From positions 1 through 44,211 of the forward strand of contig JAEOTQ010000024.1 of NCBI GenBank assembly GCA_016839785.1: 44,211 bases of DNA, read 5' to 3'. The DNA comes from Candidatus Hodarchaeota archaeon (lineage in GTDB: Archaea > Asgardarchaeota > Heimdallarchaeia > Hodarchaeales > Hodarchaeaceae). This document shows positions 1 through 44,211 of this stretch, piece after piece. The position numbers and the translations under genes were made by a program. Positions within the stretch are counted from its first letter, which is position 1, and the number at the start of each line of letters is the position of its first letter. The notes under the pieces are model-generated. The model was not told the DNA's origin. It was given only the letters and a program-made list of their open reading frames with translations, and made no database searches.

Positions 1-189
1 AGTAGTAGTAGAATGGGTTCAGCAAGTTTTTACAAAAGAGCACTGCGCATACTAAGACTTGCAAAAAAGCCTGATCGATCGGAAGTAATGTTAGTCATTA
101 AAATTACTGTTGCTGGAATGGCGATATTAGGTCTAGTCGCATTTGTTATTCGTTTCATAATATTTGTATTACTTGGCCGTGAACTATAG
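1..189 (+). CDS. secE: Preprotein translocase subunit SecE/Sec61-gamma (5' end at window edge)
   Basis: Small single-span subunit of the Sec translocon that clamps SecY. The frame is open from base 1; an in-frame ATG at 13 would give 58 residues, close to the usual 55-65 of archaeal SecE, but the gene could begin before the window. The product has a basic amphipathic stretch (YKRALRILRLAKKPDRSE) followed by one hydrophobic segment near residues 30-52, which is the SecE/Sec61-gamma layout. It lies 39 bases before spt5, the classical archaeal secE-spt5 pairing, and this neighbour is the strongest support. SecY is encoded far away at 28035. The short length makes sequence-only identification less certain than for its neighbours. 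Confidence 0.78.
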   Translation, partial: SSSRMGSASFYKRALRILRLAKKPDRSEVMLVIKITVAGMAILGLVAFVIRFIIFVLLGREL

Positions 190-228
190 ATAAGATTTGA
201 ATTTGAACTCATTATAAGTTGAGATTAT

Positions 229-711
229 GTGGTTAGAATGCTAGAAAAATATGGTATTTACTGCTATAAGGTGAAAAAGGGCCAAGAATTCAATGCCGCA
301 GAATCACTTGCACAGTTTGCCGATGTTCACCGTTTCGATATAAACACTGTTCTTGTTACTGAGATTCAAGGGTACCTGTTCATTGAGGGGAATATTCAGG
401 ACATTCTAAAAGCTGTAGATAATGTCCATTATGTAAGTAAACAATTAGGACGTGTACCAATTTCTGAATTAGAAAATCAACTGGTTCCTACTCCAGTAAT
501 AGAAGGGTTAAAACCTGGAGATATTGTTGAAATCACGGAGGGCCCCTTCAAAGGAAGTCAAGCGAAGATTTCTTCTATTTATCAAGCTCGTGAGGAGATA
601 ACGGTTGATTTATTAACCAGTAGCGTTACGATACCGATCGTACTTCATGCTGATTCGGTGAAATTGATCCAACCGAGTGAAGAAGAAGACGAGACGGAAC
701 TTGAGCTCTAA
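229..711 (+). CDS. spt5: Transcription elongation factor Spt5 (NusG family)
   Basis: Archaeal Spt5, which binds the RNA polymerase clamp and keeps the elongation complex processive. The 160-residue product has an NGN domain (about residues 8-85, with the VTEIQGYLFIEG strand motif) and a KOW domain (about 94-122, GDIVEITEGPFKG), the normal archaeal two-domain form; its usual partner Spt4 is not in the window. A short acidic tail (SEEEDETELEL) follows the KOW domain. The start used is GTG at 229; an in-frame ATG at 238 is a possible alternative. It follows secE on the same strand and precedes the uL10 gene, the conserved secE-spt5-ribosomal stalk arrangement, although uL11 and uL1 have moved away. 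Confidence 0.94.
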   Translation: MVRMLEKYGIYCYKVKKGQEFNAAESLAQFADVHRFDINTVLVTEIQGYLFIEGNIQDILKAVDNVHYVSKQLGRVPISELENQLVPTPVIEGLKPGDIVEITEGPFKGSQAKISSIYQAREEITVDLLTSSVTIPIVLHADSVKLIQPSEEEDETELEL

Positions 712-839
712 GTTTGTCTAACTACTAGAGCCTAGCTTATTAATCGTTAAAAAAGAAAGCCTTGACAAAGAAGACGTTCTGCAGGAGTCTCGGTACTTCG
801 AGTTCTAACTGCTTAATTAGCGAAAACGAGTTGAATATT

Positions 840-1760
840 ATGGCTATCTCAATATCAAAGACAAAAAGTGGGTTGACTAGGAAAGAAGCCCAAATTGAGA
901 CGATTGTAAAATTAGCAGAAGAGAATTCGGTTATTGGCATTGCTGATTTGAGTGGAATTAGTTCTAAAGCAATTCAAGGTATAAGGACATCTTTAAGATC
1001 AGGAGAGGTAGATGCAACACTTAAAGTGGCAAAAAATACTTTGAAAACAATTGCACTGGAAAAACTCCAAGAAAAAACTGACAAAAAAATTGTAGATCAA
1101 TTTATCTCCCATATCAATGGCTCATGCGCCCTAATTTTTACTAATGAAAATCCATTTAAGCTCCAACGATTTTTAAGCAAAAATACTGTCCCTGCTCCTG
1201 CTAAAGCAGGTCAAATTTCTCCTGTAGATGTATTTATTCCTGAGGGAGTTACTAATCTTGATCCAGGCCCAATCATCAGTGAATTAGGATCGATTGGATT
1301 ACAAACAAGAATTGAGAAAGGTAAGATTAGGATCACAAAAACAGCTAAAGTTCTTTCAATTGGAGATACTGTAAGTGAAACTCACGCTGCTGTACTTACA
1401 AGGCTTGGTATCCAACCATTCAGCGTAAACCTTAGAATCAGTCAAGTACTCGAAGGGAACGAAGTAATCGATGGAACTATACTTGAAGTCGATGAGGATC
1501 AAATTATATCAGATCTTCAACAAGCTTACATGAATGCACTAGCCATTGCAGTTGACCCACGTATAAATTATTACTCCAAAGAATCTATTCCAATCCTATT
1601 AGGAAAAGCGGCACGCCAGGCTCATGGGTTATCTATCGAGTCAAATTATTTAACTCAAGATAATCTCAATGTTTTACTTGCTAAAACAAAAGCACAAGCG
1701 AGCACATTGAAAGAAAAAGTTACTGAACAAGATTCAAAAATCGATTTCAAGGAATATTAA
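840..1760 (+). CDS. rpl10: Ribosomal protein uL10 (archaeal P0), lacking the acidic C-terminal tail
   Basis: Base of the ribosomal stalk; binds 23S rRNA and carries L12 dimers. ATG at 840 gives 306 residues beginning MAISISKTKSGLTRKEAQ; the frame stays open upstream to 762, but that extension does not look like uL10. The rRNA-binding domain (about 1-105) and the inserted domain (about 106-180) are present. Three spine helices that bind L12 follow near the C-terminus, recognisable by DLQQAYMNALAIAV, LLGKAARQAHGLS and NVLLAKTKAQASTL. Unlike typical archaeal P0, the protein ends soon after the third helix with SKIDFKEY; the flexible acidic stretch and terminal G-L/F-G-x-L-F motif that contact elongation factors are missing. 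No L12 gene follows; the next gene (ftsY) converges 33 bases away. Confidence 0.95.
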   Translation: MAISISKTKSGLTRKEAQIETIVKLAEENSVIGIADLSGISSKAIQGIRTSLRSGEVDATLKVAKNTLKTIALEKLQEKTDKKIVDQFISHINGSCALIFTNENPFKLQRFLSKNTVPAPAKAGQISPVDVFIPEGVTNLDPGPIISELGSIGLQTRIEKGKIRITKTAKVLSIGDTVSETHAAVLTRLGIQPFSVNLRISQVLEGNEVIDGTILEVDEDQIISDLQQAYMNALAIAVDPRINYYSKESIPILLGKAARQAHGLSIESNYLTQDNLNVLLAKTKAQASTLKEKVTEQDSKIDFKEY

Positions 1761-1793
1761 GAGTTTTTTCTATAAACCTAAACCGTTTGAGAA

Positions 1794-2717
1794 TTATTTC
1801 AAGAGTTTTCGGATAAATTCCTCTGACTCAAATCTCTCTAGATTTGAATATTTTTGCCCAGTTCCAATGTATAGGATTGGTACACCAGCTGTGGCATGAG
1901 TTACGGATATTAGAGCTCCTCCCCTGGCATCAGCGTCCATTTTAGACAGTATAACTCCATCAAGAGTAATAGACGCGTGAAAATCTGAGGCTTGTTTTGT
2001 TGCATCATTCCCAGCAAGAGCATCCACAACTAAAATAGTATAATCTGGATTAGTGACCCGTTTAATTTTTTTCATTTCTTCCATTAAATCCTTATTAATA
2101 GCCATTCGTCCAGAAGTATCGATTATGACAACATCAGCATATTTTGACTTTGCATGAGCTATAGCGTCATAGGCAACCGCAGCAGAATCACTCCCATAAT
2201 CTCCCGATATAATTTTTACACCCACTTTGTCTGCATGTATCTTTAGCTGTTCTTGGGCACCTGAACGAAATGTGTCGCTTGCAGCAAGAATTACTCTCAT
2301 TTTCTTCTTCTTCAGTAGATATGCTAACTTCGCAATAGTTGTAGTTTTGCCAGTTCCATTTATACCAAGTAACAAAATTACAATTGGTTTTTTCGTGAGA
2401 GATTGCTCTGTTTCTTTTCGTTTCTCAACGATCTCCTCAATTAAATCAAATGATTTTGTAGGGGAAATGATTTTTATTAGAGTAGGTTCTGCCACCTCTA
2501 AAAGTAATTTCGATAGGTCGCTAAATCTTCGGGTCCTTGTTCCTTTCATTTTTTTTACTAAATCATCTGTAATTGCATCAGCAACTTCAATTGATACATC
2601 ATTTGCGATCAATAATCGCTTAAAATCTCGAATCGCTCTCTGGACATTTTTTTCAGTAATTTCGTAGGTAGAGAGTTTCTTCTTTAGTGATCCCACCCCT
2701 TTTTTAAGCGAAGACAT
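1794..2717 (-). CDS. ftsY: Signal recognition particle receptor FtsY
   Basis: SRP receptor GTPase that delivers ribosome-nascent chain complexes to the Sec translocon. The 307-residue protein has a helical N domain (1-105) and a G domain with P-loop GINGTGKT (118-125), DTFRSGA (148-154), DTSGR (200-204), SKMDADARGG (258-267) and a closing GTGQKYSNLERFESEEF typical of FtsY rather than SRP54. There is no M domain, which also separates it from SRP54. The acidic A domain is very short, as is common in archaea. It is the last gene of the reverse-strand operon from uL1; prefoldin alpha lies 56 bases upstream. An AGGATGAT Shine-Dalgarno-like stretch precedes the ATG. Confidence 0.96.
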   Translation of the reverse strand: MSSLKKGVGSLKKKLSTYEITEKNVQRAIRDFKRLLIANDVSIEVADAITDDLVKKMKGTRTRRFSDLSKLLLEVAEPTLIKIISPTKSFDLIEEIVEKRKETEQSLTKKPIVILLLGINGTGKTTTIAKLAYLLKKKKMRVILAASDTFRSGAQEQLKIHADKVGVKIISGDYGSDSAAVAYDAIAHAKSKYADVVIIDTSGRMAINKDLMEEMKKIKRVTNPDYTILVVDALAGNDATKQASDFHASITLDGVILSKMDADARGGALISVTHATAGVPILYIGTGQKYSNLERFESEEFIRKLLK

Positions 2718-2773
2718 AGTAATATCATCCTACTAGTGTAGTATTCGATTCATAACCGTCAAGGTAAAATTCT

Positions 2774-3220
2774 TTACCCCAGTATCTGATAATCTTGGGC
2801 AATTTTCACCAATTCGGTTCTCCTGCTATTAATCATTTGGGAAAATTGATTGAATTGGTCCCTTAATTGCTTCAAATTGGAATTCAGACTGCTTAATTGA
2901 TCCTTATTCCTGTCTATTGCTTCCTTTAAAGGTGCTTGTCTACTAATACCTGATCCCAACGAGATATAAACATTTTCTGGGTCTTTAACTGAACAGAGAA
3001 CATAATTTGATCCTCCAATTGGAATTAAAATTTCATCTCCACTCTTTTTTCCTTCCAATTCTTCTTGAGTAAATATTGAACTATCTATTGAATTCATAGC
3101 CCTGTTGATAAGCGATATTTGTTGCTCAATCGCGTTTATACTCATCTGTAGTTGCTCTATTTCGGTTTGAAGAACTTGAACTCTTTTTAGAATCTCTGGA
3201 GGCAAATTGGTGTTTGCCAT
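2774..3220 (-). CDS. pfdA: Prefoldin alpha subunit
   Basis: Alpha subunit of the jellyfish-shaped prefoldin hexamer that hands nascent chains to the thermosome. The 148 residues form two long coiled-coil helices (about 10-60 and 100-145) flanking a beta-hairpin centre with GDEILIPIGGSNYV and VKDPENVYISLGSG, the hallmark region of archaeal prefoldin alpha. ATG lies only two bases after the eL20 stop, with a GAGGAT site inside the end of the eL20 gene, so translation is probably coupled. The order eL31-aIF6-eL20-pfdA-ftsY is a conserved archaeal operon. Confidence 0.94.
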   Translation of the reverse strand: MANTNLPPEILKRVQVLQTEIEQLQMSINAIEQQISLINRAMNSIDSSIFTQEELEGKKSGDEILIPIGGSNYVLCSVKDPENVYISLGSGISRQAPLKEAIDRNKDQLSSLNSNLKQLRDQFNQFSQMINSRRTELVKIAQDYQILG

Positions 3221-3222
3221 AG

Positions 3223-3489
3223 TTAATCCTCGACAGGAATGGAGAAATCATTTTTTATGATTTTTTCGATTAATGGATCTGTAATCTCATCTTTCGTGAT
3301 TTCCATTATCGATTGGATTTTGATTTGACTTCTTTTTAGACGGTTTTTACTTCCAAATTGAGAAAATAACTTATCTTTTGCGTTTCTTTGTGTTAAAGCC
3401 AAATATTCTTTAGAGAATGGTGTAGTTTCCCGTCTCTGTTTAAAATATCCAGAAATTCGATAAATTTTTACAGATTTTTCATTTGTCAT
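3223..3489 (-). CDS. rplX: Ribosomal protein eL20 (L18a/LX)
   Basis: Large-subunit protein, archaeal LX. It contains the family pattern YRISGYFKQRRETTPFSKEY near the start, then a SKNRLKRSQIKI segment matching the GSKHRVKR-type motif of the family. The frame opens with a GTG at 3498, but the ATG at 3489 has a GAGGTG ribosome-binding site six bases upstream, so I use that start (88 residues). It lies between aIF6 and prefoldin alpha as in many archaeal genomes. Confidence 0.87.
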   Translation of the reverse strand: MTNEKSVKIYRISGYFKQRRETTPFSKEYLALTQRNAKDKLFSQFGSKNRLKRSQIKIQSIMEITKDEITDPLIEKIIKNDFSIPVED

Positions 3490-3541
3490 GTGTGACACCT
3501 CTATTTTTTTTTAGATCAATTTTACTTAATTATATTCTTTT

Positions 3542-4195
3542 TTATGACGAGAAGCATCGTGTTATTTCCATGATTTCGATACCAGTTGTTTCTCGCCCGA
3601 TTAACATGCCTTTAGAGTTCCCGATGATTCCAGAGGCGATAAATTCAGATCCCTTATTGACACTTCCAACCCCGACTTCTTGAAGGTTTAGAATCCTTTT
3701 CAGCTCTTTTACTTCATCTTCATTAGCAAGCGGGGTGAATAGTCCTCCATAGTTTGTAATATAAGCTAAACTTCCAACCAAATCCGAATTAGCTATCGTT
3801 TTAATTGAAAGAGGAACTTTGAGGATACGTTGGATGTTCTCACGTATTGAGGGGGGAATTACTGGTGAAATTATTCCCCCATTATCATTTGCTAAAACTA
3901 CATTGCCAAAGGCAAAGAACTCTGGAGCCTGATAAACAGGAAGGCCTGTTGATTCTATTTTTTCAACAACTTCTTTAGCAATTACATTTGAGATTATAAA
4001 CCCGTTTGAATTCCCTATAACTAATGAGCCAATGATCCTTTCAGGGAGTCTGATGGCTGTTACTTTCATTGTAGATTCTATAAGATTGACTAGTGTGTCT
4101 GGTGTTTCAATTGGTACCAAAGCGTAGCTTTCTGTACATAGTATTGAAACTCCGATATGGATATTGCCGTTTAAGTCTGCAAATTCAATTTCCAA
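3542..4195 (-). CDS. eif6: Translation initiation factor aIF6 (ribosome anti-association factor)
   Basis: Binds the 60S-equivalent subunit and prevents premature joining with the small subunit. At 217 residues it is standard length and shows the pentein-fold repeats of eIF6: recurrent N-D/S-x-G-x-I/L segments such as GNSNGFIISNVIAKE, ANDNGGIISPVIP and GNSKGMLIGRETTG. The start is TTG at 4195, supported by an AGGAGG site seven bases upstream. It lies between eL31 and eL20 in the uL1 operon. Confidence 0.96.
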   Translation of the reverse strand: MEIEFADLNGNIHIGVSILCTESYALVPIETPDTLVNLIESTMKVTAIRLPERIIGSLVIGNSNGFIISNVIAKEVVEKIESTGLPVYQAPEFFAFGNVVLANDNGGIISPVIPPSIRENIQRILKVPLSIKTIANSDLVGSLAYITNYGGLFTPLANEDEVKELKRILNLQEVGVGSVNKGSEFIASGIIGNSKGMLIGRETTGIEIMEITRCFSS

Positions 4196-4256
4196 CGCCT
4201 AGCCTCCTATAGTTATCGATAATTCATGAGCCTCTATTAATCTGAAACTCAAGTTT

Positions 4257-4538
4257 TCATGCAAGGAAAACTGTAACGATGTCATCTTCGGTTTTTACTG
4301 CACGAATGCGAATTCTTCGTGGTGGATATTGGATTCCTCTTGTCCACATTAATTCATTGACTTCCGCAGTAATAATTATATTATCACTCCTAAGATGACG
4401 TTTAATGAATGCTTTAAGGTGACGCATTGCTCTTGGAGTCCTCTTCTTACGTGGAATTTTCCGTCCATATACCACCTTACTAAAGGGTACGGTGTAAATT
4501 CTTTCCTCGATTATGGAATCTTCTGATGTTTCACTCAT
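4257..4538 (-). CDS. rpl31e: Ribosomal protein eL31
   Basis: Large-subunit protein near the exit tunnel. The 93 residues include the family signature RKKRTPRAMRHLKAFIKRHL and the later VNELMWTRGIQYPPRRIRIR, ending in DDIVTVFLA like other archaeal eL31. ATG follows an AGGTGA site. It lies 11 bases after the eL39 stop, so the pair is co-transcribed. Confidence 0.97.
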   Translation of the reverse strand: MSETSEDSIIEERIYTVPFSKVVYGRKIPRKKRTPRAMRHLKAFIKRHLRSDNIIITAEVNELMWTRGIQYPPRRIRIRAVKTEDDIVTVFLA

Positions 4539-4549
4539 ATTCTTTCACC

Positions 4550-4705
4550 TTATGGTTTTATCTTAGTACTACGCCACCGTCTCTTTTTAGGGTGATTTGT
4601 AAATCGTCGAGAGGTTTTCATGATAACCCAAGTTGGAACAGTTTGGTTTTCCCGTCCTTTTTTTCCCAGTCTAATTTTTTTAGGAAATGGTTTATTTCGT
4701 GCCAT
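4550..4705 (-). CDS. rpl39e: Ribosomal protein eL39
   Basis: Very small exit-tunnel protein, 51 residues, found by reading the reverse strand between eL31 and uL1. The product begins [20 protein letters not shown] and continues with [13 protein letters not shown], the invariant eL39 pattern, ending WRSTKIKP. Two adjacent ATGs (4708 and 4705) follow an AAGGAG site; the second gives the canonical MARNKP start. The gene sits 9 to 12 bases after the uL1 stop, depending on which ATG is used, and 11 before eL31. Confidence 0.97.
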
Positions 4706-4717
4706 CATTCTTTCTCC

Positions 4718-5377
4718 TTAATTCTTTTCCACTTTTGTAGATGGACCCATTGTTGTTTTTATGGTTACTGATTTGATCTGTGTCCATCCTTTCGGTAATT
4801 TACCTGTAAGCGTTTGGAGAATCGCGTTGGCATTTTCAGATAACACTTTGTTATCTAAATTTGCCTTCCCTATTTTTGCGTTAATTACTGGGGTAGATTT
4901 TAAACGTAATTTCACTGTTCTACCGTAACGTTCCACAAACTTGTCGATATCCACTCTTGGAGGTATAGGTTTCGGCATTTTACCTCTTGGCCCAAGGATT
5001 TTTCCCAGAAATCTCGCTACCACTCCCATTAATGGTGGTTCAGCAAGAAAAAAAGCGTACTGATTAGCGAATTTTTTTGCTTGTTTCGGTTCTTTAGATA
5101 TCTGTTCGATTTCCTTTCGGCCTAAGGTCTGTAATCCTGATTCTTTAGATTTTGTTGCGAGGTCTCCCTCAGCAAAGACGGCAACACGAATGTCGCCTCC
5201 CAAATCGTTAGGAACCAGGGTTTCGATATTTATTCGGTTCGTAGGATTTTTTAAGTCAATATCACGTAAGCCTACAGAAATTTCTACGGTCTCAGTGAAT
5301 TTCCGCTGTTTTCTTTCTTCACTTAAACTCTTGGCTTTTGATATTGCTTCTTCCAATTGATTTGGTGCATAAGACAT
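4718..5377 (-). CDS. rpl1: Ribosomal protein uL1
   Basis: Forms the mobile L1 stalk on 23S rRNA and in many archaea represses its own mRNA. The 219-residue protein has the two-domain uL1 layout and the conserved LGPRGKMPKP motif (128-137). An AAGGGA site precedes the ATG. Here it heads the operon uL1-eL39-eL31-aIF6-eL20-pfdA-ftsY instead of the common uL11-uL1-uL10-L12 order; uL11 is divergent across a 344-base spacer. Direct repeats just upstream of its likely promoter may be regulatory. Confidence 0.97.
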   Translation of the reverse strand: MSYAPNQLEEAISKAKSLSEERKQRKFTETVEISVGLRDIDLKNPTNRINIETLVPNDLGGDIRVAVFAEGDLATKSKESGLQTLGRKEIEQISKEPKQAKKFANQYAFFLAEPPLMGVVARFLGKILGPRGKMPKPIPPRVDIDKFVERYGRTVKLRLKSTPVINAKIGKANLDNKVLSENANAILQTLTGKLPKGWTQIKSVTIKTTMGPSTKVEKN

Positions 5378-5417
5378 AATAAAATCCCTTCTGATTTATT
5401 TAACGGGTTTTATTTAA

Positions 5418-5448
5418 TTTTTTAGACTGTGTCTAGGTTTTTTAGACT
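5418..5448. repeat. Direct and inverted repeats at the uL1 promoter
   Basis: The 11-base word TTTTTTAGACT occurs at 5418-5428 and again at 5438-5448, exactly 20 bases apart. Between them TAGAC-TGT-GTCTA forms a small inverted repeat. On the reverse strand a TATA-like AATTAAATAAAA lies directly downstream (about 5406-5417), placing the repeats at the BRE/upstream side of the uL1 promoter. An operator role is inference only. Confidence 0.4.
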
Positions 5449-5599
5449 TATTTTTTGTGTGTTTTGAGGTCTTTATCCTTCCTTGACAAACTTGAAACCC
5501 AGTAATGTGGGTCAATATATACGAGTTCTTTTGAGGCTTCTGCTCTTTTTTAATGCTTCTCATTTTTTACTTTGAGAAGAGCCAAGTTTAATGGATTGG

Positions 5600-5653
5600 A
5601 AGGGAGCGTATCACAATGACAAATCTTAATTTGTCTACTAAATCTCCCTTACA
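5600..5653 (+). other. Two-stem RNA structure in the uL11 leader, H/ACA-like geometry
   Basis: The 344-base spacer between uL1 and uL11 (5378-5721) has no gene but holds a nested inverted repeat. An outer 7-bp stem pairs AAGGGAG (5600-5606) with CTCCCTT (5644-5650). An inner 7-bp stem pairs GACAAAT (5618-5624) with ATTTGTC (5629-5635) around a CTTA loop. The unpaired pockets are 11 and 8 bases, and ACA follows the outer stem at once (5651-5653), 15 bases from the base of the inner stem. That is the spacing of an H/ACA guide RNA, but the kink-turn expected in archaea is absent. A TATA-like AATATATA lies upstream at 5513-5520. It could instead be an mRNA leader element. Confidence 0.35.
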
Positions 5654-5721
5654 TATCAAGCATATCAACCGATTCCAAAGGTATAGGCTTTTTTTCGATT
5701 GAAATCAAACTTGTGAACAAA

Positions 5722-6192
5722 ATGGCGAAAACAGTTGAAGCATTAGTAGATGCAGGTCAAGCCACCCCTGGTCCACCACTCGGTCCAGCGCTCGGCCCTC
5801 TCGGTGTAAATATTAAGGCAGTTATCGATGAAATTAACAAGAAAACTCAAGAATTTAAAGGTATGAAAGTACCAATCGTTGTTGAAGTAGACGATAATCG
5901 GAAATTTACCATTACTGTCGGAGTACCCCCAACTTCATCGTTATTATTAAGTGAAGCTGGAGTAGAGAAAGGAAGTGGGACACCAAACTCTGAAAAGGTT
6001 GGTAATTTAAAGTTTGACCAATGTATTAAAGTAGCTAAAATGAAGCAGAATACAATGTTGGCTGTAGATTTACGTTCTGCCGTTAAAGAAGTTGTAGGAA
6101 CTTGTGTTTCGATTGGTCTAACAATAGATGATTTAGAACCTAAAAAAATCATTGAAGAAATAAATTCAGGCACCTATGATAATTTCTTTTGA
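5722..6192 (+). CDS. rpl11: Ribosomal protein uL11
   Basis: Stalk-base protein that binds the GTPase-associated rRNA with uL10. The start of the protein carries the unmistakable ATPGPPLGPALGPLGVNIKA motif, and the C-terminal domain has the 23S-binding helices. ATG at 5722 gives MAKTVEALVDAG, matching family starts; an in-frame GTG at 5713 would add three residues. It is followed by truD after six bases, so the two are probably one transcript. It is unlinked from uL10 and divergent from uL1, unlike the usual archaeal stalk operon. Confidence 0.97.
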   Translation: MAKTVEALVDAGQATPGPPLGPALGPLGVNIKAVIDEINKKTQEFKGMKVPIVVEVDDNRKFTITVGVPPTSSLLLSEAGVEKGSGTPNSEKVGNLKFDQCIKVAKMKQNTMLAVDLRSAVKEVVGTCVSIGLTIDDLEPKKIIEEINSGTYDNFF

Positions 6193-6198
6193 CAAATA

Positions 6199-7398
6199 AT
6201 GACTGAATACAAACTACTTGAAAAACAAGTTGGAATAACAGGTCATTATTTACAATTTTCTGGTGTTGGGGGAATAATCAAGCAATTTCCAGAAGATTTT
6301 ATCGTTAATGAAATTACTCCCAGTGGAAAAATCCTCACCACAGGAATGGAAATCGGAGACGATATCGGAGGGATGTATGTTCATTTTACCTTATGGAAAC
6401 GAGGATTTGATACAAATTCAGCCTTGAAAAGAATATGTAATATCTGTGGTCATAATGAAAAGGATTTTGGTTACGCAGGATTAAAGGATGCCCAAGCAGT
6501 AACTTTTCAGAGGATATCTGTCTGGGCTGGCCAGAAGGACTGCTTAGAACGAATAAATCTACCTGATTTAAAAGTTATAAATCCAATTAGACAGAAATTT
6601 GGTATCGCTATTGGTGACCTTATTGGAAATCATTTTCAAGTGAAAATTCGCAATATTCAGAGAAAAGCGGATGATTTGGAATTGAATTCCTTTTGTTCAG
6701 ATGCAGAGATGAATGGTTTTTTGAATTATTATGGTCTTCAACGTTTTGGTTCAAAAAGACCAATTCTCCACAAGTTTGGTCAATATTTACTTCAAGAAAA
6801 ATACTCACTCGCAATCGATCTATATTTAGGTGCTTCTTCGGAATTTGAAAACGAAAACATTACAAAGATTAGACAGATGTATAATGAAGAAGAATCTTTA
6901 GAAGAGATTTTCGAACTATTCCCATTCGCATACTCATTCGAACGAAAGATGCTCTCAGGGTTAATGAAAGGTAGCTCAAAAGAGAGAATAATAAAATCGT
7001 TTCCAATGTATTTTCTACGTCTGGCAATTTCTGCATATCAATCTTTTATCTTCAATAAAATACTAAGTAATCTTCATTCCCAGGGATATCAAATCTTATC
7101 AAAAATGAAAATACCGATAATCGGTTATTCCACAGATATATCAAAGTTGCCGTTGGAGATAAAAGCATTATTACAAGATTTTCTTACCGAAGATGACTTA
7201 ACTTTGAGATCCTTCAGTCACCAGATAAAGAAATTAAGTTCTAAGGGAACGGAAAGAGCTGCAATTACAAAACCTTCCCGAATTAAAATGCTAGCGGATT
7301 ATAGCGAAGATGACTCTATACAGGTTCATTTCAGTTTATCTAAGGGCTCTTATGGAACGATGTTTCTGAGAGAAATAATGAAAAATGAGTTATTTTAA
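6199..7398 (+). CDS. truD: tRNA pseudouridine synthase TruD/Pus7 family
   Basis: Converts uridine to pseudouridine, typically U13 of tRNA (and further sites in the eukaryotic Pus7 branch). The 399-residue protein has the TruD catalytic segment GLKDAQAVTFQ (94-104) with the catalytic aspartate at 97, preceded by KQFPEDFIVNEI, and the later LNYYGLQRFGSKRP typical of the inserted TRUD domain. The segment GHNEKDFGYAGLKD is standard for archaeal members. It is placed six bases after uL11. Confidence 0.94.
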   Translation: MTEYKLLEKQVGITGHYLQFSGVGGIIKQFPEDFIVNEITPSGKILTTGMEIGDDIGGMYVHFTLWKRGFDTNSALKRICNICGHNEKDFGYAGLKDAQAVTFQRISVWAGQKDCLERINLPDLKVINPIRQKFGIAIGDLIGNHFQVKIRNIQRKADDLELNSFCSDAEMNGFLNYYGLQRFGSKRPILHKFGQYLLQEKYSLAIDLYLGASSEFENENITKIRQMYNEEESLEEIFELFPFAYSFERKMLSGLMKGSSKERIIKSFPMYFLRLAISAYQSFIFNKILSNLHSQGYQILSKMKIPIIGYSTDISKLPLEIKALLQDFLTEDDLTLRSFSHQIKKLSSKGTERAAITKPSRIKMLADYSEDDSIQVHFSLSKGSYGTMFLREIMKNELF

Positions 7399-7404
7399 AA
7401 GAAA

Positions 7405-7806
7405 TTATTCAGGATAGAATTTTCCTTCTTTCACTTTCCCATTCAAACTCTTTTGTGTAATAAGAGTCTCAATTGCTTTACTAACTGCTTTAGATGAAAT
7501 TCCTTGAATCTCAATCTCATCAATGGGGGTGGGCTTTTCGATTAACTTAACTGCTTGAATGAGTAATTCTTTCTTTGATGTACCTGAACCCATCTCATCT
7601 CCCTTTATTTTTTTAAGAGCTGCACGAACTGAGGCGTTACATTCTGGGCATCTAAATGACCCCATAATCGTAAGAGTAACTCTTCCCTCTTTATCGGGCA
7701 TTGGACTTACTAACTGCCAAGTTTTGGAGGGAGGGGTTTTTACTGGATCGAGTTCTGTACCACATTTCTTACAAGAGATTTTTTTCTTCCTTTTTCCAGA
7801 GCTCAT
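7405..7806 (-). CDS. Zinc-ribbon protein with C-terminal winged-helix-like region
   Basis: Uncharacterised 133-residue protein. It has a single zinc ribbon with C12, C15, C53 and C56 (SCKKCG and RCPECN) separated by a strand-rich segment KTWQLVSPMPDKEGRVTLTI. The C-terminal half (about 75-133) is helical with a PTPIDEIEIQGISSKAVSKA segment that reads like a small winged-helix or helix-turn-helix unit. The N-terminus is strongly basic. It is the last gene of the EMC3-eL34-zinc ribbon run on the reverse strand, so a role linked to the ribosome, RNA or chromatin is reasonable. I recognise the architecture as archaeal but not a named family. Confidence 0.6.
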   Translation of the reverse strand: MSSGKRKKKISCKKCGTELDPVKTPPSKTWQLVSPMPDKEGRVTLTIMGSFRCPECNASVRAALKKIKGDEMGSGTSKKELLIQAVKLIEKPTPIDEIEIQGISSKAVSKAIETLITQKSLNGKVKEGKFYPE

Positions 7807-7841
7807 GAAATAATCACATCAGTCTTTGATTGTTCTCTTTT

Positions 7842-8060
7842 TTATAATTCAACCATTTGAATTGAGGATTTCAAGCAGGCAGGGCAAAGTTCTGCACTGA
7901 GAGGTCTTGCAACTCGTTTTCCGCTTTTTGTTTTAGTTTTTTTGTTAGTACGTAACTCACTACCGCATATTCGACAGTGAGAAGAAGTAGCGGACTTTTT
8001 GGTCTTGTGATTAACAATATGTCCACCTGGAGTTTTCTTTTTTACTATATTTTTAGTCAC
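7842..8060 (-). CDS. rpl34e: Ribosomal protein eL34
   Basis: Large-subunit zinc-binding protein. The 72 residues begin with a basic KKKTPGGHIVNHKTKK stretch matching the TPGGR-type start of eL34, then carry two CxxC pairs (HCRICG and LCPACL) and the SGKRVARPLSAELCP segment of the family. It starts with GTG, supported by a GGTGA site seven bases upstream. The EMC3/DUF106 gene lies 21 bases upstream, a pairing common in archaea. Confidence 0.88.
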   Translation of the reverse strand: MTKNIVKKKTPGGHIVNHKTKKSATSSHCRICGSELRTNKKTKTKSGKRVARPLSAELCPACLKSSIQMVEL

Positions 8061-8081
8061 TAAGTTTCACCTTTGAAATAA

Positions 8082-8723
8082 TTAATCAGGTTGTAGACCT
8101 GCAAGTTTTTGAAAGATTGATCCGAATGTAATACTTCCTCCAAAATACCACCAGACATAATCTGGACGAAAAACTTGGCCCCATCCTTCCACATACGTGT
8201 ATGTGCCTATTCTTAGAAGTATACTTTCTGGTAATTCAAACGGGATTACTGCAGGGATCGCTTCACCTCTGTATATATTAGAGAGAAGGACAAAAAATAA
8301 CATTAAGGGAAGAAATGTAATGAGTAAAGGTTTCATTCTCATTGATGTTAATTCAGACTGTAATTTCTTCATCTTGTCGGCGTTTCTTTCGTATTTCAGC
8401 TTTAACTTCGTATCAGCTGTTTTCATCATCTCCATTCGCATTTTATTGTGTTTTTTTGTTTCTCTCGTTAAGGTACCTAATCGATCTATGTCTATCATAT
8501 ATCTTGACACTAAAGTAGACCCAAGAGACACAAAGAAAGATACTATTAGAATGAAAATTGATGATAAGGGAGGGTTTTCAGGAGGAAAAGAAGCTAAAGT
8601 TGTTAAGAATGTGTTTAACGTTTCAGCCAAGAATATACCAACATTATTTAGAATAAACATCGTGTGTTCCTTCAATATCATCTTATTCAGGACTAGGGAG
8701 GATAAATCAAAGTCCTTCTTCAT
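8082..8723 (-). CDS. EMC3/TMCO1-family membrane insertase (DUF106)
   Basis: Archaeal DUF106 proteins belong to the Oxa1/YidC/EMC3/TMCO1/GET1 superfamily, which inserts membrane proteins. The protein has an early hydrophobic segment (about 48-72, with SIFILIVSFFVSLGSTLVSR), a long charged cytosolic coiled coil (about 85-128), then a transmembrane pair region (about 130-150) and an amphipathic C-terminal part ending near FGGSITFGSIFQKLAG, the superfamily topology. Adjacent eL34 fits the archaeal context. ATG at 8723 is used; an internal ATG at 8660 has a better upstream site (GAAGGA) and would give 192 residues. Confidence 0.82.
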   Translation of the reverse strand: MKKDFDLSSLVLNKMILKEHTMFILNNVGIFLAETLNTFLTTLASFPPENPPLSSIFILIVSFFVSLGSTLVSRYMIDIDRLGTLTRETKKHNKMRMEMMKTADTKLKLKYERNADKMKKLQSELTSMRMKPLLITFLPLMLFFVLLSNIYRGEAIPAVIPFELPESILLRIGTYTYVEGWGQVFRPDYVWWYFGGSITFGSIFQKLAGLQPD

Positions 8724-8880
8724 AATAACGATTTTAATTTTCTGTTTTATCTTCTCGTATCATGATCACAATAACCCTCTTAGATACCTAATATTATGGT
8801 AACTCGAAGGTTTATCAATATTATTTTATTAGAACTCTTGTTATACGTTGAATGAGTTCTTATCATTTGCAAGTAAGGGC

Positions 8881-10275
8881 TTATTGGTTTTTCCATACCA
8901 ATCTTTTAGCTTCTAATGCGTACTGCAATATTTTCTCAACAGACCGATCTTCTGTTAAATTTTGTGTTCGGATCATGCGTTTTAATCTGTTAATTTCCTT
9001 TTGAGCTCTACGTGCTTCAGTGACAAGGCCTTTTTCTTGAGCTGATTTGATTATTTGTTCCATTTCTTCAACGTCATCAAGGTCACCGACTGAGATTTTT
9101 AGCATTACATTTACTACCCTCGCTCGTAAAAATCCCCGTACATGATCTGTTGTTTCAGATATTCTTATTGCATCTTGAATTAGACTCTGAGCTTCTGATA
9201 GATGAATTGTATCGAAAAAAATACGGTATTTATAAAGAGAAATTACCGCTAAACTAATTAGAGCTCCATAAAGATCAGTAATTTTTGCTTCTCCTCGTCT
9301 ACGAAGAATATAGTTATATAAATCTTCAGCATTTGTAAAATTCAGTTTTTTGAGCTGGATATTTCCTTTAATTAAAGCTAGAGACATTTTTCCTTGGAAG
9401 TATAATCTCGATTTTATATTCGTTTGTCTTAATATCTTATTTAATTCCGTTACAAGAGTATTTATCTGTTTATAATCATCAAAATCAAGAAATAAGTCAC
9501 AAAATCTCGACAAATGACTGAATAACGCTGATTTCGGTATTTTACTCTTAATTTTTTCTATCCTGTTACTAAATTCTTCATAGAGGAAACCTAATTTTTC
9601 AGATGATGTAATTTGTTGATTCTGTGATTCAGCATCAGCCTTCGATACAAGAACCTCAATAAATTTCCTTTCATTATTTAAATATTGAAAAATTTGAGAC
9701 GCAATGTCGAAATGATGGCTAGCTTCTTCAACATTCTCTAATCGAAGAAACGCCTCTCCGATACCATGATGAATAAGTGCTTTATAATAATTTCGGTTTG
9801 TTTCGATTGCATACTGAAGCGCAACTTGGAATTTGTTAAAAATTTGACCGAATTTTCCGATACCACGATTAACCAGATACATCCCATACTGATAATTTAA
9901 CTTAATTAATCCTTCCTTGTCATTGAGTCGCTCATATATTTCTTGAGCATCATGAAACTCATTAAGAGTATCTTCCTGGGATTTAGATCTGAGGGCAACT
10001 TCTATCAATGAATCAGCTTGGCCCTTTGAGTAGTTAATTATTTCTGCGTTTTTCTTATTCTTAATGATATCAATTTCTGTTTCCATCCTTCCTTCCCAAA
10101 TTCTTTCGTACATTGCGAGGTAATTTATTGCATCAATTGTAATTTGATCATTTTCTGATTCAGGATACTTCCTGCGAATTGTATACCAAATTTCCGCTGC
10201 CACCGTATCATGACCGTGAATCCATTCATTCCATGCCCTATCAAATTCAGCTTGAACAAATGATTTGGTTTTCAT
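8881..10275 (-). CDS. Helical TPR-repeat protein
   Basis: An almost entirely helical protein of 464 residues with repeated TPR-like pairs, for example YYKALIHHGIGEAFLRLENV and NVEEASHHFDIASQIFQYLN, and a charged C-terminus. No catalytic motif is visible. It is probably a scaffold or protein-interaction module; TPR proteins of this kind are numerous in Asgard genomes. A GTG at 10284 could also start it, but the ATG at 10275 has a GAAGTGA site upstream. It follows TiaS at once and is probably the third gene of the DHS-TiaS-TPR transcript. Function unknown. Confidence 0.62.
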   Translation of the reverse strand: MKTKSFVQAEFDRAWNEWIHGHDTVAAEIWYTIRRKYPESENDQITIDAINYLAMYERIWEGRMETEIDIIKNKKNAEIINYSKGQADSLIEVALRSKSQEDTLNEFHDAQEIYERLNDKEGLIKLNYQYGMYLVNRGIGKFGQIFNKFQVALQYAIETNRNYYKALIHHGIGEAFLRLENVEEASHHFDIASQIFQYLNNERKFIEVLVSKADAESQNQQITSSEKLGFLYEEFSNRIEKIKSKIPKSALFSHLSRFCDLFLDFDDYKQINTLVTELNKILRQTNIKSRLYFQGKMSLALIKGNIQLKKLNFTNAEDLYNYILRRRGEAKITDLYGALISLAVISLYKYRIFFDTIHLSEAQSLIQDAIRISETTDHVRGFLRARVVNVMLKISVGDLDDVEEMEQIIKSAQEKGLVTEARRAQKEINRLKRMIRTQNLTEDRSVEKILQYALEAKRLVWKNQ

Positions 10276-10285
10276 TAGATTCACT

Positions 10286-11665
10286 TCAGATGAATGCTTT
10301 ATTGACCAAGTTGTTCCGCTTCTTCAAAAAATTGTGGAATTCCATCTGAAAATTATCTTTTGAAGGTAGGTGGAATTGTAAGGTATTATTACGAGAAGCG
10401 GGCTTAGTTAAATGGCGTTGTGCACAAACTGGGATGACGTATCGTACTCCTGAATATAATCTACGCTTTTTATACTGAAATCCAATCTCCTTCTCATTTG
10501 TTTGATATTTGCATTTCTTACATCGAAATCCCTGATTCTGCCCGAGAGATTTTAGTGCAGTGTTACATTGTGGGCATTTCAATGGAATTCGTGCTAATGG
10601 TTGTTGTAGTTTAATAATTTCAAATTGTTCCAAATTTATCGTTATTGGATAATCTTCAGAGGCAGGCCTTACTCCACCATATACCATTAATTCATCTCCC
10701 CTTATTAACTCTCTTACAAGTTTCCTAAATTTCTTAGTTGGTTCATAGGCTGCACAATTAATGATTTTTTTTCCAGTATCTATAGAAAATAAAACGTGTC
10801 CACCATTTATTAAATATGGTTCCGATTTAACTATTCCTCTAACTTTTACAGAAAAGTACGGTTTAATATCCTCTCCCACAAATTCCTTAGGGAAATGAGG
10901 TTGAGTGTGTTGATTCGACCGAAATAACATAACAGAACTAATTTTTTCCAGTATTTTAATTTCGTTCCACATTTGAATAACAGATTTAGCGGTTTCTCCA
11001 CGTATCCCTACGTAAACTGGGTCTGGACCGTGGGGAGCAATCATTAATTCATTGTGTACATAATCAAAATTCCCAAATGATAATGATATTAATTTATCAG
11101 CAGTTATTACCGATTTTTCATCAACCATGCGTGTAGATCTTGTCTGTTTTGGGTCCCTGTATGCAATGAATTCAAATGTGTAGTCAGAATAAAGATCAAC
11201 ACCAATTGCTGCGCTTGCTCCAATTAATCCTCTACCCTTCTTAATAGAATAATACCTACCATTGAAGTCATGTTTTAGAATTTTTTTCATTTCCGCTAAT
11301 GTAATAACGGTATAAAGTGCCTTATGATAAATCTTTTTAGTTCTTGGATCAGGTTTTCCAACCTGTAGGACAAGTCCAGGATCAGTATTTTTTGCCTTAA
11401 TGTCTGAATGGGTTTTAACTAGATCAATACATTTATCCCAAATTTTTTCTATTTGATGAGTGGTAGAAATAAAACTAATGGAAACTGCACCGTTTCCTCG
11501 AGTTTTATAAGGAATATTTGGATTTAATCTCACTAATTTAGGAAAATCCAGGAATTCGACACCATGATTCTCCAAGGTATCAACGAGTAGTGTTGCTAAA
11601 TATGTTGTACACATACCCTCATGAGAATCAGTATCATCAATACCAATATGATATTCCTTGAGCAT
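10286..11665 (-). CDS. tiaS: tRNA(Ile2) 2-agmatinylcytidine synthetase TiaS
   Basis: Attaches agmatine to C34 of tRNA-Ile(CAT), using ATP, so that the anticodon reads AUA. The 459-residue protein shows the TiaS order: an N-terminal catalytic domain with HIGIDDTDSHEGMCTTYLA (6-24), a ferredoxin-like domain, an OB-fold tRNA-binding domain (about 270-352), and a zinc ribbon with C364, C367, C382 and C385. Deoxyhypusine synthase lies 21 bases upstream on the same strand and a TPR gene follows. Genes for a possible agmatine-making decarboxylase and an agmatinase-family enzyme are 1-4 kb away, so agmatine supply may be organised locally. Confidence 0.96.
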   Translation of the reverse strand: MLKEYHIGIDDTDSHEGMCTTYLATLLVDTLENHGVEFLDFPKLVRLNPNIPYKTRGNGAVSISFISTTHQIEKIWDKCIDLVKTHSDIKAKNTDPGLVLQVGKPDPRTKKIYHKALYTVITLAEMKKILKHDFNGRYYSIKKGRGLIGASAAIGVDLYSDYTFEFIAYRDPKQTRSTRMVDEKSVITADKLISLSFGNFDYVHNELMIAPHGPDPVYVGIRGETAKSVIQMWNEIKILEKISSVMLFRSNQHTQPHFPKEFVGEDIKPYFSVKVRGIVKSEPYLINGGHVLFSIDTGKKIINCAAYEPTKKFRKLVRELIRGDELMVYGGVRPASEDYPITINLEQFEIIKLQQPLARIPLKCPQCNTALKSLGQNQGFRCKKCKYQTNEKEIGFQYKKRRLYSGVRYVIPVCAQRHLTKPASRNNTLQFHLPSKDNFQMEFHNFLKKRNNLVNKAFI

Positions 11666-11686
11666 TAAATTGTCATTTCCTAGAAT

Positions 11687-12604
11687 TTAAAGTTTAGAAA
11701 GAACACCTGCAATTAAAAGTGGAAGAACTAAGGTAACATCACCCATAATATCAATCCATTTAGCATCGGATGTCACTTTTCCCCATGAAACTGCTTCTTT
11801 TATAGAAGCGCCACTAACCCCTCCATGTTCGGGTCGATCCATCGTAATTTGAACAGCATAGCTTAATCCGTCATGTAATTGTGACCCGTTCATAATGAAA
11901 TGCTTTGGAACTCCACCTCCCAGGATTAGAGCTCCCATTTTTTTGGATCCATAGATTATTTCTGAAAATTCACTATGATCTTTTAATACATCAATGTTTA
12001 ATGGTTTAATTTGCGAAAAAAGCCAAGATTGTACACCTAACATGCTGTCAGCAAAGGACGGGGTAAAAATAGGAATTTCCTTTTCATGTGCTATTCTAAC
12101 GATAGAATTTGGATCAGTTACATATCGTCCAATTTCATAAATAAACCGGCGTGTACTCATGGATTCTTCAGGGACATGATCCAAAATCTTCTGGAGTAAG
12201 TTTTCAAATTTTATAAAAGAATCATACGAAATAAATGTATCGAAGATTCTACTCACATCAAGTTCCTTTATTTTTTTATCATCTAGCAGACTATTTCCAT
12301 GGAAATGTGATCCTCCTGAGGTTTCTAATAAATCATGGCTTAAATTCGCCCCAGTAGTAACTATACAATCAATCATCTTATTATCGATCATTTTATATAT
12401 AATTTTCCGCATTCCACCAGGAATGAGAGCGCCAGCAAGTCCTAAAAAGACAGTACATGAATCATCCTTAATCATTTCCACTAAAAGATCAGTAGCTAGT
12501 CCAACTTTCCGACAAGTAAATCCTCCATTCTTCATGGAATCTAAAAGCTCAGATACACTCATATTAGGATTAATATCTACCTGTTTCATTTTGTGTAGTT
12601 TCAT
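11687..12604 (-). CDS. dys: Deoxyhypusine synthase
   Basis: NAD-dependent transfer of the aminobutyl group of spermidine to a lysine of aIF5A, the first step of hypusine formation. The 305-residue sequence is collinear with the family: LGLAGALIPGGMRK near 54-67, TTGANLSHDL near 84-93, a GGGVPKHF nicotinamide-side motif, and EHGGVSGA followed by EAVSWGK, in which K276 corresponds to the catalytic lysine. No missing active-site segment is seen. It heads the run DHS-TiaS-TPR; both DHS and TiaS consume polyamine-pathway products. A TATA-like TAATTTATC about 28-35 bases upstream of the ATG suggests a nearly leaderless transcript. Confidence 0.96.
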   Translation of the reverse strand: MKLHKMKQVDINPNMSVSELLDSMKNGGFTCRKVGLATDLLVEMIKDDSCTVFLGLAGALIPGGMRKIIYKMIDNKMIDCIVTTGANLSHDLLETSGGSHFHGNSLLDDKKIKELDVSRIFDTFISYDSFIKFENLLQKILDHVPEESMSTRRFIYEIGRYVTDPNSIVRIAHEKEIPIFTPSFADSMLGVQSWLFSQIKPLNIDVLKDHSEFSEIIYGSKKMGALILGGGVPKHFIMNGSQLHDGLSYAVQITMDRPEHGGVSGASIKEAVSWGKVTSDAKWIDIMGDVTLVLPLLIAGVLSKL

Positions 12605-12794
12605 ATTTGATAGATCTCATTTATTATGTTGATAAATTATCGAGACTCATCGTTATATCTAATAGGGGGGTCACTGGTACAAATGACTCTTCATCTAAAA
12701 TTCTTTGAGACACACTTCTCATAAAATTTAAGTCTTAAAACAAAATCTAAAACGTGTTTTTTATCAAAGGATTTCAGATCATTGTCATTACATT

Positions 12795-14093
12795 CTAATT
12801 ATGGATAAAATAAACTGAAGGGCGTTCTTCCATACAATACGTTGAATTGAAAGATATTGAATACGCTCCTGCTTGTAAAAAGACAATATATTCTTTTTCT
12901 TCTATTTTGCCTAATAAAACCAAACCATCTAATTCATCTTTTCCTTTATAGTAATCTAACGTATCATTAGACGATCCCACAATTTGATACTTAATAAGTG
13001 GTACTTCGAGATTGTATTTCACCTTTTTGATTGGGAACTGCCAATCTGCAATTATAACATCTGGGATAGTATTGTAAAAACTTCCATTAACACATGCGAT
13101 GTTTAAATTGGATTCTCTTTCTTTAATCACAGAGATTTCAAACGCTAAAATACCCGCAGGAGCGGTTAAATATCTTCCTGATTCAAGAATTAAATCTAAT
13201 GATGATAGTTGACCAGCAAAGACTTCTTTTATTACTTCGCTGAACGATTCGATTCTTGGAACATTTTTTTCTCCGTAATAAATAGGAAATCCTCCCCCGA
13301 TATCAAGTGTATTTACTTTGAGGCCTATCTCCTCAATTTGGGTAATTAGAATGCTTATTTTTCTCATTCCTTCCCTATATTGATCCAAATTTACGATTTG
13401 GCTTCCTAAATGAGCATGAAGACCTTGAAAATTCAACCATTTCGATTTCACACAATAATCGAATATATCTTTGAATTGGGAATCCATTGTCAAGTTTTCT
13501 GGCGTTAGAATACCAATTTTACTATTCCTACCTGCACACGAAAATAAGGTATCTTCTAATTGTATACCCGGATTTACACGTAGTAAAATATTTACCGAGA
13601 CTTCTAATGCCTCACAGACTCCCTCAATTCTTTTCATATCACTCCAAGAATCAATTGCAAATAAACCAATCCCTTGATCAACGCAATACTCAATCGTCGA
13701 CACATTTTTCACAATGTTAGTAAATATAATCTTGCTTGGATCCCCACCAAGAGCATTGATATGTTTTACTTCTCCTATAGAGGTAACTTCAAAATAAGCA
13801 TTTTTTTCCATGAATGTCTGAGCCACCTCAGTTAGGGGATTAGATTTCACAGAAAAAGCAATCTTCAAAGATTGGCTATTAAGGGAAGTAAAGGCCTTGT
13901 AAATTCTTTCAAATTGTAGTTGAAGAATTTTCTGAGAAAACACAAATAATGGAGTCTTATGCTGTTTTAGGAGCTCTTCTAGGTTCAATTCATTGAAATA
14001 AAGATTATTCCCTTGGTATTCAAACAATAAATACTCCTTTTCATCTAGAATATCTCTTTCAGAGTTCAAGACTTCTGTAGCTCCTACCTTCAA
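12795..14093 (-). CDS. Fold-III PLP-dependent amino acid decarboxylase (Orn/DAP/Arg decarboxylase family)
   Basis: Alanine-racemase-fold decarboxylase of 432 residues. PLP lysine K83 lies in AFSVKSNP; HLGSQ (228-232), DIGGGFP (264-270) and ESGR (304-307) form the phosphate and pyridine sites; the closing GAYSISFNST holds Y411, equivalent to the conserved tyrosine of ornithine decarboxylase. The dimer-partner motif usually containing catalytic cysteine (GPTCDxLD or GPxCES) reads GSSNDTLD, so Cys is replaced by N376. Substrate cannot be told from sequence; arginine, ornithine, diaminopimelate or carboxynorspermidine are all possible. It diverges from an agmatinase-family gene 86 bases away, favouring a polyamine role. 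The start is TTG; no in-frame ATG is near. Confidence 0.82.
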   Translation of the reverse strand: MKVGATEVLNSERDILDEKEYLLFEYQGNNLYFNELNLEELLKQHKTPLFVFSQKILQLQFERIYKAFTSLNSQSLKIAFSVKSNPLTEVAQTFMEKNAYFEVTSIGEVKHINALGGDPSKIIFTNIVKNVSTIEYCVDQGIGLFAIDSWSDMKRIEGVCEALEVSVNILLRVNPGIQLEDTLFSCAGRNSKIGILTPENLTMDSQFKDIFDYCVKSKWLNFQGLHAHLGSQIVNLDQYREGMRKISILITQIEEIGLKVNTLDIGGGFPIYYGEKNVPRIESFSEVIKEVFAGQLSSLDLILESGRYLTAPAGILAFEISVIKERESNLNIACVNGSFYNTIPDVIIADWQFPIKKVKYNLEVPLIKYQIVGSSNDTLDYYKGKDELDGLVLLGKIEEKEYIVFLQAGAYSISFNSTYCMEERPSVYFIHN

Positions 14094-14179
14094 AGAACCA
14101 GTGAACTATAAATCAGATTAGTCTTTTCAGGAAATATTATTTATATTTGTTTTAGATATTTATTTATGTGTGATTCCTC

Positions 14180-15112
14180 GTGAGTAATCTAGATTTTGTA
14201 TCTCACTATCCACAGTTATTTTGTGGGCTTATTAAAAATGATTGGGAAGACAAGACGCCCAACTATAATATTTTAGGTGTTCCGTTAGATGTTTCTTCAT
14301 CCTATCGTCCTGGGGCCCGTTTTGGTCCTGATAAATTAAGAAGAATACTTCAATCCGAGAATTTTGAGTGTGTTTCAGAGAAAGGGATAGATTTAACAAA
14401 GTATTTTCGACTTAAAGATTGGGGAAATGTTGGAATCATTAATACTGATATAGAAAAAAGTTTAAGACGAGTAAGTGAGGGTGTTGTTGATTTAATTTCA
14501 TTTCAACATCCATTTCTTCTCTTGGGAGGTGATCATAGTATTACGATCGGTGTTGGTAACGCATTTGAGAAGGCTAATATTCCTGTTCACACCATTTACA
14601 TCGATGCACATTTGGATCTTTATGATGAGGTGAATGAATCTCGTTTTTCTCACGCATGTTCCCTAAAGAGGCTCTCCGAATTAGAAATATTTGATGGGGC
14701 AACTATTCTCGGATACAGAGATTTTTTAAAAGAACAAGTCGATTATGCGAAGAAGAAGAATATGTTATTATATTCTACATCCTCTTTACATCATCAGACA
14801 AGTTTATACGATTTTGGAACTTCGTTAATTCGAAAATTAGAGAAAAAGAAACAACACTTTCATATTTCCATTGATTTAGACGTCTTGGATCCAAGTTTTG
14901 CTCCTGGAGTAGGTAATCCTGTGGCATGTGGGCTATCTAGCCGTGAATTAATTTCCTTACTCTCTGGGATTTTTAATGGACTTCCCTCAGAGAAAAAATT
15001 TAGCTGGGATATCGTGGAGTATAATCCTCTTTTTGATACATCAGATATAACTGCCTTCTTCGTAATTAAACTCCTAATTGAATTATTAGGGGAACAATTG
15101 AAATTTGTTTAA
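14180..15112 (+). CDS. Ureohydrolase (arginase/agmatinase family)
   Basis: Binuclear manganese hydrolase that releases urea from agmatine, arginine or a related guanidino compound. All metal ligands are visible: H119 in GGDHS, D142, H144 and D146 in YIDAHLD, D232 and D234 in SIDLDVLDPSFAPGVG. SHACSLKR takes the place of the HGTPFRR-type loop of agmatinase. Length (310) is usual. The start is GTG; a TATA-like TTATTTATA sits about 40 bases upstream, so the leader is short. Divergent from the decarboxylase, it could complete arginine to agmatine to putrescine. Arginase or guanidinobutyrase activity is not excluded. Confidence 0.87.
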   Translation: MSNLDFVSHYPQLFCGLIKNDWEDKTPNYNILGVPLDVSSSYRPGARFGPDKLRRILQSENFECVSEKGIDLTKYFRLKDWGNVGIINTDIEKSLRRVSEGVVDLISFQHPFLLLGGDHSITIGVGNAFEKANIPVHTIYIDAHLDLYDEVNESRFSHACSLKRLSELEIFDGATILGYRDFLKEQVDYAKKKNMLLYSTSSLHHQTSLYDFGTSLIRKLEKKKQHFHISIDLDVLDPSFAPGVGNPVACGLSSRELISLLSGIFNGLPSEKKFSWDIVEYNPLFDTSDITAFFVIKLLIELLGEQLKFV

Positions 15113-15267
15113 GGGATAATGTCATTCTAACTTTTCATTTTCCAGAAATTTCATATTAATTGAAGTGAACACCCTTTCTGTTCCAAGAGATGCTAGAATC
15201 TTGTTCCAGAGCTGAGAAAAATAAAAAAAGAAGATCCGAATTTCAAAGGATTAATTGGTGAAAATCT

Positions 15268-16479
15268 ATGACACGAGATCCAAGTAGCTTTTTTGTCACT
15301 GAAATGGAAGAAATTCGTAACGCAGGTCGAGAATGGGTTCATCGAACTCTACAAGGCGCTTCTGATACTTTATGTAAGGTTGAGGGTAAGGAAGTAATCA
15401 TGTTATGTTCAAATAATTATCTTGGATTGAGTAATCATCCTAAAATGAAGGAAGCAGCAATTCAGTCTATCAAAACCCATGGTGTTGGCTCAGGATCTGT
15501 CCGAGCCATCGCAGGTAATATGGATTTACATGTACAATTAGAGGAACGTCTTGCAGACTTTAAAGAACAAGAAGCTGGATTTGTTACCTCCGCTGGCTTC
15601 ACTGCAAACGAAGGAATCATACCACAGTTAGCTCCTGGTAAAAACGATATCATTCTGTCAGACGAGCTGAATCATGGATCAATAATTGATGGAGTACGAT
15701 TATCGAAAGCTAAACGGGCTGTATATAAACACAATGATATGGGCGATTTAGAAAAGGTTATAGCTGAGCTAGATAAGCAGAATCCGAGGAGAATTCTCCT
15801 GATCACTGATGGAGTATTTTCAATGGATGGAGATGCAGCCAAATTAGACGAAATATACAAGATAGCTTCTCCTTATGGTGCAATGTTCTATGTTGATGAT
15901 GCCCATGGAGATGGGGTACTTGGACGAAATCACTCAGGCAAGGGGCTTGTTGATCATTACAACTTACAAAGGAAAGTAGATATTGAAATGGGCACTTTTT
16001 CAAAGGCCTTTGGCACGATGGGTGGTTCAGTTGTTGGATCAAAAGAGTTGGTGACTTGGTGTAGGAATAAAACTCGATCATATTTATTATCAGGGAGTCA
16101 CCCACCTGCCACTGCAGCAGCTTCTATTAAAGCCTTAGATCTAATTGAACATGAGGAACCAGACTTAGTACCAAGATTGTGGGATAATATTGACTATTTT
16201 AAAAAGAGAATTATCGAGATGGGATATAATCATGATATTACTGACGCATCTACAACAGCTATTATACCCATTATCTGTGGTGATCCACTTAAAGCAAAAG
16301 AGATATCAAATTCATTGTATAGAGATTACGGGATTTTCGCTCTTCCAATTGTGTTCCCTATGGTTCCTAGAGGATTAGATAGGATACGTGTACAGGCAAA
16401 TGCAGCTCTTACAAAAGAACAATTGGATGAAGGAATTCGAGCGTTTGAGGAGCTTGGAAACAAACTAAAAATCTTCTGA
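15268..16479 (+). CDS. kbl: Alpha-oxoamine synthase, probably glycine C-acetyltransferase (KBL)
   Basis: PLP enzyme of the 2-amino-3-ketobutyrate CoA ligase/8-amino-7-oxononanoate synthase/serine palmitoyltransferase family. The PLP lysine is K246 in GTFSKAFGTMGG; SDELNHGS (131-138) and YVDDAHGDGVLG (208-219) are the other cofactor sites. Length (403) and overall sequence are closest to KBL, which interconverts glycine plus acetyl-CoA with 2-amino-3-ketobutyrate, but the acyl substrate is not readable. A GGTGA site precedes the ATG. A short hairpin of CAAGA with TCTTG lies in the spacer before it. No threonine dehydrogenase or biotin gene is nearby. Confidence 0.82.
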   Translation: MTRDPSSFFVTEMEEIRNAGREWVHRTLQGASDTLCKVEGKEVIMLCSNNYLGLSNHPKMKEAAIQSIKTHGVGSGSVRAIAGNMDLHVQLEERLADFKEQEAGFVTSAGFTANEGIIPQLAPGKNDIILSDELNHGSIIDGVRLSKAKRAVYKHNDMGDLEKVIAELDKQNPRRILLITDGVFSMDGDAAKLDEIYKIASPYGAMFYVDDAHGDGVLGRNHSGKGLVDHYNLQRKVDIEMGTFSKAFGTMGGSVVGSKELVTWCRNKTRSYLLSGSHPPATAAASIKALDLIEHEEPDLVPRLWDNIDYFKKRIIEMGYNHDITDASTTAIIPIICGDPLKAKEISNSLYRDYGIFALPIVFPMVPRGLDRIRVQANAALTKEQLDEGIRAFEELGNKLKIF

Positions 16480-16490
16480 CAATTTCCAAT

Positions 16491-16916
16491 TTATTCTTCC
16501 TCTTCTCCTGTATGGACAAGTTTACGACGGCTTTTTACCATCACCTTACCAGAATAGCGGAATACCTGTCCACAATCTGGACAATACCAGTACTTTCGGG
16601 ATGCCTCATCCCCGCTGGAGAATTGATAAAAGCCTTGAAAAACTGCCCTAGGGTGTCGACATCGTTTCTTTTTCCGTTGTTCATATGTCTGGGTCATTAA
16701 TTTCGGAATTGGTGGCGGTTCATCAACTAAGATCCGTGTCTTATCCTTTTCAGTATGTTTTATGAATGTGGTTTCTTGAAATGCTTCTTTATCTACTTTT
16801 TCGCCTTCGAATATTTCTTTTTTACATTTTGGACACCAATATATCAGTTTCCTTTCTGACCCAATCCTCTGTGTTGTAATCAAAGTACCACAGGTCTCGC
16901 AGAAAGGGCTAGGCAT
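16491..16916 (-). CDS. TFS/TFIIS-like double zinc-ribbon protein, divergent
   Basis: A 141-residue protein with two zinc ribbons and a linker, the layout of archaeal transcript cleavage factor TFS and RNAP subunit Rpb9. The N-terminal ribbon has C6, C9, C28 and C31 (FCETCG, WCPKCK). The C-terminal ribbon has C86, H88, C112 and C115 and an acidic tip SSGDEAS with D103-E104, where TFIIS carries its catalytic DE pair. The first half of the second zinc site is C-x-H instead of CxxC, and the linker is proline-rich. It could stimulate RNA cleavage or be a competing paralogue. ATG at 16916 follows a GAGG site; the frame also offers TTG at 16931. Convergent with the oxoamine synthase gene. Confidence 0.68.
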   Translation of the reverse strand: MPSPFCETCGTLITTQRIGSERKLIYWCPKCKKEIFEGEKVDKEAFQETTFIKHTEKDKTRILVDEPPPIPKLMTQTYEQRKKKRCRHPRAVFQGFYQFSSGDEASRKYWYCPDCGQVFRYSGKVMVKSRRKLVHTGEEEE

Positions 16917-17138
16917 TATAGTAATCCTCAATTTTCAATCAGTTATCAGGATTATGGAATTATTTTCTCCTTTCAGATGTTTTTCTTAGATCGAGGTTTA
17001 CCTTTATATTCAGAATTAACTTAAAACGATGCTAAAAATCTATAAAATAGTCATTTATCTAAATAGCTTGTTTTGTACGCTTATAATTTGATTGATATGA
17101 GTTATTATTTGGATTAAAGATTTACTGCGGAGATATTT

Positions 17139-19097
17139 TTGAAAATTCCATATTTAGGTAAAGTGAGACTTCATTGGTGCGACTATTGCCAAGTTCCACT
17201 TATAAGAAAACACTGTAGTACCTGTGGTAATTCTGGGCAAAAGCTTAAGGTCACCCCTCCAGGAGATATTCGTCCTGCATTCGATGGAGATGTATCACGA
17301 TTAATTAAATTGGTGGAAATTCAATATGGAGCGGAATCAGCTAATATTTTCCGAAATATGATTAAAAATCAGATACTTCTTCTAAATAAAGTCCCTTATA
17401 TTGATAGAATGGATGAAATATATTATCTTGGAAAAACAATTGGGCTACTGCGTTTTAATCCGCTTAAAGAGGATTTCGAGCTACTACCAAAACTTGCTTT
17501 AGCACGTAAGCTTTGGCATAAGAATACATCTCATTGGATTGAAGTTGACATTGGAGCAAGAGAACCAATTAAGAAGGGAGCTTCCGTCCTTACTCCTGGC
17601 ATAACAAAAATTCATGGAGAAATCAACCTGAATGATCCAACGATGATTGTTTGTCGAGATGAGGTCATCGCTGTTGGTTTAGCAAAGATGGACAGCAGAA
17701 CTATGCTTAATTCTCCCCGTGGGATTGCCATTAAGACAAAATACAGAAAAGAATTATTCCTACCTGAGCCTTTATCTCATTCTTCATGGAAAAAAATAAT
17801 TGAAGCTAATCACCAATCGCTAACTGATATAGAGGATGAAGCTATAAATTTTATCGAGAAATCGGCTCAGAATTTCAAAGAAGTTGTAGTGGCTTATTCA
17901 GGAGGTAAAGATTCCCTAGCAACGCTGAACCTCGTAGCTCAATCTGATGTTCCATATGAGATAATTTTTGCAGATACAGGATTAGAATATCCTGAAACAC
18001 TTGAGAATGTTGAACTAATAGGAAAAAATTACGGACGAAAAGTTTTAGTTGATGAAAATGAGACATGGGATTTTTGGGATCGGTTCGAGCAGTTCGGACC
18101 TCCTACACGAAACTCTCGGTGGTGTTGTAAATCTGCCAAACTCGCTCCTGTTAATTCTATATTAGAGAAGAATTTTCCAGATGCTGGTCAAGTCTTAACA
18201 TTTTTGGGTAAACGTCGCTATGAATCGTTAGGACGTTCCCAAGAACCCCGTATCTCTCAGAATCCTTGGATACCAAAGCAAGTATCAGCCTCACCAATCA
18301 ATAATTGGAATGCCTTTGAGGTTTATTTATATATTAAAGCTCGGGATCTTATGGAACTTCTAAATCCGCTTTATAACAAGGGTTTCATTCGAATTGGCTG
18401 TTGGGTTTGTCCAGCTTCCTCTCTAGCTGATTTTTCCATCATGGAAAAGACTCATCCTAATCTCCTCAATAAGTTAAATAGCAGATTAGCAAGAATAAAA
18501 TCAGGGCGGAATTTTCCTCGTCAATACATATCTTGGGGTTTATGGCGATGGAAACTCCTTCCATCGAAAGTTTTGAAGCTACTTAAAGGAAAGAATATTG
18601 ATTACAAAATAAAAAATTCTTCATCAGAATCTAGCTCACATCTTCAGTTTTTTATAACACAATCCCCTTCACCCTGTATCTTGGGAGGATTTTCCAGTTA
18701 TATTTCAGCAAATCAATTACTCGAACTAGAATTGGTTGATCAATTACTTCCAATTATTGGGAAAACAAACTTCAATGAGGAATTAGATGTTCTTTACTGC
18801 ACAGATTCCAAAGGTTGTCGAACCGATCTTTTTCGGGATGGATCAGTCATTGTAAGAGACGATTCGAAGGATATTTTGGAAATTAAAGCAGTGGATTTTG
18901 CAAAAACAATATTTCGTATTACCTTTTGCGATGGTTGTGGTATTTGTACCTTTAATTGCGAAGAAGAAGCGTTATTTCTTGAAAGCGGAAAAATAAATGT
19001 TTATTCTGAAAAATGTATTCATTGCATGAAGTGTAACAGTTTTTGTCCTTTGTTAAGATATCGTAGCGATACCAGTTACGTAATTAAGGATGATTAA
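17139..19097 (+). CDS. Zinc ribbon-PUA-APS reductase-like-diferredoxin fusion protein
   Basis: Archaeal 'PAPS reductase family' protein of 652 residues with four modules. A zinc ribbon (C14, C17, C26, C29) is followed by a PUA RNA-binding-like domain (about 132-208). A PP-loop ATPase/reductase domain has SGGKDS at 254-259, and its C329-C330 and C421/C424 reproduce the CC...CxxC [4Fe-4S] ligand pattern of APS reductases. A C-terminal two-cluster ferredoxin follows (C597, C600, C603, C607; C626, C629, C632, C636). The C-terminal catalytic ECG-type cysteine motif of true APS/PAPS reductases was not seen. PUA suggests an RNA substrate, such as tRNA thiolation, but that is inference. TTG start with GGAGAT upstream. 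Confidence 0.83.
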   Translation: MKIPYLGKVRLHWCDYCQVPLIRKHCSTCGNSGQKLKVTPPGDIRPAFDGDVSRLIKLVEIQYGAESANIFRNMIKNQILLLNKVPYIDRMDEIYYLGKTIGLLRFNPLKEDFELLPKLALARKLWHKNTSHWIEVDIGAREPIKKGASVLTPGITKIHGEINLNDPTMIVCRDEVIAVGLAKMDSRTMLNSPRGIAIKTKYRKELFLPEPLSHSSWKKIIEANHQSLTDIEDEAINFIEKSAQNFKEVVVAYSGGKDSLATLNLVAQSDVPYEIIFADTGLEYPETLENVELIGKNYGRKVLVDENETWDFWDRFEQFGPPTRNSRWCCKSAKLAPVNSILEKNFPDAGQVLTFLGKRRYESLGRSQEPRISQNPWIPKQVSASPINNWNAFEVYLYIKARDLMELLNPLYNKGFIRIGCWVCPASSLADFSIMEKTHPNLLNKLNSRLARIKSGRNFPRQYISWGLWRWKLLPSKVLKLLKGKNIDYKIKNSSSESSSHLQFFITQSPSPCILGGFSSYISANQLLELELVDQLLPIIGKTNFNEELDVLYCTDSKGCRTDLFRDGSVIVRDDSKDILEIKAVDFAKTIFRITFCDGCGICTFNCEEEALFLESGKINVYSEKCIHCMKCNSFCPLLRYRSDTSYVIKDD

Positions 19098-19198
19098 TAA
19101 TTCTTTATTGGTTGTACATATTCCATTCATCTTAGCAGAAAAACAAAAAACCTTGCCCTAAAAGCTCCCCTTGAATTGTTTTTAGAGGTTTAACACAT

Positions 19199-19741
19199 TT
19201 GACCGGGCGTAAAGATCGAGTTATTGATGGTGCAAAGTCCATTCTGTTAACCAGAGGCTTTGAAGTAACTTCTGAAGTTGAGAATGAAGAGTATCATGAT
19301 ATTTTCGGCAAAAATCCAGAGGGGCAGTCTATCATTGTCCGAATACCCGAGAAAGAAGTCGTTGGTGTTCGTGAATTAAGAGAATATAAAGATGAAATCG
19401 AAGAAAAGGGCTATGATTACGCCTTACTACTCGCCTTGAATAAATATACTCACTATGCTAAAAGAGAGGCCAAAGCAGCAAATATCGAGACTTTTTCAAT
19501 AAAATTCCCCTTCTTCAATCTATTTAAACATTATCTCGTTCCTGTTCATGAGTTTGCAACTGAATCTGAAATTCAAGAATTAGAGAAGAAATACTCAATA
19601 TTTACTTATCAACTTCCCAAAATTTCGGCTGAAGATCCTGCAGTTCAACTTTTAGGAGCAAAAATTGGGGATGTATTGAAAATTAAAAGAAATAGTCCAA
19701 CTGCTGGTGAATTCTTAGTCTATCGAACAGTAGTTCCCTAA
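19199..19741 (+). CDS. rpo5: RNA polymerase subunit Rpo5/Rpb5 with eukaryote-type N-terminal jaw domain
   Basis: The C-terminal part (about 110-179) is a clear Rpb5/RpoH assembly domain: LVPVHEFATESEIQELEKKY, then QLPKISAEDPAVQLLGAKIG and SPTAGEFLVYRTVV. Archaeal RpoH normally consists of this domain alone, about 75-90 residues. Here a further 108 residues precede it and align in order with the eukaryotic Rpb5 jaw domain: an initial helix ending LLTRGFEVTSE, RIPEKEVVGVRELREYKDEI like the human [20 protein letters not shown], and YDYALLLALNKYTHYAKREA like TRALIVVQQGMTPSAKQSL (human residues quoted from memory). Start is TTG with GAGGT nine bases upstream. It is not in the RNAP operon, which lies 20 kb away. 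Confidence 0.9.
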   Translation: MTGRKDRVIDGAKSILLTRGFEVTSEVENEEYHDIFGKNPEGQSIIVRIPEKEVVGVRELREYKDEIEEKGYDYALLLALNKYTHYAKREAKAANIETFSIKFPFFNLFKHYLVPVHEFATESEIQELEKKYSIFTYQLPKISAEDPAVQLLGAKIGDVLKIKRNSPTAGEFLVYRTVVP

Positions 19742-19770
19742 TTGAACCGCGAATTTCATTTTGAATTGAG

Positions 19771-19780
19771 GGTTTATATG
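19771..19780 (+). promoter_or_regulatory. Candidate TATA box for the OST48-like gene
   Basis: GGTTTATATG in the 177-base spacer between rpo5 and the OST48-like gene resembles an archaeal TATA box. A start site about 25 bases on would leave a leader of roughly 120 bases. Nothing else gene-like is seen in the spacer. Confidence 0.3.
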
Positions 19781-19918
19781 ACCAAGAACATAAAAAAGTC
19801 AATGAAGGGGGTTCAAAGTGACCTCAAACGTCTATAGATTCTCTCTAAAAGCATGATCACAGACAAGAGATACATTGAATCGTTGAATTATTATAATCCA
19901 TCATAAGAGGAATGAACA

Positions 19919-21214
19919 TTGAAAAAACTGAAAAATTCTTACGTCTTATTTTTGTTTGTCATTTTTCTAACTGCGATCGCAATTGAGGATAACAACTCAC
20001 CCTCAATGATAGCCGTGGGTGCAGTTTCTCCTACCCTCGAATCAGATATTGCGATTGGGATAGATATGGGACATAATAATAATATATCTGAAAGCCAACT
20101 TAGTAATCTTACAGCATTATTAAATGGTATATTTAGTCCAACTGAAGATGTAAAGTTTTTCAGTGACAACATAAATGAGGATGCACTTAGAACAGTTGAT
20201 GTACTCCTCGTTTTAGCTCCCACTACGTCATTTACTGATTCAGAAATTCAGGATGTAGAAGACTTCATTAAAGGTGGTAAATCAATGCTTGTCGCTACAG
20301 GGTATATGAATCAAACAACCGAGAATTCCAATGAGATTCTTGAAAGATTTGGACTTTCCTTCAATCTCTCCAGTTCTATTATACCAACTGAGGTGAGAGA
20401 AAATACAGGCATTACTGAACATTACGATTATTTAGCACGGAATTTCACAACTCCTATTACCCCAATTACTGAAAATATTTCACAAATCGAATTACCATAT
20501 GCTCTTGGAATTTCATTTAATAGTTCAAAATTGGAAACGTATGTTTCTCCTTCGATTACTTACTTTAATCCCCTCCTATTGAAAGATTCAACAGTAGAAC
20601 CATCTGAAAATAATACATTGGCATCAACTTTAGAATTTGAGAATGGTGCGCGAATTCTTACAATTGGTTCCGTCGATATGTTTAATGATACATATATAAA
20701 ACCTCTAGATAATTCAACGAGCGTTTTTCTAGATAATTCTGAATTTATAACCAATTCTATCAGATGGCTTGGACGTAATACAGGAATTATGAGTTTTTAT
20801 AACCCATGGACGAGTCTGGAAGGACAATCCGTTAAATTGGGAGTAATTATTGACGGAAACGTTACTTTGGTTAACTCTAAAAATCAGAGTTTATCTCAAA
20901 CTCAGATCTTTATTGCTTTAGAACGAACAGGAACTATTCTAGCGCAAAGAATTCTGAATGTTGATCCTTTAAATTCAACTAGGTTTTTTGGAAGTATCAA
21001 TACTGAAGGATTGAGTAGTGGTAGCTGTGATATTATCTTCATTGCTAATCGAATTGGCTATCTCCCAATTCAAGTATTCGCCAGCAGAATCTATTTAGAA
21101 AGTCCCTTCCCCTCTCCAGTTCTTCCAGATTTTGCATTGTTTGGACTCTTAATTGCAATTGTGGTTCTATTTGTATCCTCTGCTTTCCTCGTTCGAATGA
21201 ATTTGAAAGAGTAA
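19919..21214 (+). CDS. OST48/Wbp1-like oligosaccharyltransferase subunit
   Basis: Predicted type I membrane protein of 431 residues: signal peptide (about 6-22), large exterior region rich in N-x-S/T sequons, one C-terminal transmembrane helix (about 405-425) and a short tail RMNLKE. The N-terminal part is a GIFT/GATase-like domain (IGIDMGHNN; FIKGGKSMLVATG). Three segments match human OST48 in order: FIKGGKSMLVATG with FIDGGGSVLVAAS; ARILTIGSVDMFNDTYI with ARVIFSGSLDFFSDSFF; ANRIGYLPIQVFASRIYL with YNRLGYTHLYSSTQVSV (human residues from memory). OST48 supports N-glycan transfer next to Sec61. Ribophorin I and SecY homologues lie 4-9 kb downstream. Start is TTG at 19919 after AAGAGGAA. Confidence 0.75.
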   Translation: MKKLKNSYVLFLFVIFLTAIAIEDNNSPSMIAVGAVSPTLESDIAIGIDMGHNNNISESQLSNLTALLNGIFSPTEDVKFFSDNINEDALRTVDVLLVLAPTTSFTDSEIQDVEDFIKGGKSMLVATGYMNQTTENSNEILERFGLSFNLSSSIIPTEVRENTGITEHYDYLARNFTTPITPITENISQIELPYALGISFNSSKLETYVSPSITYFNPLLLKDSTVEPSENNTLASTLEFENGARILTIGSVDMFNDTYIKPLDNSTSVFLDNSEFITNSIRWLGRNTGIMSFYNPWTSLEGQSVKLGVIIDGNVTLVNSKNQSLSQTQIFIALERTGTILAQRILNVDPLNSTRFFGSINTEGLSSGSCDIIFIANRIGYLPIQVFASRIYLESPFPSPVLPDFALFGLLIAIVVLFVSSAFLVRMNLKE

Positions 21215-21238
21215 TAATCTACTTTTTCTCTCTCTTTT

Positions 21239-21595
21239 CTAAAGAATTAAAGATTCCGCAGAGATTTCAAACGAATCAGGGAGTAATAATAAGTAATCTA
21301 AGTTACCCAAGTTCAATATTTCGAAGTCATACTGTCGAATCAAAGCATTGAGGGACTGGAGGAATCTTTTTGCTTCAAGTGATTTTGTGATACGAAATTC
21401 TCGAAAAAAAAGGACAATAACATTTTGTCTCATCATCTCTAATTCGATCTCATCACTATCCCGAATATCCTGAATGGAAATACACCTCACTCTCTGAAGC
21501 TTCCCTTTAAATTGCCGATGGAGATTATTCCGTATATTAGATATGAAAGTACTCATTTTTTTTCCCAATGATTCGGGTTCAGGATTATAGATCAT
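21239..21595 (-). CDS. sepF: SepF-like cell division protein
   Basis: Archaeal SepF anchors FtsZ to the membrane. The 118-residue protein has a short N-terminal region that could be an amphipathic membrane helix (about 10-30, MSTFISNIRNNLHRQFKGKL) and a compact alpha/beta domain (about 35-118) that follows the SepF pattern: strand RVRCISIQDI, helix, strand NVIVLFFREF, helix KSLEAKRFLQSLNALIRQY and strands FEILNLGNL and YLLLLPDSFEI. No FtsZ gene is in the window. It is convergent with the OST48-like gene, 24 bases away. Start ATG at 21595, or possibly the internal ATG at 21556. Confidence 0.65.
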   Translation of the reverse strand: MIYNPEPESLGKKMSTFISNIRNNLHRQFKGKLQRVRCISIQDIRDSDEIELEMMRQNVIVLFFREFRITKSLEAKRFLQSLNALIRQYDFEILNLGNLDYLLLLPDSFEISAESLIL

Positions 21596-21835
21596 AAGAA
21601 CTCGTAAGAGCTGTTACATCATGTTCATACTGAGTAGTACCAAGATTAGATAAAACTCATCATAACATCTAGCTCATATAATATGTTCAAACGATGTCTC
21701 CAGTCTTTTTTTTCCATCCCTAAGTCATATTACTTTGAGAAATAACGGTTCACACCCTTATTAACTGTTTTTTCTCAATGACCATAAAATAAGGTGAAAC
21801 GGGCCCGATGAGATTCGAACTCATGACCCCTGCGT

Positions 21836-21864
21836 TTCTTCAAGACGCAATATATTGTGTCTTT
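21836..21864 (-). other. tRNA-Arg canonical intron (37/38), 29 bases
   Basis: On the reverse strand the outer helix CTGCG/CGCAG, central four pairs CTGC/GAAG (one G-A mismatch), 5' bulge GGA, 3' bulge AAA and inner helix AAGAC/GTCTT form a bulge-helix-bulge. Cutting after the second base of each bulge leaves a seven-base anticodon loop, which is what fixes the ends. Confidence 0.8.
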
Positions 21865-21881
21865 CCGCAGCGCAGTACTCT

Positions 21882-21923
21882 GTCTAGCATTGCTGTGTTC
21901 ACGAAGTAACTTCCAGCATTTAG
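21882..21923 (-). other. tRNA-Arg noncanonical D-loop intron, 42 bases
   Basis: Central helix CTGG/CTAG (one G-T pair), 5' bulge ATC and 3' bulge ACA, cut after the second base, join GGAT to A-GAGT and restore a normal D arm (GCTT...GAGT with loop AGCCTGGATA). An inner stem TGCTG/CAGCA lies within the intron. The outer helix is weak, so this is a relaxed bulge-helix-bulge. Confidence 0.7.
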
Positions 21924-21945
21924 ATCCAGGCTAAGCCACGGGCCC

Positions 21946-22263
21946 ATTGTGTATGCGTTTAAGTAATTCTGCTTCTATAATTGGACAAAATATTAGAATT
22001 TGAAATAGCTTTTGGATCTCAATCCATTGGAGGGATAATATACTCTCTGAAGATATAATTTCATCTTTCTTGATTTCATTAAGGATCTGAACTATCATTT
22101 CAGTTTTAATAGATTTTTCATGAATTATTGATAACTAGTGTTCGTTAAGCATAATTAAATTCCTGATGAGTAAGTTATTGTATCGAAACAAAAACAAATA
22201 AAAGATGAATTTTTGAATAAATTTTGTTAAAGGATATTTTTGAAATAACAAAGGTGTATTGAT
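21946..22263. other. Intergenic region, 318 bases
   Basis: AT-rich spacer between tRNA-Arg and the small membrane protein. It has stop codons in all frames and I see no RNA gene. An AGGTG site sits seven bases before the ATG at 22264. Confidence 0.6.
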
Positions 22264-22641
22264 ATGAAAACTCCCACATTAATAGGTACAATTGTATTTG
22301 GATTCAGTATTCTAGTCACCGCTATTGCTGTATTTCGATTAGATTTTATCTTAACTAGTGAACCTAGGGCCGAGTATTTTGAGTTATTCTTCATATGGAT
22401 TGCTGGTATTGTTGGTGGTTTTGGGATGGGATATGGCAGTCGTGAGAGTTTTGGCTACAATGAAGGAAATAATGCAACAATTATTGGAGGTATGGGATTC
22501 ATTGTGAGTGTGATTCTAGCCGTCTGGATGATGATTAATGAAACTCCTCCCTTTATGGGAATTGCTATTGCCTTTATAGGCTCAATTTTAGCCCTCATTG
22601 GCTTATACATAGTCATAGTGTCAACACAAGAATCTTATTAA
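22264..22641 (+). CDS. Small four-helix membrane protein, unknown
   Basis: A 125-residue hydrophobic protein with four predicted transmembrane helices (about 4-26, 41-58, 71-90 and 96-118). Short glycine-rich motifs (GGFGMGYGSRESFGYNEG, with a sequon-like NNATI just after) lie between helices 2 and 3. No charged residues sit inside helices and no catalytic motif is apparent. I do not recognise the family. Its start is supported by AGGTG seven bases upstream. It stands alone on the plus strand between tRNA-Arg and a convergent P-loop gene, within the stretch that also carries OST-like and Sec genes, so an accessory membrane-complex subunit is possible but unproven. Confidence 0.6.
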   Translation: MKTPTLIGTIVFGFSILVTAIAVFRLDFILTSEPRAEYFELFFIWIAGIVGGFGMGYGSRESFGYNEGNNATIIGGMGFIVSVILAVWMMINETPPFMGIAIAFIGSILALIGLYIVIVSTQESY

Positions 22642-22726
22642 ACTTCTTTACACTCGAAGAATATTACTACAGTATTGTGACTATGGGTGGCAGAAGAATT
22701 AAGTAGGAAACCAAAGGTCTATTACC

Positions 22727-24049
22727 TCATCGATTCTGTAAAACTTCAGTAATAATTTCTACTAGGGAGGGTTTCCCCTGTTCTTCTAAATCATAAGTTA
22801 CTCTAATTGTAGGTTTTTTTATAGACAATAATCGGCCTAGATTAATTGGTGTCCCAATAACGACTGTTTCACAATCGGATGCATTGATAGTTTCCTCTAA
22901 TTCTTTCATCTGTTTTTCACCATATCCCATTGCTGGTAAAACATCTGATAAATGCTTGTACTTTTGGTAAGTTTTCTTAATGCTTCCAATAGCAAAAGGT
23001 CTTGGATCAATAATTTCCTTGGCCTTATATTGTTGTGCTGCTATATGACCCGCTCCATATTTCATTTCTCCATGTGTTAAGGTCGGCCCATCTTCAACAA
23101 CCAATACTCGTTTATTGAAAATTAGATTGGGGTCTTTTACAGTTATTGGTGAGTTAGCGATCAGAATTTTTGCCTTTGGATTAAGCTCCTTAATACTCTC
23201 CTTGAGTTTCGCAACATTTCCAGGGGGGGCTGTTGCTGCTTTGTTTATAATCACTACATCAGCACTCCGGACATTAACTTCACCTGGAAAATAAGCCCTT
23301 TCATGGCCAAGACGATGAGGGTCAGCGATAGTAATTGTAAGGTCTGCCTTGTAAAAACTCCAATCATTGTTACCTCCATCAAAAAGAATAACATCTGCTT
23401 CTTTTTCCGCTTCACGAAGAATCTCTTCAAAATCTACTCCAGCAAAAACAAGGTTTCCTTCAGTAATATGAGGTTCATATTCTTCCATCTCCTCAATTGT
23501 GCATTCATGTCTTTTCAAATCTTCATATGAGTCAAATCTTTGGCATCTCTGTTTTTCCAAGTCTCCATAAGGCATAGGATGACGGATAACTGCAACCTTT
23601 TTACCTTGCTCTCGTAAGATCTTGCCAATTTTGCGTGTAGTCTGACTCTTCCCTGATCCAGTTCTTACTGCAAGTACCGAAATCACAGGTAATGTAGATT
23701 CTATCATCGTATGTTTTGGGCCTAAAATACGAAAATCTGCACCATTTGCAAGGACTTGTGATGCTAAATTCATAACATATCCATATGATAAATCTGAATA
23801 AGCTAATATTACCTGTTCAATGTTATGAGTTATGATAAGCTTAGCTACGTCCTCTTCTGGGTATATGGGTATACCTTCTGGATAAAGGTCACCTGATAGT
23901 GTAGGGGGGTATCTCCTATCAGATATATCGGGTATTTGAGTTGCAGTAAAAGCAACGATTTCATAATTTTCATTAGTTCGAAAGTAAGTGTTGAAGTTAT
24001 GGAAATCCCTTCCCGCAGCTCCTAGTATTAGTACTTTTATCCTTTTCAA
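22727..24049 (-). CDS. COG2403-type P-loop protein (cyclic 2,3-diphosphoglycerate synthetase-like)
   Basis: A 440-residue protein of the archaeal family often labelled 'predicted GTPase' or cyclic 2,3-diphosphoglycerate synthetase-like. The N-terminal part (1-115) is Rossmann-like (KVLILGAAGRDFHNFNTYF). A P-loop VRTGSGKSQTTRK spans 128-140, followed by a segment VILFDGGNNDWSFYKADL that holds the Walker B-like aspartate, and VVIINKAATAP near 268-278, which resembles an NKxx base-binding motif. The true reaction of most members is not established, so the cDPG assignment is by family label only. It is on the reverse strand, convergent with the small membrane protein gene. Confidence 0.78.
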   Translation of the reverse strand: MKRIKVLILGAAGRDFHNFNTYFRTNENYEIVAFTATQIPDISDRRYPPTLSGDLYPEGIPIYPEEDVAKLIITHNIEQVILAYSDLSYGYVMNLASQVLANGADFRILGPKHTMIESTLPVISVLAVRTGSGKSQTTRKIGKILREQGKKVAVIRHPMPYGDLEKQRCQRFDSYEDLKRHECTIEEMEEYEPHITEGNLVFAGVDFEEILREAEKEADVILFDGGNNDWSFYKADLTITIADPHRLGHERAYFPGEVNVRSADVVIINKAATAPPGNVAKLKESIKELNPKAKILIANSPITVKDPNLIFNKRVLVVEDGPTLTHGEMKYGAGHIAAQQYKAKEIIDPRPFAIGSIKKTYQKYKHLSDVLPAMGYGEKQMKELEETINASDCETVVIGTPINLGRLLSIKKPTIRVTYDLEEQGKPSLVEIITEVLQNR

Positions 24050-24416
24050 GGCAAACCTCTCTTTAATCTTGTTTGATAGGTGATTTTCAGTTTAGTTTTT
24101 TAAAATATTCTCTCTTCAATGATTATATTACAACATATAACCAAAGAAGAAGTTTAAGTTCGTCGATTCCTTCTGCAAGTCATTGGATAATATCCAGCCA
24201 TTCTATATTGGAAGTAAATAATTATTTTTTATAATAAAAATATTATTCTTGGATATTTCAAAGTAAGAAACTAAATCAGGTTATTATCGGCAATTCTCAG
24301 CCCCCTCAATGACTTCCCAGGTCGAAATAAACATCATTTTAAAAAATTCATTCTTAAACGAAAATACTAAATAACTCATGAAAAAACGTCCTTCCGCTTT
24401 GTTTGGTGAACATACA
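24050..24416. other. Divergent intergenic region, 367 bases
   Basis: Carries the upstream regions of the COG2403 gene (reverse) and the three-helix protein (forward). A TATA-like TTTTAAAAAA is present near 24336-24345 for the forward gene. No RNA gene or ORF with coding character was seen. Confidence 0.5.
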
Positions 24417-24734
24417 ATGAGTTCCGATTATAAAGGATGGGCTAATCTACCCAAATCCGTTAAAATGTTAGACATTTCACTGATTGGTTACGGAATATTA
24501 CTTATAATTTCATTCGCAATATATTTTTTCATTCTTGATCAAACTGTGCAGAATCTTATGCCAATATTTCTTGTAGCGTTATTACTACTATTTACATGGA
24601 ATTTTCGTTCCAAACTGCTCTCTCAAGCGAAGAAGGAAGTTGAAAAACGATATTTCCGAGAATGGGTAATCATCTCCATAATTCTAATCAGCATGATTGT
24701 ACTTCTCATTATCTTCTATCCAGTAACTTATTAG
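24417..24734 (+). CDS. Small three-helix membrane protein resembling DAD1/Ost2
   Basis: A 105-residue protein with three hydrophobic helices (about 18-38, 44-60 and 82-101). Its layout follows DAD1/Ost2, a small subunit of oligosaccharyltransferase: an N-terminal LPKSVKMLDISLIGYGILL like the human TPQRLKLLDAYLLYILLTG, a second helix closed by an arginine (TWNFRSKL versus CLRIQ), and a third helix introduced by VEKRYFREWVI, like ERAFADFLF (human residues from memory). Length is near the 113 residues of DAD1. The ATG at 24417 has GGTGA seven bases upstream; an earlier ATG at 24378 has none. Similarity is weak; position between OST48-like and ribophorin I-like genes raises the odds. Confidence 0.4.
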   Translation: MSSDYKGWANLPKSVKMLDISLIGYGILLIISFAIYFFILDQTVQNLMPIFLVALLLLFTWNFRSKLLSQAKKEVEKRYFREWVIISIILISMIVLLIIFYPVTY

Positions 24735-24916
24735 TAGAATTGTTCATCCTAGCAATTAAAGATAAGACTAGCCAATCTATTCTTTAGATGAGAAATCTTT
24801 CACTTATGATGAGGTTATCCCCGAATGAGTTGTTTAGACAACGATGAACTCATGAAGAGCCGTCTGAAGTGATTTTCAATCATTGTACTTATTTCACCAA
24901 AGGAGTAGGACCTATC

Positions 24917-25186
24917 ATGAAGATAGATTTAATGGAAATACTAGCTTGTCCAATCTGTAAGAATGAGGAGCTTAAACTCATTATTATTGAAAAGGATAAA
25001 GAGGAAGTTGAAACAGGACTGATTACGTGTAATAAATGTTCTAGATATTATCCCATAAAGAAAACCATTCCAATCATGCTACCTGATGATTTACGAGATA
25101 TGGAAGAAGATAGAAAGTTTTTACTTTCCCATAAAGAAAAGATTCCAGATGAAGTTTTGAAAAATGGAAAGCCTGTATCACTTTAG
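24917..25186 (+). CDS. trm112: Trm112-like zinc-binding methyltransferase activator
   Basis: An 89-residue protein of the Trm112/UPF0434 family, a zinc-finger partner that stabilises several rRNA, tRNA and eRF1 methyltransferases. It begins MKIDLMEILACPICKNEELK, then LITCNKCSRYYPI and a TIPIMLPDDLRD tail, all family hallmarks; the zinc ligands are the two CxxC pairs. The frame could open at GTG 24869, but ATG 24917 fits the family start and has AAAGGAG upstream. METTL5, a known Trm112 client in eukaryotes, is encoded in the same window at 36941. Confidence 0.86.
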   Translation: MKIDLMEILACPICKNEELKLIIIEKDKEEVETGLITCNKCSRYYPIKKTIPIMLPDDLRDMEEDRKFLLSHKEKIPDEVLKNGKPVSL

Positions 25187-25212
25187 GGATAAATTTCTAC
25201 TAAATCGTAAAA

Positions 25213-25428
25213 TTATTCTGAATCAGCGAAAATTTTGATCGCTTTAACAGGACAGACGATTTCACAAGCACGACATTCAAAGCACTTCTCTGGAGTTATA
25301 ATTGCAAGATTTCCTTTTTCTCCATTTTTAGTCTTCGGAGTTGATATGAGGATTTCTGCTGGACAGCTTTTAGTGCACTTCCAGCATAAAATACAAAGAT
25401 CCCTATCTAGCTCGATCTTTGGTGGAAT
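25213..25428 (-). CDS. Two-cluster [4Fe-4S] ferredoxin with apparent ATT start
   Basis: Reading the reverse strand gives about 71 residues with two complete CxxCxxCxxxCP motifs (LCILCWKCTKSCP and KCFECRACEIVCP) and a normal ferredoxin end VKAIKIFADSE, then TAA. No ATG, GTG or TTG lies in frame: an in-frame TAG is nine bases before codon ATT at 25428. A strong GAGGTAGG site sits about eight bases before that ATT, so translation probably begins at AUU. The site overlaps the stop of the ribophorin-like gene, so coupling is likely. A sequencing error that hides a normal start is the main alternative. It probably carries electrons for an unidentified oxidoreductase. Confidence 0.82.
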   Translation of the reverse strand: MPPKIELDRDLCILCWKCTKSCPAEILISTPKTKNGEKGNLAIITPEKCFECRACEIVCPVKAIKIFADSE

Positions 25429-25439
25429 GTTATCCTACC

Positions 25440-27503
25440 TCATTTCGTAAGTAAGTTCCTTAGCTCAATTAATACTTTGTCAATCTCGTTATTTGCTTTC
25501 CTAAGTTTATTATCATAATCGATTTTTAACTTAGCATAGGCCTCTTTTCCGATCCGACCTTGTGTCTTCTTCTTCTCTAATGATTCGATATTTAGTAAGT
25601 AATCTTCTCTACTAGCTTCAGCAACTTCAATAGATCGCATTGACAACCGTATTCGAGGATTTTTCTCCGAGAGTTTGCGTGAAACTGTAACAATTGTCCT
25701 ATCATTCTGTTGTTGTTGATTTCGGAGGATAATTTTCGTTTGTTCATATTCTCTAGCACTAATATTCTTCGATTTTCGTTTTCGATCTAACCTTAGAATT
25801 TGTTCACGAATTGCTGTTTTTTCTTCATATGATTTAACGAAACTTTTAATCATATCTAAAGGTATTTCTTCAAGTACAAGCTTGGTGGGTGTGTATCTGA
25901 ATGAGAAGTTTCTAACAAAAGCATATGCAAGACCAATTAATAAAAAGAATACTGAAAAAGTTAATGGAGTGTAAAGTTGGTTTAAGGGACTCATACCAAA
26001 TTCTATCCTCATTTGCTTGTTGCTAAGAGGGGTAATTTCTTCAAAACTAAATCGATATCCTCTACTATTAAACAATCCTAAGAAATGGTTTTTTTGAATA
26101 GCTGTAATGGAAACGGGACTTCTTAATGAACTTCTGTAGGTTGCGTCAGTAATCTTTGTTTCGGTTATTGAAGATCCGAACGGGAAAAGAAGTTCAAGCT
26201 CATATTTTTGAATTGTACAATTAAAGCTCATCGATAAGTCAGTTAATAGTTGAACTTTTCCTCCTCCGAGATTGTTAATAACCTTGGATGTTGGTTGTGC
26301 GTAAGAGAGAATGATATCATACTCTGCACCTTGTTCTATCTGAATTCTTGGTTTAAACTCAACTGATTTTTTCTGTGTCACTGGATCTGCATTTATCAGA
26401 GGAGTCATATTTCCATAATTATCAGTGATCCCAATTTTTCCTGATGAATCTGGTACATTGAATGATATTGTTGGAAAAGTGGGGCCTCCCAATGCGGTCG
26501 ATAATACGGGGCCAGATTTTAAACCTATATTCTTAATAGTTATGGTTTGTTTGGTGTACACGGTTCCCCATTCTGATACTTCGATAGTGGTCACTAAAGA
26601 TGTAAATGTCATAAAAGTCCCACTAACTTGGTAATAATCAATCGTCAAGTAATCAGTGAGATTTTGAGCAAGATTAGGGTTGTAAGAAGGAATGAAGTTT
26701 CGATCTGTAAGTGCTGTGAGGTTATAACTCCCGTATTCAGACTGATTTAACATTTCACGATCTATTGATTCTAATTCTTGGATATCCTCATACTGAAGAG
26801 TAGTTGCCTCTTGAGTAATAGTGCCAGTAAAATTGGTTTTAGTGGGGTTTAATGTATCATTATTTATTTTGATATCAACATCTGTTCCTACTCTCCATTC
26901 TAAATTGTATGAAGTTATGGGAATAGTAATAAGAGGTAAGAAACTTAAATTAAATTGGTAAGGATATTCAGTTTCCACTAGCTCATCGTTTTCATCATAA
27001 GAAATGGCATTTGGATGGTCCATATCTATGATTATTGTGACTAGTTCTTCAGAACCAATTGTAGGGAATTTAATAACAATTTCTGTTGTTTCGTTCCCAA
27101 TGTAGACATCGTATGTTGTGTTTTCTGTCGCTGTATCGTTTTCAGAGTAGATTCTGACATACTTAGAAGAATTAAACTCCATTGTTGGTAGGGTATAATT
27201 TAAGGCGTTGATGTCTTGGCTAGTATTAGTTGATATTTGAATTTCGGTTCTGGATGAAGTATACCCATATTGGTTTGCGGTTATAGTTCTATCTACGTTG
27301 ATTAGATGACTTGTGTTAGTAAATTCAGTAACATTGAAATACATTAATTCTGAGACATCAAGATTGTTTATTTTTGTATTCACTGAATCGGTGACCGTAT
27401 TCGCCTCACCAGCGTTAGCTTGGGTATCAGCGATCAAGAATGTCGAAGTGATAACTAATGCGAGTATTAAAAAACGCAAACCATTTCCTAGGATTTTCTT
27501 CAT
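25440..27503 (-). CDS. Ribophorin I (OST1)-like oligosaccharyltransferase subunit
   Basis: Type I membrane protein of 687 residues: signal peptide (about 8-31), a long beta-rich exterior region with many sequons, a single transmembrane helix (about 515-535) and a 152-residue cytosolic coiled-coil tail. Human ribophorin I has the same plan with a tail of about 150 residues. The membrane segment LYTPLTFSVFFLLIGLAYAF followed by VRNFSF resembles the human [20 protein letters not shown] followed by YVRLDFSI (from memory). The exterior region seems to contain two related beta domains. It shares its neighbourhood with SecY, divergent 531 bases away, and an OST48-like gene. It may be co-transcribed with the overlapping ferredoxin. 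Confidence 0.68.
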   Translation of the reverse strand: MKKILGNGLRFLILALVITSTFLIADTQANAGEANTVTDSVNTKINNLDVSELMYFNVTEFTNTSHLINVDRTITANQYGYTSSRTEIQISTNTSQDINALNYTLPTMEFNSSKYVRIYSENDTATENTTYDVYIGNETTEIVIKFPTIGSEELVTIIIDMDHPNAISYDENDELVETEYPYQFNLSFLPLITIPITSYNLEWRVGTDVDIKINNDTLNPTKTNFTGTITQEATTLQYEDIQELESIDREMLNQSEYGSYNLTALTDRNFIPSYNPNLAQNLTDYLTIDYYQVSGTFMTFTSLVTTIEVSEWGTVYTKQTITIKNIGLKSGPVLSTALGGPTFPTISFNVPDSSGKIGITDNYGNMTPLINADPVTQKKSVEFKPRIQIEQGAEYDIILSYAQPTSKVINNLGGGKVQLLTDLSMSFNCTIQKYELELLFPFGSSITETKITDATYRSSLRSPVSITAIQKNHFLGLFNSRGYRFSFEEITPLSNKQMRIEFGMSPLNQLYTPLTFSVFFLLIGLAYAFVRNFSFRYTPTKLVLEEIPLDMIKSFVKSYEEKTAIREQILRLDRKRKSKNISAREYEQTKIILRNQQQQNDRTIVTVSRKLSEKNPRIRLSMRSIEVAEASREDYLLNIESLEKKKTQGRIGKEAYAKLKIDYDNKLRKANNEIDKVLIELRNLLTK

Positions 27504-28034
27504 TTATAATAACTCCGTATTATCTTTACAATCAATTTTAAGATCCTTTAGATTGAGCTTCTATGCAATCTTTAACTTTAATCTCTAAGTTTAAGGAATA
27601 ATACTGAATGGTTCTCGTTTTTCAGAGTGTAAAATATTTTGTTCTTGATCCAATCTGAGATTTTGTTGTCTTTCATGAATAAGAATGATTTTAAAGAAAT
27701 ATTTCATTGACTTTCATCGTACTACTACGGATCTTGACATTGATATGTCTTTTAAGGAAACTATAATTACTATTGCTTCTTTGTATAATTCTTCTATTCT
27801 TAACGATCCTTTACGGTTCATTTTTTTAATTATTTTTAGTATAAGATGAAAAAAAGCCTTAAAATTGCAATTCCTTAATATTAAGCTGTTCTCGAAATAG
27901 AAAAAAATAAATGAATCAAAAATCTCCGTTCGCCTAAGGCTGAAAACAAGTTTTTTCAAGCTAAGATGACAGCAGAATTGTATTCTATTCCTGAATGAAC
28001 TTGATAGATGGACTTAAAATTCGAGGTTTTCTTA
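27504..28034. other. Divergent intergenic region, 531 bases
   Basis: Very AT-rich spacer between the ribophorin I-like gene and secY. A reverse frame at 27714-27959 lacks a ribosome site and has low-complexity hydrophobic content; a 35-residue inner piece (ATG at 27821) looks slightly more protein-like but matches nothing I know. No tRNA or clear structured RNA was found. Confidence 0.5.
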
Positions 28035-29543
28035 ATGACATCCAGATTTCTACAAGCTGTTCGACCCTTCATGTCGATTACTCCTGAGGTTGTAAAACCT
28101 ACCCGTGAAGTTCATTTCAATGAAAAAATGATCTGGACTTTTGCCGCCCTTATAATATATTTTGTAATGACTTCTACACCTATTATTGGTGCAGATTTAG
28201 GACAAGGTGATCCTTTTGCATTTATGAGGACTATTACTGCATCTACACAGGGATCACTTGCCGAACTCGGTATCGGGCCAATAGTAACTGCAGGATTAAT
28301 TATGCAAATTTTAGTTGGATCGAAGATAATTAATGTCAATATGGGAGACCCAGAGGAAAGATCGCTCTATACTGGAGCTCAAAAAGTGATGTCAGTATTA
28401 ATGACGATTATTGAAGCTGGTGCTTTTCTGATAGGTGGAACCTATGGAACCGATTTACCCCTTAGTTCTCAAGTGGGGATTATTTCTCAATTATTAGTCG
28501 CAGGAATTGTCATTATCTTGCTTGATGAAATGGTACAAAAAGGATGGGGTTTAGGTTCAGGAATTTCCTTGTTTATTGCTGGTGGAGTCGGATTACAGAT
28601 TTTCCAAGGATTATTTGCCCCCAATAATATTTTGGAGGGACCAAATAATGTAACCTCAGCTCGTGGGATTGTATTAGCATTCTTGTACTGGCTAGGAGAA
28701 GAAGGACCACTATCTGCCATTGGAAACTTGTTTTTTAGGTACAGTGTGAATCCAGCCCACAATTTAAATTTACCGTCATTGTCTATCCTCTCAGTAATTG
28801 CTACTATTGTTGTATTCATAATTGTGATTTATTTCGAATCAATGCGAATAGAAATACCAATTTCTTATGCTCAATATAAGGGAATAAGGTCTACTTATCC
28901 TATAAAATTACTTTACGTCTCAAATATCCCGGTAATATTAACATCAGCAGTTTTTGCTGATATATATTTCATTGCTCAGATGATATGGAATAGCTCAGGC
29001 CGAGAGAATTCAACGAGTTTATTAACCCAAATCCTTGGAACTTTTCAATTGGATACTGCGAGTGAGCAATATGTTCCAATAGGAGGATTGGTCTACTTTT
29101 TAACCCCTCCGCGCTCATTGATCGGGGAACAAGGCGTTTTCAATCTCCTAGACCCATTAAGCTCTCTCACACGAGCTTTTATATATGCCGTTATACTGAT
29201 TCTTCTTTCAGTGGTCTTCTCTATGATGTGGTTAGAGACAGCTGGTATGGGTCCAAGAGATGTCGCTAGTCAATTTCTACAATCTGGTATGCAGATGCCC
29301 GGATGGAGACGTAGTAAAAAGATTGTTGAACGTCGCCTTGAGATGTATATTCCGACGATAGCAATCATCGGTGGGCTTTTCATTGGAATTCTTGCAGCTT
29401 TTGCTGACTTCTTAGGAGCCATTGGTTCTGGTATGGGCATCCTTCTATCTGTCAGTATTATGCGGCAGTATTTCGAACTTATTAGTAAAGAACGGGTCGC
29501 TGAGATGAATCCCGCTCTGCGTGGATTCCTAGGGATTAGCTAG
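28035..29543 (+). CDS. secY: Protein translocase SecY/Sec61-alpha
   Basis: Channel-forming subunit of the translocon, with about ten transmembrane helices in 502 residues. The plug region after helix 1 is seen (TSTPIIGADLGQGDPFAFMR). The cytosolic loop between helices 6 and 7 reads YFESMRIEIPISYAQYKGIR, then STYPIKLLYVSNIPVILTSA, which is close to the Sec61-alpha RxRG/NTYPIKLFYTSNIPI pattern. A C-terminal MNPALRGFLG ends the protein. The frame opens at ATG 28008, but the ATG at 28035 has GAGGT seven bases upstream, so I prefer it. The gene is away from the ribosomal spectinomycin operon where archaeal secY is often found. Confidence 0.96.
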   Translation: MTSRFLQAVRPFMSITPEVVKPTREVHFNEKMIWTFAALIIYFVMTSTPIIGADLGQGDPFAFMRTITASTQGSLAELGIGPIVTAGLIMQILVGSKIINVNMGDPEERSLYTGAQKVMSVLMTIIEAGAFLIGGTYGTDLPLSSQVGIISQLLVAGIVIILLDEMVQKGWGLGSGISLFIAGGVGLQIFQGLFAPNNILEGPNNVTSARGIVLAFLYWLGEEGPLSAIGNLFFRYSVNPAHNLNLPSLSILSVIATIVVFIIVIYFESMRIEIPISYAQYKGIRSTYPIKLLYVSNIPVILTSAVFADIYFIAQMIWNSSGRENSTSLLTQILGTFQLDTASEQYVPIGGLVYFLTPPRSLIGEQGVFNLLDPLSSLTRAFIYAVILILLSVVFSMMWLETAGMGPRDVASQFLQSGMQMPGWRRSKKIVERRLEMYIPTIAIIGGLFIGILAAFADFLGAIGSGMGILLSVSIMRQYFELISKERVAEMNPALRGFLGIS

Positions 29544-29628
29544 AGGCTATTTGAGTCCTCTACCTTCCTATTTTTTCTTTTGCAGGTTAAATACTCAAAA
29601 ATTAATATCTAAACAGCTCAATTGATTG

Positions 29629-31011
29629 TTATATTGACGAATTCAAGTTAATTTGATTTTTTTCCTCAGGCTCTTTAGTATTAATAAGAATGAGAATTCC
29701 AAGCGCACTAAGGATGAAAAGAAAGAGGATTGCTTCGGATATTCCAATTTTTTCCATAATTTGGCCTAAGAGGCTGAATCCAAGTATGGAAATAATGAGA
29801 GATACTGTATTGAAGTAAGATTCTTGAGAGCTTCTATACTCTGAATTTGTTATATCATAGTATAACTGCCAGTGAAGGCCTGAGGTCAATCCACTGATAA
29901 GAAGCCGACTCAGGAAAATAATTACAATAAAAAGAAGTTTCCAATAAACGCTTGTATTGAGTAGGAGAATGAAGAAGAATGAAATCCAAGCAAAAGGGAA
30001 ATTAATACTATAAAATACAATTAAACCCTGACGGGGAGATTTAATGGACGCTGTAAATCTTCCTGAAAATCTACTAGATATTCCGTATACAAGATCCGTA
30101 ATTGAATTTACCAGGGATAAAATTAAGATAGCTACCGAAGCGAAATCGATTGTAAAGTAATTTCCACTCCCAAAATTTTCAGGAGATAATAAAAAATACA
30201 CCAATACTGGAAAAATGATTGTTGTAAAAGCCAATGAAGTAAAGCTCAGTATTCCAAAACATAGAAAATAAGGTGAGACATGAATGTAATTAACCATGAG
30301 TCTATTAGCCATACTTACAATATATGATTTTTTAAGGGTTGTTTCATTTTCTGATGGCAGAATAATATGTCTATTCCGTTCTATGGGTCTATAGTTCACC
30401 ATAATGGTGCATCCAAAGATGAATCCCACTAATGCAATAAATCCTTGTAGTAAAAATATCAATTGGGGAGCTAAATGAGCTTGAAATAATAAAAATCCTC
30501 CTAGAATTGTTAAAGAAGAAACTGCAATCATTTTAACAAATTTTACATTGCCCATGGTACTACGAAACAGCTTATCACTCTTTTCATTTTTATCGATAAG
30601 ATTTTCCCAAGAATTTAGAAACCATGCAATGAATGAGCCTGAAAGAAGAGCGGAGAATATACCAACTAATATTTCAAGGCATAATAGCTGAAACGAAGTT
30701 TTAGCGAAAATCAAACCGAAATAATATATTGTTAAACACCCCAAAGCACCACAAAATGCCCCTCTTTGCCCAAATCTGTCGGTGAGTACCCCCAAAGGGA
30801 GATCCAAGACGATTCCAAAAATCATACCAGTTGCTACAATACTTCCAAAAAGGGCGTACGATCCAAGAATTGAAATATAATATAAAGAAATCCATGTATG
30901 ACTAAGGTAAATTACTGCAATAATGAGCTCGAGACTGAAAAATTTCAAAGTTAGACTTTTCAGCTCTTCAGGATAATTTTTAACCCCCAATAAGGTATCA
31001 ACATATAGCAC
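29629..31011 (-). CDS. MFS transporter
   Basis: Twelve-helix major facilitator family membrane protein of 460 residues. The loop between helices 2 and 3 carries motif A (GVLTDRFGQR), which supports the family call; substrate is unknown. The frame begins with TTG at 31026, but the GGAGGT site lies just inside it and is seven bases before GTG 31011, so that GTG is the better start. It is the last gene of the operon GTPase-KaiC-roadblock-FIST-MFS, 36 bases after the FIST stop. Co-transcription suggests that transport is linked to the sensing or signalling genes upstream. Confidence 0.78.
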   Translation of the reverse strand: MLYVDTLLGVKNYPEELKSLTLKFFSLELIIAVIYLSHTWISLYYISILGSYALFGSIVATGMIFGIVLDLPLGVLTDRFGQRGAFCGALGCLTIYYFGLIFAKTSFQLLCLEILVGIFSALLSGSFIAWFLNSWENLIDKNEKSDKLFRSTMGNVKFVKMIAVSSLTILGGFLLFQAHLAPQLIFLLQGFIALVGFIFGCTIMVNYRPIERNRHIILPSENETTLKKSYIVSMANRLMVNYIHVSPYFLCFGILSFTSLAFTTIIFPVLVYFLLSPENFGSGNYFTIDFASVAILILSLVNSITDLVYGISSRFSGRFTASIKSPRQGLIVFYSINFPFAWISFFFILLLNTSVYWKLLFIVIIFLSRLLISGLTSGLHWQLYYDITNSEYRSSQESYFNTVSLIISILGFSLLGQIMEKIGISEAILFLFILSALGILILINTKEPEEKNQINLNSSI

Positions 31012-31047
31012 ATGCTTGACCTCCAAGTTAACAAAGAAAATTCCTAA

Positions 31048-32421
31048 TTATGTAGGTGAAAGTTGCTGTGCGATACTGGAGACTAAACTAAAGTTAACAA
31101 TAGGGAAAGATTGAGAATTCACCTCTCCTCCAGAAATGATGACTAGATACGGTACCTTACCTAAATTCTTTTTATAATATTCAAGATATTGTTGAAATCG
31201 ATCTCCGACAATCATTGCACGATTTCCACAATCAAAGAATAAACCAAATTTGGTGTTGTCTTCAATTAAAGATGATAAGCTTTTATCTAACAAGTTTTCA
31301 ATTGTTACCGCGCTTTGGTTACAAATATACGATTGGAATTGTTCTTTATAATCAACATATAGCTTTTTAGCTACCTGATTCGGTGCTGTAATTAAAGCAT
31401 GATTAAGATTTGGATTTATTGAAAGTCCATATAAGTTCTGACTCTTTTTATTATCAAGAATACATAAAGGTCTAAAGGGGTGATAGTAAAAGTATTTTTG
31501 GGTACATTCTTCAAGAATTTCTGGAGTTTTCTCCATCTCAAATAATTTAAGCAAAGAAATTGCCCCCCATTGCCCGTTTATACGTGGGATGAAACCCCCA
31601 TCTAAATAACTGTCAAGAGAAAATGGTTTTTGATAATCTACTGTCGCTCCGGTGTCCGTTTTACTCATAAATCTTAATTCGGGAGAACTCAGAGATATAA
31701 ACGTCATAGAATCTTTAAATGCTTTATAATTGTAAAACTGGTACGATTTATTCATTGAAATTGAGTCTACACCAAAGGTACCAGTATAATGAATACCTCG
31801 TTCATATAATTCTTGAAATAATGGCCATGCTGATGAATATGAGATTCCAATACCACCTATGTTCATGAGGAAATTAACAATTTTCCCTGAAAATCGGGAA
31901 AGAGCCGGAAAATCCCTCCAGACTCGATTATTTAACGCAAAGAATGGATTAAAGCCTTTAAGTCTATGGTTCAATAAATTTACCATAAGTTTTGGGAATC
32001 CTAGACCAGGTGGGAAAAAAATAAAACTTGTAGAAGAATTCTGTCGTAATTCTTTAGTTTCAATGTCTGTACATTTCTTTAAGATTTTCTTCGTTTTAGC
32101 CATAGTTCTAATACGAAAACGCTTTACAAGCTGTGTTCTAACAGAGATACCTGAAAAAAACATGATAGCTGCTCCTTTCAAACCATAATCCTGATTATTG
32201 GCTATTCCAATTCCTGAGCATCCCGCTAATGGAGTGTTAGGATATTTCTTCTTAATGATCTTCAAAGATTGACTATAGATATTTTTTCCACCTGGATGAG
32301 TTCCTGTAAAGTACAGAATTCCAGTTGGTTGAGTATTCAGCTCTTTTTCAGCCTGTTCAAGGGCGTTTTTCGTAGCCAGTTTTAAATTGTGATTGATACA
32401 TAGACCAACGGATGCTTTCAT
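31048..32421 (-). CDS. FIST-domain sensory protein
   Basis: FIST proteins are small-molecule sensory modules with FIST_N and FIST_C parts. In this 457-residue protein the N-terminal part has TPLAGCSGIGI (about 63-73) in the place of the usual GCST segment, and the C-terminal part has LFFDCGNRAMIVGDRFQQY (about 396-414) and PYLVIISGGEV (425-435), the FIST_C pattern of C-x-G-R and G-E. No kinase or other output domain is attached, so it must act through partners. It starts five bases after the roadblock-like stop and precedes the MFS transporter. The ligand may be an amino acid, by analogy to the family, but this is not shown. Confidence 0.7.
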   Translation of the reverse strand: MKASVGLCINHNLKLATKNALEQAEKELNTQPTGILYFTGTHPGGKNIYSQSLKIIKKKYPNTPLAGCSGIGIANNQDYGLKGAAIMFFSGISVRTQLVKRFRIRTMAKTKKILKKCTDIETKELRQNSSTSFIFFPPGLGFPKLMVNLLNHRLKGFNPFFALNNRVWRDFPALSRFSGKIVNFLMNIGGIGISYSSAWPLFQELYERGIHYTGTFGVDSISMNKSYQFYNYKAFKDSMTFISLSSPELRFMSKTDTGATVDYQKPFSLDSYLDGGFIPRINGQWGAISLLKLFEMEKTPEILEECTQKYFYYHPFRPLCILDNKKSQNLYGLSINPNLNHALITAPNQVAKKLYVDYKEQFQSYICNQSAVTIENLLDKSLSSLIEDNTKFGLFFDCGNRAMIVGDRFQQYLEYYKKNLGKVPYLVIISGGEVNSQSFPIVNFSLVSSIAQQLSPT

Positions 32422-32426
32422 TGTTT

Positions 32427-32867
32427 TTAATCCCCTATTGATTGTTTCCTATCAATTATTAATCCTAATCGTTTCGCGGTTCTGCTCATCTCTATTTCCA
32501 TTAATCCTGTATTTGCTCTTGAATGTAAAATTGCAACTAGAATTCCTGAATTACCAGTACGATAGAAATAAACCGGTATCGCTTCATTTTGATTTATCTG
32601 CTTATTATATTTTATGGATCTTGCACCATGTTTGAGTTCTTCTTTGGTTTTGGAAATAATCTCTTTAACCCACTTAATAACGGATAATATCAAGTTAGAA
32701 GTTTCTGTATCATAAAAAGATGATATTACTCTACCATCTAAACGAAAAAGAATTGTCGCTTTCACATCTCGAAAAGTGAAAAGATGGTTTGCTTCTGTCT
32801 GGATAGAGGAGATCGCTTTTGTTAATCTTAAAGCCTGGTCGTCAATTTCACGCGTTTGAGATATCAT
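32427..32867 (-). CDS. Roadblock/LC7-like protein
   Basis: A 146-residue protein with the alpha/beta order of roadblock/LC7 proteins: a helix, then strand ATILFRLDGRVISSFYD, a long helix (SNLILSVIKWVKEIISKTKEE), strands around ARSIKY and EAIPVYFYR, the GILVAILHSRANTGLMEIE strand-helix and a final helix. Roadblock proteins act as platforms, GAPs or GEFs for small GTPases (MglB, Ragulator). The frame is open to 32933 inside the upstream gene; ATG 32867 overlaps the KaiC-like stop by 20 bases and gives a full domain, suggesting coupled translation. A Ras-like GTPase is two genes upstream, the likely partner. Confidence 0.62.
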   Translation of the reverse strand: MISQTREIDDQALRLTKAISSIQTEANHLFTFRDVKATILFRLDGRVISSFYDTETSNLILSVIKWVKEIISKTKEELKHGARSIKYNKQINQNEAIPVYFYRTGNSGILVAILHSRANTGLMEIEMSRTAKRLGLIIDRKQSIGD

Positions 32868-33597
32868 ATACAATAAGTCCTTTATCCTTTTGGAAACCGA
32901 TGGGTTGAGGAGTTTCAGAGTGCGATGATCCACGGAATTTTCTTATGCTTAATGTTCTATTGTAAATTCCCCCTAGTCCGATATGTTCAAGTTCTATTAT
33001 AGAATCAGACAGAAAAAGAGGAATTCTTGCCAACACATCGCCAAAGCCCTTTTCTAATGTAATTACTGATGTTCCAATTTCTCTTAAGGAAGAAAAAATA
33101 CGATTAATTGCATTACGTTGTTGATTTGGGTCCGAGATTTCAAGGAGTAATGGGGTCAAAGGATCAATTGCTATTCGTATACCTCCGGAATATTTGGAGG
33201 CGGTTTCCTTTATCACTTCAAGATATTTAGGAAGTTCATTCATGAAAAATCTTAATCCAATCTCTCCTGAAGTTAATTCTGAATCAACATTGAAAGCAAC
33301 TTGGAATTGTAAATTTCCTTCTCGATATTTCTTGTTAAAGTTTTTTAGGCCGATATCGCTACAATCTCTTAATACCGAGTTTATATTCTGTTCTAAAGAA
33401 ACATAAAGCGCTGGAGTATGTAGATCATCAGAACAGTACTGCCAACAAAAAGTGGATTTGCCACACCCAGGATCCGCAATGATTACATTCACTGAATGCT
33501 CTCTAAATCCACCATTCACAAGCTTGTCAAACCCGATAACGCCACTGTGTATTCTCGAATTTTGCTCATTAATCGTTTTTCTTAATAATTTTTGCAT
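32848..33597 (-). CDS. KaiC-like RecA-superfamily ATPase, single domain
   Basis: A 249-residue KaiC-family ATPase. It has the entry motif SGVIGFDKLVNGGF (18-31), Walker A ADPGCGKST (41-49), strand YVSLEQ (65-70) where KaiC has a catalytic EE pair (here E69-Q70), Walker B RIAID with D145, and the C-terminal signature IRKFRGSSHS. Single-domain KaiC-like proteins in archaea are thought to act in signalling, including motility control (ArlH is a relative). A GAGGAA site precedes the ATG. It starts ten bases after the GTPase stop, so the pair is tightly linked. Confidence 0.88.
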   Translation of the reverse strand: MQKLLRKTINEQNSRIHSGVIGFDKLVNGGFREHSVNVIIADPGCGKSTFCWQYCSDDLHTPALYVSLEQNINSVLRDCSDIGLKNFNKKYREGNLQFQVAFNVDSELTSGEIGLRFFMNELPKYLEVIKETASKYSGGIRIAIDPLTPLLLEISDPNQQRNAINRIFSSLREIGTSVITLEKGFGDVLARIPLFLSDSIIELEHIGLGGIYNRTLSIRKFRGSSHSETPQPIGFQKDKGLIVYDISNA

Positions 33598-33607
33598 AAT
33601 TAATTCC

Positions 33608-34216
33608 TCATGAAACTAGAAGTTTGTTAGACAATTGTTTGTTTGAGTTTGAAGATATATTACTTAATTTGCTGTTTTTTCTTTCGATCGTTAGTAGGAC
33701 TTTCTCAAAAATATTCATGACTGATTTTATATCCTTAGCTGAACATTTAAAAGAAGTAATACAGTTGAACCTTTGAATATATCGTGCTAAATTAAAATTT
33801 TTCTCATCATCGGTTGCTAAGTCGGATTTAGTGCCGATTAAAAATCGTGGGATAGTCGGTGTTATGAACTCAAGCCATTCAGAAAGATTGAATAAGGAAG
33901 AAAGATCGGTAAGGTCAAAACAAAGTAATGCTGCATCTGCACCTTTGCAGAACTCACCAAAGACTCCCATATGTTTGAAATGTTCTTGACCCCCAAGGTC
34001 CCAAATCTGCAATTTACTCACATCCTTGTCTGAATGGGTGATAATCTTTGAATGGAACTCAACTGCGATCGTTTGTTTCGATTTCGTAAAAAAATAATTA
34101 TCAATGTATGATTTAGAAATTGTAGTTTTTCCTACACCTCCCTCTCCTAAAAGTACTATTTTTATCGGTTTTTTTTCTTTCGAAGGAACTAACTGCAAAT
34201 AATACACCGATTTCAT
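33608..34216 (-). CDS. Ras-superfamily small GTPase
   Basis: A 202-residue Rab/Ras-like GTPase. G1 is GEGGVGKT (24-31), G2 threonine T49 in SKQTIAVEF, G3 WDLGGQEHF (72-80) with catalytic Q77, G4 GTKSDL (128-133) and G5 CSAKD (158-162). The DLGGQ form of G3 is seen in Arf/Rag-like and many Asgard GTPases. The C-terminal tail is serine/asparagine-rich with no terminal cysteine, so there is no prenylation signal. It heads the five-gene reverse operon with a KaiC-like ATPase and a roadblock-like protein. Its start region contains a TATA-like element near 34243-34252, suggesting a short leader. Abundant Ras-like GTPases are a feature of Asgard archaea. Confidence 0.92.
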   Translation of the reverse strand: MKSVYYLQLVPSKEKKPIKIVLLGEGGVGKTTISKSYIDNYFFTKSKQTIAVEFHSKIITHSDKDVSKLQIWDLGGQEHFKHMGVFGEFCKGADAALLCFDLTDLSSLFNLSEWLEFITPTIPRFLIGTKSDLATDDEKNFNLARYIQRFNCITSFKCSAKDIKSVMNIFEKVLLTIERKNSKLSNISSNSNKQLSNKLLVS

Positions 34217-34263
34217 AACTTGAGCTTTTCATTTTAAAGTCCCTAAAATAATGGATTTCTGGG

Positions 34264-34273
34264 ATATTATAAA
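34264..34273 (+). promoter_or_regulatory. Candidate TATA box for the pilin-like gene
   Basis: ATATTATAAAC-type element about 31-40 bases before the ATG at 34304. A start about 25 bases downstream would give an almost leaderless mRNA, in agreement with the lack of a Shine-Dalgarno site there. Confidence 0.4.
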
Positions 34274-34303
34274 CAAACTTGGGCTAATTCCTACGATTGA
34301 ATC

Positions 34304-34516
34304 ATGAAAGCACACAATGTTTTGAAAGGAATTCTTTCCAGAAAAATAAGCATACAGAATAAGAGAAGAGGTTCCCCACTTGTGGAAGAAGGAATTTTGA
34401 TAGGGTTAAGTTTATTCGGTTTTCTATTGATATTTTCCATTGTTACAGGAGTTTTGGACTGGCTTTTGATAAATGCAGATGAATTACTGAGAGAACTTGG
34501 GTCGTTATTTCCATAA
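34304..34516 (+). CDS. Minimal type IV pilin-like protein (class III signal peptide)
   Basis: A 70-residue protein with a basic N-terminus ending KRRG, a predicted prepilin peptidase cleavage after G23, and glutamate at position +5 of the mature chain (S-P-L-V-E), followed by a hydrophobic helix LIGLSLFGFLLIFSIVTGV. This is the class III signal peptide pattern of archaeal type IV pilins and archaellins. The predicted mature chain is only 47 residues, with no globular head, like the small Flp-type pilins. It diverges from the GTPase operon across 87 bases, so the two may share regulation. Confidence 0.62.
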   Translation: MKAHNVLKGILSRKISIQNKRRGSPLVEEGILIGLSLFGFLLIFSIVTGVLDWLLINADELLRELGSLFP

Positions 34517-34658
34517 ATGAGCCTTATCTCAACAAAACCGGTTACAAACAGCTTTTTAATAGGGAATAAGCACTTATCTGAAAATTAAAACACACATTTG
34601 TGTTTAGAAACTTCTAAAATTTGAGACCCAGTGTGAAAATTAATAGGCAAGTTTGAAA

Positions 34659-34733
34659 TGGACCGAGTGGGATTTGAACCCACGGCCTCCTGGATGCAAA
34701 CCAGGCGCTGCTACCAAGCTGAGCTATCGGCCC
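34659..34733 (-). tRNA. tRNA-Ala(TGC)
   Basis: Complete 75-base cloverleaf on the reverse strand: acceptor GGGCCGA/TCGGTCC with the G3-T70 wobble that identifies alanine tRNAs, discriminator A, anticodon stem-loop CCTGG-TTTGCAT-CCAGG (anticodon TGC), T arm GTGGG-TTCAAAT-CCCAC. The D stem has one mismatch. No intron and no encoded CCA. Confidence 0.96.
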
Positions 34734-34776
34734 AATGAGTTGATTTCTGAATATTTTATGATGTTTTAAAAAGCTT

Positions 34777-35343
34777 TCAATTATCTTTAGGCGGGGGATC
34801 CTTCCAAATTTTCCTTGGATCTTGTTTTAATTTGAATCGTTTTTGCTCTAAGAGTCGATAAACTGTTCCATGTTTGGATCCTCGAATTAGCATATCTATC
34901 GCTTCTTTTGCAGAGCGTATTTCTTCTATATCTCCGATTATTGAAATTTGTGATCCAAAAATTGAAATATACGTATCTGTTCCAGACTCGATCATATTTC
35001 TAGCTTTTCCCTTCTCTCCAATTAAACGGGATTTTAATCTTTTTATATTATTCTTAGACCCTTCTAAATGAATTGTTTCTAGAAAAATGCTATCATCAAT
35101 TAAATAAAAGGCTTTATCTGCATTAAAACCTCTTCCAATTGCTTTTATGATATCTCGCGCCTTCCAAACATAAGTTGGATCGATAGTGTTCTCATTGGAT
35201 ACTATAACAATCGATCCATCATCACTATCTACTTGAACATTTACCCCAGCAAGTGATTCAATTTCTGCTTTAGTTTCTCCCTTTTTTCCAATTAATACTC
35301 CTATTCTACTCCTTGGAATTTTTATTCGGTATGAGAAACTCAT
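34777..35343 (-). CDS. Dim2/Pno1-type KH-domain ribosome biogenesis factor
   Basis: Archaeal homologue of Dim2/Pno1, an assembly factor of the small ribosomal subunit that binds near the 3' end of 16S rRNA. The 188-residue protein has two KH domains, with GVLIGKKGETKAEIE (15-29) and a second near 105-120 (RLIGEKGKARNMIE). The C-terminal SKHGTVYRLLEQKRFKLK matches the family, which ends with a helix and a basic tail. It lies directly after RIO1, the usual archaeal csl4/rio1/dim2 grouping of rRNA-processing genes. Confidence 0.92.
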   Translation of the reverse strand: MSFSYRIKIPRSRIGVLIGKKGETKAEIESLAGVNVQVDSDDGSIVIVSNENTIDPTYVWKARDIIKAIGRGFNADKAFYLIDDSIFLETIHLEGSKNNIKRLKSRLIGEKGKARNMIESGTDTYISIFGSQISIIGDIEEIRSAKEAIDMLIRGSKHGTVYRLLEQKRFKLKQDPRKIWKDPPPKDN

Positions 35344-35357
35344 TATTAAACCCTTTC

Positions 35358-36182
35358 CTAAATGGATGATAATTCATCATTGACAATCGAATCAAAAATC
35401 AACTCTGCTTCAGGTGTATTAACTCCTCTGGTTGAGAAATAATATAAGATGTTGTTTAAATCTCTTTCTAAAAATTCTTCTGCTTTTGGATGAGAAGTTA
35501 TAACGCTTTGACTCATGTCTATTAGATATGGAGTTGAATTCTTGACTAAGATATTGTAGGGAGATAAATCTGCATGTATAAGTCCAGCTTTTCTGTATAG
35601 TATCTTAATCTGGGCTAAAATTGATTTCAACATTATTTGAGTAGCTTCAGCTGAACTTACTTTTAGTAGTTGACAGGGAATCCCATCTTCTCCAATTAAT
35701 TCCATTAATAGGACATTATTTTTTACCAGAATCGGTTTCGGTACATTAACTCCTGCAAGATGACTTCGACTTAAATTTCTATACTCTTTCTCAGCCCATA
35801 ATTTTACTAAGTTTCTAGTTTTTTTACTGTATTTCTTAAATCGAATATCACCGGTAATGTACTTTTCAATACTCCTGAAATTCAATGTACTAGTCCTAAA
35901 AATTTTTATTACAATTGGTGATTCTATCGATAAATCTTGACACAATACAATCCCTTTTGGACCAAGATTTGCAAGAAAAACTCCCGATTCTTTTCCAGAA
36001 GCAATTGTCCCAGAAATAGCATCAATTATCCCCTTACTCTGAAGACCTGATAATATTTTTGTTGTATTTCCATCTATTACTGCATTAATTGTCTGGAAAT
36101 CTTCCTTTCCCTTTCTTTTTTTACGCCAGCGATCGTTATTATCAGATAATTTTTCCCAAATTCTCTTATCATCGGGTTTCAT
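35358..36182 (-). CDS. rio1: RIO1-family atypical protein kinase
   Basis: RIO1 acts late in 40S-type ribosomal subunit maturation as an ATPase/kinase. The 274-residue protein has the P-loop-like ASGKESGVF (61-69), ATP-binding K93 in VIKIF, the catalytic loop HADLSPYN (203-210) with D205 and the metal-binding D222 in IDMSQ. An N-terminal RIO-specific helix region precedes the kinase core. The ATG lies inside the end of the csl4 gene (14-base overlap), so translation is coupled. Followed by dim2, which acts on the same pre-small-subunit particle. Confidence 0.95.
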   Translation of the reverse strand: MKPDDKRIWEKLSDNNDRWRKKRKGKEDFQTINAVIDGNTTKILSGLQSKGIIDAISGTIASGKESGVFLANLGPKGIVLCQDLSIESPIVIKIFRTSTLNFRSIEKYITGDIRFKKYSKKTRNLVKLWAEKEYRNLSRSHLAGVNVPKPILVKNNVLLMELIGEDGIPCQLLKVSSAEATQIMLKSILAQIKILYRKAGLIHADLSPYNILVKNSTPYLIDMSQSVITSHPKAEEFLERDLNNILYYFSTRGVNTPEAELIFDSIVNDELSSI

Positions 36183-36780
36183 TTTGCGAAGTCCTCGTAA
36201 ATGAGGTTACTAGTTTCCCAAATGATTTTGCAGTTACACGATTCTGAATAAGGTTACAATTTTGACATTTCAAAGCATTTGGTCTGAAAAAAACAAGATC
36301 ATGACCACAGTGATTACACTGAGCTATTACAACCCCTAAATCGTCACCAATAAGACTGATGTATACAGGCTTCATAGTTCTTACAATTTTAAACTTAAGC
36401 CAATCTCCAGGACGAGTTACTTCATACATATTTTTTACGAATCTTCTGGAAGCTTCAGATACATGTAAAATGCTATTAATCGGTAAAGGAACTTCCCTAT
36501 TGTTTATTCTATGAATATCTACAGAAGCAATTTGTTTTTTCACATATACAACATTACCAACACCAGTATCCCCTCTCCTGAGTTGCAATACTCTTTTAAT
36601 TGGTTTTACTGTAATCTTATGTTTTTTTAGATCAGGAGATACTTCACCAGTTGTCATAGATAAAATGCTCCCATCCTGCTCAAAGCATGTCTCGTCAGGT
36701 AAAAATTCCTCTATTACCGCAATTTTGTCACCTGGTACAACTCGGCTTTGAGTAGATTTTTCTACATGTTTTTTACTCAT
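36169..36780 (-). CDS. csl4: Exosome RNA-binding subunit Csl4
   Basis: Cap subunit of the archaeal RNA exosome, guiding RNA to the Rrp41/42 ring. The 203-residue protein has an N-terminal domain starting VVPGDKIAVIEEFLP, an S1 RNA-binding domain (about 65-145, with GDTGVGNVVYV and HVSEASRRFVKNMYEVTRPG) and a C-terminal zinc ribbon with C155, C158, C172 and C175. The frame opens with TTG at 36792, but the ATG at 36780 is the natural start. The rest of the exosome operon (rrp4, rrp41, rrp42) is not in this window. Confidence 0.94.
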   Translation of the reverse strand: MSKKHVEKSTQSRVVPGDKIAVIEEFLPDETCFEQDGSILSMTTGEVSPDLKKHKITVKPIKRVLQLRRGDTGVGNVVYVKKQIASVDIHRINNREVPLPINSILHVSEASRRFVKNMYEVTRPGDWLKFKIVRTMKPVYISLIGDDLGVVIAQCNHCGHDLVFFRPNALKCQNCNLIQNRVTAKSFGKLVTSFTRTSQNETR

Positions 36781-36940
36781 TTCCAATCCCAATGGAAGGT
36801 AATGCGGAATAATATTAATATTCTACTAGAATTTTCCACTTTCTTTTCAAGAATATTCCTCCTTTTTCAGGCAAAGATATTGTCTTTGTGAATTTCAACC
36901 TTGTTTTGAGTAGCATTCGACTATGATTTCAATTTGCATA

Positions 36941-37624
36941 CTACTTGGAGAATCGAACTAAATCTACCTGTACCTTATGTTGATCACGATTATGAAATTT
37001 AAACGTTCGAGGTAGAGAGAATTCTATGGTGGCAAGTATTGTTGACGTTTTTTTATGAGAAGAAGCAATTCTTTTCCATAAGCTTCGTGAACTTATGCTT
37101 GTTTTATGCAAGGATAGGACGACTTCAGAATAAGAGAGTGATTTTCGGAGGAAAACTTGGTCAATACCTCTCCTCTGAGTCCCAAAAGGTGGATTCATGA
37201 TCGTTGTACGAAAAAGATATTTCCAATTACTTGCTTCAACAAATTCTATAGCAGTATTCAGGAGATCAACATGAAGATTTAGTTTCTTCATTGTGGTACG
37301 AAGTTGATCTAAGACTGAAATATCATTATCTACCCCAATGACTCTTTTAGAAAAAAATTTTGATATGGGAAGAGTGAATCTTCCAGTTCCACAGCCTAAA
37401 TCCACAATATTCCTATTAGTTAAATCCTTCTTCGCTAAAATAAGAATAAATGAGATTAAATCGCTTGGGAGCGAATATTGTTCTGATCTGATATTGGGTA
37501 CCTTAAATGTTGCAATTTGATTAACAAACGACCTGATTTCATCAAATAATCTCAAGTCACTCCCTGAAAAATCCAGTTTTCTTGGATACTGAAGTTCAAA
37601 TTGTAGATTATTTGGGATTGACAT
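36941..37624 (-). CDS. METTL5-type rRNA N6-adenine methyltransferase
   Basis: Class I SAM methyltransferase of 227 residues closely matching METTL5, which makes m6A in the decoding-centre region of small-subunit rRNA in eukaryotes. Hallmarks: EQYSLPSDL (48-56) where METTL5 has EQY-T-R-P, SAM motif VDLGCGTGRF (74-83), catalytic NPPFGTQRRG (144-153), SLHKTS (171-176), and the end SLPRTFKFHNRD with VQVDLVRFS like the human LPASYKFH and IEVDLIRFS (from memory). In eukaryotes it requires TRMT112; a Trm112-like gene is at 24917. It stands between uS12 and csl4, among ribosome genes. Confidence 0.92.
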   Translation of the reverse strand: MSIPNNLQFELQYPRKLDFSGSDLRLFDEIRSFVNQIATFKVPNIRSEQYSLPSDLISFILILAKKDLTNRNIVDLGCGTGRFTLPISKFFSKRVIGVDNDISVLDQLRTTMKKLNLHVDLLNTAIEFVEASNWKYLFRTTIMNPPFGTQRRGIDQVFLRKSLSYSEVVLSLHKTSISSRSLWKRIASSHKKTSTILATIEFSLPRTFKFHNRDQHKVQVDLVRFSK

Positions 37625-37713
37625 AATTTCAAATGCATAAATACCTAGATATCACTAAAAGTATTTCTCTCCCCTGCTAATGCAAAAAGAAAATGGAGAT
37701 TTAACGAGGGATA

Positions 37714-38157
37714 TTACCGCATTGGTTTTTCTTTTCTTCCAGAGAGCATAGCTTTTAGACTTACTCCGTTGACATGGACTACTCTATAACGCACTCCAGG
37801 AAGATCTCCAACAGCTCCACCCTTTCCTCCACCGATCCCTTCAATTGAAACTTCATCATGCTCATCAATAAATAATAATCCCCCGTCTCCTGGAACAAAA
37901 GCAGTAACTTGTTTTCCATTTTTGATTAGCTGAACTCTCACACATTTCCTGATAGCTGAATTTGGTTGTTTTGATTCAATCCCTACTTTCTCTATTACAA
38001 TCCCACGAGCTTGCGGAGAACCTTCAAGGGGGTCATATTTTTCCTTCAAGCGGAGTACTTTTCTTTTATATGTTGTACTCTTCCAACGAAATTTTTTTCG
38101 TTTCTTAACCAGCTTATTTGCTGCGAATTCGCCTCGTGGTGATTTCAATCCAGTCAT
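37714..38157 (-). CDS. rps12: Ribosomal protein uS12
   Basis: Decoding-centre protein of the small subunit. The 147 residues include the archaeal N-terminal extension and the invariant segments [19 protein letters not shown] and [11 protein letters not shown]. The ATG start is at 38157, downstream of NusA as in the usual archaeal rpoA1-rpoA2-rpl30e-nusA-rps12 operon. The next conserved members (uS7, EF-1A, uS10) do not follow; METTL5 comes instead after 89 bases. Confidence 0.97.
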
Positions 38158-38295
38158 GTTTTTTCGCCTAATGTTTGTAGATATATGTGAGTATTATTTT
38201 CTCTTAATTTTACTGTTTAGTATTGCAATAAACGTATTTAACTTTGTTTTTAGTAAGGTTTTTGAACAGTTTGGCTTTCGCTTTCCTCTGTTAGA

Positions 38296-38736
38296 TTAAT
38301 TTGGACACTGAATAATTACGTTTTTTACCCCAAAATGTCTCTTTAGTAATAGACGCGATCGCTGTATATTTCTACCATTTTTACCAATAGCTTTTCCTTT
38401 TTCCCGTTGAACTACTGTAACTATTACTGTTTTACGACCTGATTTCTCAACAACTTCAACATTTTTTGTTTTTGCTGGTGCCAATGTGTTTGATACGAAT
38501 TTCTCAATCCTCTCTGAATATTCAACTACTTCGACATTCTTATTGAAGTGCTCACGTAGTCTTTGGATCGTAGTACCTCCCCTTCCAATGACTTTTCCTG
38601 TATCATTTCTGCGAACAATGAAGATAACCCTATTATCTTCTTTTTCCCATATACAATCGATAGCTAGAGCTCCTGTCAATCCTTCTAATGTCGATATAAA
38701 GCTCAATTCCTCTTGAGACATTCGTATACTAGACAA
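38296..38736 (-). CDS. nusA: Archaeal NusA-like KH protein
   Basis: Archaeal NusA consists of two KH domains only. Both are visible in these 146 residues: GKVIGRGGTTIQRLREHF and GKAIGKNGRNIQRSRLLL. The RNAP-binding and S1 domains of bacterial NusA are absent, as expected. The start is TTG with AGGAAG seven bases upstream; an ATG at 38721 is the alternative. It lies 11 bases after eL30 in the RNAP operon. Confidence 0.94.
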   Translation of the reverse strand: MSSIRMSQEELSFISTLEGLTGALAIDCIWEKEDNRVIFIVRRNDTGKVIGRGGTTIQRLREHFNKNVEVVEYSERIEKFVSNTLAPAKTKNVEVVEKSGRKTVIVTVVQREKGKAIGKNGRNIQRSRLLLKRHFGVKNVIIQCPN

Positions 38737-38747
38737 TGATGAACTTC

Positions 38748-39050
38748 CTATTCGATATATTCAAGAATTTTGGAATTTCCTGGATCTAGGATAGCAATTG
38801 TTGAAACTTTATGTGGACGTCCACATACAGCTCCCAACTCTTTTCCACTTTTTTCATAAGAGATAATTGGTATTTTTGAAAGCTCGCAGTTTCTCTTTAA
38901 TTCTTCTGCAATGTTCAAGGGTAAATTGCTAGAAACAATCGTTGCTTTTACTTTCCCACTTAGTACACTTTTAAGGACATCATTGTATCCCATTTTTACT
39001 TTCCCTGTACTCATTGCCATATTTATTGCCTTTTCAATGTCTGGTTTCAT
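38748..39050 (-). CDS. rpl30e: Ribosomal protein eL30
   Basis: A 100-residue L7Ae/L30e-superfamily RNA-binding protein. Segments GKVKMGYNDVLKSVLSGKVK and ATIVSSNLPLNIAEELKRNC are typical, as is the late KELGAVCGRPHKVSTIAILD. The position between RNAP A'' and NusA is the conserved archaeal place for eL30, which separates it from L7Ae. ATG is two bases after the A'' stop, with GAGGATGA inside the upstream gene. Confidence 0.95.
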   Translation of the reverse strand: MKPDIEKAINMAMSTGKVKMGYNDVLKSVLSGKVKATIVSSNLPLNIAEELKRNCELSKIPIISYEKSGKELGAVCGRPHKVSTIAILDPGNSKILEYIE

Positions 39051-39052
39051 AT

Positions 39053-42946
<3,894 letters not shown>

Positions 42947-43303
42947 AGTGTATTCTCCCAGTCATAGTGTCAGCTGAGTAAGAATTATACGATTAGGAAA
43001 TAATTAGAAATTTTTTGTTTGCGCTGTTCGCACGGAATTTGAGCATTAATCAACTAATGCAAAATTAAAAATGATTTATGTAGTTTCATAGAGAATTCGA
43101 TTGGTTAAGGATTTCGAAACATTGAGTGAGTGTTTATATAGTGAAAAAGATCGTCTTCAAGAAAATAAATAACCTCATGCTATTTTTTCTTTAACCTGAT
43201 GAACCTAGTCCAATTGGAAGCATTATTATGAACTTTAAAAAGTTTGTCAAACTCAAAATTAGATAAATCTACTTCTTTTTACCTTCAAATTTGAAGAAAG
43301 TGT
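42947..43303. other. Upstream region of the RNAP operon, 357 bases
   Basis: No gene seen. A reverse-strand TATA-like CTATATAAA at 43133-43141 is the best promoter candidate for rpoA1 and would leave a leader of about 160 bases. The region would normally hold the end of rpoB in other archaea. Confidence 0.45.
43283..43296. repeat. Perfect 14-base palindrome after the small membrane-protein gene
   Basis: CTTCAAATTTGAAG reads the same on both strands and lies seven bases past the stop of the reverse-strand gene ending at 43304. It could be a terminator hairpin or a protein-binding site; no T-run follows on the reverse strand. Confidence 0.4.
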
Positions 43304-43486
43304 TTAAACTAAATATACATTCAAAGTTAATACTATTAATCCGAAAATTAGTATATACTTTCCAAGTTTAGCTCCAGTAGGAACGTAAATTATTGATCCA
43401 AAAGTAATTGAAACGAGTCCAAATGGTATCGAGATGAAAATATTAATGATTTCCACAAATATCTGAATTATTACCGTTTCTATCAT
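43304..43486 (-). CDS. Small two-helix membrane protein, unknown
   Basis: About 60 residues with two hydrophobic helices (about 5-30 and 40-59) around GSIIYVPTGAKLGK. The ATG at 43486 follows the upstream stop closely (TGG-TAA-TAATATG) with a GGAAATGG-like site inside the upstream gene; a longer frame up to 43531 overlaps that gene. Helix-short loop-helix with a final positively charged turn is the layout of TrbC/VirB2-type pilins, but no specific motif supports this. Probably co-transcribed with the larger membrane gene upstream. Confidence 0.5.
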   Translation of the reverse strand: MIETVIIQIFVEIINIFISIPFGLVSITFGSIIYVPTGAKLGKYILIFGLIVLTLNVYLV

Positions 43487-43490
43487 ATTA

Positions 43491-44093
43491 TTACCATTTC
43501 CAAACAGGAAATTGTGGAAAGTGATTACCAAGGGGAAGAATTACAACTAAAAGACAAATAATACTTTTTCTAATATTTTTGACAAAATTTCTTTCCTGAT
43601 TCATTAGATATAACCCACAATTTCCAATTAGATAAATCAAAGATAGTGTAGCAAGAATGAATAAGAGATACATGCTAATATAAGATGTAAAAGTCTCAAT
43701 CTGGTCGAATCTGGTCGAATTTATACGCTCCATGAGAGAAACATCGTTAAAAAGGAAAATGAACAATGTAATTATACTAAGTGCACGGGCGATCATCCAC
43801 TTCCCATTTTCTTCCCTTTCATCAAGTAAATACGTTATCCCTCCTAATATTAAAGACAAATTTGAAATTATAATAGCGAGAGCATAAAGGAAAGGTAGTA
43901 CTTCAACGAATAAGCCAATAATTGAAGAAGAAATCCCTTCAAATTGATCAATATCAACAATATCACCAAGTAGAATTGCTTGCCCCTTCATTAGGATTGG
44001 ATAGGGATCAACCTCAAATATTTGGCGTGATGGGTACATATTCACAGGATTATTTAATTCACGTTTATAAGAACCATAAAATTTAGTCTTCAC
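43491..44093 (-). CDS. Multi-helix membrane protein, unknown
   Basis: A 200-residue protein with four or five hydrophobic segments (about 57-88, 104-122, 136-160, 174-190) after a soluble N-terminus of about 50 residues. GGITYLLDEREENGKWMIAR between segments 1 and 2 resembles the helix-turn-helix turn seen in its small downstream neighbour. GTG start with a very strong GGAGGTGAT site; the GTG overlaps the stop of the preceding frame as GTGA, so translation is coupled. No family recognised. It sits in a run of small overlapping genes that looks unlike the conserved operons beside it, possibly part of a secretion or conjugation locus beyond the window. Confidence 0.6.
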   Translation of the reverse strand: MKTKFYGSYKRELNNPVNMYPSRQIFEVDPYPILMKGQAILLGDIVDIDQFEGISSSIIGLFVEVLPFLYALAIIISNLSLILGGITYLLDEREENGKWMIARALSIITLFIFLFNDVSLMERINSTRFDQIETFTSYISMYLLFILATLSLIYLIGNCGLYLMNQERNFVKNIRKSIICLLVVILPLGNHFPQFPVWKW

Positions 44094-44211
44094 GCATCAC
44101 CTCCTCGAAATTGAAGCTGTGGGAGTATTTCCCGCCGTACAAAACGGAGAAACCACCGAGCTATGCATACTAATTCATCAGCTTGTTTAATCATTACTAA
44201 ACTTTCCGAAG
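44090..44211 (-). CDS. C-terminal fragment or small protein at window edge
   Basis: Reverse-strand frame open from the window edge to TGA at 44090-44092. It may begin at ATG 44194 (34 residues, MIKQADELVCIARWFLRFVR...) or be the tail of a larger protein. It ends in FRGGDA, its last codons forming the GGAGGTGAT ribosome site of the next gene, and its TGA overlaps that gene's GTG. Basic and amphipathic; function unknown. Confidence 0.45.
   Translation of the reverse strand, partial: SESLVMIKQADELVCIARWFLRFVRREILPQLQFRGGDA

Follow-up and report, generated by a model that had tools for sequence, protein, structure and literature searches.

Signal hubs built around KaiC-family ATPases have been described in archaea (Makarova, Galperin and Koonin 2017, cited in PMC5847659). 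In their V4R–KaiC–roadblock-like form they resemble the locus described here, with a KaiC of the same subfamily encoded beside a sensor domain and a roadblock fold. The locus lies in a 44,211-nucleotide stretch of DNA (the window) from a Candidatus Hodarchaeota archaeon, an Asgard archaeon whose closest named relatives are metagenome-assembled Candidatus Hodarchaeota and Heimdallarchaeota. It differs from these hubs in having a FIST domain in the place of V4R, a short, single-domain roadblock protein and a co-encoded Ras-like GTPase. The MglA/MglB pair likewise consists of a Ras-like GTPase and a roadblock protein; however, the window operon adds KaiC and FIST, and not every locus keeps the GTPase. 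Among the NCBIfam models, none of the MglA type matched, and the MglB model scored far below its cut-off. Rag GTPases and Ragulator also bring together a roadblock fold and a small GTPase, but the window GTPase scores 20.9 bits against the Gtr1_RagA profile (cut-off 22.0), placing it outside the Rag/Gtr family, and consists of a G domain only, with no room for the roadblock domain in which Rag proteins end. In the NosP–NosK two-component system, a FIST sensor is co-encoded with a nucleotide-using partner, as it is here; unlike that system, the window operon contains no histidine kinase or response regulator, and its FIST protein does not have an invariant His.

Asgard archaea are the closest known relatives of eukaryotes, and their genomes are rich both in small GTPases, which number in the dozens, and in roadblock proteins. 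Matching the two from genome layout is hard, as they generally do not share operons; this was noted for the small GTPase genes of MK-D1 in a review of Asgard Rab, roadblock and TRAPPC3 proteins, the same protein classes as in the window operon (PMC10933270). In contrast to MK-D1, the window GTPase does share an operon with a roadblock gene. The genes for a sensor-like protein, an adaptor and KaiC adjoin one another, in most cases together with a GTPase gene, so that this GTPase can be matched to a likely regulator; the operon supplies both a candidate regulator and a candidate sensor for one GTPase. Here, too, a roadblock protein is tied to a KaiC ATPase and not to GTPases alone, which bears on the origin of roadblock-based GTPase control in eukaryotes. 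Among openly licensed papers, we found none naming KaiC, FIST and roadblock together and none linking KaiC with MglB in archaea, in agreement with an earlier note on this DNA, which knew of no described system of such composition. The link between KaiC and roadblock may already have been mentioned in the 2017 work on archaeal KaiC hubs. The operon as a whole looks like an undescribed signalling module akin to those hubs.

The operon consists of five open reading frames on the minus strand (Table 1). Their identities are as the earlier note had given them: Ras, KaiC, FIST and MFS are recognised by Pfam (MFS_1 with E 6.7e-10), and roadblock by a structure model and Foldseek. The proposed single same-strand operon is also borne out, with spacings from GTPase to MFS of 10, −20, 5 and 21 bases; only the last gap had been given differently, as 36 bases, presumably from a later MFS start. 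The roadblock gene begins inside the KaiC gene, sharing its last 20 bases, and its reading frame can be extended as far as a GTG at 32933. Near 34232–34239, a TATA-like, AT-rich element looks alike, compared by eye, in seven congeners. Purifying selection acts on each of the five genes, with dN/dS of 0.02–0.16 between close species, MFS being the fastest-changing.

Table 1. Features of the operon at positions 29629–34216 of the window and of the region upstream.
Feature	Position	Strand	Basis
Ras-superfamily small GTPase, 202 aa	33608..34216	-	Pfam Ras; G motifs in alignment
KaiC-family ATPase, single-domain, 249 aa	32848..33597	-	Pfam KaiC; alignment
Roadblock/LC7-fold protein, 146 aa	32427..32867	-	AlphaFold model and Foldseek
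FIST-domain protein, 457 aa, Cys398 and Glu433 conserved	31048..32421	-	Pfam; Foldseek; alignments
MFS transporter, 465 aa	29629..31026	-	Pfam MFS_1; synteny
Spacer separating divergent genes, probable operon promoter	34217..34303	-	comparison by eye

The KaiC subfamily occurs in 32 of the 228 genomes of the phylum, and all 32 also encode the matching roadblock and FIST proteins. The sets are nested, with roadblock in 33 and FIST in 34 of the 228. Two genomes with FIST and no KaiC are interrupted at this very place, one (G008) by the end of the contig and the other (G010) by a gap; a loss of KaiC and GTPase from G010 was considered and rejected, because a stretch of N interrupts its contig at this point. 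Co-occurrence of the three proteins is far from chance. In each of the 21 loci read, their genes directly adjoin one another and mostly overlap or lie less than 20 bases apart. In the window's genus, where ten genomes (the window's included) are readable across the locus, the order KaiC–roadblock–FIST is found in ten of ten and GTPase–KaiC–roadblock–FIST in eight, while an MFS gene follows in each of the nine genomes that extend far enough. In a second family of the class and one genome of a third, the order is KaiC–roadblock–FIST–GTPase (12/12 loci), with a KaiC/roadblock overlap of 4 bases every time. The second family has no MFS gene at the locus, which makes MFS part of the operon in the window's genus only. 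Second-family proteins are about 33% (KaiC), 27–32% (roadblock), 21% (FIST) and 29% (GTPase) identical to those of the window.

The core of the operon is, therefore, KaiC–roadblock–FIST, with a lineage-variable GTPase and a genus-specific MFS transporter. Conservation of gene order, which the earlier note had named as a test, extends to this core in both families; it does not extend to the GTPase, which changes sides or is lost, or to MFS, and the five genes do not form a set of equals as had been supposed. Nor is KaiC an added amplifier, since it belongs to the constant unit.

The roadblock assignment comes from structure. No Pfam family matched the 32427–32867 protein at E values up to 1, the Roadblock/LC7 profile PF03259 among them. 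Its AlphaFold model (pLDDT 88, pTM 0.82) retrieved MglB, Asgard Roadblock3 and Ragulator proteins in Foldseek, with E values as low as 3.8e-7 and a probability of 1.00; MglB was the top match and, together with Asgard Roadblock3, the closest to the model. As the sequence is divergent and PF03259 does not match, membership of Roadblock/LC7 is by fold only. The modelled roadblock fold is a confident one, and the earlier note, which would have been overturned by a different fold, was right on this point.

Roadblock proteins also partner KaiC and FIST elsewhere. In euryarchaea (Methanosarcinaceae and Thermoplasmata-like), a roadblock-like protein of 260 aa comes after a KaiC of the same subfamily, and hhalign matches its N-terminal half to the profile of the window roadblock protein (E 5.6e-7); in the three loci scanned, KaiC is directly preceded by a V4R-domain gene (3/3). 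Three other Asgard families link FIST with roadblock-like proteins, LuxE and LuxC, and one of them also with a gelsolin-repeat protein. Seen with KaiC, with FIST and with GTPases, roadblock is thus the element common to three contexts. The conserved roadblock–roadblock–(gelsolin repeat)–FIST–LuxE–LuxC operon is present in loci L053, L054, L055, L057, L058, L059 and L060 (for instance, L055:5233–11680), and puts a eukaryote-like cytoskeletal domain and a sensor beside a fatty-acid reductase pair.

The KaiC protein belongs to its family by a wide score (PF06745, E 6.6e-29, 101.4 bits, cut-off 26.6) and contains the Walker A motif ADPGCGKST (GxxxxGKST) and the motif DPLTP. It has one domain and scores 44.3 bits against the two-domain circadian KaiC model TIGR02655, for which the cut-off is 546. 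Where KaiC proteins usually have a Glu-Glu pair, those of the window's genus have Glu-Gln (LEQN); in the second family the pair is Glu-Glu (FEE). With Gln replacing the second Glu of this catalytic pair, the ATPase activity of KaiC in the genus may be weak.

The FIST protein matches FIST_N (E 9.8e-9, 35.8 bits, cut-off 23.2), while FIST_C stays at 24.0 bits (E 4.6e-5, cut-off 28.5). For its structure model (pLDDT 75, pTM 0.81), all four Foldseek matches below E 1e-3 are FBXO22, making the FIST domain of this human protein the only strong structural match. Unlike FBXO22, the window protein has no F-box and is encoded in an archaeal operon, and FIST queries against PDB sequences gave nothing relevant. 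When FIST proteins from bacteria, haloarchaea and Asgard archaea are aligned, one Cys is invariant and one Glu nearly so; these are Cys398 and Glu433 of the window protein. The two lie 35 residues apart in the window protein, and 36 apart in FBXO22, in Nostoc and in the second family. In FBXO22, C326, with E362 nearby, binds aldehydes covalently (PMC13316043), and Cys398 and Glu433 probably correspond to this pair; as FBXO22 is undetectable by sequence, the match is drawn from fold, conservation and spacing rather than from a residue alignment. The Cys–Glu pair, together with the LuxC and LuxE genes that adjoin related FIST genes, would point to a thiol-reactive (aldehyde-like) or acyl-derived ligand rather than to the nutrient sensing suggested in the earlier note. 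LuxC itself was considered as a general source of aldehyde; all five of the genus genomes tested have it, but among three second-family genomes it is weak in one and absent in two, and with so patchy a distribution it is not a general partner.

Our preferred reading, to which we give about an even chance, is a cytosolic module in which the FIST sensor acts through a roadblock dimer on the KaiC ATPase; the GTPase would be a variable output, and the MFS transporter an addition made in the genus. FIST would bind a small ligand at a site including the conserved Cys–Glu pair. The roadblock protein, the gene of which is closely coupled to both neighbours, would form a homodimer and relay the ligand state to KaiC. 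The KaiC-type ATPase is presumably hexameric, and its nucleotide state may be the core switch. The Ras-like GTPase, co-encoded in most lineages, would be an extra output, and the roadblock dimer that relays to KaiC probably also holds or regulates it; the genus-level transporter perhaps carries the ligand or its product.

The GTPase belongs to the Ras superfamily (Pfam Ras, E 3.4e-31, 108.5 bits, cut-off 21.6; G1 GEGGVGKT, G3 WDLGGQ, G4 TKSD). Its best solved relatives are Ypt7/Rab7, at about 1e-21, and it ends in SNKLLVS, with no Rab-type prenylation Cys at the C-terminus. Its closest paralogues, about 60% identical, are encoded directly behind roadblock genes in three genomes; the group of GTPases to which it belongs thus keeps company with roadblock proteins, making roadblock control of the operon GTPase plausible. 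One congener has such a paralogous roadblock–GTPase arrangement followed by a different MFS gene, which overlaps the GTPase gene by 4 bases (L087:5023–7376).

The main rival to our preferred reading, and the view taken in the earlier note, is centred on the GTPase. In it, GTPase and roadblock would form the axis, as in MglA/MglB or Rag/Ragulator, with the dimer as GAP, GEF or scaffold, and FIST and KaiC would tune the cycle. The likeness of the roadblock model to MglB and Asgard Roadblock3 and the paired paralogues agree with this, as does the conserved orientation in which roadblock dimers bind small GTPases (reviewed in PMC10933270). However, the core persists where the GTPase does not. The locus of congener G003 has no GTPase gene, and that of G004 has in its place a degraded 164-aa open frame (L063:454–948), which still aligns with the operon GTPase and has lost the P-loop and G3; KaiC, roadblock and FIST are intact in both. 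G003 has two close paralogues of the GTPase, and no other close copy was found in G004. In addition, no GTPase was detected at the euryarchaeal KaiC–roadblock loci, and the GTPase gene is upstream of the core in the window's genus and downstream of FIST in the second family. We consider the GTPase-centred arrangement rather unlikely.

Could the GTPase and the transporter instead be passengers, with KaiC–roadblock–FIST the only functional unit? The window's genome has at least 41 Ras-superfamily genes, so a chance neighbour is possible, the GTPase is missing or degraded in the two congeners, and MFS is absent from the second family. Orthology between the operon GTPases of the two families is also unsupported: they are not reciprocal best matches, other GTPases ranking higher in reciprocal searches. 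A tree groups both operon types with five paralogues (support 92/72), on long branches, and on these sequences a single origin is neither firmly supported nor rejected; two independent recruitments, if that is what occurred, would themselves argue for a functional link. Against passengers stand the retention of an intact GTPase in eight of the ten genus genomes, with gaps of at most 10 bases and low dN/dS, and its position 8–42 bases after FIST in 12 of 12 loci of the second-family type. We judge the passenger explanation decidedly improbable. It is still less likely that FIST is a haem-based NO sensor and the module an NO response in which KaiC and roadblock replace the histidine kinase: the bacterial FIST proteins known as NosP bind both haem and NO and control a kinase encoded in their operon (PMC12570481), but two alignments contain no invariant His among the Asgard FIST proteins (a Cys-ligated haem would still be possible), a kinase gene is absent from the operon in both families, and related FIST genes adjoin acyl-reduction enzymes.

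Returning to the preferred reading, in which FIST signals through roadblock to KaiC, a wider evolutionary proposal can be made, although we think it unlikely. FIST proteins may be ancient thiol sensors of aldehydes or other electrophilic lipid-derived metabolites, their Cys–Glu site having been retained in FBXO22. In Asgard archaea they would signal via roadblock dimers to KaiC and Ras-like GTPases, a Ragulator–Rag-like route of metabolite sensing that would predate eukaryotes.

The neighbourhood of the operon contains several further genes. In the window, a 70-aa gene lies opposite the operon, and a 687-aa protein of no known family is encoded at 25440–27503, in a position conserved across the genus. 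Second-family loci have different flanks, with genes for ribosomal proteins L10 and L1 and NAD synthase. Where these loci reach far enough, a 105-aa CxxC protein, with no Pfam family over cut-off, directly follows the GTPase (L040:9333–9650). The same locus encodes a 141-aa protein (L040:4611–5036) with a weak match to the oligosaccharyltransferase subunit OST3/OST6, and a divergently transcribed 252-aa protein next to the operon (L040:5128–5886) with weak matches to PCI (1.6e-5) and to the E3 UFM1 ligase UFL1 (1.9e-5).
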